A stretch of DNA of 64,000 bases, from the NCBI RefSeq assembly GCF_001904725.1, contig NZ_MRCE01000033.1, positions 1 through 64,000 of the forward strand, read 5' to 3'. Shown here in pieces: positions 1 to 64,000 of the stretch. The notes below the pieces were generated by a model. The model was not told where the DNA came from. It saw only the letters and a program-made list of their open reading frames with translations, and did no database searches. Position 1 is the first letter of the stretch. Every line of letters starts with the position of its first letter. Made by a program: the position numbers and the translations under genes. This DNA is from Phormidium ambiguum IAM M-71. Lineage in GTDB: Bacteria; Cyanobacteriota; Cyanobacteriia; Cyanobacteriales; Aerosakkonemataceae.

Positions 1-148
1 AAAACTAGTTATTTTGTACTACCTCTGGAATTTCAAAATGGGAATTAATACTCTATTTATTTCAAAATGAGAATTGCTGCTTTCTTTGGTTTACGGGATC
101 ACAGGATTTAAGATTGCTCGTGTAGAACCAATTACACAAGAATAGGAC

Positions 149-208
149 TGTACGTTGTTGCGCTAAAGCGCAAAAGAAAGGCACCCAAGCGCAACAACGT
201 ACCTTTTT
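149..208 (+). terminator. Long inverted repeat with T-run
   Basis: A perfect 15-base inverted repeat (GTACGTTGTTGCGCT at 150-164 and its complement at 188-202) encloses a 23-base loop and is followed by CTTTTT. This fits an intrinsic terminator of a plus-strand gene lying left of the window. A nested, mutually exclusive hairpin (TTGCGC-TAAA-GCGCAA) shares the left arm. Positions 1-253 otherwise show only an imperfect direct repeat, TTTCAAAATG followed by GGAATT or AGAATT, near 31-75. Confidence 0.5.
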
Positions 209-253
209 AAATGTGCCAGTTGCGTAAGTCATGATTTTTTTAGTGAACTAGTA

Positions 254-1588
254 TTAAGGTAGAGGGTGATTAGCAAAATGTTGATATTTAGCATCGATTT
301 GAGTAGCTTTTCGAGCAATTAAATTAAAGAATAAATTAGCGAGTTTCAGTTGCCGAAAAATCTGTTGAGGATCGGAAAGATGGGTTTTTGGTAATTTTTG
401 TCCCATTTCTTTAAAAACTAGTCCTAGTGGGACATTAATTTGGTCTTGCAGTTGCAAATAACGGGCAAATAAAGGAGCATAAGCAGTCATTAGCGAACCA
501 ACACCTCCTCTTGCTTGTCCCCAACCGATGTAATACAAACCTTTATAATCATCAAGAAACGCACCAGCATAACATTGAACAACTGCACCAGAAACTCGCT
601 GAAGTTCTTGGGGAAGAAAGGGATAGGAAACGTGATAGCCAGTAGCACAAACAATTAAATCAAATTTTTCACAAGTGCGATCGACAAATTCAACCTCATC
701 TCCCTTAAGTTGACTTACAGCAGGTTTAGGAATTATTCGACCATGTTTAATATAATAAGGAACTTCATTATTTAAAGTTGGGTGCTTCTCAAAAATTCGA
801 TACTTTGGTTCAGCTAAACCATAGTGTTCATGTTTACCAAAGGTTAAGCGAATAATCCCATAAGCCATTAATCTCTGATACCATTCAGGCATCCACCATT
901 TAATTAGATCGGCTATGGGAATTCCGGCAAAACTTTTCGGAATAAACCACACCGATTCTCTCATACTTAAAACAGATTTTACCCCCACGCGAGCCGCTTC
1001 TGCGGCAATATCGCAAGCTGAATTTCCCCCACCAATAACTAACACTCGTTTCCCAACAAGTTGTTCGGGTTTTTTGTAATCTTTAGAATGGATAATTTCC
1101 CCGTTAAACTCTCCTTTAAATTCCGGGAATCTTTTGCACCAATGATGCCCATTACAGAGTAGAATTCCTTTATAAATCCTTTGTTCTCCATCCGCAAAAG
1201 TAACTTCCCAAAGGTTATTTTCTATTGGTCTTACATAACTAACACTCCGATTTAATTCAATATTTTGCCGCAATTCAAAGCGATCGACAAAAGCATTAAG
1301 ATAATCCCGCATTTGTTGTGCGCTGGGAAAATCAGGATAATCCTTTGGCATGGGGAAATGAGTAAATTGAGTAATCCGGCGCGATGAAATGATATGTGCT
1401 GTTTGATAAACGCCGTGATACCAATTACCACCAATATCATCACTAGCATCTACTTGATCGTAAGGAATATTAGCAGCTTGGAGTCCTTGCGCCATACCCA
1501 ATCCGACAAAACCTGCGCCAATAATCAAATGCTTATTACTAGTATTAATTTTGGGTTTTGTTGCACCTAAATTAGTTACTTGTACCAC
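254..1588 (-). CDS. Flavin-containing monooxygenase (FMO/Baeyer-Villiger-like)
   Basis: This 444-residue protein is likely a FAD- and NADPH-dependent monooxygenase adding oxygen to a small organic or lipid-like substrate. It shows the N-terminal FAD site GAGFVG (24-29), the FMO signature FNGEIIHSKDY (161-171, FxGxxxHxxxY) and the NADPH-binding GGGNSA near 187-191. Length is normal for a bacterial FMO. It is the last gene of a minus-strand run; its start overlaps the end of the preceding SDR gene by 17 bases, which implies translational coupling. The substrate cannot be read from sequence. The closest functional analogy is the FMO-esterase-SDR gene group of the mycobacterial mymA type. Confidence 0.88.
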   Translation of the reverse strand: MVQVTNLGATKPKINTSNKHLIIGAGFVGLGMAQGLQAANIPYDQVDASDDIGGNWYHGVYQTAHIISSRRITQFTHFPMPKDYPDFPSAQQMRDYLNAFVDRFELRQNIELNRSVSYVRPIENNLWEVTFADGEQRIYKGILLCNGHHWCKRFPEFKGEFNGEIIHSKDYKKPEQLVGKRVLVIGGGNSACDIAAEAARVGVKSVLSMRESVWFIPKSFAGIPIADLIKWWMPEWYQRLMAYGIIRLTFGKHEHYGLAEPKYRIFEKHPTLNNEVPYYIKHGRIIPKPAVSQLKGDEVEFVDRTCEKFDLIVCATGYHVSYPFLPQELQRVSGAVVQCYAGAFLDDYKGLYYIGWGQARGGVGSLMTAYAPLFARYLQLQDQINVPLGLVFKEMGQKLPKTHLSDPQQIFRQLKLANLFFNLIARKATQIDAKYQHFANHPLP

Positions 1589-2396
1589 TTTTTAATCTCC
1601 GACTAAACTTTTCGCTAATCCAATCTAAAGACCAAGGGGCAAATCGTTTTAATAGTTGAACATTTTTCGCTATGGAATCGGGAAATACGTGCAATTGATT
1701 ACGGCTAATTCCTTGAATTGCTTGTTCGATTACTTTTACTGGATCGGTTGCTAAATTGTCAGGGAATTCATCAATTTCTTGGGCTAATGTTCCATATCGC
1801 GCAGATTTAAGAATAGGAGTGCGACTGAAAAAGGGATAAACTGCTGTTACTTTAACATTATAGTTTTTTACTTCGTCAAATAGTCCTTCGCTAAAGCCGC
1901 GTAACCCAAATTTACTAGTAGAATAATGGGCTAATCCTGCTGGTGCTGACCAACCTACTAGTGAGGAAATATTTACAATATGTCCTTTTTGCCGAGCAAT
2001 CATATCTGTTACGAAAAAGGTGCTTAATCGCATTGGTGCGAGTAAGTTTACTTGCATTAATATTTCCCATTTTTCTCTAGGGACTTCATCCATTCGCCCG
2101 AACAATCCTATTCCGGCATTGTTAATTAAAATATCAACGGGAATGCCGAGTGATTTAACTTGTTGGTAAAGGTTTTCGCATCCTTCAGAAGTGGAAAGGT
2201 CGGCGGATATACAAGCAATTACTTTTCCGGTGGTGACTTGAGATTTGATGATTTCGGCTTGTTTTTCTAGAACATTTTTATCTAAATCAGTGAGAATTAA
2301 TTGGCTATTTGCCATTAGTAACTGGCGAGTGAATTCCTGTCCGAAACCACCTGCTGCACCAGTAATTAGGATTACTGCTTCGCTTAGTTGAGTCAT
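1572..2396 (-). CDS. Short-chain dehydrogenase/reductase (SDR)
   Basis: This is a classical SDR of 274 residues that uses NAD(P)H to oxidise an alcohol or reduce a ketone. The Rossmann motif TGAAGGFG lies at 12-19, NNAG at 92-95, the catalytic serine near 144-145, and the Tyr158/Lys162 pair in YSTSK. The C-terminal tail is basic and could contact membrane. It sits between another SDR (44-base gap upstream) and the FMO (17-base overlap), so it probably works on the same substrate series. The exact substrate is unknown. Confidence 0.87.
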   Translation of the reverse strand: MTQLSEAVILITGAAGGFGQEFTRQLLMANSQLILTDLDKNVLEKQAEIIKSQVTTGKVIACISADLSTSEGCENLYQQVKSLGIPVDILINNAGIGLFGRMDEVPREKWEILMQVNLLAPMRLSTFFVTDMIARQKGHIVNISSLVGWSAPAGLAHYSTSKFGLRGFSEGLFDEVKNYNVKVTAVYPFFSRTPILKSARYGTLAQEIDEFPDNLATDPVKVIEQAIQGISRNQLHVFPDSIAKNVQLLKRFAPWSLDWISEKFSRRLKSGTSN

Positions 2397-2440
2397 TTGA
2401 TTTTAAATTTTCGATGTTAAATTGGCTGGCTTGGGCTAAA

Positions 2441-3409
2441 TTAAACTTTTGGCGATCGCACAACACTTAATAGTAACAGTGACCAAGGTACATTAATATT
2501 AGGGATCGACCATGAGTATTTTCGGAATCCGGGTAAAGCAAAGGGAATGAGAAATCTTAGCGATCGCAATGATACAGGTCGATCGCCATTTCGATCTACT
2601 AATCCATAATATTGGGCTAATTCAGCGACAATCTGCACTTTTCCAGTGCGACGCATGACATTTGAATCGGCGGCTAGGGCTGCAATTACCCGCCCTGTAA
2701 GCAAAGGAGTTTCCCAATTGTACCCCTCCGTAAATACAGAATTTTGCGGGTTTGTTGCTTCATTTTCCCGCATTTGAGCCGCTAAACGGATGATATTTTC
2801 AGTGCCAACAATTCCCGGCCAAATTGACAGTGAGGCGATGTTATGTGGTTTTAATTCTATTGCCATATCTGCGGCTAAGCGATCGCAAGCTGTCTTACCC
2901 ACAGTGTAGGGCACACCAAAAATGTAAGACAAACCACCCCAGGAAGAAATAGTACAAATTAATCCTTGCTGATGTTGCGTCATCATCCGCGCCGCAAATA
3001 TACTGGCAACATAATGACTCCGCAATCCAACGTTATTGCAAGCATCCCAAAAATTTGGTTCGGACTCCCAAAAACCTTTGCCAGAAGCATCTGCTATTGC
3101 TTGCACTCCTGAAAAAACATTATTCACCAAAATATCAAGTTTCCCCTGTTCATTTTGGATGCGTTCAAACAATAAACGGACTTGTTCATCATCGCTATGG
3201 TCTACTGGAATAGCAATACAATTTCCACCTGCGGCGTTAACAGCTGACTGAGTTTCTAACAAACTGCCGGAATTATCATTTGATTCTAAAGTGCGTCCTG
3301 TAATATATACAGTAGCACCTGCTTCACCAAGTCCCACTGCAATTCCTTTGCCTAGACCTCGCGTTGCACCCGTTACTAATGCTATTTTACCTTCCAGATA
3401 TTTGCTCAT
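2441..3409 (-). CDS. Short-chain dehydrogenase/reductase (DHRS1-like SDR)
   Basis: A second SDR of 322 residues in the same operon. It carries TGATRGLG (13-20), a variant NNVFSG in place of NNAG (96-101), a serine pair near 155-156 and Tyr168/Lys172. It is longer than the classical 250-residue type and its C-terminal segment (about 285-315) is hydrophobic. It resembles the SDR at 55216-56064 more than its operon neighbour: both have the GATVYxTGR segment and the NNxxxG variant. The upstream hydrolase ends only 11 bases away. Function inside the pathway is inferred from context. Confidence 0.86.
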   Translation of the reverse strand: MSKYLEGKIALVTGATRGLGKGIAVGLGEAGATVYITGRTLESNDNSGSLLETQSAVNAAGGNCIAIPVDHSDDEQVRLLFERIQNEQGKLDILVNNVFSGVQAIADASGKGFWESEPNFWDACNNVGLRSHYVASIFAARMMTQHQQGLICTISSWGGLSYIFGVPYTVGKTACDRLAADMAIELKPHNIASLSIWPGIVGTENIIRLAAQMRENEATNPQNSVFTEGYNWETPLLTGRVIAALAADSNVMRRTGKVQIVAELAQYYGLVDRNGDRPVSLRSLRFLIPFALPGFRKYSWSIPNINVPWSLLLLSVVRSPKV

Positions 3410-3420
3410 AAATTTGTGGT

Positions 3421-4653
3421 TTAATTAGACTTCAAAGCCCAAGCTAAAAAACGTTCGGTGTAATACAAAGCTAGTTGATTGCTGACTCCATTAAATACGG
3501 CATCAAAAGCGTGTTCTGCCCAAGGTATTTCTAACCATAATACTTGATTTCCAGATGTTTTTAATTGTTCATAAAGTTGCCGCCCGAATTTTGGTTTTAC
3601 TAAGTGATCTCGGCCTGCATAAACTAGTAATGTTGGGGGAAGATTCGGTTTAACATAATTAATAGGAGAAGCTTTTTGGTAAAGTTCTGGTAATTCTTCT
3701 GGTGTACCTCCTAAAAAATTTTCTAGCACGTTACGAGTGTTAATGGGATTGGGAAATGGTGGGTCATAGTATCCTTTGGTGAGGTTAACAGGCCCGTAGT
3801 AGTTTACCACTGCTTTTACTGGAATTGCATCTGGTTGATAAGCGGCTAGCATTGCTAGATGAGCACCTGCGGAACGTCCGAGAAGGGCAATTTGCGATCG
3901 ATCTACGTCTAATTTATCTGCATGAGTTTGAATATAATTTAATGCCGTTTTTACATCTTCCAACTGTATCGGAAATCGATATTTAGGTGCGTGACGATAA
4001 TCAATTGCTATGACTGTATAATCTTGACTTGCCATATAGGAACTAAACTTTTCGTCGTTGTTGGGAGTGCCACTGCGCCAAGATCCACCGTAAATCATAA
4101 TAATAGTTGGATATTTACCAGTTGCTAAAGGTCGGTATAAATTTAATGTGAGTTTTTCCCCATCAGGATTGGCAAAGGGAATTTGGCGATCGATCCGAAT
4201 TTTTGGTTGAGGAATTCCCCGAAAAACCTCTGCTAAAATGAATGGTTGGCGACGCATTTTCGTTTGTGCAGTTTGGGGAACTCGATCTAAATAATTCGCC
4301 CCCAAAACGGTTTGCATTTCGTTAGCGATTCGGGCATTGGCGTTGGGAAATTGCAGTAATGGAAGTGAACTGAGAAACAAACCAAGTACACTGGCAATTA
4401 GGGGGAGCTTGTACAACCAACTTTGATTTATTTTCAAGAGAGTTAAGATTAAAGCGATCGCATTTCCCCCGATCAACCAAGGGCTAACTTCTGGCGCGCC
4501 TACTCCCAAAGGTAACAGAAAAAAAGTTGGCGCAGGCAATACAATCCAAATACTAAGGAATAGAGTAATTGCACTCAACAACCAAGGAATAAACAGCGAT
4601 ATAGCTAGGGGAATTGTCCAAATACTTTTCTTTTTTAATCGATTATTTGCCAT
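3421..4653 (-). CDS. Membrane-anchored alpha/beta hydrolase (esterase/lipase-like)
   Basis: A 410-residue serine hydrolase of the hormone-sensitive-lipase/BD-FAE kind. Three hydrophobic stretches (about 13-37, 42-72, 84-101) anchor the N-terminus. The catalytic region has an oxyanion motif IYGGSW (188-192), the nucleophile elbow GRSAG with Ser261, Asp349 in AGRDH, and His381 in WAEHAF. It is the first gene of the minus-strand run hydrolase-SDR-SDR-FMO, so it probably supplies or removes an acyl group for that pathway. No signal peptide cleavage site is evident. The substrate is unknown. Confidence 0.85.
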   Translation of the reverse strand: MANNRLKKKSIWTIPLAISLFIPWLLSAITLFLSIWIVLPAPTFFLLPLGVGAPEVSPWLIGGNAIALILTLLKINQSWLYKLPLIASVLGLFLSSLPLLQFPNANARIANEMQTVLGANYLDRVPQTAQTKMRRQPFILAEVFRGIPQPKIRIDRQIPFANPDGEKLTLNLYRPLATGKYPTIIMIYGGSWRSGTPNNDEKFSSYMASQDYTVIAIDYRHAPKYRFPIQLEDVKTALNYIQTHADKLDVDRSQIALLGRSAGAHLAMLAAYQPDAIPVKAVVNYYGPVNLTKGYYDPPFPNPINTRNVLENFLGGTPEELPELYQKASPINYVKPNLPPTLLVYAGRDHLVKPKFGRQLYEQLKTSGNQVLWLEIPWAEHAFDAVFNGVSNQLALYYTERFLAWALKSN

Positions 4654-5063
4654 TTGCTGCTGTCCAGTTTTGCGATCTGAGGAATTAAGGGAAATATGCA
4701 GTGGTCTTGATTGCTTAGGATTTTAGATTGGCGGAAAGCCCTCGTTGAGGGTATCACGTATTTTAAACAATTCTATAAACTAAAACTCTTTGGAAATGAA
4801 TGCTAAACTCAATGAAGTTTCTCTCGGATTATTGACCCAAGAAATTTTAGATTTGATGTTGGTTCAGATCCCGCCCCTTGTGGGCAAAATAAATCTAAAA
4901 TCTCCAAGCTGTATTTCTCTAGGGGGCAGGAAATCTAAAATCCCAAATCTAAAATCTAAAATAAGTAAAATTTTCCCCGCTTGAAAAAACGTAGATTATA
5001 AACTTTAAGTGGAAATTAAATATGCGATCGCCGATCGATTCTCCAGCACGCTAGGTGAATTAG
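4654..5063. repeat. Non-coding gap with AAATCTAAAAT repeats
   Basis: The 410-base interval between the divergent hydrolase and sensor-kinase genes contains several near-identical copies of AAATCTAAAAT between 4891 and 4963, and an inverse copy near 4845. This is a short dispersed repeat style common in cyanobacterial intergenic DNA. The frame open from 4790 to 4984 is made largely of this repeat and is not called as a gene. Promoters of both flanking genes should lie here, but I see no convincing boxes. Confidence 0.5.
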
Positions 5064-7412
5064 GTGAAAGGGTTGCCTAAAATAAACACAAAACACAATT
5101 CCATAACTTTCGGCGGACAGGCACTTCCTCTCCGATGGCATTTAGTACTGCTCATCGTCGGGTCTTTGCTTCCGGTAGTCTTGTTTGCCGTGACGATCGT
5201 TTATAAACTCTCCGAGCAAGAGCAAGCAACATCAGAACGCCGCGCCCTTCTAGCCGCTCGTAACTTAGCATTAACAGTAGAACGGGAAATTGCTAGTACA
5301 TCTCGGACACTTCAAGCGTTAGCAACCTCCGAACAACTTGACCAAGGCGATTTCAAAACCTTTTACTCTCAGGCGAAGCGGGTCAAGCAAGCACAACCGA
5401 CTTGGTTAACTACTCTCCTCTTAACTCCCGACGGTCGCCAACTGGTCAATACTAGAATACCTTTTGGTAAGCCATTGCCATACGCGATCGACCTAAAAAG
5501 CTTGCGGCAGGTATCCCGAACGCATAAGTTAGTAGTGGGCAACCTCAACGTTGGACGACGGGGAAATCTTGGCTTCCCAGTTCGCGTTCCCGTACTCCGT
5601 AACGGCAAATTGCGCTACATCCTTACTGCCGTTATTACCCCAAAAGCCCTTGCTGGTGTTGTAGAAGAACAATCTCCCGTAGATGGAGAATGGACTCGCA
5701 CAGTAGTCGATCGGCGAGGTATTGTAGTCGCTCGCACTCGCAATGCCGAACGATTTGTAGGTAAGCGAGGAACACCATCTTTTCTGAAACGGATTGGAGA
5801 AAGCTTGGAAGGCGTGTACCGGGACACTACCTTGGAAGGACAGCGAGTATATGTTGCTTTTAGCCGGATCGATAGTTTGGGTTGGACAGTTGCCGTTACC
5901 GTCCCAGTAACGGTAATTCAAGGGCCTTCTCAAAAAGCGATGTGGCTGGTGATTTGGTCTGGTTTGCTATTACTATTGATTAGCACTACGGGTGCGATCG
6001 TCCTAGCACGGCAAATTTCTCGGAGCATTACTTTATCCGCCACCGCCGCCGAAGCTTTAGCGAAAGGAGAACGTCCGCAAATTGAACCTTCTCCAATTAA
6101 GGAAATCGCGTTATTAGGTAAATCTCTAGAATTTGCAGCTAATTTGCTATCCCAAAGAGAACGGGAATTAGCAGAAAATTTATTGCAAGCAGAAGCCGCC
6201 AGAGAAGAAGCGGAGGCAGCCAATCGGATTAAAGACGAATTTCTCGCTGTATTATCTCACGAGTTACGAACACCTCTAAATCCGATTCTCGGCTGGTCTA
6301 AATTACTTCGTAGTGGCAGATTAGATGCCACAAAAACTGATTATGCCTTAGAAACAATTGAGCGTAATGCTAAACTCCAAACTCAATTAATTGAGGATTT
6401 GTTAGATGTTTCTCGGATTTTACAAGGTAAATTGAGCCTGAAGATGATGAATATTGATTTAGCTTGGACAATTGAGGCAGCATTAGAAACAGTGCGTTTG
6501 GCTGCCCAAGCAAAATCAATTGAAATTAAAGTATTACTCGATCCGATCGATGGCAAAGTTTTAGGAGATATTGGTCGATTACAACAAATAGTTTGGAACT
6601 TAGTTTCTAATGCCGTAAAATTTACGCCAGAAAAAGGACAAATCGAGGTAAGATTACAGCAAGTTGCGGCACAGGAAAACAATTCAAACGGTGCTTCTTC
6701 ATCTGCTCAATCCTACGCTCAAATTACTGTTAGCGATAATGGCAAAGGCATTTCTCCCCAGTTTTTACCTCATGTATTTGAATATTTCCGGCAAGCAGAT
6801 TCAACCACCACTAGGGTATTTGGGGGATTAGGATTAGGATTAGCGATCGTGCGCCATTTAGTTGAATTACATGGGGGAACTGTTCGCGCCGATAGTCGTG
6901 GTGAAGGGCAAGGATCTACCTTTACAGTTCAACTACCTTTGCTGGAAAAACAGGAATTAAAACCAGAAATAAATCCCAGATTGGATCGTGCTTCATTGTC
7001 AATCAATAATTATCCCTTGGCTGATTTGAGAATTTTGTTAGTAGATGATGAAAAAGATGCACGAGATGTAGTTGAATTCATGCTTCAACAAGCAGGCGCA
7101 AAGGTAATTGTTGCCCAATCTGCAAAGGAAGCATTGACAGCTTTTTCGCAATCAAAAATAGATTTGCTCGTAAGTGATATTGGAATGCCTTTGATGAATG
7201 GCTATATGCTAATTCAGCAAATCCGAGCCATGCCAGCAGAACAGGGAGGTCAAGTACCAGCGATCGCACTAACTGCTTATGCTGGAGAAAGCGATCGCCA
7301 ACAAGCAATAGCAGCTGGATTTCAACAACATCTCTCTAAACCTATCGAATCAGAAGAGTTGATTAAAGCGATCGTCAATCTCATCAAATTTCCCTCAAAA
7401 CTCCCTACCTAA
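5064..7412 (+). CDS. Hybrid sensor histidine kinase/response regulator
   Basis: A 782-residue membrane sensor. The order is TM1 (about 24-46), a double-Cache-like periplasmic domain (about 50-285), TM2 (about 293-315), a HAMP-like linker and coiled coil (320-385), HisKA with phospho-acceptor His399 in SHELRTP, HATPase (N-box NLVSNAVKF, G-box DNGKGIS, GLGLGLA) and a C-terminal receiver domain with phospho-acceptor Asp705 in SDIGMP and Lys in LSKP. It begins with GTG; weak AGGTGA-like sequence lies just upstream. No separate regulator or output domain is adjacent, so the downstream partner is unknown. The ligand cannot be deduced. Confidence 0.92.
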   Translation: MKGLPKINTKHNSITFGGQALPLRWHLVLLIVGSLLPVVLFAVTIVYKLSEQEQATSERRALLAARNLALTVEREIASTSRTLQALATSEQLDQGDFKTFYSQAKRVKQAQPTWLTTLLLTPDGRQLVNTRIPFGKPLPYAIDLKSLRQVSRTHKLVVGNLNVGRRGNLGFPVRVPVLRNGKLRYILTAVITPKALAGVVEEQSPVDGEWTRTVVDRRGIVVARTRNAERFVGKRGTPSFLKRIGESLEGVYRDTTLEGQRVYVAFSRIDSLGWTVAVTVPVTVIQGPSQKAMWLVIWSGLLLLLISTTGAIVLARQISRSITLSATAAEALAKGERPQIEPSPIKEIALLGKSLEFAANLLSQRERELAENLLQAEAAREEAEAANRIKDEFLAVLSHELRTPLNPILGWSKLLRSGRLDATKTDYALETIERNAKLQTQLIEDLLDVSRILQGKLSLKMMNIDLAWTIEAALETVRLAAQAKSIEIKVLLDPIDGKVLGDIGRLQQIVWNLVSNAVKFTPEKGQIEVRLQQVAAQENNSNGASSSAQSYAQITVSDNGKGISPQFLPHVFEYFRQADSTTTRVFGGLGLGLAIVRHLVELHGGTVRADSRGEGQGSTFTVQLPLLEKQELKPEINPRLDRASLSINNYPLADLRILLVDDEKDARDVVEFMLQQAGAKVIVAQSAKEALTAFSQSKIDLLVSDIGMPLMNGYMLIQQIRAMPAEQGGQVPAIALTAYAGESDRQQAIAAGFQQHLSKPIESEELIKAIVNLIKFPSKLPT

Positions 7413-7423
7413 AAATACATAAC

Positions 7424-7516
7424 CAGAAGGAAAGGCAGAAGGCAGAAGGAAAGAAAGGTAAAAAGTAAAAATCCCCTTTCCCCTTTTTCCCCTTTCCCCT
7501 TTCCCCCTTTCCCCCT
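7424..7516. repeat. GGCAGAA heptamer array plus polypyrimidine tract
   Basis: Directly after the kinase stop codon lies CAGAAGG/GGCAGAA repeated DNA (7425-7450), followed by runs of CCCCTTT up to 7516. The same two-part layout recurs after the stop codons at 51186 and 53428 and, inverted, after 19917. It resembles the short tandemly repeated repetitive (STRR) sequences described in filamentous cyanobacteria. Confidence 0.7.
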
Positions 7517-7613
7517 ACGATTGTGTAACTAGTTATAATAGTCCCGATTGATGGGTTTATTTATCAAATATAACTTCACAAATCTTGTGATAATTTCTTA
7601 TTTTTCCTTAAAA

Positions 7614-10436
7614 ATGCTTAATAAAATGCAAACAAATTCTGGGCAAAGATTTGGTTGGTGGTTGAGCCAGTTAGGTTACTTAACAGTTAGCGGCATAGCT
7701 TTATCAACTCAAATGAGTTTAGCGCAAGTTATTCCCGATAATACGTTGGGAAACGAACGCTCAGTTGTCACTCCCAGCGTAATTAAAGACCTTCCTAGCG
7801 ATCGAATTAATGGGGGAGCAGTTCGAGGAAATAATTTATTTCATAGTTTTCAAGAATTTAATGTTAACGCTGGGCGGGGAGTTTATTTTACAAACCCAGA
7901 TGGAGTCGCCAGAATTCTCACCAGAGTCACCGGAAATAATGTTTCCCAAATCTTAGGAACTTTGGGAGTTTTAGGTAATGCTGACTTATTCTTAATTAAT
8001 CCCAATGGAATTATTTTTGGGCGGGATGCCAGATTAGATCTTAATGGTTCATTTATCGGCAGTACAGCTAGCAAAATTAGATTTGCTGATGGTTTAGAAT
8101 TTAGTGCTACTAATCCTCAAGCAGCACCTTTATTAAGTGTTAATGTTCCGGTCGGATTGCAATATGGTACAAATCCCGGTCGAATAATAAATCAAAGTAC
8201 AGATGAAGATACAAATCTCGATCCAATTCGGCAAGATTATCCCATACCTAGATTCAGAGTTGCACCGGGAAGAACTCTAGCATTAATAGGTGGTGATGTG
8301 CTATTTGAAGGCGGCACAATGGGAGCCTCAGAAGGCAGAATTGAGTTAGGTAGTGTTGGTGATAATAGTTTTGTTGGTTTGAGTCAAATTCCCCAAGGTT
8401 GGGCACTAAATTACGACCAAGTACAAAACTTTGGCGATATTAACCTAACTCAAAATGCTGTAATTGATACCAGCGGACAAAGAGGAGGTGATATTCAAGT
8501 AAGAGCCAGAAACTTAACTCTTAGCGAAGGAGCCGTAATTTATTACTTGCAGGAAGGCTCACAAATGGGGGGAAATATTGATATTACCACCACTGAATCA
8601 GTAGAACTTATTGGTGGAATTAATCCATTTTTTTTCGTTCCTGGCATTCCCGCGTATACTCAGATAGTCGCTTTTACTCAGGGAAATGCTACTGGAGCTA
8701 CAGGTAATTTAACTATTAAAACACGCAGATTAACTCTTCGAGATGGGGCGTTTATTGGTATTACAGCTATTGGTAATGGAGATGCTGGAAATGTAACAGT
8801 TTTAGCCTCAGAATTAGTAGAACTAATTGGTGTAGACCTAGAAGATCCTTTTTTTGCTAGTGGTATATTTAGTCAAGCTGTACCGGATACTGGCAGTATT
8901 GATAATACTATACCAATTGGTAGTGGTGGAAATATCACTATTGAAACTCAACGATTACTAATTCAAGATGGTGGGTTAATCGCTAGTAGTACATTTACCG
9001 CAGGTCAAGCAGGAAATGTGACTATTAAAGCTGCTGAATCTGTAGAATTAATTGGTACAAATCCTGATTCTGGACTGTCGGGTGGGATTACAACTGGAGT
9101 TGAAGTTGACTCGTTGACAGGTATTCGGGGGACAGGTAATGGTGGTAATTTAACAATTCAAACCAGACGACTATTAGTTCAAGGTGGAGGACAGATTGCT
9201 AGCTCTACTAGAGCAGATGGAAATGCAGGTGATTTGATAATAGATGCTTCTGATTCTGTGGAATTAATTGGGACTGCATTAGTTGCTGATGCAGAATTAG
9301 GTAGTAGTGGTTTGTTTGTTTCCGCAGAACTAGGTTTTGATGGAGAAGAAGGTGCTACTGGTAATGTGGGAAATTTAACAGTTAATACAAGAAGATTGCT
9401 GGTTCAAGATGGAGGGAGAATTTCAGCGGATAATTTTGGCACGGGAAAAGGGGGAGACGTAACGATTAATTCTAGAGAATTGAGAATGGAAACTGGGGGT
9501 ACAGTGAGAGCTAATTCTTTTGGTGAAGGCTCTGGGGGAATGTTAACTGTAAATGCTGAAAATGTGAGAATTAGCGGAAACAGAATTTTGGGAGATGAGT
9601 TAATTAATAGTGGCTTATTTGTAAGTGGTGAAGGTTCTGGCGCGGCGGGTAGTTTGGAAGTTAATGCGGCTAGTGTTGAACTGAATAATACTGCAAGATT
9701 AGCGGCTGATAGCTCGGCTGGATCTGGAAACATTAGGGTACAAGCACGAGATTTATTAGTTTTACGCGATCGTAGTCAAATTAGTACTAATTCTACAGGT
9801 CAAGAACCAGGAGGAAATATTAATTTGACAACAAATAACATAGTAGCTATAGGAAATAGTGATATTACTGCTAATGCTACTAATAGTCAGGGTGGTCGGG
9901 TAAGTATTAATGCAATTGGTATTTTTGGGCTGCAATATCAATTGGCACAAACTCCGAATAGTGATATTACAGCAACAGGAGGTAGTCCAGAATTAAGTGG
10001 AGTTGTGGAAATTAATTCACCGGAAGTTGATGTTACTTCTGGGTTAGTTTATTTGCCAACAAATGTGATTAATATTGCGGGATTAATTGCTCAAGCTGCT
10101 TGTACATCAGAACAGGCAGAAAGTAGTTCTTTTGTGGTAACAGGTCGGGGTGGTTTACCTCCAAATCCGGCACTTCCAGCAACTAATGAAGTAGTAACAG
10201 CAGAGTGGGCAAGAGCAACAAATAGCAATCAAAATACGCGGTTACAAGACAACAATAATACTAGTAGTAATTCTCAGACTCCAGTGAGAAAAAACCATGA
10301 GCAAATTGTGGAAGCTCAAGGTTGGATAGTTGCTGCTGATGGTAGAGTTGTGCTGACTGCTGGAGGAGTGACAGCTGCGCCTTACAGCCTTGGTTTAATT
10401 CATCCTGGCTGTGATGTTTTGCCAGTTAAAAAGTAA
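7614..10436 (+). CDS. Two-partner-secretion type exoprotein (filamentous haemagglutinin N-terminal domain)
   Basis: A large secreted beta-helix protein, probably exported by a TpsB-type outer-membrane porin. The ATG at 7614 is preferred because a signal peptide follows (ending near SLAQV); the frame stays open up to a TTG at 7548. The haemagglutinin activity domain follows, with the diagnostic NPNGIIFG near residues 129-136 and DITATGGSPELSG-like elements later. The rest is repeats of about 20-30 residues rich in G, N, S and T with recurring GGNITI or GNLTI and SVELIG units, as expected of a right-handed beta-helix. The C-terminus has two cysteines. It begins a five-gene co-directional run; a TPR-CHAT gene follows 22 bases later. 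No TpsB gene is present in the window. Role (adhesin, exotoxin or matrix) is unknown. Confidence 0.88.
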   Translation: MLNKMQTNSGQRFGWWLSQLGYLTVSGIALSTQMSLAQVIPDNTLGNERSVVTPSVIKDLPSDRINGGAVRGNNLFHSFQEFNVNAGRGVYFTNPDGVARILTRVTGNNVSQILGTLGVLGNADLFLINPNGIIFGRDARLDLNGSFIGSTASKIRFADGLEFSATNPQAAPLLSVNVPVGLQYGTNPGRIINQSTDEDTNLDPIRQDYPIPRFRVAPGRTLALIGGDVLFEGGTMGASEGRIELGSVGDNSFVGLSQIPQGWALNYDQVQNFGDINLTQNAVIDTSGQRGGDIQVRARNLTLSEGAVIYYLQEGSQMGGNIDITTTESVELIGGINPFFFVPGIPAYTQIVAFTQGNATGATGNLTIKTRRLTLRDGAFIGITAIGNGDAGNVTVLASELVELIGVDLEDPFFASGIFSQAVPDTGSIDNTIPIGSGGNITIETQRLLIQDGGLIASSTFTAGQAGNVTIKAAESVELIGTNPDSGLSGGITTGVEVDSLTGIRGTGNGGNLTIQTRRLLVQGGGQIASSTRADGNAGDLIIDASDSVELIGTALVADAELGSSGLFVSAELGFDGEEGATGNVGNLTVNTRRLLVQDGGRISADNFGTGKGGDVTINSRELRMETGGTVRANSFGEGSGGMLTVNAENVRISGNRILGDELINSGLFVSGEGSGAAGSLEVNAASVELNNTARLAADSSAGSGNIRVQARDLLVLRDRSQISTNSTGQEPGGNINLTTNNIVAIGNSDITANATNSQGGRVSINAIGIFGLQYQLAQTPNSDITATGGSPELSGVVEINSPEVDVTSGLVYLPTNVINIAGLIAQAACTSEQAESSSFVVTGRGGLPPNPALPATNEVVTAEWARATNSNQNTRLQDNNNTSSNSQTPVRKNHEQIVEAQGWIVAADGRVVLTAGGVTAAPYSLGLIHPGCDVLPVKK

Positions 10437-10458
10437 TTTAGGGTAGGGCAGTAATTAC

Positions 10459-13071
10459 ATGAAAACTAATAATTGTTTAATTATTATTTTGGGAAGTTTA
10501 TCTTTTTTTGGCGTACTTTTGTGGGAAAAAGATGCAATTTCATTTTCTAGGTTGCCAGATAATAAAGTAAGTCAACAGTCTTTTTTAGCTGATAATTCAA
10601 TTAGTAATTGGGAAGAACAAGCGGAAAAACTTTATATTGAGGGAAAGTTTGGGGAAGCGATCGCTCTTTTAGCCAAACTCAACAATAATTATGTGATACG
10701 AGGTGATGTGTTAGGCCAAGCAAGAGTAGCGAGAAATTTGGCTTTGGTTTATCAACAAACAGGAGATTTATCTAAAGCTCAGTCAGCAATTATCAAGAGT
10801 TTTAATTTATTGGAAAAACAAGCTAATAGTAAAGAACGTCAGCAACTTTTAGCGCAAACTTTAGAAGCTCAAGGAGTTTTAGAATTAGCTATTGGTGAGA
10901 CGGAAAAAGCCTTACAAACATGGGAAAAAGCTGTATTAAATTATCAATACATTAGTGATTTTACGGGAGTAACTCGGAATAAAATTAATCAATCTCAAGC
11001 TTTACAAAAACTAGGTCTATATCGGGAAGCAATTAAAAGTTTGGAGGGTTTAAATGTTATTTGGCAAAATCAAAACGATAGTTTGGTTAAGGTCAAAGGG
11101 TTGCAAAGTTTAGGGGATGCTTTGCGGGTAGTTGGAGAATTAGATCGATCGCAAAAAGTTTTAACTCAAGGTTTAGCAATTGCGGAAAATTTAAAAGAAA
11201 AAGATGCGATCGCATCTATGCTATTGAGTTTAGGGGAAACAGCAAGATTAGGACAAGAAATACCTACAGCTTTGGATTACTATCAAAAAGCTGTGCAAAC
11301 AACTTCTTCTCCATTGATTAAAACTCAAGCAATGCTGAATCATTTGAGCGTATTAGTTAATCAAAAAGAAGCAGAAAAAGCTTTAGAATTAGTACCGCAA
11401 ATTAAGGATAATTTAACTCAGTTACCTTTAAGTAAACAAGCAATTAATGGACGGATTAATTTAGCGAGAAGGTTAATGCAGCTGAGAAAAAACGAAAGCG
11501 ATCGACTAACAATTGCTAGTAATGAAGAAATTGGTAAAATGTTAGCAACCGCAGTACAACAAGCGGAAATTTTACAAGATAACCGCACATTATCTTATGC
11601 TTTAGGAAATTTGGGTAGGTTATATGAAGAAAACCAACAATGGAATTTTGCTCAACAATTAACCAATAAAGCTTTATTATTATCTCAAAGTATTAATGCT
11701 ACTGATATTAACTTTCGTTGGCAATGGCAATTAGGTAGAATTCATAGACAGCGAGGTAATCGTCAAGAAGCGATCGTTGCTTATAATCAAGCTGTTAATT
11801 CTTTAGAATCTATTCGTAGTGATTTAGTCGCTATTTCTGCGGAAGCTCAGTTTGATTTTCGAGATACTATAGAACCAGTTTATCGAGAATTAGTAGATTT
11901 ACTATTACCATTTGGAGAAAATGTCGAACAAGCCAATTTGCAAAGAGCGCGAAATTTAATTGATTCTCTGCAATTAGCTGAATTAGATAACTTTTTTCGA
12001 GACGCTTGCTTGAATACTAAATCTACTAAAGTTGACAAAATCGACCCAAAAGCAGCAGTTTTATCCACGATTATTTTAAGTAAAACTAATAGTTCTACGG
12101 CTAGTGAGCGAATAGAAGTAATTGCATCATTACCAGGAAAACCTTTGCGACGACAGACAATTGTTTTACCTAGCCAAGAAATTGAAGCTACCATACAACA
12201 AGCTAATGATGCTCTGACAATTCCTCGACTAAGATTTTCTCAAAACAATTATTTAATGGTGGCTGAGAAATTTCATAAGTGGTTAATTCAACCATTTGAA
12301 AGTGAGTTAGCAAATAGTAAAATTGAAACTCTAGTATTTGTTTTAGATGGTTCTTTAAGAAATATCCCGATCGCAAGTATTTATGATGGAAAAAAATATT
12401 TAATGGAAAAGTATAGCGTCGCTCTTGCGCCAAGTTTACAATTAATAGATACACAACCTTTACAACGTAGTAATATTAAAGTATTAACAGCTGGATTAAG
12501 CGAAGCACGTCAAGGATTTGCACCACTTCCTAATGTAACAACAGAATTGGGAAATATTGCTCAAGAAATTACTACCGAAAAACTATTGAATCAGTCTTTC
12601 ACTGCTTCTAACTTTAGAACAAAAATCCAAACCAATACATTTCCGATTATTCATTTAGCCACGCATGGTCGATTTAGTTCTAAAGCTGCTGATACTTTTA
12701 TTTTGACCTGGGATACAAAGATTAATGCCAAAGATTTAGACGTACTTTTACGTAACAAAAATAGCTTGAATAACCCCATAGAATTACTTGTTTTTAGTGC
12801 TTGTCAAACTGCTACAGGAGATAATCGAGCAACTTTAGGATTAACCGGAGTAGCTGTGCGGGCTGGTGCAAGAAGTACTGTTGCAACTTTGTGGAGCGTC
12901 GATGACGAAGCAACTGCTTTATTGATGGAAAATTTTTACAAAGAATTAAGCAATAGTAAAGTTACAAAAGCCGAAGCTTTACGTCGTGCTCAACAGATAG
13001 TTTTGCAAAATCAGCAATTTTCTCATCCCTATTTTTGGTCAGCATTTGTTTTAGTAGGAAATTGGTTATAA
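10459..13071 (+). CDS. TPR-CHAT domain protein (caspase-like peptidase)
   Basis: An 870-residue protein with an N-terminal hydrophobic segment (about 7-24, signal peptide or anchor), a long tetratricopeptide-repeat region (about 45-470) and a C-terminal CHAT domain (about 560-870). The caspase-like dyad is visible as His736 in HLATHG and Cys782 in FSACQT, followed by LTGVAVRAGARSTVATLWSV and the terminal HPYFWSAFVLVG, all hallmarks of CHAT. It starts 22 bases after the TPS exoprotein gene and ends 49 bases before the HlyD-like gene. CHAT proteins are peptidases in several bacterial systems; here it may process the exoprotein or an exported peptide, which is inference. Confidence 0.92.
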   Translation: MKTNNCLIIILGSLSFFGVLLWEKDAISFSRLPDNKVSQQSFLADNSISNWEEQAEKLYIEGKFGEAIALLAKLNNNYVIRGDVLGQARVARNLALVYQQTGDLSKAQSAIIKSFNLLEKQANSKERQQLLAQTLEAQGVLELAIGETEKALQTWEKAVLNYQYISDFTGVTRNKINQSQALQKLGLYREAIKSLEGLNVIWQNQNDSLVKVKGLQSLGDALRVVGELDRSQKVLTQGLAIAENLKEKDAIASMLLSLGETARLGQEIPTALDYYQKAVQTTSSPLIKTQAMLNHLSVLVNQKEAEKALELVPQIKDNLTQLPLSKQAINGRINLARRLMQLRKNESDRLTIASNEEIGKMLATAVQQAEILQDNRTLSYALGNLGRLYEENQQWNFAQQLTNKALLLSQSINATDINFRWQWQLGRIHRQRGNRQEAIVAYNQAVNSLESIRSDLVAISAEAQFDFRDTIEPVYRELVDLLLPFGENVEQANLQRARNLIDSLQLAELDNFFRDACLNTKSTKVDKIDPKAAVLSTIILSKTNSSTASERIEVIASLPGKPLRRQTIVLPSQEIEATIQQANDALTIPRLRFSQNNYLMVAEKFHKWLIQPFESELANSKIETLVFVLDGSLRNIPIASIYDGKKYLMEKYSVALAPSLQLIDTQPLQRSNIKVLTAGLSEARQGFAPLPNVTTELGNIAQEITTEKLLNQSFTASNFRTKIQTNTFPIIHLATHGRFSSKAADTFILTWDTKINAKDLDVLLRNKNSLNNPIELLVFSACQTATGDNRATLGLTGVAVRAGARSTVATLWSVDDEATALLMENFYKELSNSKVTKAEALRRAQQIVLQNQQFSHPYFWSAFVLVGNWL

Positions 13072-13120
13072 AGAATAAGCAATCAAAAATTTAACTTTAG
13101 TAAGTAATATTAAACTCCAG

Positions 13121-14746
13121 ATGAATAGCCCAGAAAAAAGGAAGATCTTTCGTAAAGAATCGCTGAATTATTTATCTACACCAGAACGGTTAGATGAATT
13201 AATTAAAGTAATCAGTCCGCAAGATTGGATTCCTTTAGCGACATTGGGCGGATTAGTATTAGCAGGTTTAGTTTGGAGTATTTTTGGCAGAATTCCGATT
13301 ACGGTTGCTGGTCAAGGGGTTTTATTGCGATCGCGCCAAGTAGTAGAATTACAATCACCAATTTCAGGACAATTACAAGAATTAAAAGTTAAAGTGGGAG
13401 ATTGTCTGGCAAATTCTCAAGAAGTTATTGCTACTATTGAGCCTTTGGAATTAAAGCAAAAGCGAGAATTAGAAAGGCAAAAATTAGCGGAATTAGAAAA
13501 ACAAGACCGAGAAGCTAGTGCGATCGCATTACAAAGAACTCAACTAGAAAAAATAGCATTTCAACAACAAAAAACTAGTTTAAAGCAACGATTACAAGAT
13601 GCTCAATCTCTGACTCCATTACTCAAAAATCAAAGTACTAGTTCTATTGCTAAACAAGAAGAAAGCTTACAGCAACGTTTGCAAAACTTACAATCTTTAA
13701 CACCTGTTCTTCGCAGTAAAAGAAGCGGTGCAATTCAACAGAAACGAGAAAGTTTACAACAACGCTTACAAGATGCTAAAGCTCAAGCCCCAGTGCTTAA
13801 AGAAAGGCTAGAAATCCGCCAAGAATTAGCAAAGCAGGGCGCAATTCCCAAAGATCAAGTATTAGAAGCAGAACGGCAATATAGAGATAGTTTGCAAAAT
13901 GTGGCTGAAGTTCAAGCTCAATTAAAACAATTAGATGTCGATCAAACGCAAGCAGAACAAGCTTATTTAGAAAACTTGAATGCGATCGGCGAAATTCAGT
14001 CTCAATTAAAAAAACTTGAACTCGATCAAACAGAATCAGAACAAAGATATTTAGATAATTTGAATAAAATTTCTGACATTGAAAGCCAATTAAAAGAGTT
14101 AGATACTAAAGCAAAAACCTTGGAACAACAAAATTTGGATGCTGCTAATAATCGAAAAAATCAAATTCTAGACGTAGAAACGCAAGTGAAAGCTTTTGAA
14201 CAGCAAATTCAAACAAATAGTATTATTAAAAGCCCTTATGAAGGATGTATTTTGGAACTTACTGTTACTAATGGACAAATTGTGAGTCCGGGAAATCGCA
14301 TCGGTTCAATTCAAATTCAAAAATCTGCTCAACCGCTATTAGCAGTTACCTATTTTCCTGTAAGAGATGGTAAGCAAATTAAACCAGGTATGCCGATTCA
14401 AATTACACCAAGTATTGTGAAACGGGAAAGATTTGGCGGAATTGTGGGAAATGTAATTTCAGTTTCGCCATTTCCGGTTACTAAACAAGGTGCTGCTAGT
14501 GTAATTGGTAATCCCGAAATAGTAGAAAATTTGTTATCTCAATCTAAAGAAGCACAGATAGAAGTGTGGGCAGAATTAAAAGAAAACTCTCGTAATTTTA
14601 GTGGTTATGAATGGTCTTCTTCCCAGGGCCCATTAGATGTAAAAATATCTACTGGTACGACTACTTCAGCACAAGTTACTGTACAAAAAAGAGCACCAAT
14701 AGAGTTTGTTTTACCATTTTTACGAGAATGGAGCGGGATTAGGTAA
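13121..14746 (+). CDS. NHLM-type secretion adaptor (HlyD family)
   Basis: A 541-residue periplasmic adaptor of the HlyD family, most like the NHLP/NHLM bacteriocin-system secretion protein. A single TM (about 37-57) follows a cytoplasmic N-terminus. A lipoyl-like half (VVELQSPISGQL, about 84-95) precedes a very long coiled coil (about 105-370) with repeated ESLQQRLQ and QLKxLxxDQT units. The second lipoyl half (IIKSPYEGCI) and a beta-barrel region come after it. It lies 16 bases upstream of the C39-type ABC transporter, supporting a single export machine. Internal repetition of the coiled coil (for example around 150-215) suggests expansion by duplication. Confidence 0.87.
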   Translation: MNSPEKRKIFRKESLNYLSTPERLDELIKVISPQDWIPLATLGGLVLAGLVWSIFGRIPITVAGQGVLLRSRQVVELQSPISGQLQELKVKVGDCLANSQEVIATIEPLELKQKRELERQKLAELEKQDREASAIALQRTQLEKIAFQQQKTSLKQRLQDAQSLTPLLKNQSTSSIAKQEESLQQRLQNLQSLTPVLRSKRSGAIQQKRESLQQRLQDAKAQAPVLKERLEIRQELAKQGAIPKDQVLEAERQYRDSLQNVAEVQAQLKQLDVDQTQAEQAYLENLNAIGEIQSQLKKLELDQTESEQRYLDNLNKISDIESQLKELDTKAKTLEQQNLDAANNRKNQILDVETQVKAFEQQIQTNSIIKSPYEGCILELTVTNGQIVSPGNRIGSIQIQKSAQPLLAVTYFPVRDGKQIKPGMPIQITPSIVKRERFGGIVGNVISVSPFPVTKQGAASVIGNPEIVENLLSQSKEAQIEVWAELKENSRNFSGYEWSSSQGPLDVKISTGTTTSAQVTVQKRAPIEFVLPFLREWSGIR

Positions 14747-14762
14747 TATCAAGTTAATCACA

Positions 14763-16943
14763 ATGGCAATCAACGATAAAAAACCTAAGATAGTTAAGAC
14801 TCCAACAGTACTACAAATGGAAGCTGTAGAATGTGGTGCTGCTGCTTTGGGAATGATTTTAAGTTATTACGGAAAAATTGTACCTTTAGCAGAACTGAGG
14901 CAAGAGTGCGGTGTGTCTCGTGATGGTATTAATGCAGCTAATTTATTGAAAGCAGCGAGACATTATGGAATGGAAGCTAAAGGTTATAAAAAAGGTTTAG
15001 AAGCTTTAAAAGAATTGCCAGTTCCTTATATAATTTTTTGGAATTTTGACCATTTTTTAGTTGTCGAAGGTTATAAGCGCGATCGCGTTTTTCTCAATGA
15101 CCCAGCTAGCGGTAGACGCAAAGTAACCAAAGAGGAATTTTCCCAAGCATACACGGGAGTTGTCTTAGAAATAAAACCGGGAACTGCCTTTGAAAAAGGA
15201 GGTCAAAAACGCAATACAATTTTGGCTTTGCATTCTCGATTAAAAAATTCATATTCTTTGGTTTTATTATCTATTTTAGCTGGGTTATTTTTGACTTTTC
15301 CCCGCTTAGCAGTACCCGCATTTAGTCAAGTTTTTACTGATGAAATTTTGGTGCAAGGTCGGGAAGATTGGCTACGACCTTTATTAATTGGGATGGTGAC
15401 TACTGCGATCGTACAAAGTCTCTTAGCCAGATTACGTTTAATTTATTTACGGCGACTAACAATTAAACTTTCTGTAGTAATGACAGGACAGTTTATTTGG
15501 CATACGTTACGCTTACCAGTGGGATTTTATACTCAACGTTTTGCAGGGGAAATTAGCAATCGTACAGCAATTAATAGCAAAGTTGTTGGTGTGATTAATA
15601 GTATCTCTACTACTGTAATTGATAGCATAATGTTGATTTTTTATGCTATTTTAATGTTTATGTATGATGGGGTACTTACGCTGATGACTATCAGTTTTGC
15701 CACCATTAATATTATTACATTGCAATTTTTACGCCGATTGCGTCTTGATGCTAATTTAAAAATTAGCCAGCAAAGTAGTAAACTTTCTGGGATAACCATT
15801 GATAGTTTGCAATCAATTGAAACAGTCAAAGCTTCTGGTTTAGAATCAGATTTATTTGCTAAGTTTGCTGGTTATTATGCCAAATCTATTAACGCCCAAC
15901 AGGAATTAGCCATACAAAGTCAAACGTTAACTTTATTGCCTACAATTTTGACATCACTGGCAACAACTGCCCTTTTAGTAGTTGGTGGTTTCCGAGTAAT
16001 GGAAGGTAGTTTGACAATTGGGATGTTAGTAGCTTATCAAACTTTAATTAGTAGTTTTTTAGCACCAGTTAATAGTTTGGTTAATTTTGGCAGTACTTTA
16101 CAAATTTTAGAGGCGGATCTCGATCGCCTTGATGATGTTTTACAAAATCCTGTCGATCCAGAAGTTGATAGAGAAGAAACAATTAATCAATTAAATATTA
16201 CTAATTACCAATCAGTTAAATTATCAGGTTATGTTGAATTACGAAATGTTGATTTTGGCTATAATCGCTTAGAAAAACCTTTAATTGAAAACTTTAATCT
16301 ATCGCTCAAACCTGGACAGCGCGTAGCAATAATTGGCAGTAGTGGTTCTGGTAAATCTACTATAGCAAAACTAATTACAGGTTTATATGTTCCTTGGTCA
16401 GGCGAAATCTTTTTTGATGGTACTTCTCGCCAGCAAATTCCTCGCTTAGTGTTAGCAAATTCACTGGCAATGGTTGAACAAGATATCTTTTTATTTAAAG
16501 GTTCAGTACGAGAAAATTTGACTCTTTGGAATTCAACTATAAGTGAAGAAAACTTAGTGCAAGCTTGTCAAGATGCAGCAATTCACGACTTTATTTTATC
16601 CAATTTGGGAGGGTATGATACAGAAATTTCTGAGGGAGGAATTAATTTAAGTGGTGGGCAACGTCAACGCTTAGAAATTGCCAGGGCATTAGTCATGAAT
16701 CCGACTATTTTAGTATTAGATGAAGCTACCAGTTTTTTGGATACGGAAACTGAGTTAATTATCGATCGCAATCTCCGACGACGCGGTTGTTCTTGCATTG
16801 TAATTGCCCATCGTTTGAGTACAATTCGTGACTGTGACGAAATTATTGTGTTAGAGCGAGGTAAAGTTATACAACGAGGAAACCATGAGGAATTACAACA
16901 ACAGGGAGGAACTTATGCTAATTTACTATTAGCTACTAGCTGA
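14763..16943 (+). CDS. NHLM-type peptidase/ATP-binding ABC transporter (C39 peptidase)
   Basis: An export ABC protein that would cleave a leader peptide and move the product across the inner membrane. The ATG at 14763 is chosen because the family normally starts just before the C39 domain; the open frame runs back to 14706 and would overlap the adaptor gene. The C39 peptidase is intact: Cys24 (EAVECGAAALG), His97 (NFDHFLVVEG) and Asp113 (LNDPASG). TM segments span about 165-420. The nucleotide domain has Walker A GSSGSGKST (525-533), LSGGQRQR, Walker B ILVLDEATS and IAHRLST. The presence of an active-looking protease implies a double-glycine type substrate, but none is found nearby. Confidence 0.92.
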   Translation: MAINDKKPKIVKTPTVLQMEAVECGAAALGMILSYYGKIVPLAELRQECGVSRDGINAANLLKAARHYGMEAKGYKKGLEALKELPVPYIIFWNFDHFLVVEGYKRDRVFLNDPASGRRKVTKEEFSQAYTGVVLEIKPGTAFEKGGQKRNTILALHSRLKNSYSLVLLSILAGLFLTFPRLAVPAFSQVFTDEILVQGREDWLRPLLIGMVTTAIVQSLLARLRLIYLRRLTIKLSVVMTGQFIWHTLRLPVGFYTQRFAGEISNRTAINSKVVGVINSISTTVIDSIMLIFYAILMFMYDGVLTLMTISFATINIITLQFLRRLRLDANLKISQQSSKLSGITIDSLQSIETVKASGLESDLFAKFAGYYAKSINAQQELAIQSQTLTLLPTILTSLATTALLVVGGFRVMEGSLTIGMLVAYQTLISSFLAPVNSLVNFGSTLQILEADLDRLDDVLQNPVDPEVDREETINQLNITNYQSVKLSGYVELRNVDFGYNRLEKPLIENFNLSLKPGQRVAIIGSSGSGKSTIAKLITGLYVPWSGEIFFDGTSRQQIPRLVLANSLAMVEQDIFLFKGSVRENLTLWNSTISEENLVQACQDAAIHDFILSNLGGYDTEISEGGINLSGGQRQRLEIARALVMNPTILVLDEATSFLDTETELIIDRNLRRRGCSCIVIAHRLSTIRDCDEIIVLERGKVIQRGNHEELQQQGGTYANLLLATS

Positions 16944-16983
16944 TAGATAATGATTAGCTATTAGCCATTTATAGCTATTTTCA

Positions 16984-19917
16984 ATGTTAAATTCTAATTT
17001 ATTTAAATCACTGCATAACCTAAAAGGCAACCAGCCTTTACTATTAGATAATCCCCAGAAGGTGTGGGTTGTTAAATCTGGTACAATAGCAATTTTTCTG
17101 ACAAAAGTTGTAGCAGGGGAACCAATAGGCGATCGACATTATTTGTGTAGCATTAATCCCGGAGAAGCATTATTTGGTATTGCTTTGTGGGGAGAAGAAC
17201 CCCTCAAAAATGTCAAACTAAACGAAAATTATGAATCTTTTAACTATGGCATTTTAGCAGTTACCATTCAAGAAAGTGAAGTTTTAGAATTAGATTTTGT
17301 CGATTTAATTGCTGAAATCGCAGTAATTAATAAAGCGGCAATTTTATTATTAGAAAGCTGGATCGATCGCCTCAGTAAATTAGTTAATAATCCCACTATA
17401 TCAACTAAAAACAATCCGCTAAAATTAGAACAGTTTAGTCAAGAAACAAAATTATCTAAAGGGCAAGTATTACAAGCTTCTTCTCAAAGTATTATTTGGA
17501 TACAAATCCATCAAGGAAGTACAGCTTGGATGGGAAGAGAAGAATTAAAATTAGATGCTGAATCTTCTTACTTTCCCCTCGCTGCTTCTACCTGGATAGA
17601 ATCACTTAATTTGGTTGAATTTAGCACAACTAATATTGAAAAAATTGCCGTTGATTTATTTCAAAGTGTAAGTTTATTTCACAGTTATTTTTGCCGCTAT
17701 CTTCAAATTAAACAAGAACAAAAATTAGCTACAGAAATTCAACAATTTCAGCAACTACAACAGTTAAATGTTCAAGTAACAGAAAATGCTTTTAATTTCT
17801 TAGCTTCGGCTTTACAACCTCAGCAAACACAACCAGAAGAAACGCCTTTGTTAATGGCTGCTGGGGCTGTTGCTAGGGCGATGGGAATAACAATTCGCCC
17901 ACCAATTAAATCAGAAAATTTGCAGCGAATAGATCCGGTAGAGGCGATCGCCATAGCCTCGAAAATTCGCATTCGTCGTGTTTCCTTAAATGGTGAGTGG
18001 TGGAAACAAGAACATCATCCGCTTTTAGCTTTTAAAACTGATAATTCCCCGGTAGCTTTGTTAATTGATAAAAGCAAAGGTTATCGCTATATTTTGTTCG
18101 ATCCAGAAACTAAAAAACGCACCTTAGTCACTCAAGATATTGCTGCTAATATAAACTCAAAAGCTTATTTATTTTATCGTCCTTTACCCCAAGTAATTAA
18201 TAAAGCTTTTGAAGTATTTAAATTCGGTATCAAAGGTTATGAAACAGAAACAATTAAAGTTATTTTAGTGGGAATTTTAGGCACAATTTTAGGAATGGCA
18301 GTTCCCCAAGCTACAGCAATTTTAATAAATCAAGCAATTCCTAATGGCGATCGCCTACTTTTATTACAACTAGCATTAGGATTATTAGCAGTATCCTTTG
18401 GCAAAACTGCTTTTAATCTATATCAAGGATTAGTTGCTCTCCGAATTACTAATGGTATTAATAATACTCTTCAAATCGCTGTTTGGGATAGATTATTGCA
18501 ATTAAAGCCCTCATTTTTTCGGCAATTTACCACAGGCGATTTGCTAGTGCGAATTATGTCTATTAGTCAAATTTATAGTGTTTTTAGTGGTGCTACCCAA
18601 CGCACTTTATTAAGTGGTTTATTTTCGTTGTTAAATTTAGGATTAATGTTTATTTATGATTTAAAATTAACTTTGATAGCGATAGGAATAACTATTTTAG
18701 CAGTTATTTTAACAATGATTTCTAGCTTTATTTTATTAAGCAAAGAGCGAAAGCAAGAAGAATTAAGTGGGGAAATCCAAGGATTAGTAGTACAACTAAT
18801 TAATGGCGTACCTAAATTACGAGTAGCTGTAGCAGAATCAAGAGCTTTTGCTGCTTGGGCTAAAAAATATAGCGAACAAAATCAATTAACTAAAGAAATT
18901 ATTCAAGTTAATGATATTGTTTCTGTATTTAATGAATTATTATCTTTAGTAAGTTTAATTTTATTATATTGGTTTGGGTTTTTAGCTATCCAAGGTTCAT
19001 CAACAGGCGAAAACAGCTTAACACTAGGAACATTTCTGGCTTTTAATGCTGCTTTTGGAATATTTTTTGGCGGCGTAACTTCTTTAAGTAATACTTTAAT
19101 TCAAATTATCGAAATTGCTCCGTTATGGGAGCGATCGCAACCAATTTTACAAGGCCAATTAGAATTTGATGAACATAAAGCTAATCCCGATCGTTTAAGC
19201 GGACAAATAAGATTAGAAAACATTACTTTCCGATACCGAGAAGATAGTCCGATTGTTCTTCATGAAGTTAACATCCACGCAGATCCAGGTGAATTTATCG
19301 CTATTGTTGGCCCTTCTGGAAGTGGAAAATCAACTATTTTTCGTTTATTATTAGGTTTTGAAACTCCTCAAAATGGCAAGGTTTATTATGATGGTCAAGA
19401 TTTAGGTAATTTAGATTTACCAGCAGTGCGGCGACAATTAGGAGTAGTTTTACAAAATGGTCGAGTTACCCAAGGTTCAATTTTAGAAAACATTACTGGT
19501 GGTGCATTACTAACTGTTGAAGAAGCTTGGGAAGCAGCAAAAATGGCGGGATTAGCTGAAGATATTGAACGAATGCCAATGGGAATGCAAACGATCGTTA
19601 GTGAAGGGGGTACTAATCTTTCTGGAGGACAAAGACAAAGGTTATTAATTGCGCGATCGCTAATCTTTAAACCACCAATTATTCTCTTAGATGAAGCTAC
19701 TAGTTATCTGGATAATAGCACTCAAGCAATAGTGACAGAAAGCTTAGAAAAAATGAATGCTACGCGAATAATTATTGCCCATCGTTTGAGTACAATTCGC
19801 CACGCCGATCGCATTTACGTTTTAGAATCAGGGCGCATTTTACAAGTAGGATCTTTTGCCGAATTAATTCAACAACCTGGACTATTTGCTAAATTAGTAG
19901 CCAGACAATTAGAGTGA
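16984..19917 (+). CDS. NHLM-type second ABC transporter (ATP-binding/permease)
   Basis: A 977-residue ABC exporter and third member of the NHLM-type trio. The N-terminal 400 residues lack a C39 peptidase; they contain a cyclic-nucleotide-binding-like fold region and a segment around 320-400 that resembles the family's non-peptidase domain. TM helices lie at about 415-710. The ATPase shows Walker A GPSGSGKST (776-784), LSGGQRQR, Walker B IILLDEATS and IAHRLST. It starts 40 bases after the C39 transporter and probably forms a heterodimeric or paired complex with it. It closes the five-gene run; convergent CHASE2 gene follows. Confidence 0.9.
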   Translation: MLNSNLFKSLHNLKGNQPLLLDNPQKVWVVKSGTIAIFLTKVVAGEPIGDRHYLCSINPGEALFGIALWGEEPLKNVKLNENYESFNYGILAVTIQESEVLELDFVDLIAEIAVINKAAILLLESWIDRLSKLVNNPTISTKNNPLKLEQFSQETKLSKGQVLQASSQSIIWIQIHQGSTAWMGREELKLDAESSYFPLAASTWIESLNLVEFSTTNIEKIAVDLFQSVSLFHSYFCRYLQIKQEQKLATEIQQFQQLQQLNVQVTENAFNFLASALQPQQTQPEETPLLMAAGAVARAMGITIRPPIKSENLQRIDPVEAIAIASKIRIRRVSLNGEWWKQEHHPLLAFKTDNSPVALLIDKSKGYRYILFDPETKKRTLVTQDIAANINSKAYLFYRPLPQVINKAFEVFKFGIKGYETETIKVILVGILGTILGMAVPQATAILINQAIPNGDRLLLLQLALGLLAVSFGKTAFNLYQGLVALRITNGINNTLQIAVWDRLLQLKPSFFRQFTTGDLLVRIMSISQIYSVFSGATQRTLLSGLFSLLNLGLMFIYDLKLTLIAIGITILAVILTMISSFILLSKERKQEELSGEIQGLVVQLINGVPKLRVAVAESRAFAAWAKKYSEQNQLTKEIIQVNDIVSVFNELLSLVSLILLYWFGFLAIQGSSTGENSLTLGTFLAFNAAFGIFFGGVTSLSNTLIQIIEIAPLWERSQPILQGQLEFDEHKANPDRLSGQIRLENITFRYREDSPIVLHEVNIHADPGEFIAIVGPSGSGKSTIFRLLLGFETPQNGKVYYDGQDLGNLDLPAVRRQLGVVLQNGRVTQGSILENITGGALLTVEEAWEAAKMAGLAEDIERMPMGMQTIVSEGGTNLSGGQRQRLLIARSLIFKPPIILLDEATSYLDNSTQAIVTESLEKMNATRIIIAHRLSTIRHADRIYVLESGRILQVGSFAELIQQPGLFAKLVARQLE

Positions 19918-19946
19918 AGGAAGAGAAGGGACAAGGGGAATTTTTA

Positions 19947-19987
19947 CCTTCTGCCTTCTGCCTTCTGCCTTCTGCCTTCTGCCTTCT
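19947..19987. repeat. CCTTCTG heptamer array
   Basis: About six tandem copies of CCTTCTG (complement of CAGAAGG) fill most of the 72 bases between the convergent stop codons of the second ABC transporter and the CHASE2-GGDEF-EAL gene. It is the inverted form of the arrays at 7424, 51198 and 53434. Confidence 0.85.
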
Positions 19988-19989
19988 AT

Positions 19990-22611
19990 TTACCATTGAG
20001 GTTGTTCAGCTAATAATGCCGTTGCTGCTTCACTATTTAGCGGTTTAGAAAAGTAATAACCCTGTCCATATTCACATTCCAACTCTCGCAATATTTCCAT
20101 TTGCGAGACTTTTTCTACTCCTTCAGCAACTACATCCATACCTAATTTATGACTGAGCATGATTACAGTTTGGACGATCGCTAAATTTTCACTACTATCC
20201 TCCATCCTACTGACAAAAGAGCGATCGACTTTTAACGTATCTACAGGAAAGCGGTGTAAATAGCTCAAAGACGAATATCCAGTACCAAAATCATCAATAC
20301 TAAACCGCAAATTAAAAGCCTTTAAACGTAAAATAGTAGCAATAGTAGTTTCCACATCTTGCATTGCCATACTTTCAGTAATTTCTAATTTTAAATTATT
20401 TCCATCTACTTTTGTTTCCTGAAGAATTTGTTCAACTCTTTCAATTAAATCTGGTTGAGAAAACTGTTGACTGGAAAGATTAACACTTAAGGATAAAGGT
20501 AATTGCAGGGAAAATTGCTCTTGCCAAATTTTTAACTGACGGCAAGATTCTTTTAAAATCCATTCACCTAAAGGAATAATTAAGCCAGTTTCTTCGGCTA
20601 AAGGAATAAACTCAGCAGGAGAGATAAATTTACCCGGAGGTTGCCAACGAATTAAAGCTTCAAAACCTGCTATTTTACCCGTTTTTAAAGATATAATTGG
20701 TTGATAAAAAACGAGAAATTCTTGAGTTTTTCCAGTGGTTAAAGCGGCGATCGCTCGACGCAATTCATTTTCTAAATGCAGCCGCGAAACTAATTGGGTA
20801 CGCATCCCCGTAGAAAATACTTCATAACGTGCTTTACCCAATGCTTTTGCCCGATACATTGCTGTATGAGCATCGCGCAACAGTTCCTCTGGCTGGCGAT
20901 TCACTAATAATTCTATATCATCAGGATGATCGCAACCTATTTCATTAAAAGCAATACCAAAACTAGCTGAAATAAATACTTCTTCCCCTTTTAAATTAAA
21001 AGGCATAGTCAATTTATGTTGCATTTCATCAGCTACTGATGTTGCCTGATTTACACCATTAATATTTGTTAATAAAACCCCAAATTCATCACCGCCAATC
21101 CGCGCTACTATATCATGATGCTGTACACAAGACTTTAATTTATTAGCCACAGCAATTAAAAGTCGATCTCCTACTTGGTGATTAAAATTATCATTAACTA
21201 TCTTAAAGCGATCGAGATCCAAAAATATGACAGCGACTAAAGAATTATTTCGTTGTTGAGATTGAGTAATTTCTTTTTCTATTTTTTTCAGAAAAAAAGT
21301 TCGATTTGGTAAACCTGTTAAAGTATCATAAAATGTATCATGAAATAATTTATAAGCTGCGACACTACTACCTGTAACTAATAAACCCAAAGCTGGTACT
21401 AGTAGCGGCACCCATCCTCCTTGAAAAAAGCTAATCAAGAAAAATGTCCATAAAACCAACAATGCCGAAACTGTAGCAATTCCTAGCGATAAAGGGCGAC
21501 GAATTCGCCAAAATATTATCCCCCCTATGAGCGACCAAATCCAAATCCAAAACCATTCTAACCACTGGGGAAAAAACCAAATTAAAGCTTGATTATCTAC
21601 TAAATTACTGATAATTTGACTTACCATTTGAGCATGAATTAATACTCCTGGCATCGAAGCTTGATTACGATCTGTAGCAGTATAAGGAGTAAAAAATAAA
21701 TCTTTTTGACTTGGGGCTGTTGTGCCAATCAGTACTATTTTATCTTTGACTAAACTTGGATCTAAATTTCCATTTAAAACTTGAGTTAATGTTACTCGCG
21801 GTGCTATATTTTTGCTATCACCACGATATTTTAATAAAATTTGATATCCGGCTGTATCAATATTTTGATATCCTCCCGAATCAGGGTGTAAATTGGGAAA
21901 AACTATCTTACCCAATTTTAGTTGGTGAGGCTCTGCTTTTAATTCAAAATTATACTCTTGCAAATATTTTAAACTTATTTGTAGGGCAAAAGAATAGAAA
22001 CTTTCACCTTGGAACGTAGCAAAAATAAAATTCCGCCGAATCACGCCATCAGGATCGAGAACAAAATCATTAAATCCAATTTGTTGCTTTGCTACGCTGG
22101 GAGGTGGCTTAACACTTTCATTTTCACTCTCTCCCCATTTAGTAATTACAATTACGTTAGATGCTTGAAATTCCTCAACCAGTTGAGCATGACCGGGCGG
22201 ATATGGCCTTTCCCGATATAAATCTAAACCAATAACTTTTGGTTGATATACTTGTAGGGTTGCGATTAATTTCGCTAAAGTTTGATCTGTTAATGGCCAA
22301 TCATCCCGCCCTCGGATATCTGCTTCTGTAATTTCCACAATTAAAATTCGCGGATCTGGTTTCATTTGCGGTTTTAATTGCGTACCCCGATCGAATTCGA
22401 TTAACTCCAAGGGTTGCAAAATTTCCATCTGTCTAATTGCTAACAGCGAACCAGCCACTAACAAGCTAGTAATTAATACAGGTTGTTGCCAAATAAAAAG
22501 TGATTTGTAAGCACATCTTTTAATCGCTGAGTAAACTCTGTTATTGGAAAATAGCTGAGGGAATTTCTGGAACAATCGAGCAGGCACAAGGTTAACCAAG
22601 AACACTACCAA
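19990..22611 (-). CDS. CHASE2-GGDEF-EAL cyclic-di-GMP protein
   Basis: An 873-residue membrane enzyme that would make and/or degrade cyclic di-GMP in response to an extracytoplasmic signal. A TM near 40-60 is followed by a CHASE2 domain (about 65-335), further TM helices (about 345-425), then GGDEF (intact signature 506-510 in IGGDEFG) and EAL (signature EAL 651-653; DDFGTGYSSL and LKVDRSFV present). Both catalytic signatures look intact. It converges on the exporter run and is divergent from the DUF928 gene. CHASE2, DUF928 and CHAT/TPS genes tend to occur together in cyanobacteria as I recall, so a regulatory link is plausible but inferred. Confidence 0.93.
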   Translation of the reverse strand: MVVFLVNLVPARLFQKFPQLFSNNRVYSAIKRCAYKSLFIWQQPVLITSLLVAGSLLAIRQMEILQPLELIEFDRGTQLKPQMKPDPRILIVEITEADIRGRDDWPLTDQTLAKLIATLQVYQPKVIGLDLYRERPYPPGHAQLVEEFQASNVIVITKWGESENESVKPPPSVAKQQIGFNDFVLDPDGVIRRNFIFATFQGESFYSFALQISLKYLQEYNFELKAEPHQLKLGKIVFPNLHPDSGGYQNIDTAGYQILLKYRGDSKNIAPRVTLTQVLNGNLDPSLVKDKIVLIGTTAPSQKDLFFTPYTATDRNQASMPGVLIHAQMVSQIISNLVDNQALIWFFPQWLEWFWIWIWSLIGGIIFWRIRRPLSLGIATVSALLVLWTFFLISFFQGGWVPLLVPALGLLVTGSSVAAYKLFHDTFYDTLTGLPNRTFFLKKIEKEITQSQQRNNSLVAVIFLDLDRFKIVNDNFNHQVGDRLLIAVANKLKSCVQHHDIVARIGGDEFGVLLTNINGVNQATSVADEMQHKLTMPFNLKGEEVFISASFGIAFNEIGCDHPDDIELLVNRQPEELLRDAHTAMYRAKALGKARYEVFSTGMRTQLVSRLHLENELRRAIAALTTGKTQEFLVFYQPIISLKTGKIAGFEALIRWQPPGKFISPAEFIPLAEETGLIIPLGEWILKESCRQLKIWQEQFSLQLPLSLSVNLSSQQFSQPDLIERVEQILQETKVDGNNLKLEITESMAMQDVETTIATILRLKAFNLRFSIDDFGTGYSSLSYLHRFPVDTLKVDRSFVSRMEDSSENLAIVQTVIMLSHKLGMDVVAEGVEKVSQMEILRELECEYGQGYYFSKPLNSEAATALLAEQPQW

Positions 22612-22983
22612 ACGTAAACTTTTTATGAACCCATCTTATTTTTATCATCTTTATTCGTTAAGTCACTCAAATTAGTCTTTCACTTAATTAATCTTTAAGA
22701 CTGATATTTAATCCTGTTTAGATAAATTCAATGAAGATTCTATAAAGTTTACTGTATTTATCTGTAAAAATCTGTAAGAATATATGATACGCAAGAATTT
22801 CTCCATTATATTTAGTAATAACTAATACACTTTAATTAAGATTAACAATTGTGTATTTTTACGGAGCCGTTTACTAGAAAATTATGTTTATAATCGTATT
22901 AAGACTGTTCCAGAGATAATTATTAATGGTAGCAGTTTTTGTCAATTAACCCAAAGGCTTATTTCAGTTAACGATTGGTTTAT
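22612..22983. other. AT-rich divergent intergenic region
   Basis: About 370 AT-rich bases separate the divergent CHASE2-GGDEF-EAL and DUF928 genes. They should hold both promoters. I see no gene, no clear operator and no perfect inverted repeat of note. Confidence 0.4.
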
Positions 22984-23706
22984 ATGCGTAGTTCAATTTT
23001 GCCCCAAGTAATTGCAACCCTTTGTTTATTATCAGGATTCACATTGGTTTCCCATAGTGAATTGAAACCCGTATTAGCGGAAGATGTTAGCCAAGCCAGG
23101 GAAGGCTTCCCAGGAAGACGAGTTGGTGGTGGGACTCGTTCAGATATGTTTATTTCAGACAGTCCTTTGACAGCTTTGGTTCCAGATAATAGTCAAGGGT
23201 TAACTGGCTCAGCAACTCCCACGTTATTTTTCTATGTTCCGCAAACAGAGAAACCGCAAACGGTAGAATTTGTATTGGTGGACGAAAATCAACGCGAGGT
23301 CTATAAAACCGAATTTATTACTAGTGGTAAATCAGGAGTAACTGGGATTACAATTCCCGATAATGAACCCACGAAAACTCTAGAAATTGGCAAAAATTAC
23401 CGTTGGTATTTTGCGATCGTTCCCGATCAAAACAATCGTAAATTAGATGTCTATGTCCAAGGTTCTATTAAACGAGTTGCAGTGAATCAAGATTTAGAGA
23501 ATAAACTAAAACAAGGCGCTTCTTTAGACCTTGTTGATGCTTATTTAGCTAACAATCTTTGGTATGATGCAATGGCGACAATGGCTGAATTACGTCGTTC
23601 TCGTCCTACAGATACAACCGTAGCAAATAAGTGGCAACAGCTTTTAAATTCTGTTGATTTGCAAAAATTGGCTCAAGAACCTTTAGTGGGATACAACAAA
23701 CAGTAA
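22984..23706 (+). CDS. DUF928 exported protein
   Basis: A secreted or periplasmic protein of about 240 residues belonging to cyanobacterial family DUF928. A hydrophobic signal peptide covers roughly residues 5-30. The mature part holds REGFPGRRVGGGTR, a beta-rich domain with LTGSATPTLFFYVP and YRWYFAIVPD, and a helical tail (DLVDAYLANNLWYDAMATMAELR). The ATG at 22984 is preferred over the TTG at 22975. The family has no established function; it is commonly found near CHAT, CHASE2 and surface-protein genes, as it is here. Confidence 0.87.
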   Translation: MRSSILPQVIATLCLLSGFTLVSHSELKPVLAEDVSQAREGFPGRRVGGGTRSDMFISDSPLTALVPDNSQGLTGSATPTLFFYVPQTEKPQTVEFVLVDENQREVYKTEFITSGKSGVTGITIPDNEPTKTLEIGKNYRWYFAIVPDQNNRKLDVYVQGSIKRVAVNQDLENKLKQGASLDLVDAYLANNLWYDAMATMAELRRSRPTDTTVANKWQQLLNSVDLQKLAQEPLVGYNKQ

Positions 23707-23984
23707 TTTCATCTTTAAGGTGATTCTCGATTCAACTACCAATTAAAGCTGGAACCATATCATAGAAAATTTGTTCCCTGTTTTTATTCCCTTTTATCAT
23801 CAAAAATTTCCGCTTTAAACCAATAGCTATGCGAAATCGCGTAAACCCGTAATCTTGGACTGCGGGTTTTCCGTGCGATCGCGGATGTTTTTACTTAGTC
23901 GCTACTGATTTAATTAACATAGATCGATCTATAAATTTTTGCATTTCCTTACTGATAAATTTTACTCGCTAGAGGTCAATAGTA
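23707..23984 (+). terminator. Gap with terminator-like hairpin
   Basis: Within this 278-base gap, AAACCCG (23843-23849) pairs with CGGGTTT (23863-23869) and runs into TTCC. It may end the DUF928 transcript. The remainder should hold the promoter of the downstream sensor kinase. No gene is seen. Confidence 0.4.
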
Positions 23985-26900
23985 ATGGTTTCCAGCAAAA
24001 CCGAGAGCCTTGAAATCGAAGCTTTGTCTGCTTTAGAGAAAACTCAAGGGCTTTTGCCAACAATTATTGACAATCTACCTTTTCCAATATGGGTTAAAGA
24101 TAAGTTGGGAAACTATTTATTAGTTAATTCCGCTGCTGTCCAAATTTTTCAAATACCTAAAGAAGAAATTATTGGTAAAAATACTTACCACATATTTCCT
24201 GTGGAAATAGCAACGAAACTTATTAATCAAGAACAACAGTCAATTGCTGATAATCAGAAACAAATTATTCGGGAAACTTTTCTGGTAAATGGTAAAGAAA
24301 AAGGTTATCTCACCACAATTTTACCTTGGTGTGATGAACAAAAAAATATTCTGGGAACAGTGGGATTTTCTCAAGAAGACCCTTTAGCAATGGAAAATAG
24401 TACTAATTTGTTGCATACAGTAATTGAATCCATCCCAGAAACATTCTATGTAAAAGATATTCACGGACGTTATGTGTTAATTAATTCTGTAGGTGCGACT
24501 AATATTGGTAAAACAGCCCGTGATTTTATTGGCAAAGATGATACAGAAATATTTCCTTTAGAATTTGCTCGTCAACTGCAAGAAAACGATCGCCAAGTCA
24601 TTAAAGCAGGTGAACCGCAAATCCTCGAAGAAATTTTCAACTATGGGAATCATCAACATATTTTATTGTCACGCAAAAATGTTTGGCGAGATTCCCAAGG
24701 AAAGATTATTGGTTTAGTCGGTTTTACTCAAGATATTACTACATATAAAGTTCAAGAATTAGCTTTAAAACAACAAGTAAGAGTCTTAGATCAATTATGT
24801 GATTCTGTAGTTACTACCGATCTTAATGGCATAGTTAATCGCTGGAACAAAGCCGCAGAAAAACTCTATGGCTACAGTGCAACAGAAGCAATAGGTCAGC
24901 CAGTAACGTTTCTGTATCGACCAGAAGAACAAGAATATTTTGCTACCAAAATTATTCCTACTTTACAACAGCAAGGTGTATATGAAGGAGAACTCAAAGT
25001 TTGTCGTAAGGGAGGAGAACTTGTCGATATTTTCGTCAACATTTCTTGGGAAAATAACGAATATGGAGAAGTTGTCGGGATGATAGGTTATGCGATCGAT
25101 ATTACTGAACGCAAACGCCTAGAAGAAGAACGCCGCCGACAGGAAATCGCATTGCGGAAAAGCGAAGAACTTTCTCGCACTTTAATCGAACATATTCCCG
25201 ATGGTTCAGTATTTTTATTCGATCGCAATCGTCGCTTTTTAGTTGTCGGAGGTTCCGAACTGAAAAAAGTTGGACTCTCACCAGCTATTTTAGAAGGTAA
25301 ATTTCCTCATGAGATCTGGCCAGCAGATGAATATCAATTATTTGATAAATTCTACCAAGCAGCTTTAGCGGGGGAAATGCTCAAAGATGAAATACATTAT
25401 TACAATACTGTTTACCTAACACAAACAGTACCAGTGAAAAACTCCTTTGGGGAAATCTTCGCCGGATTGCTAATTTTGCAAAACATTACTGAAAGAAAAC
25501 AAGCCGAATCAGTTATTGAAGAATCAGCTAATCGTCTAGAACTTCTTAATAGAATTGCTGGACAAATTCGCGCTTCTTTGGATTTAGATACAATCTTAGA
25601 AACTGTAGTTACTAGCATTCGTGAGTTATTTGAAATAGATGTTTGTACCTTTGTTTGGTATTTAGGTAATAACTCCTTGGCATCTGATAATGAAAGTTTT
25701 TTAGGAAATTTAAACAATTCAGCAATTACGAAAGAAACTGATTCAGCCATTTGGCAAGCGGTTAAAGAAGCTAGAAATCCCAGTTTGCCTAGTTTTTTGG
25801 GAATTTATCCTGAATCACTGATTAAACCAATTTCAGTGAAAGTTTTACAACAAGAAATCATTATTGTAGATGATACAGAAACAGTTGGCGATCCCAGTCT
25901 CAAGCATCTTTTGCAATCCTTTAATTGTTTATCTCTTTTGACCGTTCCCTTTCAAACTAATGGCGGAAGAGTTGGCTTTTTAAGCTGTTCTCATCACACA
26001 GCTAAAAAAGTTTGGCAAGAAAGTGACATTGAATTAATTTTGGGAATAGCGGATAATTTAGCGATCGCCATATCCCAAGCTGAACTTTATCACAATAGTC
26101 AAAAATCAGCCAAAATTGCTTCAGAAAGAGCTTTACAATTAGAAAAAGCATTACAAGACTTACAACGCACCCAAACACAGTTAATTCAATCCGAAAAAAT
26201 GTCTTCTCTCGGACAATTAGTAGCGGGAGTAGCACACGAAATTAATAACCCAGTTAGCTTTATTTACGGCAACATTAAACCAGCACAAGAATACATTTCT
26301 AATTTACTCGAATTAGTTGAATTGTATCAAACAGAATATCCTCAACCTAGCGCAAAAATTCAATCTTGCATTGAATCAATTGATTTAGACTTTTTGTTGG
26401 AAGACTTGCCAAAAACTCTCGATTCCATGAAAGTAGGCTCAGAACGTATTCGAGAAATTGTACTTTCTCTACGGAATTTTTCTCGCATGGATGAAGCACA
26501 AATCAAAAATGTTTGTATCCACGACGGAATCGATAGTACATTAAGATTGCTACAAAATCGGCTCAAAGCTAAACCCGAACATCCAGAAATTTTAGTAGTT
26601 AAACAGTATGAAAAATTGCCATTAGTTGAATGTTATGCCGGACAATTAAATCAGGTATTTATGAATTTGTTGACCAATGCGATTGACTCTTTCGAGTCAC
26701 GCTCCGCGAACGATGTTTTAGAAGAACGGGAAAAAAAGCGATCGCCATCTGAAATTCAAGCCAATCCCAGCCGCATTGAAATCAGTACCAAATTAGTTAA
26801 TTCGCAACGCATAGCAATTACTTTTAGTGATAATGGATCGGGAATGTCACCGGAAATTCAATCCCGAATCTTCGATCCGTTTTTTACTACTAAACCAGTA

Positions 26901-27038
26901 GGCAAAGGTACAGGTTTAGGATTAGCAATTAGTTATCAAGTAATTGTAGAAAAACATTTGGGTAATTTATACTGTGATTCTGAATTAGGCAAAGGTACTA
27001 AATTTACTGTAGAAATACCTATTAAACAAAAAGCATAA
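23985..27038 (+). CDS. Multi-PAS/GAF sensor histidine kinase
   Basis: A 1017-residue, apparently soluble sensor kinase. Four PAS domains lie near 22-125, 138-255, 262-380 and 395-505; two of them open with the related DNLPFPIWVKD and ESIPETFYVKD motifs. A GAF domain follows (about 530-700), then a coiled coil, a HisKA region with His751 in AGVAHEINNPVSF and an ATPase domain (NLLTNAIDSF, DNGSGMS, GKGTGLGLAIS). No TM segment or receiver is present. A response regulator is not adjacent. Stacked PAS plus GAF modules suggest sensing of small ligands, light or redox, but no chromophore cysteine is obvious. Confidence 0.92.
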   Translation: MVSSKTESLEIEALSALEKTQGLLPTIIDNLPFPIWVKDKLGNYLLVNSAAVQIFQIPKEEIIGKNTYHIFPVEIATKLINQEQQSIADNQKQIIRETFLVNGKEKGYLTTILPWCDEQKNILGTVGFSQEDPLAMENSTNLLHTVIESIPETFYVKDIHGRYVLINSVGATNIGKTARDFIGKDDTEIFPLEFARQLQENDRQVIKAGEPQILEEIFNYGNHQHILLSRKNVWRDSQGKIIGLVGFTQDITTYKVQELALKQQVRVLDQLCDSVVTTDLNGIVNRWNKAAEKLYGYSATEAIGQPVTFLYRPEEQEYFATKIIPTLQQQGVYEGELKVCRKGGELVDIFVNISWENNEYGEVVGMIGYAIDITERKRLEEERRRQEIALRKSEELSRTLIEHIPDGSVFLFDRNRRFLVVGGSELKKVGLSPAILEGKFPHEIWPADEYQLFDKFYQAALAGEMLKDEIHYYNTVYLTQTVPVKNSFGEIFAGLLILQNITERKQAESVIEESANRLELLNRIAGQIRASLDLDTILETVVTSIRELFEIDVCTFVWYLGNNSLASDNESFLGNLNNSAITKETDSAIWQAVKEARNPSLPSFLGIYPESLIKPISVKVLQQEIIIVDDTETVGDPSLKHLLQSFNCLSLLTVPFQTNGGRVGFLSCSHHTAKKVWQESDIELILGIADNLAIAISQAELYHNSQKSAKIASERALQLEKALQDLQRTQTQLIQSEKMSSLGQLVAGVAHEINNPVSFIYGNIKPAQEYISNLLELVELYQTEYPQPSAKIQSCIESIDLDFLLEDLPKTLDSMKVGSERIREIVLSLRNFSRMDEAQIKNVCIHDGIDSTLRLLQNRLKAKPEHPEILVVKQYEKLPLVECYAGQLNQVFMNLLTNAIDSFESRSANDVLEEREKKRSPSEIQANPSRIEISTKLVNSQRIAITFSDNGSGMSPEIQSRIFDPFFTTKPVGKGTGLGLAISYQVIVEKHLGNLYCDSELGKGTKFTVEIPIKQKA

Positions 27039-27237
27039 AACTAGTTAGCTACACCAGTAAGCTCGCTCAATCCGGGAAAACTTAGTGAATAGATTTAATC
27101 TTTATCTTATCTTTAAGATATGGCAGAGTATTGAGTTTTTGATAAAGAATTACCTTCTCTAGTTTTTCCCGATCGCTTCCTAAATTAATAACTAACCAAA
27201 AAATACTATTCGGCAAAATATACTTAAAATAAAGAAA

Positions 27238-27453
27238 ATGGAAGCAATTCGTTTAAGAAAACTAATAAATTTTTTACAAGAGGAGTTAAAAATTCCCGCT
27301 AACTCCCTTTCCCTAGCTCTGCGCCACTCAGAACAATCTGCCACATCTTTACCCATGATACTTTGGCAATATGGTTTAGTCAGCCTAAATCAATTAGAAA
27401 AAATCTTTGATTGGTTAGAAACAGCTGCAACTCCTGCATCTTTGCATCAATAA
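27238..27453 (+). CDS. DUF2949 small protein
   Basis: A 71-residue protein matching the cyanobacterial DUF2949 family as I know it: RLRKLINFLQEEL, SLALRHSEQ, LPMILWQYGLVSLNQLEKIFDWLE. It is predicted to be mostly helical and cytosolic, with no known function. It begins with ATG after an AAAGAAA purine run. The 27039-27237 stretch upstream holds no gene. Confidence 0.8.
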   Translation: MEAIRLRKLINFLQEELKIPANSLSLALRHSEQSATSLPMILWQYGLVSLNQLEKIFDWLETAATPASLHQ

Positions 27454-27630
27454 ATTATTGATTGTTGATACTGCATTGATTACGCTTAATTATTGCACCT
27501 CTCCCCGTAGACAGGGAGGGGTGCAATTCTGTAAAAGTCAAAGTCAGATAAATTAAGTAAATTTTTAAATCTACCTTTAGGATGATGTATTAAACAATGA
27601 TATCCTATAAACAACAGAGTTAAATTTAAC

Positions 27631-27867
27631 ATGAAAAAAGTATTTTGGAAAATAGAAACTTGCCCTAAATGCAGTACTTTTGCAGTAAAAAGCTTAGATG
27701 AATTTTGGGGATGTTTGAATTGTGGCGATTTGTCCGAAGCAGCAATTAGCAATTTTTTAGCTGGAAAATGCGCCTTTTGTGGCAAACCAATTATTCCCCT
27801 GATGGATGCTTGCTTATGTTGTGGAAATCAGCCAAAATATTTAGATATAGCACTAAAAAATTATTAA
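27631..27867 (+). CDS. Small double zinc-ribbon-like protein
   Basis: A 78-residue protein with four CxxC pairs (Cys11/14, 28/31, 47/50, 61/64), enough to build two zinc ribbons. It starts at an ATG preceded by TTTAAC, and the codon use looks ordinary. I do not recognise a named family. Such proteins may act in nucleic-acid or protein binding, or metal storage. A minus-strand frame across the same DNA is less convincing because the cysteine spacing is so regular on the plus strand. Confidence 0.68.
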   Translation: MKKVFWKIETCPKCSTFAVKSLDEFWGCLNCGDLSEAAISNFLAGKCAFCGKPIIPLMDACLCCGNQPKYLDIALKNY

Positions 27868-27888
27868 TTTTAGTTGATTTTCAGCAAG

Positions 27889-27917
27889 ATCCCCGACTTT
27901 TTAGAGAAGTCGGGGAT
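27889..27917. terminator. ATCCCCGACTT inverted repeat
   Basis: ATCCCCGACTT (27889-27899) pairs perfectly with AAGTCGGGGAT (27907-27917). The same stem sequence recurs at 47435-47463. It lies between the zinc-ribbon and thioesterase genes and may end the former's transcript. Because this repeat underlies the first part of the open thioesterase frame, it argues for a later start there. Confidence 0.6.
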
Positions 27918-27939
27918 ATGTGTGGTTTACAAACAATTA

Positions 27940-28353
27940 ATGACTATGAAAAAATTCACCATACAACTTAGAGTCAGACATTATGAAATGGATGCTCTTG
28001 GTCATGTTAATAATGCAGTATATCAACATTATTTAGAACAAGCTGCGATCGAAAATTCCGAACATTTAGGTTTTACAGTCGCACGTTACCGAGAGTTCGG
28101 CGGTTTATTTGTAATGCGGCGAGTAGAAATTGATTATCTGCGACCTGCTGCTTCTGGGGATATTTTAGAAATCACTACTTGGGTAAAAGAAATGCGGGGA
28201 ACTCGCAGCAGAAGGCATTACGAAATCCGTCTTTTGGGGGAAGAAGATTTAGTTGTAAAAGCCGAAGCTTTATGGGTATGGGTGGATGTTGAAACTATGC
28301 GACCTCGACCTATTCCATCAGAAGTTTTAACAGCATTTTTGCAACTAAATTAA
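27940..28353 (+). CDS. Acyl-CoA thioesterase (hotdog/4HBT, YbgC-like)
   Basis: A hotdog-fold thioesterase of about 137 residues. The signature RVRHYEMDALGHVNNAVYQ contains the catalytic Asp18 of the 4HBT/YbgC type, followed by FEY-like helix residues and IDYLRPA. The frame is open from 27874, but the extra N-terminus translates an intergenic hairpin repeat, so the ATG at 27940 (or 27946) is preferred. It probably hydrolyses acyl- or aromatic-CoA esters in the cytosol; cyanobacterial relatives include DHNA-CoA thioesterase of phylloquinone synthesis, but the assignment to that step is not secure. Confidence 0.84.
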   Translation: MTMKKFTIQLRVRHYEMDALGHVNNAVYQHYLEQAAIENSEHLGFTVARYREFGGLFVMRRVEIDYLRPAASGDILEITTWVKEMRGTRSRRHYEIRLLGEEDLVVKAEALWVWVDVETMRPRPIPSEVLTAFLQLN

Positions 28354-28466
28354 CTTTTCCTTATTTACTCTAGTGCGATCGCATTTAAGGAAAGTAGCGA
28401 TAAAATTCCTTTCGGTGTAGTCCCCAGTAAAATATTATCGTTTCACTATCAGTAAATACTATGTAT

Positions 28467-28670
28467 TCACTCTTTCTCCAGTTCTGCTAATGCTTCATCT
28501 AAAGTAAACCCAGTTTCGCCTTTTACTTCATTCATAGCGCGGATCAATCCTTCATCTTCGATCGCTTCTAGAAGATGCTGATAATCACTAAAATCGATGA
28601 CAACTTTTTGGATAGTACCTTCAGTGTCAACGATCAATTCTTTCACAAATGGGTAATCTTCAGCTTTCAT
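28467..28670 (-). CDS. Antitoxin-like small acidic protein
   Basis: A 67-residue acidic protein whose second half, FSDYQHLLEAIEDEGLIRAMNE followed by FTLDEALAELE, resembles Phd/RelB-type antitoxins seen in cyanobacteria. A toxin gene would be expected just downstream (left on this strand). Instead the next bases hold only a short open frame with no start codon (about 28385-28480), so the gene may be an orphan or the relic of a pair. Confidence 0.65.
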   Translation of the reverse strand: MKAEDYPFVKELIVDTEGTIQKVVIDFSDYQHLLEAIEDEGLIRAMNEVKGETGFTLDEALAELEKE

Positions 28671-28785
28671 CAGAGTTTTGGGTTTGATAGTTATGTGATT
28701 AATTTAGCGCGATCGCCTAGCCTGTGATCTATTCACCGATCGAAAATCAGACAACTTGCCAATTTCCTCTTTGAGTTCTTGCAGC

Positions 28786-29802
28786 CTAATTCTGAAAATC
28801 ATTCCAACTCTTACCATCCAACAACTTAGCTAATTCCTGAGAATTTTGGCAATTTAGCGCAATATTCCAAAAGTATTTCTTTGAACCAAACATTCCACCA
28901 GGACTTGTCTTTTCAAAACAAGTAGATTCACCATTATCCAACAAAAACACCTGCAATGGTAGAGTTTTATTTTCATTTATCCTAAACTCAAAATGGCGAA
29001 TAGCTTCCTTTGCTTCCTCAATTAAAAGTTGTTCCGGTTCCCCGCTATTATTCCACTTCACATTCCCTTCCCCTAGTTCTGGTTGAATAGAAACAACCGC
29101 TCTCACTTCAAATATTTTCTTAACTTTCTTATTTGCGTAAGGAGCCAAATATTTAGCACGTCTATGGCTGTATGAACTCCCTGTATCTGGACATATATAG
29201 ACGTTTGCTTCTAACTCATGAAATAAACCTGCACAGTTAACAATATCCAGCAAATGCTTCCACCTTGGCAAAACGTTCTTTGTATCCAAGTAAATTTCAA
29301 ACTCATCAATTATTTTTTTAAAAGATTCTGAAGAACGCACGCTTTTTAATTGTTTGAGTAACTCTTCAAATGAAATCGGTTTTAAAATAACTCTATCTTC
29401 TTCCCATGCTCTTTTAATTTCCTCTGCAAACTCCGTTTCTGGTTCATCAGTTTCAAAATTAGATAGCAGAAATAGAATTTTATCTTGAGTTTCTTGTTGA
29501 AATCCCTTTATGTGCTCATAAGTTTGCTTTTCATAAAACCAGTTACTCAGCTTAGTCTCAAAGAAAATAGTAAACGACCTTTGAGTTATTGCTAAATCGG
29601 GAATGCTTTTTCTTTGTTTTGTCTGTTGTAAAAAATTCACCCCTACCGTTAAATTAGTCCCTGATGGCAATAAAGCTCCTAATACTTCTTCAAAACTTTT
29701 GGGATTTTCTTCATAAAGCATTTTAAAAATTAGTCCGCAATAATTAGTAAGTGAATTTTCGCCACTGCGATAATCAGTAAACAAAGATATCGGTCTACTC
29801 AT
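28786..29802 (-). CDS. PD-(D/E)XK nuclease-like protein
   Basis: A 338-residue protein with a probable restriction-endonuclease-like core near the N-terminus: Pro68-Asp69 in KSIPDLAI and Glu82-x-Lys84 in FFETKLSNW, the classic PD-(x12)-ExK arrangement. Downstream helices (EHIKGFQQE) fit the fold. The C-terminal half (about 190-335), with a KYFWNIALNC strand, is unassigned. It starts with ATG and sits in a small accessory cluster with an antitoxin-like gene, DUF29 and HicBA. It could be a defence nuclease or a DUF-type household protein; activity is inferred from motif only. Confidence 0.68.
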   Translation of the reverse strand: MSRPISLFTDYRSGENSLTNYCGLIFKMLYEENPKSFEEVLGALLPSGTNLTVGVNFLQQTKQRKSIPDLAITQRSFTIFFETKLSNWFYEKQTYEHIKGFQQETQDKILFLLSNFETDEPETEFAEEIKRAWEEDRVILKPISFEELLKQLKSVRSSESFKKIIDEFEIYLDTKNVLPRWKHLLDIVNCAGLFHELEANVYICPDTGSSYSHRRAKYLAPYANKKVKKIFEVRAVVSIQPELGEGNVKWNNSGEPEQLLIEEAKEAIRHFEFRINENKTLPLQVFLLDNGESTCFEKTSPGGMFGSKKYFWNIALNCQNSQELAKLLDGKSWNDFQN

Positions 29803-29941
29803 TGATTTGTTCCTTATCCTATAACTAAAATTTACCTTGGTTAATTAGCTGCGCCAATTTGCTGAATAAATTCATAAATATCAGCGAGATATTTTTCTTC
29901 TCTTCCTGCTAGTTGAATTTTTGTGATTATCTCCGTTTAAT

Positions 29942-30391
29942 TTAGAAAAAACTAACTTGCAAAGTTTCTTCTAAAGTAAAAGGCGATTCTTTCGGAAAAA
30001 AGTTTAACTTAATTCCTGTTTCATCCGCTGCTTTCAGACGAGCTTTTTGATAACAATCATCAAACACTTCCGAAATTAGAGGTTTTAAGCTGGGACTATC
30101 TTCTAGTAATCCCTCAATACAAATCCTCTGTTCGCTGATAGTACTACGCCAACTTTCACTACGTTTTTCTGGTTGATATTGCCATTTTAGCAAGTGCATT
30201 AAAAGCACAATTAAACGACTTTTCAATTCTCGCTTTTCACTTCTCCCCATACTTTCAATTTCTTCTATTAAATTAGTCAAATCTACTTCATCAAATTTGC
30301 CTTCTTTTAACTGTTGAGCAGTAGTTTCTATCCACAGATAAAAGTCTTGTTCGTAGAGACTATTGGGAGTTGCGATCGCTTTCTGAAGCAT
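29942..30391 (-). CDS. DUF29 family protein
   Basis: A 149-residue protein typical of DUF29, widespread and multicopy in cyanobacteria. Recognisable segments are YEQDFYLWIETTAQQLKEG, LIEEIESMGRSEKREL, and HLLKWQYQPEKRSESWRSTI. It is helical and cytosolic. The function is unknown. DUF29 genes are often found near toxin-antitoxin genes, as here beside HicBA. Confidence 0.9.
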   Translation of the reverse strand: MLQKAIATPNSLYEQDFYLWIETTAQQLKEGKFDEVDLTNLIEEIESMGRSEKRELKSRLIVLLMHLLKWQYQPEKRSESWRSTISEQRICIEGLLEDSPSLKPLISEVFDDCYQKARLKAADETGIKLNFFPKESPFTLEETLQVSFF

Positions 30392-30438
30392 ACTTAAATC
30401 TCCTTACTCATAAAAATTTTTATCAAGCAGTTTCCTAA

Positions 30439-30657
30439 TTATCGCAATAAATTAAACTCCTCCTCAGTAATCCCTATTTGTTTGAGAATTTCATAAAATA
30501 ACCAACTACCAATTTCAGCATTACCATGAATAGGTATTGTAGTTACTCTTCCATCTGGATGCTTCCAACGGGCGTGACTACCTTTCTGGCGTACTTTTTC
30601 AAACCCCAGTTTCCGGGCAACTTTTTCCAACTCACTCGCTTTAGCTGGCATTGGCAA
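30439..30657 (-). CDS. hicA: HicA-type mRNA interferase toxin
   Basis: A 72-residue double-stranded-RNA-binding-fold toxin of the HicA family. It shows LEKVARKLGFEKVRQKGSH, with the catalytic His28 in GSHARW, then TTIPIHGNAEIG and LKQIGITEEEF. HicA cleaves mRNA when freed from HicB. It overlaps the 3' end of the upstream hicB by 17 bases. Start may be Met1 or Met3. Confidence 0.92.
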   Translation of the reverse strand: MPMPAKASELEKVARKLGFEKVRQKGSHARWKHPDGRVTTIPIHGNAEIGSWLFYEILKQIGITEEEFNLLR

Positions 30658-30862
30658 CCACCAACTTAACGTCTTCAGGCATCATAAGTCCTTGTTCTTG
30701 GTATTCTTCTTGAATCATCTCGAACACATAGACAAGTTCAGAACGCGCTTCATCTGGCGTTTGTCCCCAAGCATGGCAACCAGGAATTGCTGGGATATAT
30801 GCCACAAAAGTGCCATTGTCATCGGGACGAATAACAATAGTGTAGTTTTGCAGAGACTTCAT
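30641..30862 (-). CDS. hicB: HicB-type antitoxin
   Basis: A 73-residue HicB antitoxin with the partial RNase-H-like fold (IRPDDNGTFVAYIPAIPGCHAWGQTPDEA). It lacks a long C-terminal DNA-binding domain, so it is the short form. It lies upstream of and overlaps hicA, the reverse of the hicA-first order of the E. coli locus. It should neutralise HicA and may autoregulate the pair. Confidence 0.92.
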   Translation of the reverse strand: MKSLQNYTIVIRPDDNGTFVAYIPAIPGCHAWGQTPDEARSELVYVFEMIQEEYQEQGLMMPEDVKLVVANAS

Positions 30863-30947
30863 ATCAGTAACTTTTTAAATACTTTCACCATTTTGTACCT
30901 CATTTTAACTTGCTTTGCTCTGTTTGCCGCAAGTTAGTCATGCAGAA

Positions 30948-30971
30948 TAAGGTGGGCAAAAGCCCACCTTA
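30948..30971 (-). terminator. Perfect 10-bp terminator stem after acnB
   Basis: TAAGGTGGGC (30948-30957) pairs exactly with GCCCACCTTA (30962-30971) around an AAAA loop. It lies seven bases past the acnB stop codon on the minus strand and is followed there by TTCTGC, so the T-run is weak. It probably ends acnB transcription before the hicBA promoter region. Confidence 0.65.
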
Positions 30972-30977
30972 CTTTAA

Positions 30978-33590
30978 CTATTTACCAGCCTTCACAGGCA
31001 TCCCCAAAATATCTTCAATTCGGGGCATATCTTCTAACGCAATTACCCGTCCTTCATCCGCAAAACCAGCAATTTGATCGAAGTTCAAATAGCGATACAA
31101 ATCACTAGCAAAAGGATTAATTTTCTTCGCCACAAGTTCTAGATATTCCTGCACAGTTGGGATTCTTCCTAACAGCGCACAAACAGCAGCTAACTCAGCG
31201 GAACCAAGGTAAACTCGCGCATCTTTACCCATGCGATTATTGAAATTTCGGGTAGAAGTTGAAAACACAGTTGTTGCATCAGCAACTCGCGCTTGATTAC
31301 CCATACATAAACTGCAACCAGGCATTTCTGTACGCGCACCAGCAGCACCAAAAATTCCGTAATATCCCTCTTCTTGCAGTTGCTTTTCATCCATTCTAGT
31401 TGGCGGACAAATCCACAACCGAGTTTTTACCGCACCTTCCCCTTCCAAAACTTTCGCAGTGGCGCGATAATGACCGATATTCGTCATACAAGAACCGACG
31501 AATACTTCTTGCACTGGATCGTTAGCAACTTCCGACAATAACTTAACATTATCTGGATCATTTGGAGCCGCGACAATTGGTTCTTTGATTTCATTTAAAT
31601 CAATTTCAATTATTTCCGCATACTCCGCATCAGCATCAGCTTCCATTAACACCGGATTTGCTAACCATTCCTCCATTTTTGCCACCCGACGCATGATAGT
31701 TCGGGCATCTTGATAACCCCTTGCTACCATGTTTTTCAATAGCGCAATGTTAGAACGGAGATATTCGGAAACTGTCTCGATACTCAGTTTAATTGTGCAA
31801 CCAGCACAAGAACGTTCGGCGCTTGCATCGGTTAATTCAAAAGCTTGCTCAACTTTTAGATCGGGCAAACCTTCGATTTCCATAATGCGCCCGGAAAAGA
31901 CGTTTTTCTTGTTCTGTTTGGCGACAGTTAGCAACCCTTTTTGAATTGCGATATAAGGAATTGCATTCACAATATCTCGCAGCGTAATTCCTGGTTGCAA
32001 TTCACCTTTGAAACGCACTAAAACTGATTCTGGCATATCCAAAGGCATGACACCCAAAGCAGCAGCAAAAGCTACTAAACCTGAACCTGCGGGGAAAGAA
32101 ATTCCTAACGGAAAACGAGTGTGAGAATCACCGCCTGTTCCCACAGTATCGGGTAGCAACATTCGGTTTAACCAAGAGTGAATAATCCCATCTCCCGGAC
32201 GTAAAGAAACACCGCCCCGTTGTGCCATAAAATCGGGTAATTCTTTGTGAGTTTTTACGTCAACTGGTTTAGGATATGCGGCAGTATGACAGAAACTTTG
32301 CATTACTAAATCGGCGCTAAATCCTAAACAAGCGAGTTCTTTTAACTCATCTCTAGTCATCGGGCCTGTGGTATCTTGAGAACCAACAGTTGTCATAATT
32401 GGTGTGCAAGAAGTTCCCGGACGAACACCTGGTAAACCGCAAGCTTTACCGACCATTTTTTGGGCTAAAGTAAAGCCTTTGCCTGTATCTTTTGGAGGTT
32501 GAGGACGAACAAATAATGTGCTGGGTTCTAATCCCAAAGCTTCACGAGTTTTGTCTGTTAAACTGCGTCCAATTAAGAGGGGAATTCTCCCACCTGCACG
32601 TACTTCATCGAGGATAGTTTCGGGTTTTAAAGTAAAGGTGGAAATTACTTCTCCTGCTTCGTTGGTAATCTCACCTTTGTAAGGATAAATGGTGATTACC
32701 ATGCCTGTTTCTAGCTTGGTAACATCGCATTCAATGGGTAATGCACCTGCATCTTCAGCTGTGTTAAAAAAGATGGGAGCGATCGCACTTCCTAAAATAT
32801 ATCCCCCCGCCCGTTTGTTCGGCACAAAAGGAATATCATTACCGATATGCCACAACACCGAATTAATCGCAGATTTCCGCGAAGATCCAGTACCCACAAC
32901 ATCCCCAACATAAGCAACAGGATGTCCTTTTTCCTTCAATTTAGCAATAGTTTCTAAACCCCCCGGCATCCGACTTTCTAACATTGCTAAAGCGTGCAAA
33001 GGAATGTCCGGGCGCGTGGTAGCATGAGGAGCAGGAGATAAATCATCAGTGTTAGTTTCCCCTGGAACTTTAAACACCGTCACGGTAATTTTTTCCGGCA
33101 ATTTCGGGCGACTAGTAAACCATTCTGCATTTGCCCAAGAGTCAACCACTTGTTTAGCATAAGGGTTAACATCTGCCAGTTCAATTACATCATTGAAAGC
33201 ATCAAAAACTAACAAGGTTTTGCTTAAAGCTGAGGCTGCATGAGAAGCGATCGCAGGATTTTTTGATTTCAACAAATCAATCAAAGATTGCACATTGTAA
33301 CCACCTACCATCGTCCCTAACAAATATACCGCCCACTCAGGCGCAATCAAAGGACTAGTAATTTCCCCTTTGGCAATAGCGGTGAGAAATCCAGCTTTTA
33401 CGTAAGCAGCAGGATCTACTCCCGGAGGAACGCGATCGCGCAATAATTCTACTAAGTACTCCTCCTCCCCAGCAGGCGGATTTTTCAGTAACTCGCAAAG
33501 TTCCGAAGTTTCTTGCGCCGAAAGCGGTAGTGGCGGAATTCCCAATTTCGCCCGTTCTTCTACCTGCTGACGATAACCTGACAACATCAA
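30978..33590 (-). CDS. acnB: Aconitate hydratase B
   Basis: An 870-residue aconitase of the AcnB class (bifunctional aconitate hydratase/2-methylisocitrate dehydratase), full length against the 865-residue E. coli enzyme. It has the N-terminal HEAT-like domain (1-155), the swivel domain (about 165-370) and the catalytic domains. The three cysteines for the [4Fe-4S] cluster are Cys701 (VGSCMTN), Cys759 and Cys762 (GCSLCMG), with the same spacing pattern as E. coli 710/769/772. It interconverts citrate and isocitrate in the cytosol. It stands alone, without other TCA genes beside it. Confidence 0.96.
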
Positions 33591-33804
33591 CTATTCTCCT
33601 AATCTATCTCTCAGTTATATTAGTTACTTTATCGCTATTTAGGAAAAAGTATGTTATGGGATAACGATTTTGTGGGTATTAAATGATTAATTAAAGGATC
33701 TTAGTCCAAATAATTTAATTAATTAAGTTTTTATGTTTTAAGTTTTAATAAACAGGGAAAATTTGGTATATTCTGTTTAAAGATAGTAGGAAAAAATAGA
33801 ATAA

Positions 33805-35226
33805 ATGACCAAAATAAGATGGTCTAGTGACAAAAGAAAATATAAATCGATCGGAACTTTTGTAATTGCTTTGTTAACAGCGATCGCAATTTCCCTTTTA
33901 CCTCCCCTGGTAAATGTAGTAGTTGGTAGTTCCCCTACTTCTTTTGCACAAGTACGCATCGATCCAACCACCGTAATGGGAAAAGAGACTTTTTTCCACG
34001 TGGGAAAATCCACTCAAGGACGTTGGTGGTTTATCGATCCTGATGGCAAACCATTTTTTTATAAAGGTGTCACTTCCGTCAATCCTGAATATCCCTTAAT
34101 TTATTCTCTATTTGTCAATGAAAAATACAGTAAAGATCGATCGGCATTTCGAGAAACCGCCTTACAACGACTGCAAAATTGGAATTTTAATGCGCTTGGA
34201 GGGTGGACAGCCCCACTATTTTGGGACAAAGGAATGCCATACACGGTAATACTTGATTTTGCCAAAGTTACGCCGCCAATCAAGAATGAATATATATATC
34301 TTCCCGACGTTTTCGATCCAGAATGGTTAAAACAAATTGATGTTAAAGCAAAAAATATAGCCGCACCAATAGCAAAAAGTAAGCAGTTAGTGGGATATTT
34401 CACTGACAATGAATTAATCTGGGCGCAAGCACAAACACCAGATAGAAAGGTAGATCCCAGTTTGTTGCTTACCTCAGAAGCTAGATTATCATTACTGCAA
34501 ATATTTTTGAGCCTTGAAGAAAAGCAACCAGGATATAAAGCTGCGTGGGATTTTGTTTTAAAAAGACACGGCAACAGTTTAGAACAACTAGCTAAAGATT
34601 GGCAATTAGAAATTACTTCTCAAGAAACAATCAAACAGTGGACTAATGAGAAAAAGGCGATCGTTTCCAAAAGCTATTTAGCAGATGAAGGAGCTTTCTC
34701 AGAAGAAATTGCCCGTCGCTATTTTCAAGAAACATCAGCAGCAATTCACCGTTACGATCCCAATCATTTAATTTTAGGATGTCGATTTGGTGAGCCTCCG
34801 GGTCAAGCTATTTTTGCGGCAATTAAACATCCTTGGGTTGATGTAGTTTCAGCTAACAATTATCGCTTTGCTATGTACGATCGCATAGACATTTACTATC
34901 AAGGTACGCAATTACCAATTTTGAATGGTGAATTTAGTTGGGGACATAAAGTTTTTTCCGATCGTCCTTTACCAAATGAACCAGAAGGCGGAATTACTCT
35001 CACAGAACGCATGATTCGCAATGGTGAAGAATCTCTGAAAAAAGCCATAACTCATCCTGCTCTTGTCGGTTATACTTGGTATCGTTGGGTAGATTTGCCG
35101 GGAAATACACCGCCGATTAGTCTTGGTCTTTTAAACCTTAACGATGAACCAAATAAACTACATACTGATTTGTTGAAAAAAATAAATGCTCAAGCTGAGG
35201 CGATCGCGCTCAAAAATAATAATTAG
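33805..35226 (+). CDS. Exported glycoside hydrolase, clan GH-A TIM-barrel type
   Basis: A 473-residue extracytoplasmic protein. A hydrophobic segment at about 17-40, followed by TSFAQV, suggests a signal peptide or anchor. The body resembles beta-galactosidase/agarase-like TIM barrels: WWFIDPDGKPFFYKGVTSV at the start, Asn202-Glu203 in FTDNELIW as the likely acid/base, and Glu376 in LNGEFSWG as the likely nucleophile. RWVDLPGN near the end fits the substrate-binding face. The polysaccharide attacked is unknown. It is monocistronic, with an ATG start and a repeat element directly after the stop. Confidence 0.75.
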   Translation: MTKIRWSSDKRKYKSIGTFVIALLTAIAISLLPPLVNVVVGSSPTSFAQVRIDPTTVMGKETFFHVGKSTQGRWWFIDPDGKPFFYKGVTSVNPEYPLIYSLFVNEKYSKDRSAFRETALQRLQNWNFNALGGWTAPLFWDKGMPYTVILDFAKVTPPIKNEYIYLPDVFDPEWLKQIDVKAKNIAAPIAKSKQLVGYFTDNELIWAQAQTPDRKVDPSLLLTSEARLSLLQIFLSLEEKQPGYKAAWDFVLKRHGNSLEQLAKDWQLEITSQETIKQWTNEKKAIVSKSYLADEGAFSEEIARRYFQETSAAIHRYDPNHLILGCRFGEPPGQAIFAAIKHPWVDVVSANNYRFAMYDRIDIYYQGTQLPILNGEFSWGHKVFSDRPLPNEPEGGITLTERMIRNGEESLKKAITHPALVGYTWYRWVDLPGNTPPISLGLLNLNDEPNKLHTDLLKKINAQAEAIALKNNN

Positions 35227-35228
35227 TT

Positions 35229-35393
35229 GTAGGGTGCGTCAGACATTTAAGTGTATTGTTTCAGCAGTAAATACAAAACCTCATTTTCCTGAAAATGTTG
35301 GCAATGAATAATTTCATACTTGGAGAATTGTAGGGTGCGTTAGAGCCAAAATTTAATGGAGAAACCATTTAGTTAAGTGTCTGACGCACCTAC
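35229..35393. repeat. MITE-like element with GTAGGGTGCGTCAGACA ends
   Basis: GTAGGGTGCGTCAGACATTTAA (from 35229) is repeated in inverted form at 35373-35393 (TTAAGTGTCTGACGCACC-TAC), and a further direct copy GTAGGGTGCGTTAG lies inside at 35330. The unit of about 165 bases has no coding capacity. Termini of this GTAGGGTGCGT type are a familiar cyanobacterial dispersed repeat. It sits directly 3' of the glycoside hydrolase gene. Confidence 0.7.
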
Positions 35394-35794
35394 TATACAA
35401 CTCCCTTACGCTGCCCGATCGCCCTACCAAAAATCAACTAACTAATGCCAACAGATACCCTTCCTCAGAAACTTTAAAACAAATAATCGATTAATTAAGT
35501 AATAATGCTTAAATAATCTCAATATGTTAACCCAATAAAACACACTTTTGTCGAGAGTTACACTAAAATTAGTAATGTCAACCACTATTAAAATCAAAAG
35601 CGGCAAGAAACTGGAAAGCAAATCAGTTAGCTTAACCCAGATTCGCAAGCCCTAACTAAAAAACCCGTTTTCCCGGCGGAGTTTTGTAGGTAGCAAATAA
35701 AAACCCCTTTCCTCGCTGCGATCGCTTCTGGCTAGAACAAGCAAGAAGCAACAGCAATAATCTTAACCAAGGCAAAAAAGCAGCCTGAGTGAAC
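35394..35794. other. Non-coding interval before the GNAT gene
   Basis: Beyond the repeat element these 400 bases carry no gene I can support. A 68-codon minus-strand frame (35442-35648) is AT-driven and lacks a ribosome-binding site. AAACCCGTTTTCCCGGCGG near 35658-35680 is a possible weak hairpin. Confidence 0.4.
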
Positions 35795-37078
35795 ATGACC
35801 CCATTCCCACCCCAGGAGCCAAAAGTTGCGATCCGTCCCCTACAACGCCGGGACTTAGACGCGATCGGTACAATAGCAGACGCTAACGAAAAAGTTCTGA
35901 TTCAATCTTTGGAGGCGAACAACCTCGAAAGCCTGAATGAGACAAAAGAGTATATAGAACAAATTAACCAATCTTACGGGCTATGGAAAATTTTAAGTCT
36001 GTTTCCTAACCCCTTGCGTTATGAGTTATGCGCTTATGTTGCTCTGGAAGAACAACAAGTTAGGGGCATGATTCAAGTTAAGCCATTTAATCGTACCCGT
36101 AGCACCTGGCGAGTAGAAAGAGTAATTGTCGATCGCCAAGCAAATCGCCAAACTCGTAGTCTAGCAGTAGGTTCCGCGCTGTTACGTTACTGCTTTGAAA
36201 CAATTTGGGAAGCACGCACTTGGTTGCTCGAAGTCAACATCAATGACAAAAATACCCTAGCCCTCTATCGGCAAAATGGATTTCAACCATTAGCTCAGTT
36301 AACTTCTTGGGAAATCTCACCATCATTATTAGCCGAACTGCAAGAGAGAGAACCAGATTTACCAAACTTGCTGCCAGTGAGTAACGCTGACGCGCAACTG
36401 CTTTATCAATTAGATACAGCAGCAATGCCACCATTAGTGCGGCAAGTATTCGATCGCCACGTTCAAGATTTCAAAAAAGGTTTCTTCAGCGCCCTCATCG
36501 AAGGAATGCGCCAATGGTTCAGCCAAACTGAAGTAGTTAGCGGTTACGTATTTGAACCTCAGCGGAAAGCAGCGATCGGTTATTTTCAACTCCAACTCAG
36601 TCGCACCGGGAAAGAACCCCACAAAGCTGAATTAACAGTTCACCCCGCTTATACTTGGCTGTATCCCGAACTGCTCTCCCAAATGGCACGCATCGCCCAA
36701 GACTTCCCCGCCCAACCCTTACAGCTAACCTCCGCTGACTACCAACCAGAACGCGAAGAATATTTAGAGCAAATCGGCGCACAAAGAATCGCCCACACTC
36801 TATTAATGTCTCGTTCTGTTTGGCACAAAATCCGCGAATCCAAATTTGCCCTCGAAGGATTGCAACTCTCCGAAATGTTGCAAGGCTTACAACGATCGCG
36901 TCAACCAGTCCCCGGCAGAATGTCTTGGTTACAATCTCCTCACCAACTAGCTACCCCAGAATCAACCCCCTCTCATAGTTCCGCTGGCGAAATCGCCAAC
37001 TACGATAGTGAAGGAGAGCAGGGGAGCAGAGGAGCAGGGGAGCAGGGGAGCAGAGGAGATGGGGAGATGGGGAAATAG
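35795..37078 (+). CDS. GNAT family acetyltransferase
   Basis: A protein of about 427 residues. The N-terminal half is a GNAT acyltransferase domain (about 10-170): IRPLQRRDLDAI, then ERVIVDRQANRQTRSLAVGSAL in the acetyl-CoA site and VNINDKNTLALYRQNGFQPL. A second, more divergent GNAT-like half follows (190-345). ATG at 35795 and GTG at 35789 are both possible starts. The last 22 residues (EGEQGSRGAGEQGSRG...) are translated from an intergenic-type GAGCAGGGGA repeat that has extended the reading frame. It precedes ruvX-DUF3727-mltG-yqeG-proB. The substrate is unknown. Confidence 0.83.
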   Translation: MTPFPPQEPKVAIRPLQRRDLDAIGTIADANEKVLIQSLEANNLESLNETKEYIEQINQSYGLWKILSLFPNPLRYELCAYVALEEQQVRGMIQVKPFNRTRSTWRVERVIVDRQANRQTRSLAVGSALLRYCFETIWEARTWLLEVNINDKNTLALYRQNGFQPLAQLTSWEISPSLLAELQEREPDLPNLLPVSNADAQLLYQLDTAAMPPLVRQVFDRHVQDFKKGFFSALIEGMRQWFSQTEVVSGYVFEPQRKAAIGYFQLQLSRTGKEPHKAELTVHPAYTWLYPELLSQMARIAQDFPAQPLQLTSADYQPEREEYLEQIGAQRIAHTLLMSRSVWHKIRESKFALEGLQLSEMLQGLQRSRQPVPGRMSWLQSPHQLATPESTPSHSSAGEIANYDSEGEQGSRGAGEQGSRGDGEMGK

Positions 37079-37107
37079 GAGGACAAGGGGATAAGGGGAC
37101 AAGGGGA
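37012..37107. repeat. GGGGAGCAG/ACAAGGGG repeat spanning a gene end
   Basis: Tandem purine-rich units (GGAGCAGGGGAGCAGAGG, then GATGGGGA and ACAAGGGG) begin inside the 3' end of the GNAT gene and continue past its stop codon. They belong to the same family of G-rich (or C-rich on the other strand) arrays seen at 45624, 51240 and 53540. Confidence 0.75.
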
Positions 37108-37206
37108 AATTTATTCACGCAAAACTCTGTACGGGCTGGTTTAGTAGATAATCTGTGAATCTGACAAACAATCTCTGGACAAAACCCGCCCCTACAAACT
37201 TAAAAC

Positions 37207-37801
<595 letters not shown>

Positions 37802-37809
<8 letters not shown>

Positions 37810-38377
37810 AAATAGAGAAAACGGATATTCTGAAGAAGAAGATATTGTCAGCTTAGTAGATCAAGCAGGACGCGAACTTCTTTGCTACGTAGAAGAATAT
37901 ATTGAGCTAGACGAAGAAGAATATCTAGTTCTGCTTCCAGTCGATGCCTCAGTAGACATTTTTATTGGCGATGAGGAATCGGAAGAATTATCAGTAGTTC
38001 AAGATGAAGCAACTATCGATAAAATTTATCCGATCGCTCAAGCTGTCCTCGCCGAAAAAAACCTCAAACTCAAACGTACTCCCTTCGTCTTAACTGTAGA
38101 AGGTGAACTTCCTCCCGTTGACGAAGAAAACCTCCTGACTTTAGAAATTCAAGACGAAGATGCTAACCCAATGCAACCTCCCATCGAACCAGAGGAACTG
38201 CAATTACTAGCTAGCTTCTACGATGAAGAACAAGAATACTGCGTCTACACTCCTCTAGCACCTTTGGTTTTCTTCGGTCGCTTTAACGAAGACGGCAAAG
38301 CCGAGTTACTCGCTGATGAAGAATTTGAGCGAGTCCGACCTTTGTTAGAAGACCAACTGTTTAACCAAATGGAATAA
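37802..38377 (+). CDS. DUF3727/DUF1292 family acidic protein
   Basis: A 191-residue very acidic protein of the cyanobacterial/chloroplast DUF3727 family. An N-terminal DUF1292-like strand region (DIVSLVDQAGRELLCYVEEYIELDEEEYLVLLP) is followed by the DUF3727 part (EELQLLASFYDEEQEYCVYTPLAPLVFFGRF). It is cytosolic and of unknown function. The ATG overlaps the ruvX stop by 8 bases, indicating co-translation. The ruvX-DUF3727-mltG order is one I associate with cyanobacteria. Confidence 0.88.
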
Positions 38378-38510
38378 AACCGTAGGTGATTAGTCGATAA
38401 GTCATTTATCATTTTGTTCGTATCCTCCACTGGGGCTTGCCCCATCATTGGAATAAGTGACCCAATACTAATCACCCGATGTTGTTTTTCCCAATTTACG
38501 CTATTTGCAG

Positions 38511-39632
38511 ATGAGCATTGTGCAACGCTTCTCGAAAACTTTCTTTTATCTAGCACTATTTCCAGCTGTTTTAGTGCTATGTGCTTGGCAAGGATGGTCT
38601 TGGTGGAGTTGGGCAACAGCACCACCTGTCCCTAAGTTATCTGCCGAACTAGATGCCGAAAAAACAGTACAGATTCGCATTCCCCCAGGTTCTACTAGTA
38701 AGCAAATTGGTAGTTATTTAGAATCAGTTGGTTTAATTCGTTCCAGTAATGCTTGGGATCTTTGGGCTCGTTGGTTAAATACGCAAAATAAAGGTGTGTT
38801 TAAAGCCGGGACTTATCAGCTTTCACCTACTCAGTCTTTAGAAGAAATTGCAGAAAAACTTAGTCAGGGTAGTGTCGTACAAGTTAGCTTTACGATCCCG
38901 GAAGGTCGAAATCTCAAACAAATGGCTGCTTACTTTGAATCCCAAGGCTTTTTCACCGCCCAAGAATTTCTCGCCGCTACCAAGCAAATTCCCCGCGATC
39001 GATTTCCTTGGCTACCCAGTAACTTACCCTATCTCGAAGGCTTTTTGTACCCAGACACTTACCAAATAGCTACCGGAGGCATCACTCCCCAAGCGATTAT
39101 AGATATCATGCTCAAACGCTTTGAGGAAGTTGCTCTGCCAATCTACCAACAAAATCCCGAACAAAAAAACCTTAATCTTCTCCAATGGGTGACTCTTGCC
39201 AGTATCGTAGAAAAAGAATCGGTGATTCCGGCAGAACGTCCCCGCATTGCAGGTGTGTTTACTCAACGCTTGCAAAAAGGTATGCGCCTAGAAGCCGACC
39301 CTACGGTTGAATATGGATTAAATATCCAGCAAACAGCCGATCAACCACTAACTTTTAAACAAGTTAGAACACCTTCTCCTTATAATACTTATCTGAATCG
39401 CGGTTTACCTCCAACCCCGATCGCTAGTCCAGGGAAAGCTAGTTTACAAGCTACCCTGAATCCAGAAAAAACTGATTATCTGTTTTTTGTGGCTCGTTAT
39501 GATGGTACTCATGTCTTCAGTCGCACTTTAGCAGAACATAATGCTGCTGTGGCAGCGATTCGCAAACAAAGAGTACAACAGCAAGTACAACAGCAAAACC
39601 AGGGCACAACTGCTAAACCTAATTCAAATTAG
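38511..39632 (+). CDS. mltG: Endolytic murein transglycosylase MltG (YceG-like)
   Basis: A single-pass inner-membrane enzyme (TM about 12-32) that cuts nascent peptidoglycan strands and helps set glycan length. The catalytic glutamate is in ASIVEKES (Glu234 counting from the ATG at 38511), followed by PRIAGVFTQRLQKGMRLEADPTVEYGL and the signature SPYNTYLNRGLPPTPIASPG. A LysM-like/beta region precedes it. The ATG is favoured over TTG at 38505. The Gln-rich C-terminus (QQQVQQQNQG) is low-complexity. It follows DUF3727 after about 130 bases. Confidence 0.94.
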   Translation: MSIVQRFSKTFFYLALFPAVLVLCAWQGWSWWSWATAPPVPKLSAELDAEKTVQIRIPPGSTSKQIGSYLESVGLIRSSNAWDLWARWLNTQNKGVFKAGTYQLSPTQSLEEIAEKLSQGSVVQVSFTIPEGRNLKQMAAYFESQGFFTAQEFLAATKQIPRDRFPWLPSNLPYLEGFLYPDTYQIATGGITPQAIIDIMLKRFEEVALPIYQQNPEQKNLNLLQWVTLASIVEKESVIPAERPRIAGVFTQRLQKGMRLEADPTVEYGLNIQQTADQPLTFKQVRTPSPYNTYLNRGLPPTPIASPGKASLQATLNPEKTDYLFFVARYDGTHVFSRTLAEHNAAVAAIRKQRVQQQVQQQNQGTTAKPNSN

Positions 39633-39657
39633 TGTTAATTTGGCAGTAGAGAATGAT

Positions 39658-39707
39658 AGTGATGAGTTTTGTTTTTTCCCTTTTTATCAGAGGCAAAATT
39701 CATCACT
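39658..39707. terminator. 14-bp inverted repeat after mltG
   Basis: AGTGATGAGTTTTG (39658-39671) pairs with CAAAATTCATCACT (39694-39707) with one G-T wobble, around a T-rich loop. It lies 25 bases past the mltG stop and 53 bases before yqeG, so it may attenuate or end transcription. Confidence 0.45.
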
Positions 39708-39759
39708 AAAAACTCAAATGTTAGCCTTTTACTGATGACCAATTACCAAATAAATTTTT

Positions 39760-40293
39760 ATGTCTTGGGGCGCACTGTTACAGCCAGACTTAATTTTAGA
39801 AGGCACTATTCTCCGTCTAACACCGGAAATTCTTGAGTATTACCAACTGAAAGGTTTGGTGTTAGATGTGGATGAAACCTTAGTACCTATGAAAGTTTCT
39901 CAAGCTTCTGATGAACTACTACACTGGGTCGAAGAAATTCGTCAAGTAGCTCAATTATGGCTGGTAAGTAATAACATAAGTGAATTGAGAATTGGTAGAA
40001 TTGCTCAAGCTTTGAATTTGCCTTATATTTTTGGTGCTAGCAAGCCTTCTCGTCGCAAGTTAAGAAGGGCAGTTAATGAAATGAATTTGCCGATCGAACA
40101 AGTGGCAATGGTTGGCGATCGCTTATTCACCGATGTCCTAGCAGGTAATCGTTTGGGAATGTTCACTATTTTAGTCGAACCGATCGTTCCTACCGGAGAA
40201 GCAATTCAATCTTACCCAATTCACACTCTAGAAGTTTGGTTATCCCAAGTTCTCGGCGCAACTATCCCCGCTAAAAAACGGCACATTAAATAA
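39760..40293 (+). CDS. YqeG family HAD-type phosphatase
   Basis: A 177-residue HAD hydrolase of the YqeG (IIIA subfamily) type. Motif I is Asp36-x-Asp38 in LVLDVDETLVPM, motif II lies in WLVSNN, Lys in SKPSRRKL, and motif III is MVGDRLFTDVLAGNRLGM. It removes phosphate from a small substrate; plastid and yeast relatives act on phosphatidylglycerophosphate, so a role in phosphatidylglycerol synthesis is possible. It lies in the ruvX-to-proB run. Confidence 0.9.
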   Translation: MSWGALLQPDLILEGTILRLTPEILEYYQLKGLVLDVDETLVPMKVSQASDELLHWVEEIRQVAQLWLVSNNISELRIGRIAQALNLPYIFGASKPSRRKLRRAVNEMNLPIEQVAMVGDRLFTDVLAGNRLGMFTILVEPIVPTGEAIQSYPIHTLEVWLSQVLGATIPAKKRHIK

Positions 40294-40393
40294 GTATCAG
40301 GGGATCTGCGGGGGTAGGGGGAATGCCCAAAGAAAATGTAGAATTACTATTTGGATAAAATCTAAAATTTAACTTCTAAAATCGATCGATTTT

Positions 40394-41503
40394 ATGAATC
40401 AAACTATAGTTGTTAAAATTGGTACTTCTAGCTTAACTAATCCTGCTACTGGTAACTTAGCTCTTTCGACAATTGCGGGTTTAGTGGAAGTTCTTAGCCG
40501 TCTCCGTGCTGCCGGAAATAATGTAATTTTAGTATCATCAGGGGCAGTAGGTGTAGGTTGTGCGCGTTTGGGGTTACAGGAACGTCCGCGTAATATGGCG
40601 GTGAAACAAGCAGTAGCTGCTGTGGGACAAGGTAGATTAATGCGCGTTTACGATGATTTATTTACTTCCTTACAACAACCGATCGCACAAGTATTACTCA
40701 CTCGTAGCGATTTAGTCCAACGCAGTCGCTATGTTAATGCTTATAACACTTTTGAAGCATTATTAAAGCTGGGTGTCATTCCCATTGTCAATGAAAATGA
40801 TACAGTCGCCATTGAAGAGTTGAAATTTGGCGATAATGACACTCTTTCTGCCAGAGTTGCTAGTTTATTAGAAGCAGATTGGTTGTTCTTACTTACGGAT
40901 GTCGATCGACTTTATTCCGCAGATCCGCGCAGTAATCCTAATGCTCAACCTATTACTTTAGTAACTAACATCGATCAATTAGCAGAATTAGAAGTACAAA
41001 CAGGCGATCGCGGTTCTCAATGGGGTACTGGTGGTATGATTACGAAAATTGCCGCCGCTCGTATTGCTACTGCGGCTGGAGTTCGCACAGTAATTACCGA
41101 AGGCAAAAACCCAGGAAATTTGGAAAAAATCCTAGCGGGAGAAGCAATAGGTACTCATTTTGAACCGCAAACGCAACACAGCAATGCTCGCAAACGCTGG
41201 ATTGCTCACGGTTTAGTTCCCGCTGGTAAAATTTACTTGGATCGAGGTGCAGTAAGTGCGATCGCTAAAGCCGGAAAATCCCTTCTAGCTGCCGGAATAA
41301 CTCAAGTAGAAGGTGAATTTCATGCATCTGATGCTGTGCAATTATGCGACACTACTGGTCAAGAAATTGCTAGAGGAATTGTCAACTACAGTAGTAGCGA
41401 ACTGCAAAAAATTCAAGGCCGTCAATCAAGCGAAATTACCGTAATTTTAGGCTACGCAGGTGCAGAAACCGTAGTTCATCGAGATAACTTAGTACTAATT
41501 TAA
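40394..41503 (+). CDS. proB: Glutamate 5-kinase
   Basis: A 369-residue enzyme that phosphorylates glutamate in the first step of proline synthesis. The amino-acid-kinase domain (1-260) has [29 protein letters not shown]-like [24 protein letters not shown] and [17 protein letters not shown]-terminal PUA domain (about 280-365) has LDRGAVSAI and RGIVNYSS. Full length for the family. It is preceded by 100 bases with no obvious terminator after yqeG. proA is not adjacent. Confidence 0.96.
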
Positions 41504-41760
41504 CGTTGCTTATTGCCAATGTAATAACGGCAGAGTAATTGGTAATCATACCAAATCCGGCTTTAATACCCCTGTTATTTTTTAGTCCGCCTTCGCGGAC
41601 TTAGTTTGTGTAGATGCGGTTTCAACCGCCGAGTCTTATCAGAGGGTTTTAACTGCATTGTATATTTTTGTTTTTAGGCAAAAATCTTCCATCCTTTCCC
41701 CACCTCCCAATCCCCCCATCTCCCCATCAGCCTAAATATTAAATTTAAATGTCTAGCAGT
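41504..41760. repeat. Paired-hairpin dispersed repeat after proB
   Basis: AGTCCGC-CTTC-GCGGACT-like stem at 41584-41601 and GCGGTT-TC-AACCGC at 41616-41629 lie in tandem, joined by TAGTTTGTGTAGAT. This two-stem layout is a common cyanobacterial intergenic repeat and probably also ends proB transcription. A C-rich tract (41693-41730, CCCCATCTCCCCATC) follows. Confidence 0.6.
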
Positions 41761-41940
41761 TTAATTATAATGACGACCTTCTGATTCGCACTTTTTCGCC
41801 AAACAGCGTTCTAATAATTCAATCCTGTAAAAGTACCAGAACTTATAAGGATTTAATATCAATTTAGTTTTAGAGCTAAACAAAGGCTGGTTGAGAAAGC
41901 GCCACACAGGAAATTTAATTTTAGTTTGATGATTAGACAT
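41761..41940 (-). CDS. Small hypothetical protein
   Basis: A possible protein of 59 residues read from the ATG at 41940 (the frame is open to 41964). It is basic and rich in aromatic residues: PVWRFLNQPLF, NPYKFWYFYRIELLERCLAKK. The composition is more protein-like than random AT-rich DNA, but there is no clear ribosome-binding site and I do not recognise the family. Confidence 0.4.
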   Translation of the reverse strand: MSNHQTKIKFPVWRFLNQPLFSSKTKLILNPYKFWYFYRIELLERCLAKKCESEGRHYN

Positions 41941-42354
41941 AGGAGTTAAAACCAAAATAATCAAGTGGTGATATCTTTACGGACACTTTTAATTTTTCGC
42001 GTCCCTTATGAACCTGTTATTATTACTGTCGCAAATATCTAAATCACTTGTCTTGGTGAGGATTGCTGAATACAAAGAAAAATTTTTGGATAAGTTAGGT
42101 ATTTTCCCTGAAACATTAGCTTACTGGTGTTACTTAATTTTGTGTAGTTAAGTAAATCCAATATAAAAAAGAATTATATCATAATATGTGCAGGATTCAA
42201 ATTTTTGCTAATAAATTTAATTTGTTTGTAATTAAAATTTAATTAATTACTCAAATTGCTGTAGGTAATTGGTAGTGGGTAAGGGAAAGTAGGATCTTTT
42301 TCCACCAAGCACCAACTACCGACTACCAATCAACAGACCACTAGAGATCTTGGT
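41941..42354. other. AT-rich gap with ATTGGTAGT inverted repeat
   Basis: Most of these 414 bases show nothing recognisable. Near the right end ATTGGTAGTGGGTA (42268-42281) pairs with TACCGACTACCAAT (42317-42330) with one mismatch, enclosing 35 bases. It lies 25 bases beyond the stop of the minus-strand LOG-like gene and may end its transcript. Confidence 0.45.
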
Positions 42355-43422
42355 TTACTTACGTTCGGGGTGTTCTGACTCTGGGGAAGTAGGATTCATC
42401 CGATTAATAGCCGCAATCATCTGATAAAGTCTTCCCAAGTCGCGTTGATTAAAATACATCACCAGACGAGGTAAATTAAAAGTTTCGTCACCTGTTTCTT
42501 GTGGAAAAGCTGAAGTTTTTTCGATTCGTCCTTTTACCAGAATGTCTGAAAAATTTTCGTTCAACCACTCAACATCCGCATCTTTTAGTTCAGATTTGAG
42601 CCGAATCACAAACTGTTCTCCAACGTAACGACTGGAGTGATAAACTCGATAAAAACTGGTTATTGCTTCGCAAGCTACGTCTAAGTCATCTGTAATTGTG
42701 TAGACGCTGCGATCTTCAGGATTAACTAATCCACGTTTGACTAGATGCTTTTCGACATATCTATCCCAGTCTGTCCAATAATCACCGCCTGGACTATCTA
42801 TCAAAATTAACGGTACAGGGCCATATCTACCAGTTTGGCAAAGAGTCAAACACTCAAAAGCTTCATCTTGAGTGCCAAAACCACCGGGAAAAACTCCAAT
42901 CGCATCACTTTCTCGTAATAAAAACAGCTTGCGTGTGAAAAAATACTTAAAGTGAATTAACTTGCCATCTCCGTCGATAAATTGGTTAGCTGACTGTTCA
43001 AAGGGCAGCTGGATATTTAAACCAAAAGAGTTTTCTTTCCCTGCACCTTCATTTCCCGCCTGCATAATGCCGCCACCGCCACCAGTCATGAGCATGAATC
43101 CTAACTCAGTGACCCGACGACCAAAATCTACAGCCATTTGGTACTCTGGAGTATCTGGTGACACACGAGCCGAACCAAAAAAGGTAACTTTGCGAATATG
43201 TCGGTAGGGATAAAAAGTTTGGAAGCCCCGTTCCATATCTAGTAAGGAAGCAGTTAATATCTTCCAATCAAGGCGATCGATCTCAGTAGTACCCATTCGT
43301 AACAAGGTAGCCAGTGATTGCTCGATCCATTTCTTATACTTATGCGAGGGTAGCCGCTCGATTAACTCTGCCAACTCCGATGGCAAAGATTCATGGGTAT
43401 TGAACGAGGGTGTAATGTTCAT
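42355..43422 (-). CDS. LOG family protein (nucleotide 5'-monophosphate phosphoribohydrolase-like)
   Basis: A 355-residue Rossmann-fold protein of the LOG/lysine-decarboxylase-like family. The core has FGSAR (82-86), the phosphate-binding MTGGGGGIMQAGNEGA (112-127), RK at 164-165 and the signature PGGFGTQDE (179-187). LOG enzymes release a base from a nucleoside monophosphate, for example activating cytokinins. This is the long form, with about 75 extra N-terminal and 100 C-terminal residues; the latter may be a regulatory domain. Substrate not established. Confidence 0.88.
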   Translation of the reverse strand: MNITPSFNTHESLPSELAELIERLPSHKYKKWIEQSLATLLRMGTTEIDRLDWKILTASLLDMERGFQTFYPYRHIRKVTFFGSARVSPDTPEYQMAVDFGRRVTELGFMLMTGGGGGIMQAGNEGAGKENSFGLNIQLPFEQSANQFIDGDGKLIHFKYFFTRKLFLLRESDAIGVFPGGFGTQDEAFECLTLCQTGRYGPVPLILIDSPGGDYWTDWDRYVEKHLVKRGLVNPEDRSVYTITDDLDVACEAITSFYRVYHSSRYVGEQFVIRLKSELKDADVEWLNENFSDILVKGRIEKTSAFPQETGDETFNLPRLVMYFNQRDLGRLYQMIAAINRMNPTSPESEHPERK

Positions 43423-43778
43423 AATTTATTCCGCTCTGGCGGGTACTTTATTGTAGCTAGTTTCTTGTCCCAAAATATACTTTTGGTTGTCAGAAACTTT
43501 CACAATTTCACCGCAGATGAGGTTATTAAAGTATATCCACAATCAAATGTTAAAAGCGTCTTAAATCCTAGCGATCGAAGACGCTAATTAAACTAATGGG
43601 AAACGAAGCGGCTTTCCCAGTCGCCTAATTCAAGTACTATTTAGCTTGATTGGATTATCTCAGAACTAACTAGCCCAACACAGAAAAAATAATTAACTAT
43701 TCAAAGACCATGAATAATTATTCCCGGAATTTCAGAAAACTCAGAGAATTTTAAATTCTGTGTAACGTTCCTAGAGGT
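43423..43778 (-). terminator. Gap holding the trxA terminator
   Basis: The interval contains an 8-bp stem, AGCGTCTT (43555-43562) with AAGACGCT (43578-43585), followed on the minus strand by TTTAAC. It fits an intrinsic terminator for trxA, about 195 bases past its stop codon. The rest should hold the promoter of the LOG-like gene; no further gene is seen. Confidence 0.5.
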
Positions 43779-44102
43779 TTAGAGATATTTTTCCAAAGTA
43801 TTAGCTAAAGTAGTCTTCGGAACCGCACCAACTACCATATCAACTCGCTGACCGCCTTTGAAAATCATCAGCGTCGGAATACTACGAATCCCAAACTTGC
43901 TGGCAACATTAGGATTCTCATCAGTATTGAGCTTAACAACTTTCACTTGACCTTCGTACTGCGTGGCAATTTCGTCTACCACGGGTGCGACCATCCGGCA
44001 AGGTCCACACCAAGGAGCCCAAAAGTCCACTAAAACAGGGATAGCACTATTAATTACTTCTGTCTCAAAAGTAGAGTCTGTAACTTGTAAGGCTGCTGAC
44101 AT
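43779..44102 (-). CDS. trxA: Thioredoxin (m-type)
   Basis: A 107-residue thioredoxin with the intact redox site WCGPC (Cys32, Cys35), [14 protein letters not shown], the cis-proline segment [13 protein letters not shown] and the usual length. It reduces disulfides in cytosolic targets and in cyanobacteria links photosynthetic electron flow to enzyme control. It follows guaB3 on the same strand after 306 bases containing a terminator, so it is probably transcribed on its own. Confidence 0.96.
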
Positions 44103-44408
44103 GCCCTAAATTCCTTACCTAATATTATCTGATTTCCTTCGGCATTCTATCATACCGAAAAGCCATTGTTCTCTTATCCACAGGTAGATTAACTATAAGT
44201 GGCTAGAAAAATCAAAACTTTACTAATGTAAAAAATTACTACTGCCAAAAAGGAACCGCCCGAACATTAGTCCGGGCGGAGTGTGGTGTGAGGAGTGAAC
44301 GGAAACATGCGTCTCCGCTTTCTCTATTGTAGGCCACAGAATCAGTTTTAGGGTGACTTAACAACAGATACAGAAAAATTTCCTCACTTTAATTTTTTTT
44401 GAGTAAAA
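44103..44408 (-). terminator. Gap with guaB3 terminator
   Basis: CCGCCCG (44256-44262) pairs with CGGGCGG (44273-44279). On the minus strand the stem is followed by TTCCTTTTT, as for an intrinsic terminator of guaB3. The interval right of trxA should include the trxA promoter. Nothing else is recognised. Confidence 0.65.
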
Positions 44409-45590
44409 CTACTTACCCATACCCAATTGTTGAGCTTTTTGATATACCTTACCTTCAGTTAACAAAGAAGGAGCAATTACCACCTCAACTTGCTGCATTT
44501 CTTTGATGTTTTTCGCTCCTAAAGTACCCATACTGGTCTGTAAAGCTCCTAGTAAGTTATGAGTACCATCATCCAGAGCAGCAGGGCCGCGAAGAATTTG
44601 TTTTAATGTCCCAGTGGAACCAACACGAATTCGAGTACCACGCGGTAAAACTGGACTAGGAGTAGCCATACCCCAGTGATAACCGCGCCCAGGTGCTTCT
44701 TTGGCTCTAGCAAAAGGAGAACCAATCATCACCCCATCTGCGCCACAAGCAATACACTTACAAATGTCACCACCAGTGATTAAACCACCATCAGCAATCA
44801 CTGTCACATAATTGCCTGTCTCCCGGAAATAATCATCTCTGGCGGCAGCACAATCAGCAACAGCAGTTGCTTGGGGGATACCAACACCCAAAACACCTCT
44901 AGAAGTGCAGGCTGCACCAGGCCCAATCCCCACTAATATCCCAGCAGCACCAGCTTTCATCAATTTCAAGGCAACTTCGTAGGTGACGCAGTTGCCCAAA
45001 ATTACAGGAATGGGCATTTCCTGGCAGAACTTCGCTAAGTCCAGAGGTGTGATCGATTCTGGGGATAGGTGTTCGGTGGAAACTACAGTCGCTTGCACAA
45101 AAAATAAATCTGCTCCCGCTTTGGCAACTACTGAACCATATTTACTGGCTGCTGCGGGGGTGGCGCTAACTGCGGCAATACCACCTTGTTTTTTAATTTC
45201 TTCGATGCGTCGCTCAATTAGCTCTGGTTTAATAGGTGTTGCATAAAGTTCCTGCATCAGAGGAACAAACTCTTCTTTACCCACTGAAGCAATTCGATCT
45301 AAAATTGGCTCTGGATTTTCATAGCGAGTTTGAATTCCCTCTAGGTTAAGAACGCCTAAAGCTCCTAACTGCGATAACTCTACTGCCATGCGTACATCGA
45401 CCACACCATCCATCGCACTGGCAATAATCGGGATTTCTCGCTCAATACCGCCGATGCGCCAGCGAGTGTCTGCCAAACTGGGGTCTACAGTTCTAGGCCC
45501 CGGCACTAGTGCTATTTCATCAATACCGTATGCTCGGCGAGCAGCTTTACCTCGCCCAATTTGAATGTCCACGCTCGTACTCGTTCCCAA
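44409..45590 (-). CDS. guaB3: GuaB3 family IMP dehydrogenase-related protein
   Basis: A 393-residue TIM-barrel protein of the GuaB3 branch of IMP dehydrogenases, without the CBS pair seen in canonical GuaB. It has the active-site loop GIGPGAACTSRG with Cys228, VIADGGLITGGDICKCIACGADGVMIG for phosphate binding and MGTLGAKNIKEMQQVEVV at the C-terminus. Its N-terminus (GRGKAARRAYGIDEIALVPGPRTVDPS) is the usual GuaB3 one. It likely oxidises IMP to XMP in guanine nucleotide synthesis. Monocistronic. Confidence 0.92.
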   Translation of the reverse strand: MGTSTSVDIQIGRGKAARRAYGIDEIALVPGPRTVDPSLADTRWRIGGIEREIPIIASAMDGVVDVRMAVELSQLGALGVLNLEGIQTRYENPEPILDRIASVGKEEFVPLMQELYATPIKPELIERRIEEIKKQGGIAAVSATPAAASKYGSVVAKAGADLFFVQATVVSTEHLSPESITPLDLAKFCQEMPIPVILGNCVTYEVALKLMKAGAAGILVGIGPGAACTSRGVLGVGIPQATAVADCAAARDDYFRETGNYVTVIADGGLITGGDICKCIACGADGVMIGSPFARAKEAPGRGYHWGMATPSPVLPRGTRIRVGSTGTLKQILRGPAALDDGTHNLLGALQTSMGTLGAKNIKEMQQVEVVIAPSLLTEGKVYQKAQQLGMGK

Positions 45591-45769
45591 GATGTTATTT
45601 AAGCTAGGGTATCAAATTTTTGGACTGGGGGGCAGGGGCAGGGGAGAAAATGGAAAACTTTCTTGTGGTTTTTGGCATTAGTCTGAATACTAAAAAATAA
45701 GTGAAGAAAGATACAAAGAATTAAATTATGGGGGATTATTTTGCCAAACTCTTAAGCGGAAAAATTATG

Positions 45770-47422
45770 CGTAATGACAAAAAAAGATTGCTAATTGTTG
45801 GTGGTGTGGCTGGGGGTGCTTCTTGTGCAGCTAGGGCGCGTCGCTTGTCGGAAACGGCGGAAATTATTATTTTTGAACGGGGGCAGTTTGTCTCTTTTGC
45901 TAATTGCGGGTTGCCTTATTATGTGGGTGATGTAATTACTGATGAAAAAAAGTTGTTGGTTGCTAACGCTAACTTATTTAAACAAAGATTTAATATAGAT
46001 GTGCGGCTGGAAAATGAAGTGTTATCAATTAACCGGGAAACTTCACAAGTTAATGTAAAAAATCGTCAAACGGGAGAAGTTTATCAGGAATATTATGATG
46101 CTTTAGTATTAGCTCCGGGTGCATCACCAATTCGCCCTAACCTTCCGGGAATTGATTTGCCGGGGATTTTTGCTTTAAGAACTATACCTGATAGCCGTCG
46201 AATTCGCCAATGGATTGATGAACATAAAGTTAAAAAAGCGATCGTAGTTGGTGGGGGTTTTATTGGTTTAGAAATGACCGAAAATTTGGTGAATCGGGGA
46301 ATTTCTGTAACTTTATTAGAAGCTCAATCTCAAGTGATGCTGCCTTTTGATGAGGAAATGACTACTGCGATTAATAATTGTCTGGTTTCTCATGGGGTAA
46401 TTTTGCGTTTGGGAGATAGTGTGATTGGTTTTGAATCTCATTCGGAGGGTGGAATTGCGGTTAAAACAAAATCAGGAGAAGTTCATCAAGCGGATTTAGT
46501 GATTTTGGGTATTGGGGTACGTCCAGAATCTACTTTGGCTAAGGATGCTGGGTTAGAAATTGGGAGTAGAGGTGGGATTAAAGTTAATGAAAAAATGCAG
46601 ACTAGCGACCCAAATATTTGGGCGGTGGGAGATGTTGTTGAAGTTCAAGATTTTGTGACTAAAGAATGGTTATTAATTCCTTTGGCGGGGCCTGCAAATC
46701 GGCAGGGTAGAGTTGCTGCTGATGTAATTTTTGGCAGAAATAGTACTTTTCGTGGGGTGCAAGGAACTTCGGTTTGTGGGATTTTTGGATTGACGGTTGC
46801 TTGTACTGGGGTGAATGAAAAAACTTTGCAAAGATTGGGTTGGGAATATGGCAAGGTTTATTTACATCCGGGTCATCATGTTGGTTATTATCCTAATGCA
46901 AAACCGATCGATCTTAAACTGTTATTCTCTCCTGAAGATGGGCGAATTTTCGGGGCGCAAGCTGTGGGGGAAGCTGGGGCAGAAAAGCGAATTGATGTAA
47001 TCGCAATGGCGCTGCAAAATGGGGCAACGGTGTTTGATTTAGAAGAGGCAGAACTTTGTTATGCGCCACAATTTGGGGCGGCGAAAGACCCAGTAAATAT
47101 GGCGGGAATGATTGCGGCAAATGCGTTGCGAGGTGATGCACCTTTGGTACATTGGCAACAGTTAGATGAGTTTGATGGGGTGTTGCTAGATGTGCGTGAG
47201 GTGGGAGAGTTTGAGGCGGGTCATGTGGAGGGGGCAAAAAATATTCCTTTGTCTGTGTTGCGCGATCGCATGAATGAAATTCCCACTGACCAATCTATTT
47301 GGGTATATTGTCAAGTGGGGCAACGTGGTTATTATGCTACTCGTGCTTTGCGGTTAAATGGTTTTGATGCGAGTAATCTTAGCGGGGGATTTAAGACTTA
47401 TCAAGGATTGAAGAAAGATTAG
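45770..47422 (+). CDS. CoA-disulfide reductase-like flavoprotein with rhodanese domain
   Basis: A pyridine-nucleotide-disulfide oxidoreductase fused to a rhodanese domain, about 550 residues. FAD motif GGVAGGASCAARARR is at the start; the single redox cysteine is Cys46 in FANCGLPYYVG; a second NAD(P) site is VVGGGFIGLEM; VWAVGDVVEV closes the FAD domain. The C-terminal rhodanese (about 455-545) has its active Cys514 in VYCQVGQRG. Relatives reduce CoA disulfide, persulfides or polysulfide. The ATG at 45770 places the Rossmann strand at the usual distance; the frame is open from 45728. The G-rich tract at 45624-45650 lies upstream. Confidence 0.9.
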   Translation, partial: RNDKKRLLIVGGVAGGASCAARARRLSETAEIIIFERGQFVSFANCGLPYYVGDVITDEKKLLVANANLFKQRFNIDVRLENEVLSINRETSQVNVKNRQTGEVYQEYYDALVLAPGASPIRPNLPGIDLPGIFALRTIPDSRRIRQWIDEHKVKKAIVVGGGFIGLEMTENLVNRGISVTLLEAQSQVMLPFDEEMTTAINNCLVSHGVILRLGDSVIGFESHSEGGIAVKTKSGEVHQADLVILGIGVRPESTLAKDAGLEIGSRGGIKVNEKMQTSDPNIWAVGDVVEVQDFVTKEWLLIPLAGPANRQGRVAADVIFGRNSTFRGVQGTSVCGIFGLTVACTGVNEKTLQRLGWEYGKVYLHPGHHVGYYPNAKPIDLKLLFSPEDGRIFGAQAVGEAGAEKRIDVIAMALQNGATVFDLEEAELCYAPQFGAAKDPVNMAGMIAANALRGDAPLVHWQQLDEFDGVLLDVREVGEFEAGHVEGAKNIPLSVLRDRMNEIPTDQSIWVYCQVGQRGYYATRALRLNGFDASNLSGGFKTYQGLKKD

Positions 47423-47434
47423 TCTCAGATCCAA

Positions 47435-47463
47435 ATCCCCGACTTCTTGAAGAAGTCGGGGAT
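47435..47463. terminator. ATCCCCGACTTCT bidirectional hairpin
   Basis: A perfect 13-bp stem, ATCCCCGACTTCT with AGAAGTCGGGGAT and a three-base loop, fills the 48-base gap between convergent stop codons. It would serve both genes as a terminator. It shares its stem sequence with 27889-27917. Confidence 0.75.
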
Positions 47464-47470
47464 CTTACTG

Positions 47471-48286
47471 TTAAAATTGTCTTCGAGAGAAGATTAAAGA
47501 AGCGATCGCTAACAGCAATGCTATATAAACTAGTCCATAAATAAAGGTAAAAAATAAACTTTGGCTATTAGGTAATAAAATCAACCCGTAAACTGCTTGA
47601 TTTTTGAAATCCAACCGCGATAAATCCGGCAATATTAAATATAGTCCTTGTGTGACTGTTTCCATAGTTGGGTTTTTTGCTAATTTGCCTAATTTAACAA
47701 TATCCGGGCTGAGATGCCCCATTAAATAAACCGCGAGAGTCAATAAAGTAGCGATTAAAGAACTAGTAAATACGCCCAAAAGAATGGCTACGGCAGTAAT
47801 TAAGGATAATTCCAACCAAAGAAAGAAAAGTGATATTAGAATGCTCAAAAATGAAAATTTTGCTTGAGCGAACAGCAGCACTGCGAAATAAATAACAGAC
47901 ATGGAAATCAACAAGACAGCTAAAATTGCTGATAATCCAATATGTTTTCCAATAATAAATTCTGCTGAACTAACAGGTTTAGAGATTAATACTAAAACTG
48001 TACGCTTTTCAATTTCTTTATTTACTAAACCTGTGCCAATAAAAATTGCGACAATTAACCCAATAATTCCCATAGCTGCCAAACCAAGATCTAAGAGAAT
48101 TTTATCTTGAGTACCAGCAGCAATTTGTGGTAAGAATCCGGCACTGGAAATTATGATTAAAGCAAATAATCCAATTAAATAGAGAACACGGTCTCGAATT
48201 ACTTCCCGAAATACATGAGAAGCAATTACGAAAATTCTGCCCAGAATCATATCAAATTTGGTTGGTTGGTTTTCTTCAATATTCAT
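47471..48286 (-). CDS. fraE: Filament integrity ABC-2 type permease FraE
   Basis: A 271-residue membrane protein with six predicted helices, typical of ABC-2 permeases (GTGLVNKEIEKRTVLVLISKPVSSAEFIIGK). Its place as third gene after FraC- and FraD-like genes, and its length (Anabaena FraE is about 260 residues), support FraE. In Anabaena the fraCDE products are needed to keep filaments intact and for cell-to-cell exchange; FraE is the permease-like partner. The start overlaps the end of fraD by four bases (ATGA), indicating coupling. No ATPase gene is adjacent. Confidence 0.8.
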   Translation of the reverse strand: MNIEENQPTKFDMILGRIFVIASHVFREVIRDRVLYLIGLFALIIISSAGFLPQIAAGTQDKILLDLGLAAMGIIGLIVAIFIGTGLVNKEIEKRTVLVLISKPVSSAEFIIGKHIGLSAILAVLLISMSVIYFAVLLFAQAKFSFLSILISLFFLWLELSLITAVAILLGVFTSSLIATLLTLAVYLMGHLSPDIVKLGKLAKNPTMETVTQGLYLILPDLSRLDFKNQAVYGLILLPNSQSLFFTFIYGLVYIALLLAIASLIFSRRQF

Positions 48287-49365
48287 AGTTTTGGGGAACT
48301 TTTAGGTTGATTTTGCTCGATAATTTGTTTAGTCACAGATTGGCATTGAACATTCGCAACTTTTATCGGTTTGGCTGTAGTCATGGTAGGTTTATTCACA
48401 TTAGGAGATGGTTTGTTTAAACCAGTTCCTGTTGTTTTCATTACCCTAGTATTAGTTCTCCTCGATCGCCTCAAATTGCTGTTATTTGGATTAGGCTGTT
48501 GAGTAACTGGAGAAACTTGACAGTCCTTTTTTAGCAAATAACCTTGAGGATGATAACTAGGCCCAAGCCATTCTGCTATCATCGACAAATTATATCCTGT
48601 TTTTTGAGCGGTAACGGTTGTACGAAATTTCCACAAGTCTTTTTCTTTGACGACAATCATTGCTTCCTTTGCTTGAGTTAGCATTTTTTTTTGTTGATTC
48701 GGATTCTTTAACCAATTTTCTGCTAGTGTCCAAGGTTTAAAATTTATTTGGTTTTTTAAGTATTGTTCCATGACATTTACAACTTTTTCGCCTTCAGTAA
48801 TGGAGGGGGAAAAAGGTTGAATTTTGATCACAAAATCGCTTTGGCTGAAATTATCGGCTAACAGGCTAGGATATTGAGATATCCAATCTTGAATTATTAA
48901 ACTAAAGTTTATCCAACAACTAATAATTAAGTGAAATAAAAGCCAGATTATAAGTTTAAGACGTTTTTCACTGGTTAGGTTTTTTACTTTTTTATCTGCG
49001 GCTATAAATTCTGGCCAAGCGGCTGCTATTGCTGATAACGCAGGCCAAAGCATTAAAATGAAAGGGGCTAATTCGGGCAATAAACTAGCTAAAAATAAAC
49101 AAATTAATTCTACCAGAATCCAAGTACTTAGTGAATATCCCCGAATAATTAGCGGGTTTTCAAATGTAAACCAACCAAAACCAATAATTACTATTACAGA
49201 GCCTAAGATAGCAAATCTATTTTGTAATATTAAATTTCCATTTAACCAGAAAAAGCCTGCAACGATCCAAATGGCTATACTAATTATAATTACGGTTTGC
49301 CAACTAAAACGAGACGGTTTAAATAGATTGATGATGGGAGAAAAAGCTTTACTAAAATTATTCAT
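48283..49365 (-). CDS. fraD: Septal junction/filament integrity protein FraD
   Basis: A 360-residue membrane protein with five N-terminal TM helices (about 22-41, 47-65, 78-95, 98-117, 136-158) and a large extracytoplasmic C-terminal part (about 165-360). Number of helices, length and position in the operon match Anabaena FraD, a plug/septal-junction component at intercellular septa. The tail is rich in N, K, P, and T and is probably disordered. The gene follows fraC after 17 bases and overlaps fraE. The identification rests on architecture and order more than on sequence motifs. Confidence 0.8.
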   Translation of the reverse strand: MNNFSKAFSPIINLFKPSRFSWQTVIIISIAIWIVAGFFWLNGNLILQNRFAILGSVIVIIGFGWFTFENPLIIRGYSLSTWILVELICLFLASLLPELAPFILMLWPALSAIAAAWPEFIAADKKVKNLTSEKRLKLIIWLLFHLIISCWINFSLIIQDWISQYPSLLADNFSQSDFVIKIQPFSPSITEGEKVVNVMEQYLKNQINFKPWTLAENWLKNPNQQKKMLTQAKEAMIVVKEKDLWKFRTTVTAQKTGYNLSMIAEWLGPSYHPQGYLLKKDCQVSPVTQQPNPNNSNLRRSRRTNTRVMKTTGTGLNKPSPNVNKPTMTTAKPIKVANVQCQSVTKQIIEQNQPKSSPKL

Positions 49366-49382
49366 TGCTGGTTATGAAAGTT

Positions 49383-49949
49383 TTAGATTATGGCCACAAT
49401 TAAAATCGAAATAAAGATGTTACTGATAAAATTTGCCCAAAATGTAGCTTGAAATTTGAGTTTGTTGAGATTACTGGCTTGGAATTTTTGTAACCGACTT
49501 AGTTTGGTTTCGATCGCTTCCGGTTCTTTGTTACTGATTAGATGTTTGATTTCTGCGGTTGGTTCGACGACAAAGTTTAATAGTAAGTCTAAACCGATAA
49601 TTTCAATGGTTAAATCAAGTGCCATAAGGAAAATCCGAAAAACTAAAAAGTAAAAACCATTTTGAAAAATTGACAAAGGATTGGCAGCGACGAATCGATC
49701 GAAAAATATATAACGAATTAATTGGTTGGCTAAAAATCCAGGGGTAATTGATTGAACTACGAAAAAGCATAACCAGCCGATAAATGTCGATAATAGATTT
49801 AAGATTGCTGAATATTGGGTGGCAGTTTTGCGACTAATATTTAATATTCTTTGCAAAGCTATACTTTCTATGGCAATTGCTATAAGCAACAGTAAAGTTT
49901 GAAAAACTATTGCTCGTAGAGGCAAGACTAACCATAAATCTTCTATCAT
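49383..49949 (-). CDS. fraC: Filament integrity protein FraC
   Basis: A 188-residue integral membrane protein with about four hydrophobic helices (12-34, 43-66, 92-130, 165-187), first gene of the fraCDE operon. It matches Anabaena FraC in length (about 180 residues), topology and gene order. FraC localises to septa and supports filament integrity and intercellular transfer. It is divergently transcribed from the CobO-like gene; the roughly 100-base space between holds both promoters. Confidence 0.8.
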   Translation of the reverse strand: MIEDLWLVLPLRAIVFQTLLLLIAIAIESIALQRILNISRKTATQYSAILNLLSTFIGWLCFFVVQSITPGFLANQLIRYIFFDRFVAANPLSIFQNGFYFLVFRIFLMALDLTIEIIGLDLLLNFVVEPTAEIKHLISNKEPEAIETKLSRLQKFQASNLNKLKFQATFWANFISNIFISILIVAII

Positions 49950-50052
49950 TATAATGTTACTAAAAATATAATTGTTGAGCTAGTACCCGATGGCTTAGGA
50001 CTATTAACGATATAGTAAATATTTGCGACTATTGGAACGAGAATCAACCAAA

Positions 50053-51186
50053 ATGACGAGAGTAGGAATTGGGATTCGTACAGCGCAGATGCGTGCGGAA
50101 CGAGTGACAGGACAAATTCATGTTTACGACGGTGCGGGTAAAGGTAAATCCAGAGCGGCTTTAGGGGTAGTTTTGCGTTCAATTGGGTTAGGAATTAACT
50201 CTGGGGAGCAAAATCGAGTGTTGCTGCTGCGGTTTTTGAAAGGGCCCGGACGACAGTATGATGAGGATGGAGCGATCGCAGCTTTACAGCAAGGTTTTCC
50301 CCATTTGATCGACCAAGTTCGCACGGGAAGGGCGGAATATTTTGCTAAAGAGGAGATTACCCGCTTTGACAGAATGGAGGCGCAAAGGGGATGGGATGTT
50401 GCTAAAGGCGCGATCGCATCTGGTTTATATTCTGTCATTGTTTTGGATGAATTAAATCCGGTTTTAGATTTAGGTTTACTAAAAGTAGATGAAGTAATCC
50501 ATACATTAAAGAATAAACCAGAGGAAGTGGAAATTATTGCGACTGGAAGAGCGGCACCTCCAGCATTATTAGATATCGCTGATTTACATTCGGAAATGAA
50601 ACCTCACGATCATCCAATGTCTCAAGAAAAAGGGCTTGAGGGAATAGAAATTTATACAGGTGCGGGTAAAGGAAAATCTACTAGTGCATTGGGTAAAGCT
50701 TTACAAGCTATCGGTAGAGGAATTAGTCAAGATAAGTCTCACCGAGTATTGATTATGCAGTGGCTTAAAGGTGGTAGTGGTTATACTGAAGATGCGGCGA
50801 TCGCTGCTTTACAACAAAGTTATCCTTCTCTAGTGGATCATCATCGTTGTGGTGGAGATGCGATCGTCTGGCGCGGACAACAACGAGAAATAGATTATGT
50901 AGAAGCGGAAAGAGGGTGGGAAATTGCCCGAAGTGCGATCGCATCTGGACTCTACAAAACCATCATCCTCGACGAACTTAATCCCACTGTTGATTTAGAA
51001 TTATTACCCCAAGAACCGATCGTTCAAGCATTACTCAGAAAACCCCGCGATACAGAAATTATTATCACAGGTCGTTGCTTAAATCCCCCCGCATATTTCG
51101 ATCTTGCTAGCGTTCACTCGGAAATGATTTGTCATAAACATTATGCCGATCGAGGTGTGGAACTGAAGCGAGGAGTAGACTTTTAG
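50053..51186 (+). CDS. Tandem CobO/CobA-like corrinoid adenosyltransferase (two-domain)
   Basis: A protein of about 377 residues made of two consecutive CobA/CobO/BtuR-type P-loop domains. Domain 1 (about 20-185) has Walker A GAGKGKS at 27-33, LKGPGRQYDEDGAIAALQQ, and VIVLDELNPVLDLGLL. Domain 2 (about 197-370) has GAGKGKS at 203-209, LKGGSGYTEDAAIAALQQ and TIILDELNPTVDLELL. CobO attaches the adenosyl group to corrinoids. Both P-loops are intact. The ATG at 50053 is preferred; the frame is open from 50023. Whether it is a true adenosyltransferase or a derived NTPase is open. No other cobalamin gene is nearby. Confidence 0.85.
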   Translation: MTRVGIGIRTAQMRAERVTGQIHVYDGAGKGKSRAALGVVLRSIGLGINSGEQNRVLLLRFLKGPGRQYDEDGAIAALQQGFPHLIDQVRTGRAEYFAKEEITRFDRMEAQRGWDVAKGAIASGLYSVIVLDELNPVLDLGLLKVDEVIHTLKNKPEEVEIIATGRAAPPALLDIADLHSEMKPHDHPMSQEKGLEGIEIYTGAGKGKSTSALGKALQAIGRGISQDKSHRVLIMQWLKGGSGYTEDAAIAALQQSYPSLVDHHRCGGDAIVWRGQQREIDYVEAERGWEIARSAIASGLYKTIILDELNPTVDLELLPQEPIVQALLRKPRDTEIIITGRCLNPPAYFDLASVHSEMICHKHYADRGVELKRGVDF

Positions 51187-51197
51187 GAAAAGGGGAA

Positions 51198-51304
51198 CAG
51201 AAGGCAAGAAAGGCAGAAGGCAGAAGGCAGAAGGCAGAAGGTAAAAATTCCCCTCTTCCCCCTTTCCCCCTTTTCCCCTTTTCCCCTTTTCCCCTTTTCC
51301 CATT
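51198..51304. repeat. GGCAGAA array plus CCCCTTTT tract
   Basis: After the CobO-like stop codon come GGCAAGAAA and about four GGCAGAA units (51203-51240), then repeated CCCCTTTTC units to about 51301. The same layout occurs at 7424 and 53434. Convergent PEP-CTERM gene ends at 51306. Confidence 0.85.
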
Positions 51305-51305
51305 C

Positions 51306-52109
51306 TTAACTTTCCAACTTTTTCCTTTTCCCTTTGAGCATCCAAGCACTACCCAAACCAAAAACTAATAAACTAGTAACTGTACCAGGTTCAGGAACAG
51401 CAGTTGTAGGTTTAATCGATTCAACCAATACTACCAAATCTTGGAAATCGCTATCAGAATTACCAGGGATATTTCGGAGTAAATCTTCAAAAGCAATGAT
51501 GTATTCATTGTCTGTAAAAACTCCAGGTTGTCTACCAGGAATTTGCAGTTCGGTTTGATTATTTCCTTGGTAAATTACTGCTTGTTGAAACCCTTCTGGA
51601 TTGCGACTGTTTTCGGTATACAATGTTCCTGCCTGAGTTTCTATATAGAAACCGAAAACATTGCCAAACCCTGTGTATTTTTTGATTGTGGGATCTGGCT
51701 CATTTCCTGGTGCATAACCAATGGTAGAAACAGTAATATCACCATTATTCAAAAAATTTACAGTTGCACCATCGGAAACATCATTAATTCCCGCAAATAA
51801 TTCTGCTTTGACACCGCTTTGATTGTAAATTCCAAATCTGTTTATGGAAGCAAACTTTGCGACTTCAAACATGAAAGTAGCAAGAGAACCGCTACTAGCA
51901 GTATTTGTAAACAAATCTAAACCTGTTTGATCGTTTACAGTATCAATTTTGGGGCCGCTTACAGTAAGGTCGTCCAAAAGCTTTTGTAAAGATTTATCCG
52001 CACCATCAAAAGAATTTCCGAAAGAAACTGCTGATGCTGCTTCACTTGAACTAAATACTGTTCCCAAGGCTAGCATTCCCAATACAGTAGATGTGAAAAA
52101 CCTGTTCAT
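51306..52109 (-). CDS. PEP-CTERM sorted exported protein
   Basis: A secreted protein of about 267 residues. The ATG at 52109 is preferred over 52133, because AGAGGA lies eight bases upstream and a signal peptide follows (MNRFFTSTVLGMLALGTVFSSSEA). The C-terminus has the exosortase signal: VPEPGTV, a hydrophobic helix (TSLLVFGLGSAWML) and a basic end KGKRKK. The middle is a beta-rich domain with DLVVLVESI resembling DUF4114-like segments (NEYIIAFEDL, DFQDLVVLVE). It should be processed by an exosortase and placed at the cell surface. Role unknown. Confidence 0.87.
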   Translation of the reverse strand: MNRFFTSTVLGMLALGTVFSSSEAASAVSFGNSFDGADKSLQKLLDDLTVSGPKIDTVNDQTGLDLFTNTASSGSLATFMFEVAKFASINRFGIYNQSGVKAELFAGINDVSDGATVNFLNNGDITVSTIGYAPGNEPDPTIKKYTGFGNVFGFYIETQAGTLYTENSRNPEGFQQAVIYQGNNQTELQIPGRQPGVFTDNEYIIAFEDLLRNIPGNSDSDFQDLVVLVESIKPTTAVPEPGTVTSLLVFGLGSAWMLKGKRKKLES

Positions 52110-52507
52110 AAATTCCTCTGCTTGTTTAAGCACGGTTTATCAGCCACCAACTTTGAACCTCTACCATCATTTCGGCTGAGTAAGTTAGTTATACATATTG
52201 GTATTCAAAAAGCAACCGTCGTATTTCGGATTGTTAAATCCCTATTCTGTTAAATTTTTACTTATTACATACGATCTAGAGTCAGCTAGTTTAAGTGTAT
52301 ATACGTAGTTTTAGCACAATCTCCAAGGTTTGGAGTTAGGCCACCCGTAGATTTGACTGCTTCCTTAAGGATGCAACTTTACTATTTCTTCAAAAAACTC
52401 TACTATTTTAAAGCATATTTGTAAAGATTAGGTCAAGTTCAGAGATAAACTTTGTTTATTAGTGTAATTTTTTAAACATAAAATTAAGGAGAGTAAATTT
52501 TTTAACA
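52110..52507. other. Divergent intergenic region
   Basis: About 400 AT-rich bases separate the divergent PEP-CTERM and Ap4A phosphorylase genes. A short stem CTCCAA-GGT-TTGGAG lies near 52321-52335. AAGGAGAG about ten bases before the ATG at 52508 is a good ribosome-binding site. No gene is seen. Confidence 0.4.
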
Positions 52508-53428
52508 ATGTCGGACACCAAAGGAAAGCTGGAGTCTAGTATTTTGTGGAGACGCTTGGTTGAACAGACTGAGTATGCTCTCAAGTGCGGTGCGTTACAA
52601 AGTATTGCAACTAATTATGAATTTGTGGAACAGGGGGGAGTGCGTTTTTTAGTGCGAATTTTAGCTAATTTAGTCCGTAAAGATACCGCTAAATCATCAG
52701 GGAAAACTGATAAGGACTTTAATCCTTTTTTACCTTATGAGGAAGATTTATTTGTGGCGGATATTTCCGATACTCATGTATGTTTGCTGAATAAGTTTAA
52801 TGTTGTGGAGCATCATTTATTAATAGTTACTCGTGCTTTCGTTGAGCAGGAAAGTTGGTTAGATTTGGCAGATTTTCAGGCGATGTGGTTAGCTTTGGCA
52901 GAAATTGATGGGCTGGCTTTTTATAATTCTGGAAGTGTGGCAGGTGCTAGTCAAAGACACAAGCATTTACAGTTGGTGCCTTTGCCTTTGGTTGATGATG
53001 GTGAGGAAATACCGATCGCACCTCTACTAAGCACTGCTAAATTCGAGGATGGAATAGGAAAGATCCCAGATTTGCCTTTTGTTCATGCTATAGCTAAATT
53101 TGATCCCAGTTGGATTAACTCACCTGATGTTGCAGCGGAAATGACGCTTAAATGTTATTTAAATTTGCAGAAAGCGGTGGGTTTATTAAATGATGTGGAA
53201 GAAATTGGCGATCGCCCTAACGGTGCTTACAATTTATTAGCAACTAGAGAATGGATGATAATTGTACCGCGATCGCAAGAGTTTTTTCAAGGAATTTCTA
53301 TTAATTCTTTAGGCTTCGCAGGTGCTTTATTAGTCAGAAACCAAGAGCAAAAACAATTACTTTTAGAAACAGGCCCTTTAAACATTTTAGCCGCAGTTGC
53401 TCAACCTTGGAATTCTGATAAGTTTTGA
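52508..53428 (+). CDS. ATP adenylyltransferase (Ap4A phosphorylase)
   Basis: A 306-residue HIT-superfamily enzyme of the ATP adenylyltransferase/Ap4A phosphorylase type. It phosphorolyses diadenosine tetraphosphate to ATP and ADP, or runs the reverse. The catalytic HxHxQ motif is His151-x-His153-x-Gln155 in SQRHKHLQLVPLP. The N-terminal region has NPFLPYEEDLFVADIS, and the end shows TREWMIIVPRSQE. Length is typical. Strong Shine-Dalgarno AAGGAG upstream. Monocistronic. Confidence 0.92.
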   Translation: MSDTKGKLESSILWRRLVEQTEYALKCGALQSIATNYEFVEQGGVRFLVRILANLVRKDTAKSSGKTDKDFNPFLPYEEDLFVADISDTHVCLLNKFNVVEHHLLIVTRAFVEQESWLDLADFQAMWLALAEIDGLAFYNSGSVAGASQRHKHLQLVPLPLVDDGEEIPIAPLLSTAKFEDGIGKIPDLPFVHAIAKFDPSWINSPDVAAEMTLKCYLNLQKAVGLLNDVEEIGDRPNGAYNLLATREWMIIVPRSQEFFQGISINSLGFAGALLVRNQEQKQLLLETGPLNILAAVAQPWNSDKF

Positions 53429-53433
53429 GTTAT

Positions 53434-53608
53434 GGCAGAAGGCAGAAGGCAGAAGGCAGAAGGCAGAAGGTAAGAAAGGCAGAAGGCAGAAGGCAGAAGG
53501 CAGAAGGTAAGAAAGGTAAAAGGTAAAAGGTAAAAATTCTCCTTGTCTCCTTGTCCCCTTGTCCCCCCACCTCCCCACCTCCCCATCTCCCCATCTCCCC
53601 AGTCCCCC
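53434..53608. repeat. Long GGCAGAA array plus CCTTGTC/CTCCCCA tract
   Basis: Beginning six bases after the Ap4A phosphorylase stop codon are roughly eight GGCAGAA units in two blocks (53434-53472 and 53479-53510) separated by GTAAGAAA, then CCTTGTC and CTCCCCA units to 53608. It is the longest array of the family in the window. The two minus-strand frames open across it are repeat translations, not genes. Confidence 0.88.
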
Positions 53609-53723
53609 CTTCAGTGATATTAGTTACAAAATTTAGTTAGGATGTGTTGCAATATTTAATTCGGAAAAATCTTTATTCTGTGTTGTAAGTTTAAAAGATA
53701 GGAGTGCCACGATCAAAGGTAAA

Positions 53724-53984
53724 ATGTACTGCTTTCGAGCAGAATGGAAAAGTTCCAAAAACTTCGATCGACAAAACCTTCCAGATTGGTTGTGTTTGGA
53801 TGCTGACTGGCAAGGGTTTAAAATTACTACAATTCCAGAGGTAGCTGATGTTGCAGAAATTTTGGGAATTTTGCAAGTCAATGATAGTCCAGATGAATGG
53901 ATTTCTCACTTAGAAAGTTTGGGTTTAAAAGGTGTTACCCAAGTTTGCTGTGAGGAAATGTTTGAGGATAAAGGATACACCTAA
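53724..53984 (+). CDS. Hypothetical small acidic protein
   Basis: An 86-residue protein with ordinary composition (YCFRAEWKSS, WLCLDADWQGFKITTIPEVADVAEILGILQ, WISHLESLGLKGV). It starts at an ATG after AAAGGTAAA. I do not recognise a family. The helix-strand pattern and two-tryptophan N-terminus suggest a folded cytosolic protein. It is separate from its neighbours; a hairpin (54035-54065) lies 50 bases beyond its stop. Confidence 0.6.
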   Translation: MYCFRAEWKSSKNFDRQNLPDWLCLDADWQGFKITTIPEVADVAEILGILQVNDSPDEWISHLESLGLKGVTQVCCEEMFEDKGYT

Positions 53985-54034
53985 TTTTAGGTGTTAAATT
54001 GTCAATGCGATCGCACTATAATCTTATTACTCAT

Positions 54035-54065
54035 AGAGTCTAATGGGAGATGTCCCATTAACTCT
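54035..54065. terminator. 13-bp hairpin between convergent small genes
   Basis: AGAGT-C-TAATGGGA pairs with TCCCATTA-ACTCT around GATG, with a single bulged C. It lies between the stop of the 86-residue gene (plus) and that of the 29-residue gene (minus), and could serve both. Confidence 0.55.
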
Positions 54066-54085
54066 GAGTAATTGTTTGATAGTTT

Positions 54086-54175
54086 TTATACTCTTCCTTT
54101 CATTTGTTTTTCGCTCCATACTACGTAAGCGATCGCTAATGTTACTGGCCCAAAAATCATTAAAATGATCAACAT
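54086..54175 (-). CDS. Single-pass membrane microprotein (29 residues)
   Basis: A 29-codon frame on the minus strand encodes one hydrophobic helix and a charged tail: MLIILMIFGPVTLAIAYVVW then SEKQMKGRV. Size and layout resemble the tiny subunits of cyanobacterial photosynthetic or respiratory complexes (Psb, Pet, Psa, Ndh), but it does not match any that I can recall. It is ATG-initiated without a clear Shine-Dalgarno. A hairpin follows 20 bases after its stop. Coding status is inferred from composition. Confidence 0.5.
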   Translation of the reverse strand: MLIILMIFGPVTLAIAYVVWSEKQMKGRV

Positions 54176-54609
54176 GATTTATTCAACTGAATATATTGTT
54201 TTTTTGTTGAAATAGCTCAGTATAAGTTTACCTTTACCAAGCTTATTTTTGCTGTGTGCTGGCAAACATTTAACTGAACTTCAAGGAATGTCTCTAGTCA
54301 GAGCATACCTCATTAAAAAAGGATTCTGAGCAGAGTCGAACTGCTTTCAGCAAACTGTTGAAACCGTTTCAGATCCATTACTAATTATATTTGCGATCGA
54401 GCATTTTAGCAATGTGGAATACCCTACTAAATTAGGTCGTGCTTTTACACCATTGAATTTTCAACATATTATCTCTGGTAATGTGGAGAGTTCTACTGCT
54501 ATTTTTCGGTTCTCACCATAAACAAAAATTTTTAAGTGAGACATCATAAAAATGTAAATCAAAAAGTTAAACAAACAAGCAAGAGCTAAGGAAAAAGGGA
54601 GACGCAATT
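54176..54609. other. Upstream region of the small heat-shock gene
   Basis: These 434 bases hold no gene that I can support. GCAAACTGTTGAAACCGTTTCAG near 54345-54372 can form weak stems. No CIRCE element (TTAGCACTC-N9-GAGTGCTAA) is present, so HrcA control of the Hsp20 gene is not supported. AAAAAGGGAGACG precedes the hsp20 ATG as a ribosome-binding site. Confidence 0.4.
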
Positions 54610-55092
54610 ATGACTATTATTAGATGGAGTCCTTTTAGTGAAGTTGAAACTCTCCGCCGTCAATTTGATAGAATATTTGACGACTTTGCTGGACTTACCA
54701 CTACAGAAAATACTATTTGGAAGCCAGCAGTTGAACTGCAAGATAACGGTGATAACTTGTCATTAAAAGCTGAACTTCCGGGAGTAGAAGCCAAAGATTT
54801 AGACATTAGTGTTCTGCGCGATGCAGTTGTGATTCGTGGCGAACATCGCTACGAAAACAAAAGTGAAACCAAAGGTTTCTTCCATTCTGAATTCCGCTAT
54901 GGCAAATTTGAAAGAGTAGTTGGATTGCCTGTAGCTGTACAAAATGACAAAGTAAAAGCTGATTTCGCCAACGGTATTCTTACCATCACTTTGCCAAAGG
55001 TAGAAGAAGCGAAAAATCGTGTTTTCAAAGTGAATTTGGCTGCTAACGAAGATACAACTGACACTGAAACAAATACTGCTGAAACCAAATAA
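54610..55092 (+). CDS. hspA: Small heat-shock protein (Hsp20/alpha-crystallin)
   Basis: A 160-residue HspA-type chaperone. The start (MTIIRWSPFSEVETLRRQFDRIFDDF) is the class A cyanobacterial one. The alpha-crystallin domain (about 38-145) includes KAELPGVEAKDLDISV, GEHRYENK, SEFRYGKFERVVGLP and NGILTITLPK. The tail is Thr/Glu-rich. It binds unfolding proteins and membranes under heat and oxidative stress. It has a strong terminator and its own long upstream region, so it is monocistronic. Confidence 0.94.
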   Translation: MTIIRWSPFSEVETLRRQFDRIFDDFAGLTTTENTIWKPAVELQDNGDNLSLKAELPGVEAKDLDISVLRDAVVIRGEHRYENKSETKGFFHSEFRYGKFERVVGLPVAVQNDKVKADFANGILTITLPKVEEAKNRVFKVNLAANEDTTDTETNTAETK

Positions 55093-55134
55093 CAGTTAGT
55101 TTCTAATTGTTAAAGCGTTAGCTAAATAAGTAAT

Positions 55135-55187
55135 AAATATCGCCTATGTAACTATTTTAATTTAGTTACATAGGCGATATTTTTTTG
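55135..55187 (+). terminator. Perfect 20-bp terminator hairpin after hspA
   Basis: AAATATCGCCTATGTAACTA (55135-55154) pairs exactly with its complement at 55163-55182, around an eight-base AT loop, followed by TTTTT. This is the strongest intrinsic terminator in the window; being symmetric it may also serve the convergent SDR gene. Confidence 0.9.
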
Positions 55188-55215
55188 TGTTGATTAGCCG
55201 GAAATAGTATAAAAA

Positions 55216-56064
55216 TTATTCAATCTTAAAAGCTTGTGGTTGATTACCATCAACATCAGTAAAACCGTATTCCGGTGCTAAATTTCCCACAGCGAAAACT
55301 TGACCTGATTTTGACATTATATTTGCATCAGAAGCTAAAGCAACGATTGCTCTGCCAATATATTCAGGAGACTCGGAATTACTCAAATCAAAAGGTTGTA
55401 AATTATAAGCTGCCATCACTCTTTCCGTCCGCATAAAGCCAGGTGCAAGTGCTACAGCCGCAATATTATACTTTTGTAATTCTCGTGCCATGCCAAAAAC
55501 CAGGCGATTGACCGCATTTTTGGCTAAATCGTAATACAAATTACCCAAAAATTTATCTCTATCCCAAGCAGTAGTACAAACAATTAAACCTTGATTTTGT
55601 GGCAACATTAATGGGATTGCAAAACGACTAGCTACTAACTGTATTCTGACACCTGCATTAAACATAGTTTGCCAACGTTGCAAAGAATGTTCCCAAAAAG
55701 GCGCATCAAAAGCAGTACCATCCTCGAAGTTTGTCCCATAATAATTTTCATAACCACCCCAAGCATTATTAATTAATAAATCGAGGTGTCCTTGTTCAGT
55801 TTTTACTTGATTAAATAGAGCCTCTACGTCTGCGTCTATTGTATGGTCACAACGCACAGGAATACCCACACCACCGCGCAGAGTTACCGCCTCGGCTGTT
55901 TCGTCAATTGTTCCAGGTAAATTATCAGTTGGCTCTTGGTTTTTGGTACTGCGTCCGGTAACATAAACTGTCGCGCCTGCGGCTCCGAGTGCTAAAGCAA
56001 TACCACGACCTCCACCGCGACTAGCTCCCGTGACTACGGCTACTTTATCTTTTAATGTTGACAT
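55216..56064 (-). CDS. Short-chain dehydrogenase/reductase (DHRS1-like)
   Basis: A 282-residue SDR with TGASRGGGRG at 13-22, GATVYVTGRS, a variant NNAWGG in place of NNAG, and YDLAK as the Tyr-x3-Lys pair. It is a paralogue of the SDR at 2441-3409, sharing GATVYxTGR, the 'LDxLxNN' segment and a similar C-terminal PEYGFxDVDG/YGLVDRNGDRP motif. It stands alone and its substrate is unknown. Confidence 0.87.
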   Translation of the reverse strand: MSTLKDKVAVVTGASRGGGRGIALALGAAGATVYVTGRSTKNQEPTDNLPGTIDETAEAVTLRGGVGIPVRCDHTIDADVEALFNQVKTEQGHLDLLINNAWGGYENYYGTNFEDGTAFDAPFWEHSLQRWQTMFNAGVRIQLVASRFAIPLMLPQNQGLIVCTTAWDRDKFLGNLYYDLAKNAVNRLVFGMARELQKYNIAAVALAPGFMRTERVMAAYNLQPFDLSNSESPEYIGRAIVALASDANIMSKSGQVFAVGNLAPEYGFTDVDGNQPQAFKIE

Positions 56065-56234
56065 AGTGTAATGGTTGGCGATCGCTTTTTTACTTTCCCC
56101 ATTCTATTCCCGCTTGAAAATTTCCCCAAACCCGATTAATCAATTAAATTTTCTGGCAAACTTAGATCTGGTTAACTTTCTTCCTGGTTGGTAAGCCATA
56201 AACCAGTTGATTATTTGGGGGTAAAAAGAAAACT

Positions 56235-56873
56235 TTGGGCATAGAACTACGCAGTTACGTATATTTAGATCGACTACAACCTCAGCACGCTGCCTACATT
56301 GGAACAGTTGCGCTAGGATTTTTACCATTACCAGGAGACGCATCACTGTGGATTGAAATTTCACCTGGAATTGAAATTAATCGCATTACCGATGTTGCCT
56401 TAAAATCCGCTTCAGTACGTCCCGGAGTACAAGTAGTAGAACGACTTTATGGACTTTTGGAAATTCACTCCAGCAAACAAGGCGAAACCAAAGCAGCGGG
56501 AAGAGCAATTTTAGACACTTTAGGAGTACGCCGCGAAGAATGTATCAAACCGCGAGTAGTTTCCAGTCAAATTATTCGCAACATTGACGCGCACCAAACC
56601 CAATTAATTAACCGCACTCGACGGGGACAATTATTATTAGCAGGACAAACCCTTTATGTATTAGAAGTTGAACCCGCTGCTTATGCAGCATTAGCAGCAA
56701 ACGAAGCCGAAAAATCTGCCGCCATTAATATTTTAGAAATTAATGCAGTCGGCAGTTTTGGACGCTTATATTTAGGTGGAGCAGAACAGGACATCTTAGC
56801 CGCAGCTGACGGAGCATTAACAGCAATTTCTAATGTTATGGGTCGAGAAAATCCCAGTGCGCGGAAGGAATAA
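56235..56873 (+). CDS. ccmP: Carboxysome shell protein CcmP (tandem BMC domain)
   Basis: A 212-residue tandem bacterial-microcompartment protein. Domain 1 (about 1-105) begins [15 protein letters not shown] and includes [26 protein letters not shown]; domain 2 (about 110-205) includes [34 protein letters not shown]-type sequence and ends [11 protein letters not shown]. Length and sequence fit CcmP, which forms stacked trimers with a gated pore in the beta-carboxysome shell. It starts with TTG (no ATG fits the conserved N-terminus), preceded by an AAAAAGAAAA purine run. The pentapeptide gene follows after 14 bases. Main ccm genes are not in this window. Confidence 0.9.
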
Positions 56874-56887
56874 AGGAGAATTTTAAC

Positions 56888-57694
56888 ATGGCAAATATCG
56901 AACATCTCAAATTAATTAAAGCCAACAAACTGAAATGGATTGAGTGGCGACAAAATCACCCCCAAATCGAACCAGACCTCAGCGAAGCTTTCCTATCTGG
57001 ATTAAACTTATTAGATGCTGATTTACAAGCAGTTAATCTGAACAAAGCAGACCTAAGTAACAGTTTACTACCAGCAGTTAACCTAAGCAACGCTAATTTG
57101 AGTAGTGCCAACCTTCACTCAGCTTTATTAGTTAAAGCCAACTTGAGTAATGCCAATCTCAGCCTAGCCAATCTGAATTCAGCTAACCTCAAAGAAGCAG
57201 AGTTAATTAATGCTAATTTAATCGGTGCTAACTTAAGCAAAGCTAATTTCAAAAGTGCAGATTTAAGTAATGCTAACTTAATCGGAGTAGATTTAAGTGA
57301 CGCAAATTTAAAAGTATCTGACTTAAGTGGCGCAAACTTGACAAGAGCTAATCTTAGAAATGCTAATTTAAGAAATGCTAATTTAATTAATACTGATTTC
57401 ACTAAAGCCAATCTTTATGAAACAGAATTAATAAATGCTTACCTATATAAAGCAAACTTTCAGGAAGCAAACTTAAGTCAAGCGCACTTAATTGGTGCTT
57501 ATCTTTTTCGTGCAAATATGAGTTTTTGCGAACTAAGCAATGTAGATTTAAGATGGACTAATTTAAGCAAAGCTAACTTCACAGGAGCTAATTTGCAAGG
57601 CGCAAATTTCAGAGGTGCGAACCTTGATAAAGCAATTCTTACAGGTGCTAATCTTCAAAGTGCAATTATGCCCGATGGTTCAATTCATCAATAA
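56888..57694 (+). CDS. Pentapeptide-repeat protein
   Basis: A 268-residue protein with about 45 consecutive A(D/N)LXX pentapeptides (residues about 30-265), which fold as a right-handed quadrilateral beta-helix. A short helical N-terminus (IKANKLKWIEWRQNHP) precedes them. It lies 14 bases after ccmP with AAAGGAGAA as ribosome site, so the two are probably co-transcribed. Functions of this family range from DNA mimicry to unknown; no link to carboxysomes is established. Confidence 0.92.
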   Translation: MANIEHLKLIKANKLKWIEWRQNHPQIEPDLSEAFLSGLNLLDADLQAVNLNKADLSNSLLPAVNLSNANLSSANLHSALLVKANLSNANLSLANLNSANLKEAELINANLIGANLSKANFKSADLSNANLIGVDLSDANLKVSDLSGANLTRANLRNANLRNANLINTDFTKANLYETELINAYLYKANFQEANLSQAHLIGAYLFRANMSFCELSNVDLRWTNLSKANFTGANLQGANFRGANLDKAILTGANLQSAIMPDGSIHQ

Positions 57695-57777
57695 ATATTA
57701 AACAAAAAATGACAAAAACATTCCACTTCATCTGCGTGCATCTGCGGTTAAAATTAAAAAGATATTTTGCCAAGAGC

Positions 57778-58452
57778 CTAATTCTTTTGCACAATTAAAT
57801 GAGTTGGTTTATAAGTGCGAATAAAATTAGTAACAATATCTCTTTCTTTAATTGTTGGTGTTCCTAAACATCCAGCAGTTCCAGATTGAGAATTGTTTTT
57901 AAATGCTGAAGGGTCATAATGAACCCCAAAACCGCCCCTTTTGGTGGGAAAAGTCGGAGTAACTGGCGACCAAACTCCGCCAAATTCTCCAGGTCTAGCT
58001 TCCACAGATCCGGGATTATTAAAAGTATAAATACCAAAAGGAATCGGAGTTTGAGAACCGGGAACATTTGAAGGAATTTGTTTGTCAACTCTGCCAGAAA
58101 CCGCTCTCACGGTATTAATAATCTTACCTTTTTCATCAATTAATTGAGTACGGTAAACTTTTAAACCACCAGCGATTATTTCATCAGTTTGTGTGGCAAC
58201 AATTTTCGCTCCTTTAATTGAACTAAAATCTTGGTTGCTATCATTATTCTCTTGAGTAATTTTTACAATAAATTCCGCAGCTACCCAACGATTAACGCCT
58301 ATAGAAACCCAATTTCTTCTCCCAGCTACTACGAGTTCGCCAGTAACTTCTACTTCTGTTCCATTGATGAGTTTGTCAATAATCTCTCCGTTGGGAGTAG
58401 AGCGAACATTTAAAGGATCTCCTTCAGTTCGTACTACAGCTTTGTAACTCAT
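57778..58452 (-). CDS. SH3-like/L,D-transpeptidase-like protein
   Basis: A protein of about 224 residues with an N-terminal bacterial SH3-like domain (VRTEGDPLNVRSTPNGE... GTEVEVTG... WVAAEFI, about 5-70) and a C-terminal domain like L,D-transpeptidases (about 85-220): GVHYDPSAF then SGTAGCLGTPT, giving a His and Cys spaced as in the YkuD site, but with TAGC in place of the usual HGC. The ATG at 58452, with AAAGGA upstream, is preferred over 58527. No signal peptide is seen, which is unusual for a cell-wall enzyme. It may be an inactive or differently acting relative. Confidence 0.7.
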   Translation of the reverse strand: MSYKAVVRTEGDPLNVRSTPNGEIIDKLINGTEVEVTGELVVAGRRNWVSIGVNRWVAAEFIVKITQENNDSNQDFSSIKGAKIVATQTDEIIAGGLKVYRTQLIDEKGKIINTVRAVSGRVDKQIPSNVPGSQTPIPFGIYTFNNPGSVEARPGEFGGVWSPVTPTFPTKRGGFGVHYDPSAFKNNSQSGTAGCLGTPTIKERDIVTNFIRTYKPTHLIVQKN

Positions 58453-58552
58453 GCTTAATTTTCCTTTAATTAAATTTTTATGTCTAATAATTAATGTAAT
58501 TTTGCTCAATTTTAGGTAAACTTTCAAGTACCACTAGTAATGAGCAGTTGCC

Positions 58553-59464
58553 ATGAGCAACAAATCTCCCCGTTTTTATGCCTTGCTCTCGATCGCAGCA
58601 GCTTTAGTTACTATTGCTTTGAAAGTAGGCGCATATTTACTGACAGGTTCAGTAGGATTATTATCAGATGCAGCGGAATCATGTGTTAATTTAGTTGCGG
58701 CATCAGTAGCATTTTGGGCAGTAAGTTATGCTGCTAAACCACCAGATGAAAAACACGCTTATGGACATTTTAAAGCCGAATATTTTTCCAGTGGTGTAGA
58801 AGGTGCATTAATTTTAGTTGCTGCAATTACCATTGCTTTAGCTGCTTGGAATCGTCTTTTACATCCCCAAGAATTAGAAGAATTAGGAATAGGATTAGCA
58901 TTATCTTTATTAGCATCAATTATTAATGGAGTAGTTGCTTTTGTATTGTTACGTGCTGGAAAACGTTTGCGTTCAATTACTCTCAAAGCTGATGCTCATC
59001 ATTTATTAACTGATGTCTGGACTTCTGTAGGTGTAATCATAGCTTTAATCACTGTACCTTTAACTGGTTGGTTAATCCTCGATCCATTAATTGCTTTTGT
59101 AGTAGCTATTAATATTGTTTGGGCGGGAGTAAAACTTTTACGCGAAACTGGAGCCGGAATTTTAGATACTGGATTACCTGAAGAGGAACAGCAAATTATT
59201 AAGAATATTCTGACTACCTACTACAGCCAAACTATTCAATTTCATGCTTTGAGAACTAGAGTTGCTGGTGCACGTCGGTTTGTTTCTTTCCATGTTTTAG
59301 TTCCGGGAGAATGGACAGTAAAGCGAGGTCATGCTTTGTGTGAAGAAATAGAGTTATCTATTATTAAGGCACTACCGGGAACTTATGTATTTACTCATTT
59401 GGAAGCGTTGGAAGATCCTATTTCTTGGAATGATGAAAAGTTAGACAGAACTGTGAATAACTAG
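58553..59464 (+). CDS. Cation diffusion facilitator family transporter
   Basis: A 303-residue CDF metal/proton antiporter with six TM helices. The first metal-site motif is SDAAES in helix II and the second is HHLLTD in helix V. Further features are EKHAYGHFKAEYFSS and a C-terminal cytoplasmic domain with VSFHVLVPGEWTVKRGHALCEEIE and FTHLEALED. It exports Zn, Fe, Mn or similar divalent ions; specificity is not clear. It starts 25 bases past the divergent transpeptidase-like gene's open frame and is probably monocistronic. Confidence 0.92.
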   Translation: MSNKSPRFYALLSIAAALVTIALKVGAYLLTGSVGLLSDAAESCVNLVAASVAFWAVSYAAKPPDEKHAYGHFKAEYFSSGVEGALILVAAITIALAAWNRLLHPQELEELGIGLALSLLASIINGVVAFVLLRAGKRLRSITLKADAHHLLTDVWTSVGVIIALITVPLTGWLILDPLIAFVVAINIVWAGVKLLRETGAGILDTGLPEEEQQIIKNILTTYYSQTIQFHALRTRVAGARRFVSFHVLVPGEWTVKRGHALCEEIELSIIKALPGTYVFTHLEALEDPISWNDEKLDRTVNN

Positions 59465-59728
59465 TGTGGTTTTCCGAACAAAATTCCTATTTTAGGTGTA
59501 AATTTCCTCATTGTTGCTTGGGTAAGTTATCAGCATAAAATAGAACAGAGGAATTATTTTTTATAACCCGCAGAGGCGCAGAGAACACAGAGCAAAGAAA
59601 AGGAGATGCTGATTAATAAAATTTACTAAATTAAATTTTATATAATATTTGATAGCAAAGTAGGAAAATAAGGTATTTGTATTAACAAAGATTCATTAGT
59701 TAGAGAACACTGAAATTTGGGTGTTAAG

Positions 59729-60637
59729 ATGCAAACATTATTTACTCTCTTTAGTAAAGAACGCGGCGAACTGGAAACAGAGATTGATAAGGCAACCAGC
59801 ATGAAACAAGTTGTTCAGCTGGTGCAAACCAAAATTGATAGTTTGGAAAAAAATTACATTGGCGAACTTAGTGTTTCTCAAGTACGTTTGGTAAAGTTTT
59901 TTCTGGATACGCTACGTCAGTCTATTGGCACTCTTTCGACTGCTGATGAAGCAACTTTGATTCAGCAAAATATTGAGCAAATTATCGATCGCACTAAAAA
60001 ATCATCACCCAATAAACTATTACTAAAAGTGCTACAAATACCCATAGGAATTGGGATTTTCACTTCTTTATTTTCCTTAATTGATGATACTCCAGGTGTG
60101 TGGATGCCAATTTTGCTGGTAACGGTGCTTGCAGGTTTGGAAGTGGCGATACAGTTTGATAAAAGCAGTAAACAAGATAATGTTGATTTAAGCCAATCTT
60201 TGGCAGCTTTACAACCAAGTATTCAGGTAGATAGCAAGTTTTTCTTGGATAATTTGGCCGATATTCTGAGTACGATCGATCGCGCAGTCGCCCAAGTTTC
60301 CGTCAACAATCAACCCTCTCCTACTGGTGGAATCCAAGAAATGCCAGAAATGTTAGATTTCTTACAAAAACTTTGGGGTGCATCCTTTTTAGGTAATCCT
60401 TATATGGCGCTAGAAATTAGTAAAATGGTGCCACAAATTTTGATGGATCAGGGAATTTATGTGCAGAATTATAAACTAAACGATCCGCAAAGTCCGCGAG
60501 AATACTTTGACTTTGAACCAAGTATCGATCGCAATTCCAAAGAATACGTCACCTTAACCCCCGCTTTGTTAAAAGGCGATCGATTACTTCGCAGAGGTAG
60601 AGTCATCGAACCAGTAAACAAAACAGCAGAAAGTTAG
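59729..60637 (+). CDS. Unknown membrane protein paired with Hsp70-like gene
   Basis: A protein of about 302 residues that I do not recognise. A helical N-terminus (1-95, including LSVSQVRLVKFFLDTLRQSIGTL) precedes two TM helices (about 106-125 and 130-148), then a cytoplasmic helical region and an end with YFDFEPSIDRNSKEYVTLTPALLKGDRLLRRGRV-type sequence. The ATG at 59729 is preferred to TTG at 59717. The Hsp70-like gene starts 24 bases later, so the two are likely an operon and could form a membrane complex. Confidence 0.72.
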   Translation: MQTLFTLFSKERGELETEIDKATSMKQVVQLVQTKIDSLEKNYIGELSVSQVRLVKFFLDTLRQSIGTLSTADEATLIQQNIEQIIDRTKKSSPNKLLLKVLQIPIGIGIFTSLFSLIDDTPGVWMPILLVTVLAGLEVAIQFDKSSKQDNVDLSQSLAALQPSIQVDSKFFLDNLADILSTIDRAVAQVSVNNQPSPTGGIQEMPEMLDFLQKLWGASFLGNPYMALEISKMVPQILMDQGIYVQNYKLNDPQSPREYFDFEPSIDRNSKEYVTLTPALLKGDRLLRRGRVIEPVNKTAES

Positions 60638-60661
60638 ATTTTTTAAAGGTTTTTTACTCAA

Positions 60662-62590
60662 ATGAATACACAAGTGACAGAAACAATTGGATTTGATTTA
60701 GGACATGGCGAAACAGCCTTAGCTAAGGCTAAAGTAGACAGCATCGAAACTCCAGATATGCTGGAAGTTAATAACAAGAAAATTCAAATAACCGCCATCG
60801 GTTGGCATCCAGAATTAGGCGTTTTGGTGGGAGATCAAGCCTTAATTCAAGCTGGTGTCGATCGCTTACAAATTGGCTTCAAAGAAAAACCCAACAACTC
60901 GCCTAACTATCGCAAAACCATGCGAAGTTTCGTCGAAGCATATTACAATTTGTTGAAAGAAAGCAAACAAATTGAAGGCGGAGTAAACAGCCAATTTTAC
61001 ATCGGTTGTCCTTCAGGTTGGTCGCCAACTGAACGCCAAGAATACCAAATTTTACTAAAAGAATCAGGGATACCTTTAATCTCAGTTGTTCCTGAATCTC
61101 GCGCCGCTTTCATGCAAGCCAAAGAAGGCGGAAAATTGGGATTTAATGAACTGAAATCAACAGTTTTAATTGTCGATATTGGTTCATCAACTACAGACTT
61201 TACCCTGGTTAAAAGCTTACATGAAATGCCTTTAGATTTTGGACAAAATACTTTAGGCGCATCCTTGATCGATCGAGCAATTTTAGCCAGAACTTTAGCC
61301 GAACATTCAGAAGGAGAATTCTTAAAAGAAGTCTTTGAAGAATATCCTCATCACAGGTTTCGCTGTGAAATTCAATGTCGAAAAGTCAAAGAAGATTACT
61401 TTTCCAACGAACAGTTATATGCTAGTTCTGGCGCTTTCGCTAGAGGTTTTGAATTCATCACTCCTCAAATTCACTTTATCCCCCAAGTGAATAAAGAAAT
61501 TATGGAAGAAATCATCAATCAACCTTTGCCAGAATTGAATAATAAAAGTTGGGCGCAAGCTTTTTGGGAAGCAGTAAAAGAAGCGAAAGAAGAGTTAGCA
61601 ACTCAAGGGATTATTCCGAAAGTTGTGTTGATGACTGGTGGCGCATCGCGGATGAAATTTACTCGTGATATTTGCGCGGAAATTTTCCCCGAACCTGACA
61701 CAAATGTTCGCCCAGATCCCGAACCAGAAAGATGTATTGCGCTGGGTTTATCCCGTGTGGGAAGATGGGATTTACGCGCCGCTGGATTTAAAGAAGAACT
61801 CAACAAATTATGTGAATCACCAACACTTAAAGAGTTGATTTCTAAACATATTCCTGATTTAATTACTTTGTTAAATCAACCTCTGGCTGATGGATTAATT
61901 GAAAATGCAGTTAAACCAGTTTTAAAAGATTGGCAAAGTAACAAAATTCGCACTTTGGCAGATCTGCAAGTGGAAATGGAAAAACGGGCGGAACAATGGT
62001 TAAAAAGCGATCGCGCCCAGCAAATCATCAACAGTCAATGTGTCACTTGGTTTAATCGCAAAATTCAACCCGACTTAGCCACAGAAACCGATCCCATTTG
62101 TCAAAGATATCAAATCTCTAAAAGCAGTTTACGCTTTGAAGAAGGAATCGATCCAGCAATAGTTAATCCAAACCTTAACTTAGGTGACGATATCTTAGCA
62201 GTGGTAGTCAGTTTTATCATCAACTTAATTATTGCTGGAGGTACGATCGGCAGTCTGCTAACTTTAATCTTAACCGGACACTTTGTTTTACCCATTCTAC
62301 TAGTTTATGGTGCAGCAGTTTTAGGCGAAGGAGTGCGGTTAAATCGGGAAAGATTGGAAGAAATTCTCAGGACAAAATTAGATATTCCTGGTTGGATTCG
62401 TTTCTTAGCAGTTGGTGAAAAAAAGATCGACCAAATGTGTAAGGAAATGAAACCAGATTTATCCGAAAACTTGCGAAAGAAAATGTTGGAAAATCAAAGT
62501 GCTTTTGACGATTTGATTAACAAAGTTGTGCAACAGTTGAAGAAAGCTTTGTATGCCAAAGCAGAAGAAGCAGTGATTTTGATTCAATAA
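60662..62590 (+). CDS. Membrane-anchored Hsp70/actin-like ATPase
   Basis: A 642-residue protein. The N-terminal 370 residues form an actin/Hsp70-like ATPase: phosphate-1 FDLGHGETAL (about 9-18), phosphate-2 LIVDIGSSTTDF with Asp172, and adenosine motif LMTGGASRMKF (from 325). Instead of the DnaK substrate domain there is a helical linker, then a two-helix hydrophobic segment (about 512-556) and a helical cytoplasmic tail. Length and domain order do not match DnaK or ParM. It is the second gene of a pair with a membrane protein and is followed by a 34-bp palindromic terminator. Role unknown. Confidence 0.85.
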   Translation: MNTQVTETIGFDLGHGETALAKAKVDSIETPDMLEVNNKKIQITAIGWHPELGVLVGDQALIQAGVDRLQIGFKEKPNNSPNYRKTMRSFVEAYYNLLKESKQIEGGVNSQFYIGCPSGWSPTERQEYQILLKESGIPLISVVPESRAAFMQAKEGGKLGFNELKSTVLIVDIGSSTTDFTLVKSLHEMPLDFGQNTLGASLIDRAILARTLAEHSEGEFLKEVFEEYPHHRFRCEIQCRKVKEDYFSNEQLYASSGAFARGFEFITPQIHFIPQVNKEIMEEIINQPLPELNNKSWAQAFWEAVKEAKEELATQGIIPKVVLMTGGASRMKFTRDICAEIFPEPDTNVRPDPEPERCIALGLSRVGRWDLRAAGFKEELNKLCESPTLKELISKHIPDLITLLNQPLADGLIENAVKPVLKDWQSNKIRTLADLQVEMEKRAEQWLKSDRAQQIINSQCVTWFNRKIQPDLATETDPICQRYQISKSSLRFEEGIDPAIVNPNLNLGDDILAVVVSFIINLIIAGGTIGSLLTLILTGHFVLPILLVYGAAVLGEGVRLNRERLEEILRTKLDIPGWIRFLAVGEKKIDQMCKEMKPDLSENLRKKMLENQSAFDDLINKVVQQLKKALYAKAEEAVILIQ

Positions 62591-62602
62591 TTTTTCAAAA
62601 TG

Positions 62603-62639
62603 AAAGTAGAGACGTTGTATACAACGTCTCTACTTTTTT
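62603..62639 (+). terminator. 34-bp perfect palindrome terminator
   Basis: AAAGTAGAGACGTTGTA (62603-62619) is followed at once by its exact complement (62620-62636), with a further TTT. It lies 12 bases after the Hsp70-like stop. The GTAGAGACGTTGTA sequence is a familiar dispersed palindrome in cyanobacteria. Confidence 0.85.
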
Positions 62640-62708
62640 GGGGGAAGATTTTTGTGGGGGAGAGCGATCGAACTTTTTCTAGATTAAACTGAGAATAACA
62701 GATTTATT

Positions 62709-63113
62709 TTACAAAAAGAGCGCAGGTGACACATGGAAAAACTTTCCTAGTGCTTTAGCTTGATTCTTACTAATACTTCTTTTGCCATTAATCACTTCTG
62801 AAGTGATGCCCTTAGAGCCAAAAACTTCTATCAAGTCCTTTTGTTTTAGATCTTTGGCTAGCATCAATTCATTCAATATCTCATGAGGTGTTGCCGTTTT
62901 TAGTTGATAATGTTTATCTTCATATTGCTCAATGAGGGTTACTAGCAAATCAAACAATTCGGCTTGCTCATCTGTCAGTTCTTCACCTAAATCCATGAGC
63001 TTTTCTACTTCTTTAACAAGGCGTTTATGCTCATCTTCTGTATGAATAACTCTTGGCAAAGTTTCAGCTAATAGTCTTGTGTACTCTTCCTTATTTATTG
63101 TGCTTGTCATCAA
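62709..63113 (-). CDS. higA: HigA-type antitoxin
   Basis: A 134-residue antitoxin with an N-terminal helical region (EYTRLLAETLPRVIHTEDEHKRLVKEVEKLM) and a C-terminal HTH (about 75-130: PHEILNELMLAKDLKQKDLIEVFGSKGITSEVINGKRSISKNQAKALGKFF-type sequence). It belongs to the HigA family that partners HigB mRNA interferases. It should neutralise HigB and repress the operon. It is separated from higB by 129 bases that contain two hairpins. Confidence 0.88.
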   Translation of the reverse strand: MMTSTINKEEYTRLLAETLPRVIHTEDEHKRLVKEVEKLMDLGEELTDEQAELFDLLVTLIEQYEDKHYQLKTATPHEILNELMLAKDLKQKDLIEVFGSKGITSEVINGKRSISKNQAKALGKFFHVSPALFL

Positions 63114-63242
63114 AAGTTACCCCCTAGAAGTAGTACTTAATCTCTTGACGGTAGGGACACCGTGTTGTTGTGTCCCTACGCGGCTATAGGAACTAAGTTT
63201 GTTTCAACAAACTATTGAGATGATGAGTACCGCAATTTTTGT
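63114..63242. repeat. Paired hairpins between higB and higA
   Basis: GTAGGGACAC (63151-63160) pairs with GTGTCCCTAC (63170-63179), and AGTTTGTT (63196-63203) pairs with AACAAACT (63206-63213). The first is a well-known style of cyanobacterial dispersed palindrome. Their position in a normally tight toxin-antitoxin operon suggests insertion. Confidence 0.75.
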
Positions 63243-63530
63243 TCATTTCTTCCATTTTCCTTCGTCATACTCACTATGGGTCAATATATCTGTAATAAGA
63301 ATAGTTTTTAACTTATAGTTAATTTTGGTAATAAGCCTATATTTATTGCCTCCTATATTGAAAACCGTGTACCCTTCTACTGGGTCGGCATGAGGATAGA
63401 CTTGTCTTACTTCCATAATATGTTTCCATTCTGCTTCCTCAGCAACCTGACTCCATGAATCCAGAGAACTTTCAGCATCGGGGTGAATTGTACTAAATTC
63501 AACCAGTTTGTCAAGGCCAATGACACGCAT
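63243..63530 (-). CDS. higB: HigB-type mRNA interferase toxin
   Basis: A 95-residue RelE-superfamily toxin of the HigB (PF09907-type) family: MRVIGLDKLVEF, DAESSLDSWSQVAEEAEWKHIMEVRQVYPHAD, TVFNIGGNKYRLITKINYKLKTILITDILTHSEYD. It cleaves ribosome-bound mRNA. It lies upstream of higA, the usual HigBA order. Strong family match along its length. Confidence 0.92.
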   Translation of the reverse strand: MRVIGLDKLVEFSTIHPDAESSLDSWSQVAEEAEWKHIMEVRQVYPHADPVEGYTVFNIGGNKYRLITKINYKLKTILITDILTHSEYDEGKWKK

Positions 63531-63540
63531 TCTGAATCCT

Positions 63541-63814
63541 CCTGTTTTTGGATTAGTTTGTTATGCCAATAGCCCGTATGACGGTAGCTCACCCATGCAC
63601 TAGCCTCCTATCCATAAACAACCTACTAATTTATGTTCTCATTTTGAGAACTTTTTGTCAAACAGTTGTTTTAGCACATTACAATTGCTAAGAAAAAGGG
63701 CAGGCAAGATGCCCACCCTAGAAGAGATTTTATTCACTCACGCAGGAAGCGACAATTTGCGCTTGCTGCCACAATTTAAACAAAAAGAATTCAGTTCGAT
63801 CGCTCTAAAATTCT
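63541..63814. other. Intergenic region upstream of higBA
   Basis: The interval between the higB start and the partial GNAT gene should hold the higBA promoter. TTCTCATTTTGAGAAC near 63634-63649 is a palindrome (GTTCTCAAAATGAGAAC on the complement) placed about 105 bases upstream of higB and is a candidate antitoxin operator. A plus-strand frame (63655-63843) is not convincing. Confidence 0.4.
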
Positions 63815-64000
63815 TCAAACTTGACGACGACTCTTTAATATAGTTGCCATTGGCAGCAAAAGCGATAATTCTCGATCGAGTAAAGGCACAAAATCATATT
63901 TCAAATAAAATTGCTTTGCTGTATTATCTGAAGCATCAACTCTAACAGCAAAAATTCCCACTTCTTCCACCAGACGAACTGCTCTACTCAAAGCATTCAA
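63815..64000 (-). CDS. GNAT acetyltransferase, C-terminal part (runs off the window)
   Basis: The last 61 residues of a GNAT protein, cut at the right edge of the window. AVRVDASDNTAKQFYLKYDFVPLLDRELSLLLPMATI matches the C-terminus of AtaT/TacT-type GNAT toxins, which acetylate charged tRNA and pair with DUF1778 (RHH) antitoxins. The antitoxin gene, if present, would lie outside the window. No start can be assigned. Confidence 0.75.
   Translation of the reverse strand: MNALSRAVRLVEEVGIFAVRVDASDNTAKQFYLKYDFVPLLDRELSLLLPMATILKSRRQV

Follow-up and report, generated by a model that had tools for sequence, protein, structure and literature searches.

The locus described here raises the question of what an Hsp70-like ATPase with its own membrane anchor does together with the membrane protein that is encoded next to it. 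Both genes lie in the window, which is the whole stretch of 64,000 nucleotides of Phormidium ambiguum IAM M-71 that was analysed, and both are read in the same direction, A first and B second. Gene A (59729..60637, forward strand) encodes a membrane partner of 302 amino acids and gene B (60662..62590, forward strand) an Hsp70-type ATPase of 642 amino acids with a membrane hairpin. As M1 does not vary among 35 aligned sequences, the window's own included, the ATG at 59729 was taken as the start of A. As a first-pass annotation of this DNA had stated, 24 bases (60638..60661, forward strand) link the ATPase gene to a gene for a protein with two transmembrane segments, A being the upstream member, and this spacing is consistent with a single transcript. 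The observed gene pair is confirmed; the interpretation placed on it at that time is, as a whole, partly supported. A cation-efflux transporter gene lies on the 5' side of A, and a HigB-type toxin gene with a companion lies on the 3' side of B on the opposite strand; a HigB-type pair was also found near A-B at two further loci (L020 and L061) of the 81 compared. The palindrome behind B (62606..62633, no strand assigned) had been taken for a strong terminator of the pair. A dedicated terminator is not supported, since the palindrome is one of 43 dispersed copies in the genome (at most 2 mismatches, 11 of them exact; a control pattern read backwards gave 0). The palindrome is not specific to the A-B operon, and transcription may or may not end there.

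Residues 5-371 of B (60674..61774, forward strand) correspond to the Hsp70 nucleotide-binding domain according to VIA-align and hhalign. The AlphaFold2 model of B, built from 37 sequences, has a mean pLDDT of 73.6 and a pTM of 0.55, with low confidence at residues 1-70 (block pLDDT 42-58) and 511-580 (37-59) and block values of 68-92 for residues 371-510. Foldseek matched this model to DnaK structures (best E 1.3e-10). In VIA-align, Hsp110 ranked first (Z 26.2, rmsd 3.2, 329 residues), with entries for DnaK, BiP and Ssz1 within about one Z unit, and the 50 listed Hsp70-type entries gave Z 24.1-26.2 over about 330 residues. At the profile level, hhalign aligned B with the three DnaKs of the same genome at 96.5% probability. 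D12, K74, E145, D172, T177 and G326 are identical in 49/49 B sequences, the window included and L214, L232 and L234 among those left out of the alignment. D12, E145, D172 and T177 correspond to D, E, D and T of DnaK, as read from the hhalign output. K74 is, in our reading by eye, the Hsp70 lysine, which is left unplaced by the profile alignment. Thus, the earlier claim of an Hsp70-fold ATPase with its nucleotide motifs is borne out: judged from model and alignments, B belongs to the Hsp70 superfamily at the level of the fold, its catalytic residues are conserved, and it probably hydrolyses ATP. Pfam HSP70 is not listed for the window's B at E up to 1. Among eight distant B proteins, three exceed the Pfam HSP70 cut-off (L118, L212, L233) and five stay below it (L116, L208, L213, L231, L232). 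In L215 a canonical Hsp70 domain precedes B in the same frame, and it is this additional N-terminal domain that passes the Pfam HSP70 model.

B shares with Hsp70/DnaK the fold of the nucleotide-binding domain and the catalytic residues, but differs in the remainder of the protein and in having a dedicated membrane partner. In the model the strands end by residue 351 and helices alone follow beyond residue 371 (low confidence at 511-580), so that the C-terminal region (residues 372-642; 61775..62587, forward strand) is strand-free and the substrate-binding beta domain of canonical Hsp70/DnaK is absent. This agrees with the proposal that a hairpin and a helical tail stand in place of the substrate domain. 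The two-helix membrane segment was also recovered, as hydrophobic segments at residues 511-529 and 535-553, which together form the predicted membrane hairpin (residues 511-553; 62192..62320, forward strand). Segments were called at a mean hydropathy of at least 1.4 over 19 residues. At least one such segment is present in 37/37 B orthologues (one in 13, two in 11 and three in 13); the distant B of L118 has none, so the anchor is not universal.

As judged from sequence, A is a partner protein of no recognised family. It reached no Pfam or NCBIfam cut-off, just as the first reading of the locus had called it unrecognised. Structure prediction, which had been suggested as a check for both proteins, displayed the Hsp70 domain in the model of B but gave a poor model of A (mean pLDDT 51.5). 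In this low-confidence model, residues 1-86 are helical and further helices lie within residues 169-239. Between them are two hydrophobic segments, at about residues 97-115 and 123-141 by 19-residue mean hydropathy, and at least two segments above the same threshold occur in 62/62 A orthologues. The C-terminal tail (YFDFEPSIDRNSKEYVTLTPALLKGDRLLRRGRVIEP in the window) is strongly conserved over its last ~55 residues among the aligned A sequences and bears a faint likeness to the C-terminal domain of GrpE.

Among the PADLOC models, the LeoB profile matched 3/25 A members (best E 1.1e-5), LeoBC 2/25 (best 1.5e-5) and SAVED4--SAVED_TM 1/25 (best 9.5e-7), and none of the three matched the window's A below 0.02. 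The LeoB match in the A of L116 spans residues 94-215 and includes a glycine-rich hydrophobic stretch that also matches glycine-zipper models. These defence-type matches were not taken as homology of A. The pair does recall dynamins and LeoBC in these few matches and in a locus (L214) where it precedes two dynamin genes, but the searches showed no GTPase domain in either protein.

In hhalign, the last 60 or so residues of A (63 columns) run parallel to the C-terminal domain shared by GrpE and the secondary GrpE-like proteins of cyanobacteria, in co-linear order. The best such pair had P = 0.0026 against 0.053 for its reversed control, and the probability reached 11% at most. With larger GrpE profiles, P was 0.0055, 0.0054 and 0.0073 with reversed controls of 0.013, 0.011 and 0.021, respectively, so that true and control values differed only about two- to threefold. 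When 865 proteins were searched with a GrpE/GrpE-like profile, A members were returned at ranks 1-14 (best E 0.051), a distant A at rank 9 among them. Other distant A proteins came at ranks 56, 187 and 238 with the longer profile, and with a shorter one the first A stood at rank 6. When 51 gene families were compared, A came second and third with unrelated families ahead. Pfam GrpE was not listed for the window's A at E up to 10. At the same limit, with 35 A members, it was absent from the 25 Pfam families listed out of 35, and a place among the other 10 would mean at most one member, at E above 0.15. It was likewise absent from the Pfam matches of eight distant A members and from the PDB profile searches with A. 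Membership of A in the GrpE family is therefore not established, Pfam, PDB profiles and hhalign all being non-significant, and the resemblance was kept only as a hint. A relationship of the tail to GrpE is a lead to which we give about one chance in three. The likeness lies in the co-linear tail; A differs in its hydrophobic hairpin, which was not seen by eye in the genome's own GrpE (L120).

How firmly the two genes belong together was assessed in 81 loci: to the window's own were added the 80 best among 88 relatives. In 79 of these loci A stands 5' of B. The exceptions are L017, with just 223 bases available 5' of B, and L012, where a different gene occupies the position; in L015 the two genes are 2.8 kb apart. 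After A, the commonest neighbour family of B is present in 25/81 loci, in a comparison whose stretch does not extend to the window's cation-efflux gene. Across 388 genomes of the order, with A counted as present at E up to 1e-20, A is found in 75 genomes and B in 77, and 74 hold both (78 with either), which gives a Fisher P of 8e-75, uncorrected for descent. The conserved co-occurrence that had been named as a check on the pair is thus present. Both genes share a contig in 72/74 genomes, with gaps of 12-1327 bases between model ends. The two remaining genomes, whose A and B are on separate contigs, are G536, with both genes at contig ends, and G634, where B adjoins a C-terminal piece of A. Before counting, seven genomes were excluded because their sole A match was weaker than 1e-20 (G231, G586, G596, G606, G608, G628 and G652), the match in G652 being a fragment that adjoins a broken B. 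A stands without B in G568, close to a contig end, and B without A in G504 and G594, in addition to the broken B of G652. This count takes the best A place per genome only and does not see second B copies without A. Six B copies were read without an intact A adjoining (L231, L232, L233, L234, L235 and the broken copy in G652), of which L233, L234 and L235 come from genomes that hold a pair elsewhere. Because such copies exist, we call the genes closely linked rather than obligate. The linkage far exceeds chance, and it persists between B proteins that are only about 28% alike and in reversed order, B then A, at L214 and L215.

The pair occurs in many filamentous cyanobacteria and is strongly conserved. 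In a sample of the phylum, a first profile detected B in 14/386 genomes, 13 of which carry A by the same profile stage, the fourteenth (G111) being recovered through a wider profile; a wider B profile gave 12/362. All B genomes fall within the window's order. A further A match, in G156 (E 1.5e-4), was rejected as chance, since that genome is not among the B genomes and the genes around the match (L119) look unrelated by eye. In the window's family, all 10 searched genomes carry A and B as single copies, and the version found in the window resembles a core gene of its family. Against the nearest relative, dN/dS is 0.050 for A and 0.053 for B. The values from other usable pairs lie between 0.066 and 0.111, apart from an A comparison that was saturated. 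These ratios indicate purifying selection on both genes. The distances of A and B correlate (r = 0.89, 35 loci), which common descent alone could produce. In the tree, the window's clade, with 37 rows, is well separated (support 99/99), and several of the distant rows are long-branched. A viral origin was rejected for the viral contigs covered, on which 55 stretches fit a pattern and none of these encodes a relative of B, and a search of 72,556 plasmid records yielded a single record with a copy.

The distant relatives occur in other settings. A HerA-like ATPase gene follows B at L116, L213 and L218 (Pfam), at L212, L234 and L235 (BLAST) and at L115 and L118 (by eye). At L116 the neighbours of A-B comprise this ATPase, a metallopeptidase, EcsC/DUF697-like proteins and a ThiF-type enzyme, and similar metallopeptidases are found at L213 and L234. 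The B of L233 is fused to a TIR domain (PF13676, E 1.9e-20), and its genome (G654) also holds an ordinary A-B pair. At L214 the two genes for dynamin-family GTPases lie 2.5 kb beyond A-B, at L232 a B without A carries an additional N-terminal region and has a gene for a WD40 protein nearby, and the plasmid copy sits between two phage-integrase genes. Taken together, our analysis of these settings suggests a re-usable switch that may have been drawn into conflict biology in some branches; the settings give no such indication for the branch of the window. A HerA-like protein was also considered as a missing third component of the window's system. The window genome has a partial match to the HerA-like protein of L116 on C54 (33% identity, residues 522-893, E 7.9e-49) and a second partial match on C53 (E 3.6e-6). 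The candidate was rejected, as A and B are absent from the C54 neighbourhood, where B reached a score of 0.063 and only with filters off.

Two roles are the main rivals for explaining the pair. One is that of a conflict or defence module, in which B would be a membrane-bound sensor or switch that fires an effector or membrane damage upon infection or stress. The settings just described, that is the TIR fusion, the HerA-like, EcsC/DUF697-like, metallopeptidase and ThiF-type neighbours, the dynamins and the integrase-flanked plasmid copy, all speak for it. So do the HSP70-containing bacterial conflict systems of Kaur et al. (2020; PMC7159879). In the sections of that paper used here, HSP70 and GrpE belong to multi-gene, NTP-dependent, GTPase-centred conflict systems, some of which have a second HSP70 'sans its peptide-binding domain'; the HSP70 theme is predominantly actinobacterial and firmicute there and is accompanied by DO-GTPase and GAP1 genes. 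However, the TIR-fused B has no A adjoining, genes other than A are shared by no more than 25/81 loci, and a PADLOC search with an E limit of 0.01 gave no model match for A or B of the window. The window's clade is moreover single-copy in 10/10 genomes of its family and evolves slowly (dN/dS 0.05), which is untypical of a defence gene. For the window's pair we regard a defence role as unlikely, yet worth keeping in mind.

The other main rival is a membrane-bound module that acts as a protein chaperone or in the biogenesis of membrane complexes, for example those of the thylakoid, with the hairpin region replacing the substrate domain. The Hsp70 fold of B and the core-gene behaviour of the pair within the window's family would fit such a role. 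DnaK3 of cyanobacteria is a canonical DnaK. The presence of three canonical DnaKs elsewhere in the window genome, apart from B, speaks against this role, as does the lack of the substrate-binding beta domain in the B model. DnaK3 offers a precedent, being a cyanobacterial Hsp70-type protein that works at membranes: according to the parts of PMC7281324 that bear on it, it binds thylakoid membranes and aids the maintenance of thylakoid protein complexes. B differs from it in having its own hairpin and partner. B was found in just 12 of the 362 phylum-sample genomes and therefore does not answer a general need of thylakoids. We consider a chaperone role improbable to a similar degree as the defence role. 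Weaker still is a cytoskeletal role, in which B would polymerise like MreB or ParM at the membrane with A as membrane adaptor: the best Pfam match of the window's B is MreB_Mbl (26.7 bits, below the cut-off of 27), Mbl-type chains match B by fold (Foldseek ranks 22 and 42) and tandem forms of B exist (L115, L218), but Hsp70 chains top both fold rankings (Foldseek and VIA-align), some distant B members exceed the Pfam HSP70 cut-off, and the long helical C-terminus of B is unlike MreB, so that we think this role quite improbable.

The explanation that we prefer, and to which we would give roughly even odds, is that the pair works as a switch tethered to the membrane and driven by ATP, in which A controls the nucleotide cycle of B at the membrane. 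A helical region that contains a membrane hairpin would here take the place of the substrate-binding domain of an Hsp70, and binding and hydrolysis of ATP by B would move this membrane-embedded helical arm instead of a peptide clamp. A would be anchored by its own hairpin with both ends probably cytosolic. The hairpins of A and B would hold the two proteins in one membrane, their soluble parts facing the same side, where they may form a complex and serve a process of that membrane. A might sense or set the nucleotide cycle of B, with its tail perhaps acting in nucleotide exchange. The tail, resembling the beta domain of GrpE, is the best candidate for a contact to the nucleotide-binding domain of B.

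It is tempting to extend this explanation to the whole family, and we do so tentatively, at odds well below even. B, nearly always accompanied by A, would be what stays constant in a family, so far undescribed, of Hsp70-driven, membrane-tethered switches in cyanobacteria. In patchily distributed relatives this core would be wired to TIR, HerA-like, EcsC-like, ThiF-type or dynamin proteins, for conflict or membrane remodelling. The window's clade would have adopted the pair, without such additions, among its core genes, with A as a GrpE-like membrane regulator and B pulling on a hairpin instead of a client peptide. As such, the A-B pair is apparently undescribed. No description of it was found in the open-licence literature searched, the portions of PMC7159879, PMC8195603 and PMC7281324 consulted do not describe it, and the search for a characterised family pair that matches both proteins, which had been named as a possible objection to a new module, found none in Pfam, NCBIfam, PADLOC or that literature.

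Hsp70 machines are usually defined by their substrate clamp. If the proposed explanation is true, the Hsp70 cycle would be re-usable as a membrane switch, with the engine kept and the clamp exchanged for an anchor and a dedicated partner. A and B are two clean genes and can be tested in culturable filamentous cyanobacteria, and since distant relatives occur together with TIR, HerA-like and dynamin components, a link to bacterial immunity or to membrane repair can be tested directly.

The palindrome of 28 bases that lies 3' of B, the Hsp70-type ATPase gene with a membrane hairpin, at positions 62606-62633 of the window (GTAGAGACGTTGTATACAACGTCTCTAC) is a dispersed repeat. In a genome-wide pattern count, 43 copies with at most two mismatches, 11 of them exact, were found in the genome of the window, against 0 for the same pattern read backwards; it is not a terminator specific to B and A, its two-TM membrane partner gene. 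Immediately downstream of the A-B pair, a HigB-type toxin gene (E 5.4e-29) and a companion gene are encoded on the reverse strand (62709-63530), and both families also occur near the pair in two other loci (L020 and L061). An HSP20 small heat-shock protein gene (54610-55092, E 4.2e-21) is located 4.6 kb upstream, a proximity that is probably coincidental. Secondary GrpE-like proteins were found in cyanobacteria (L162, L168 and other loci), including one at C46 in the window genome; in L162 and L168 the gene adjoins, as read by eye, an Hsp70-like gene.

In other genomes, relatives of B occur in further arrangements. In L233 a B-type membrane Hsp70-like protein is fused to a TIR domain (3166-5592, reverse strand) without A, and another TIR-domain gene lies about 2 kb away. 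In L214 (1-9532) B is in frame with the end of an Hsp70 domain (read by eye), as in L215, and is followed by A and, 2.5 kb further, by two dynamin-family GTPases. B followed by a HerA-like gene recurs in eight loci (HerA-like by Pfam in L116, L213 and L218, by BLAST in L212, L234 and L235, and by eye in L115 and L118), and is preceded by A in all except L234 and L235. A metallopeptidase is present in some of them, and L116 additionally harbors EcsC/DUF697-like and ThiF-type genes. The B-HerA loci look like an undescribed multi-gene system.
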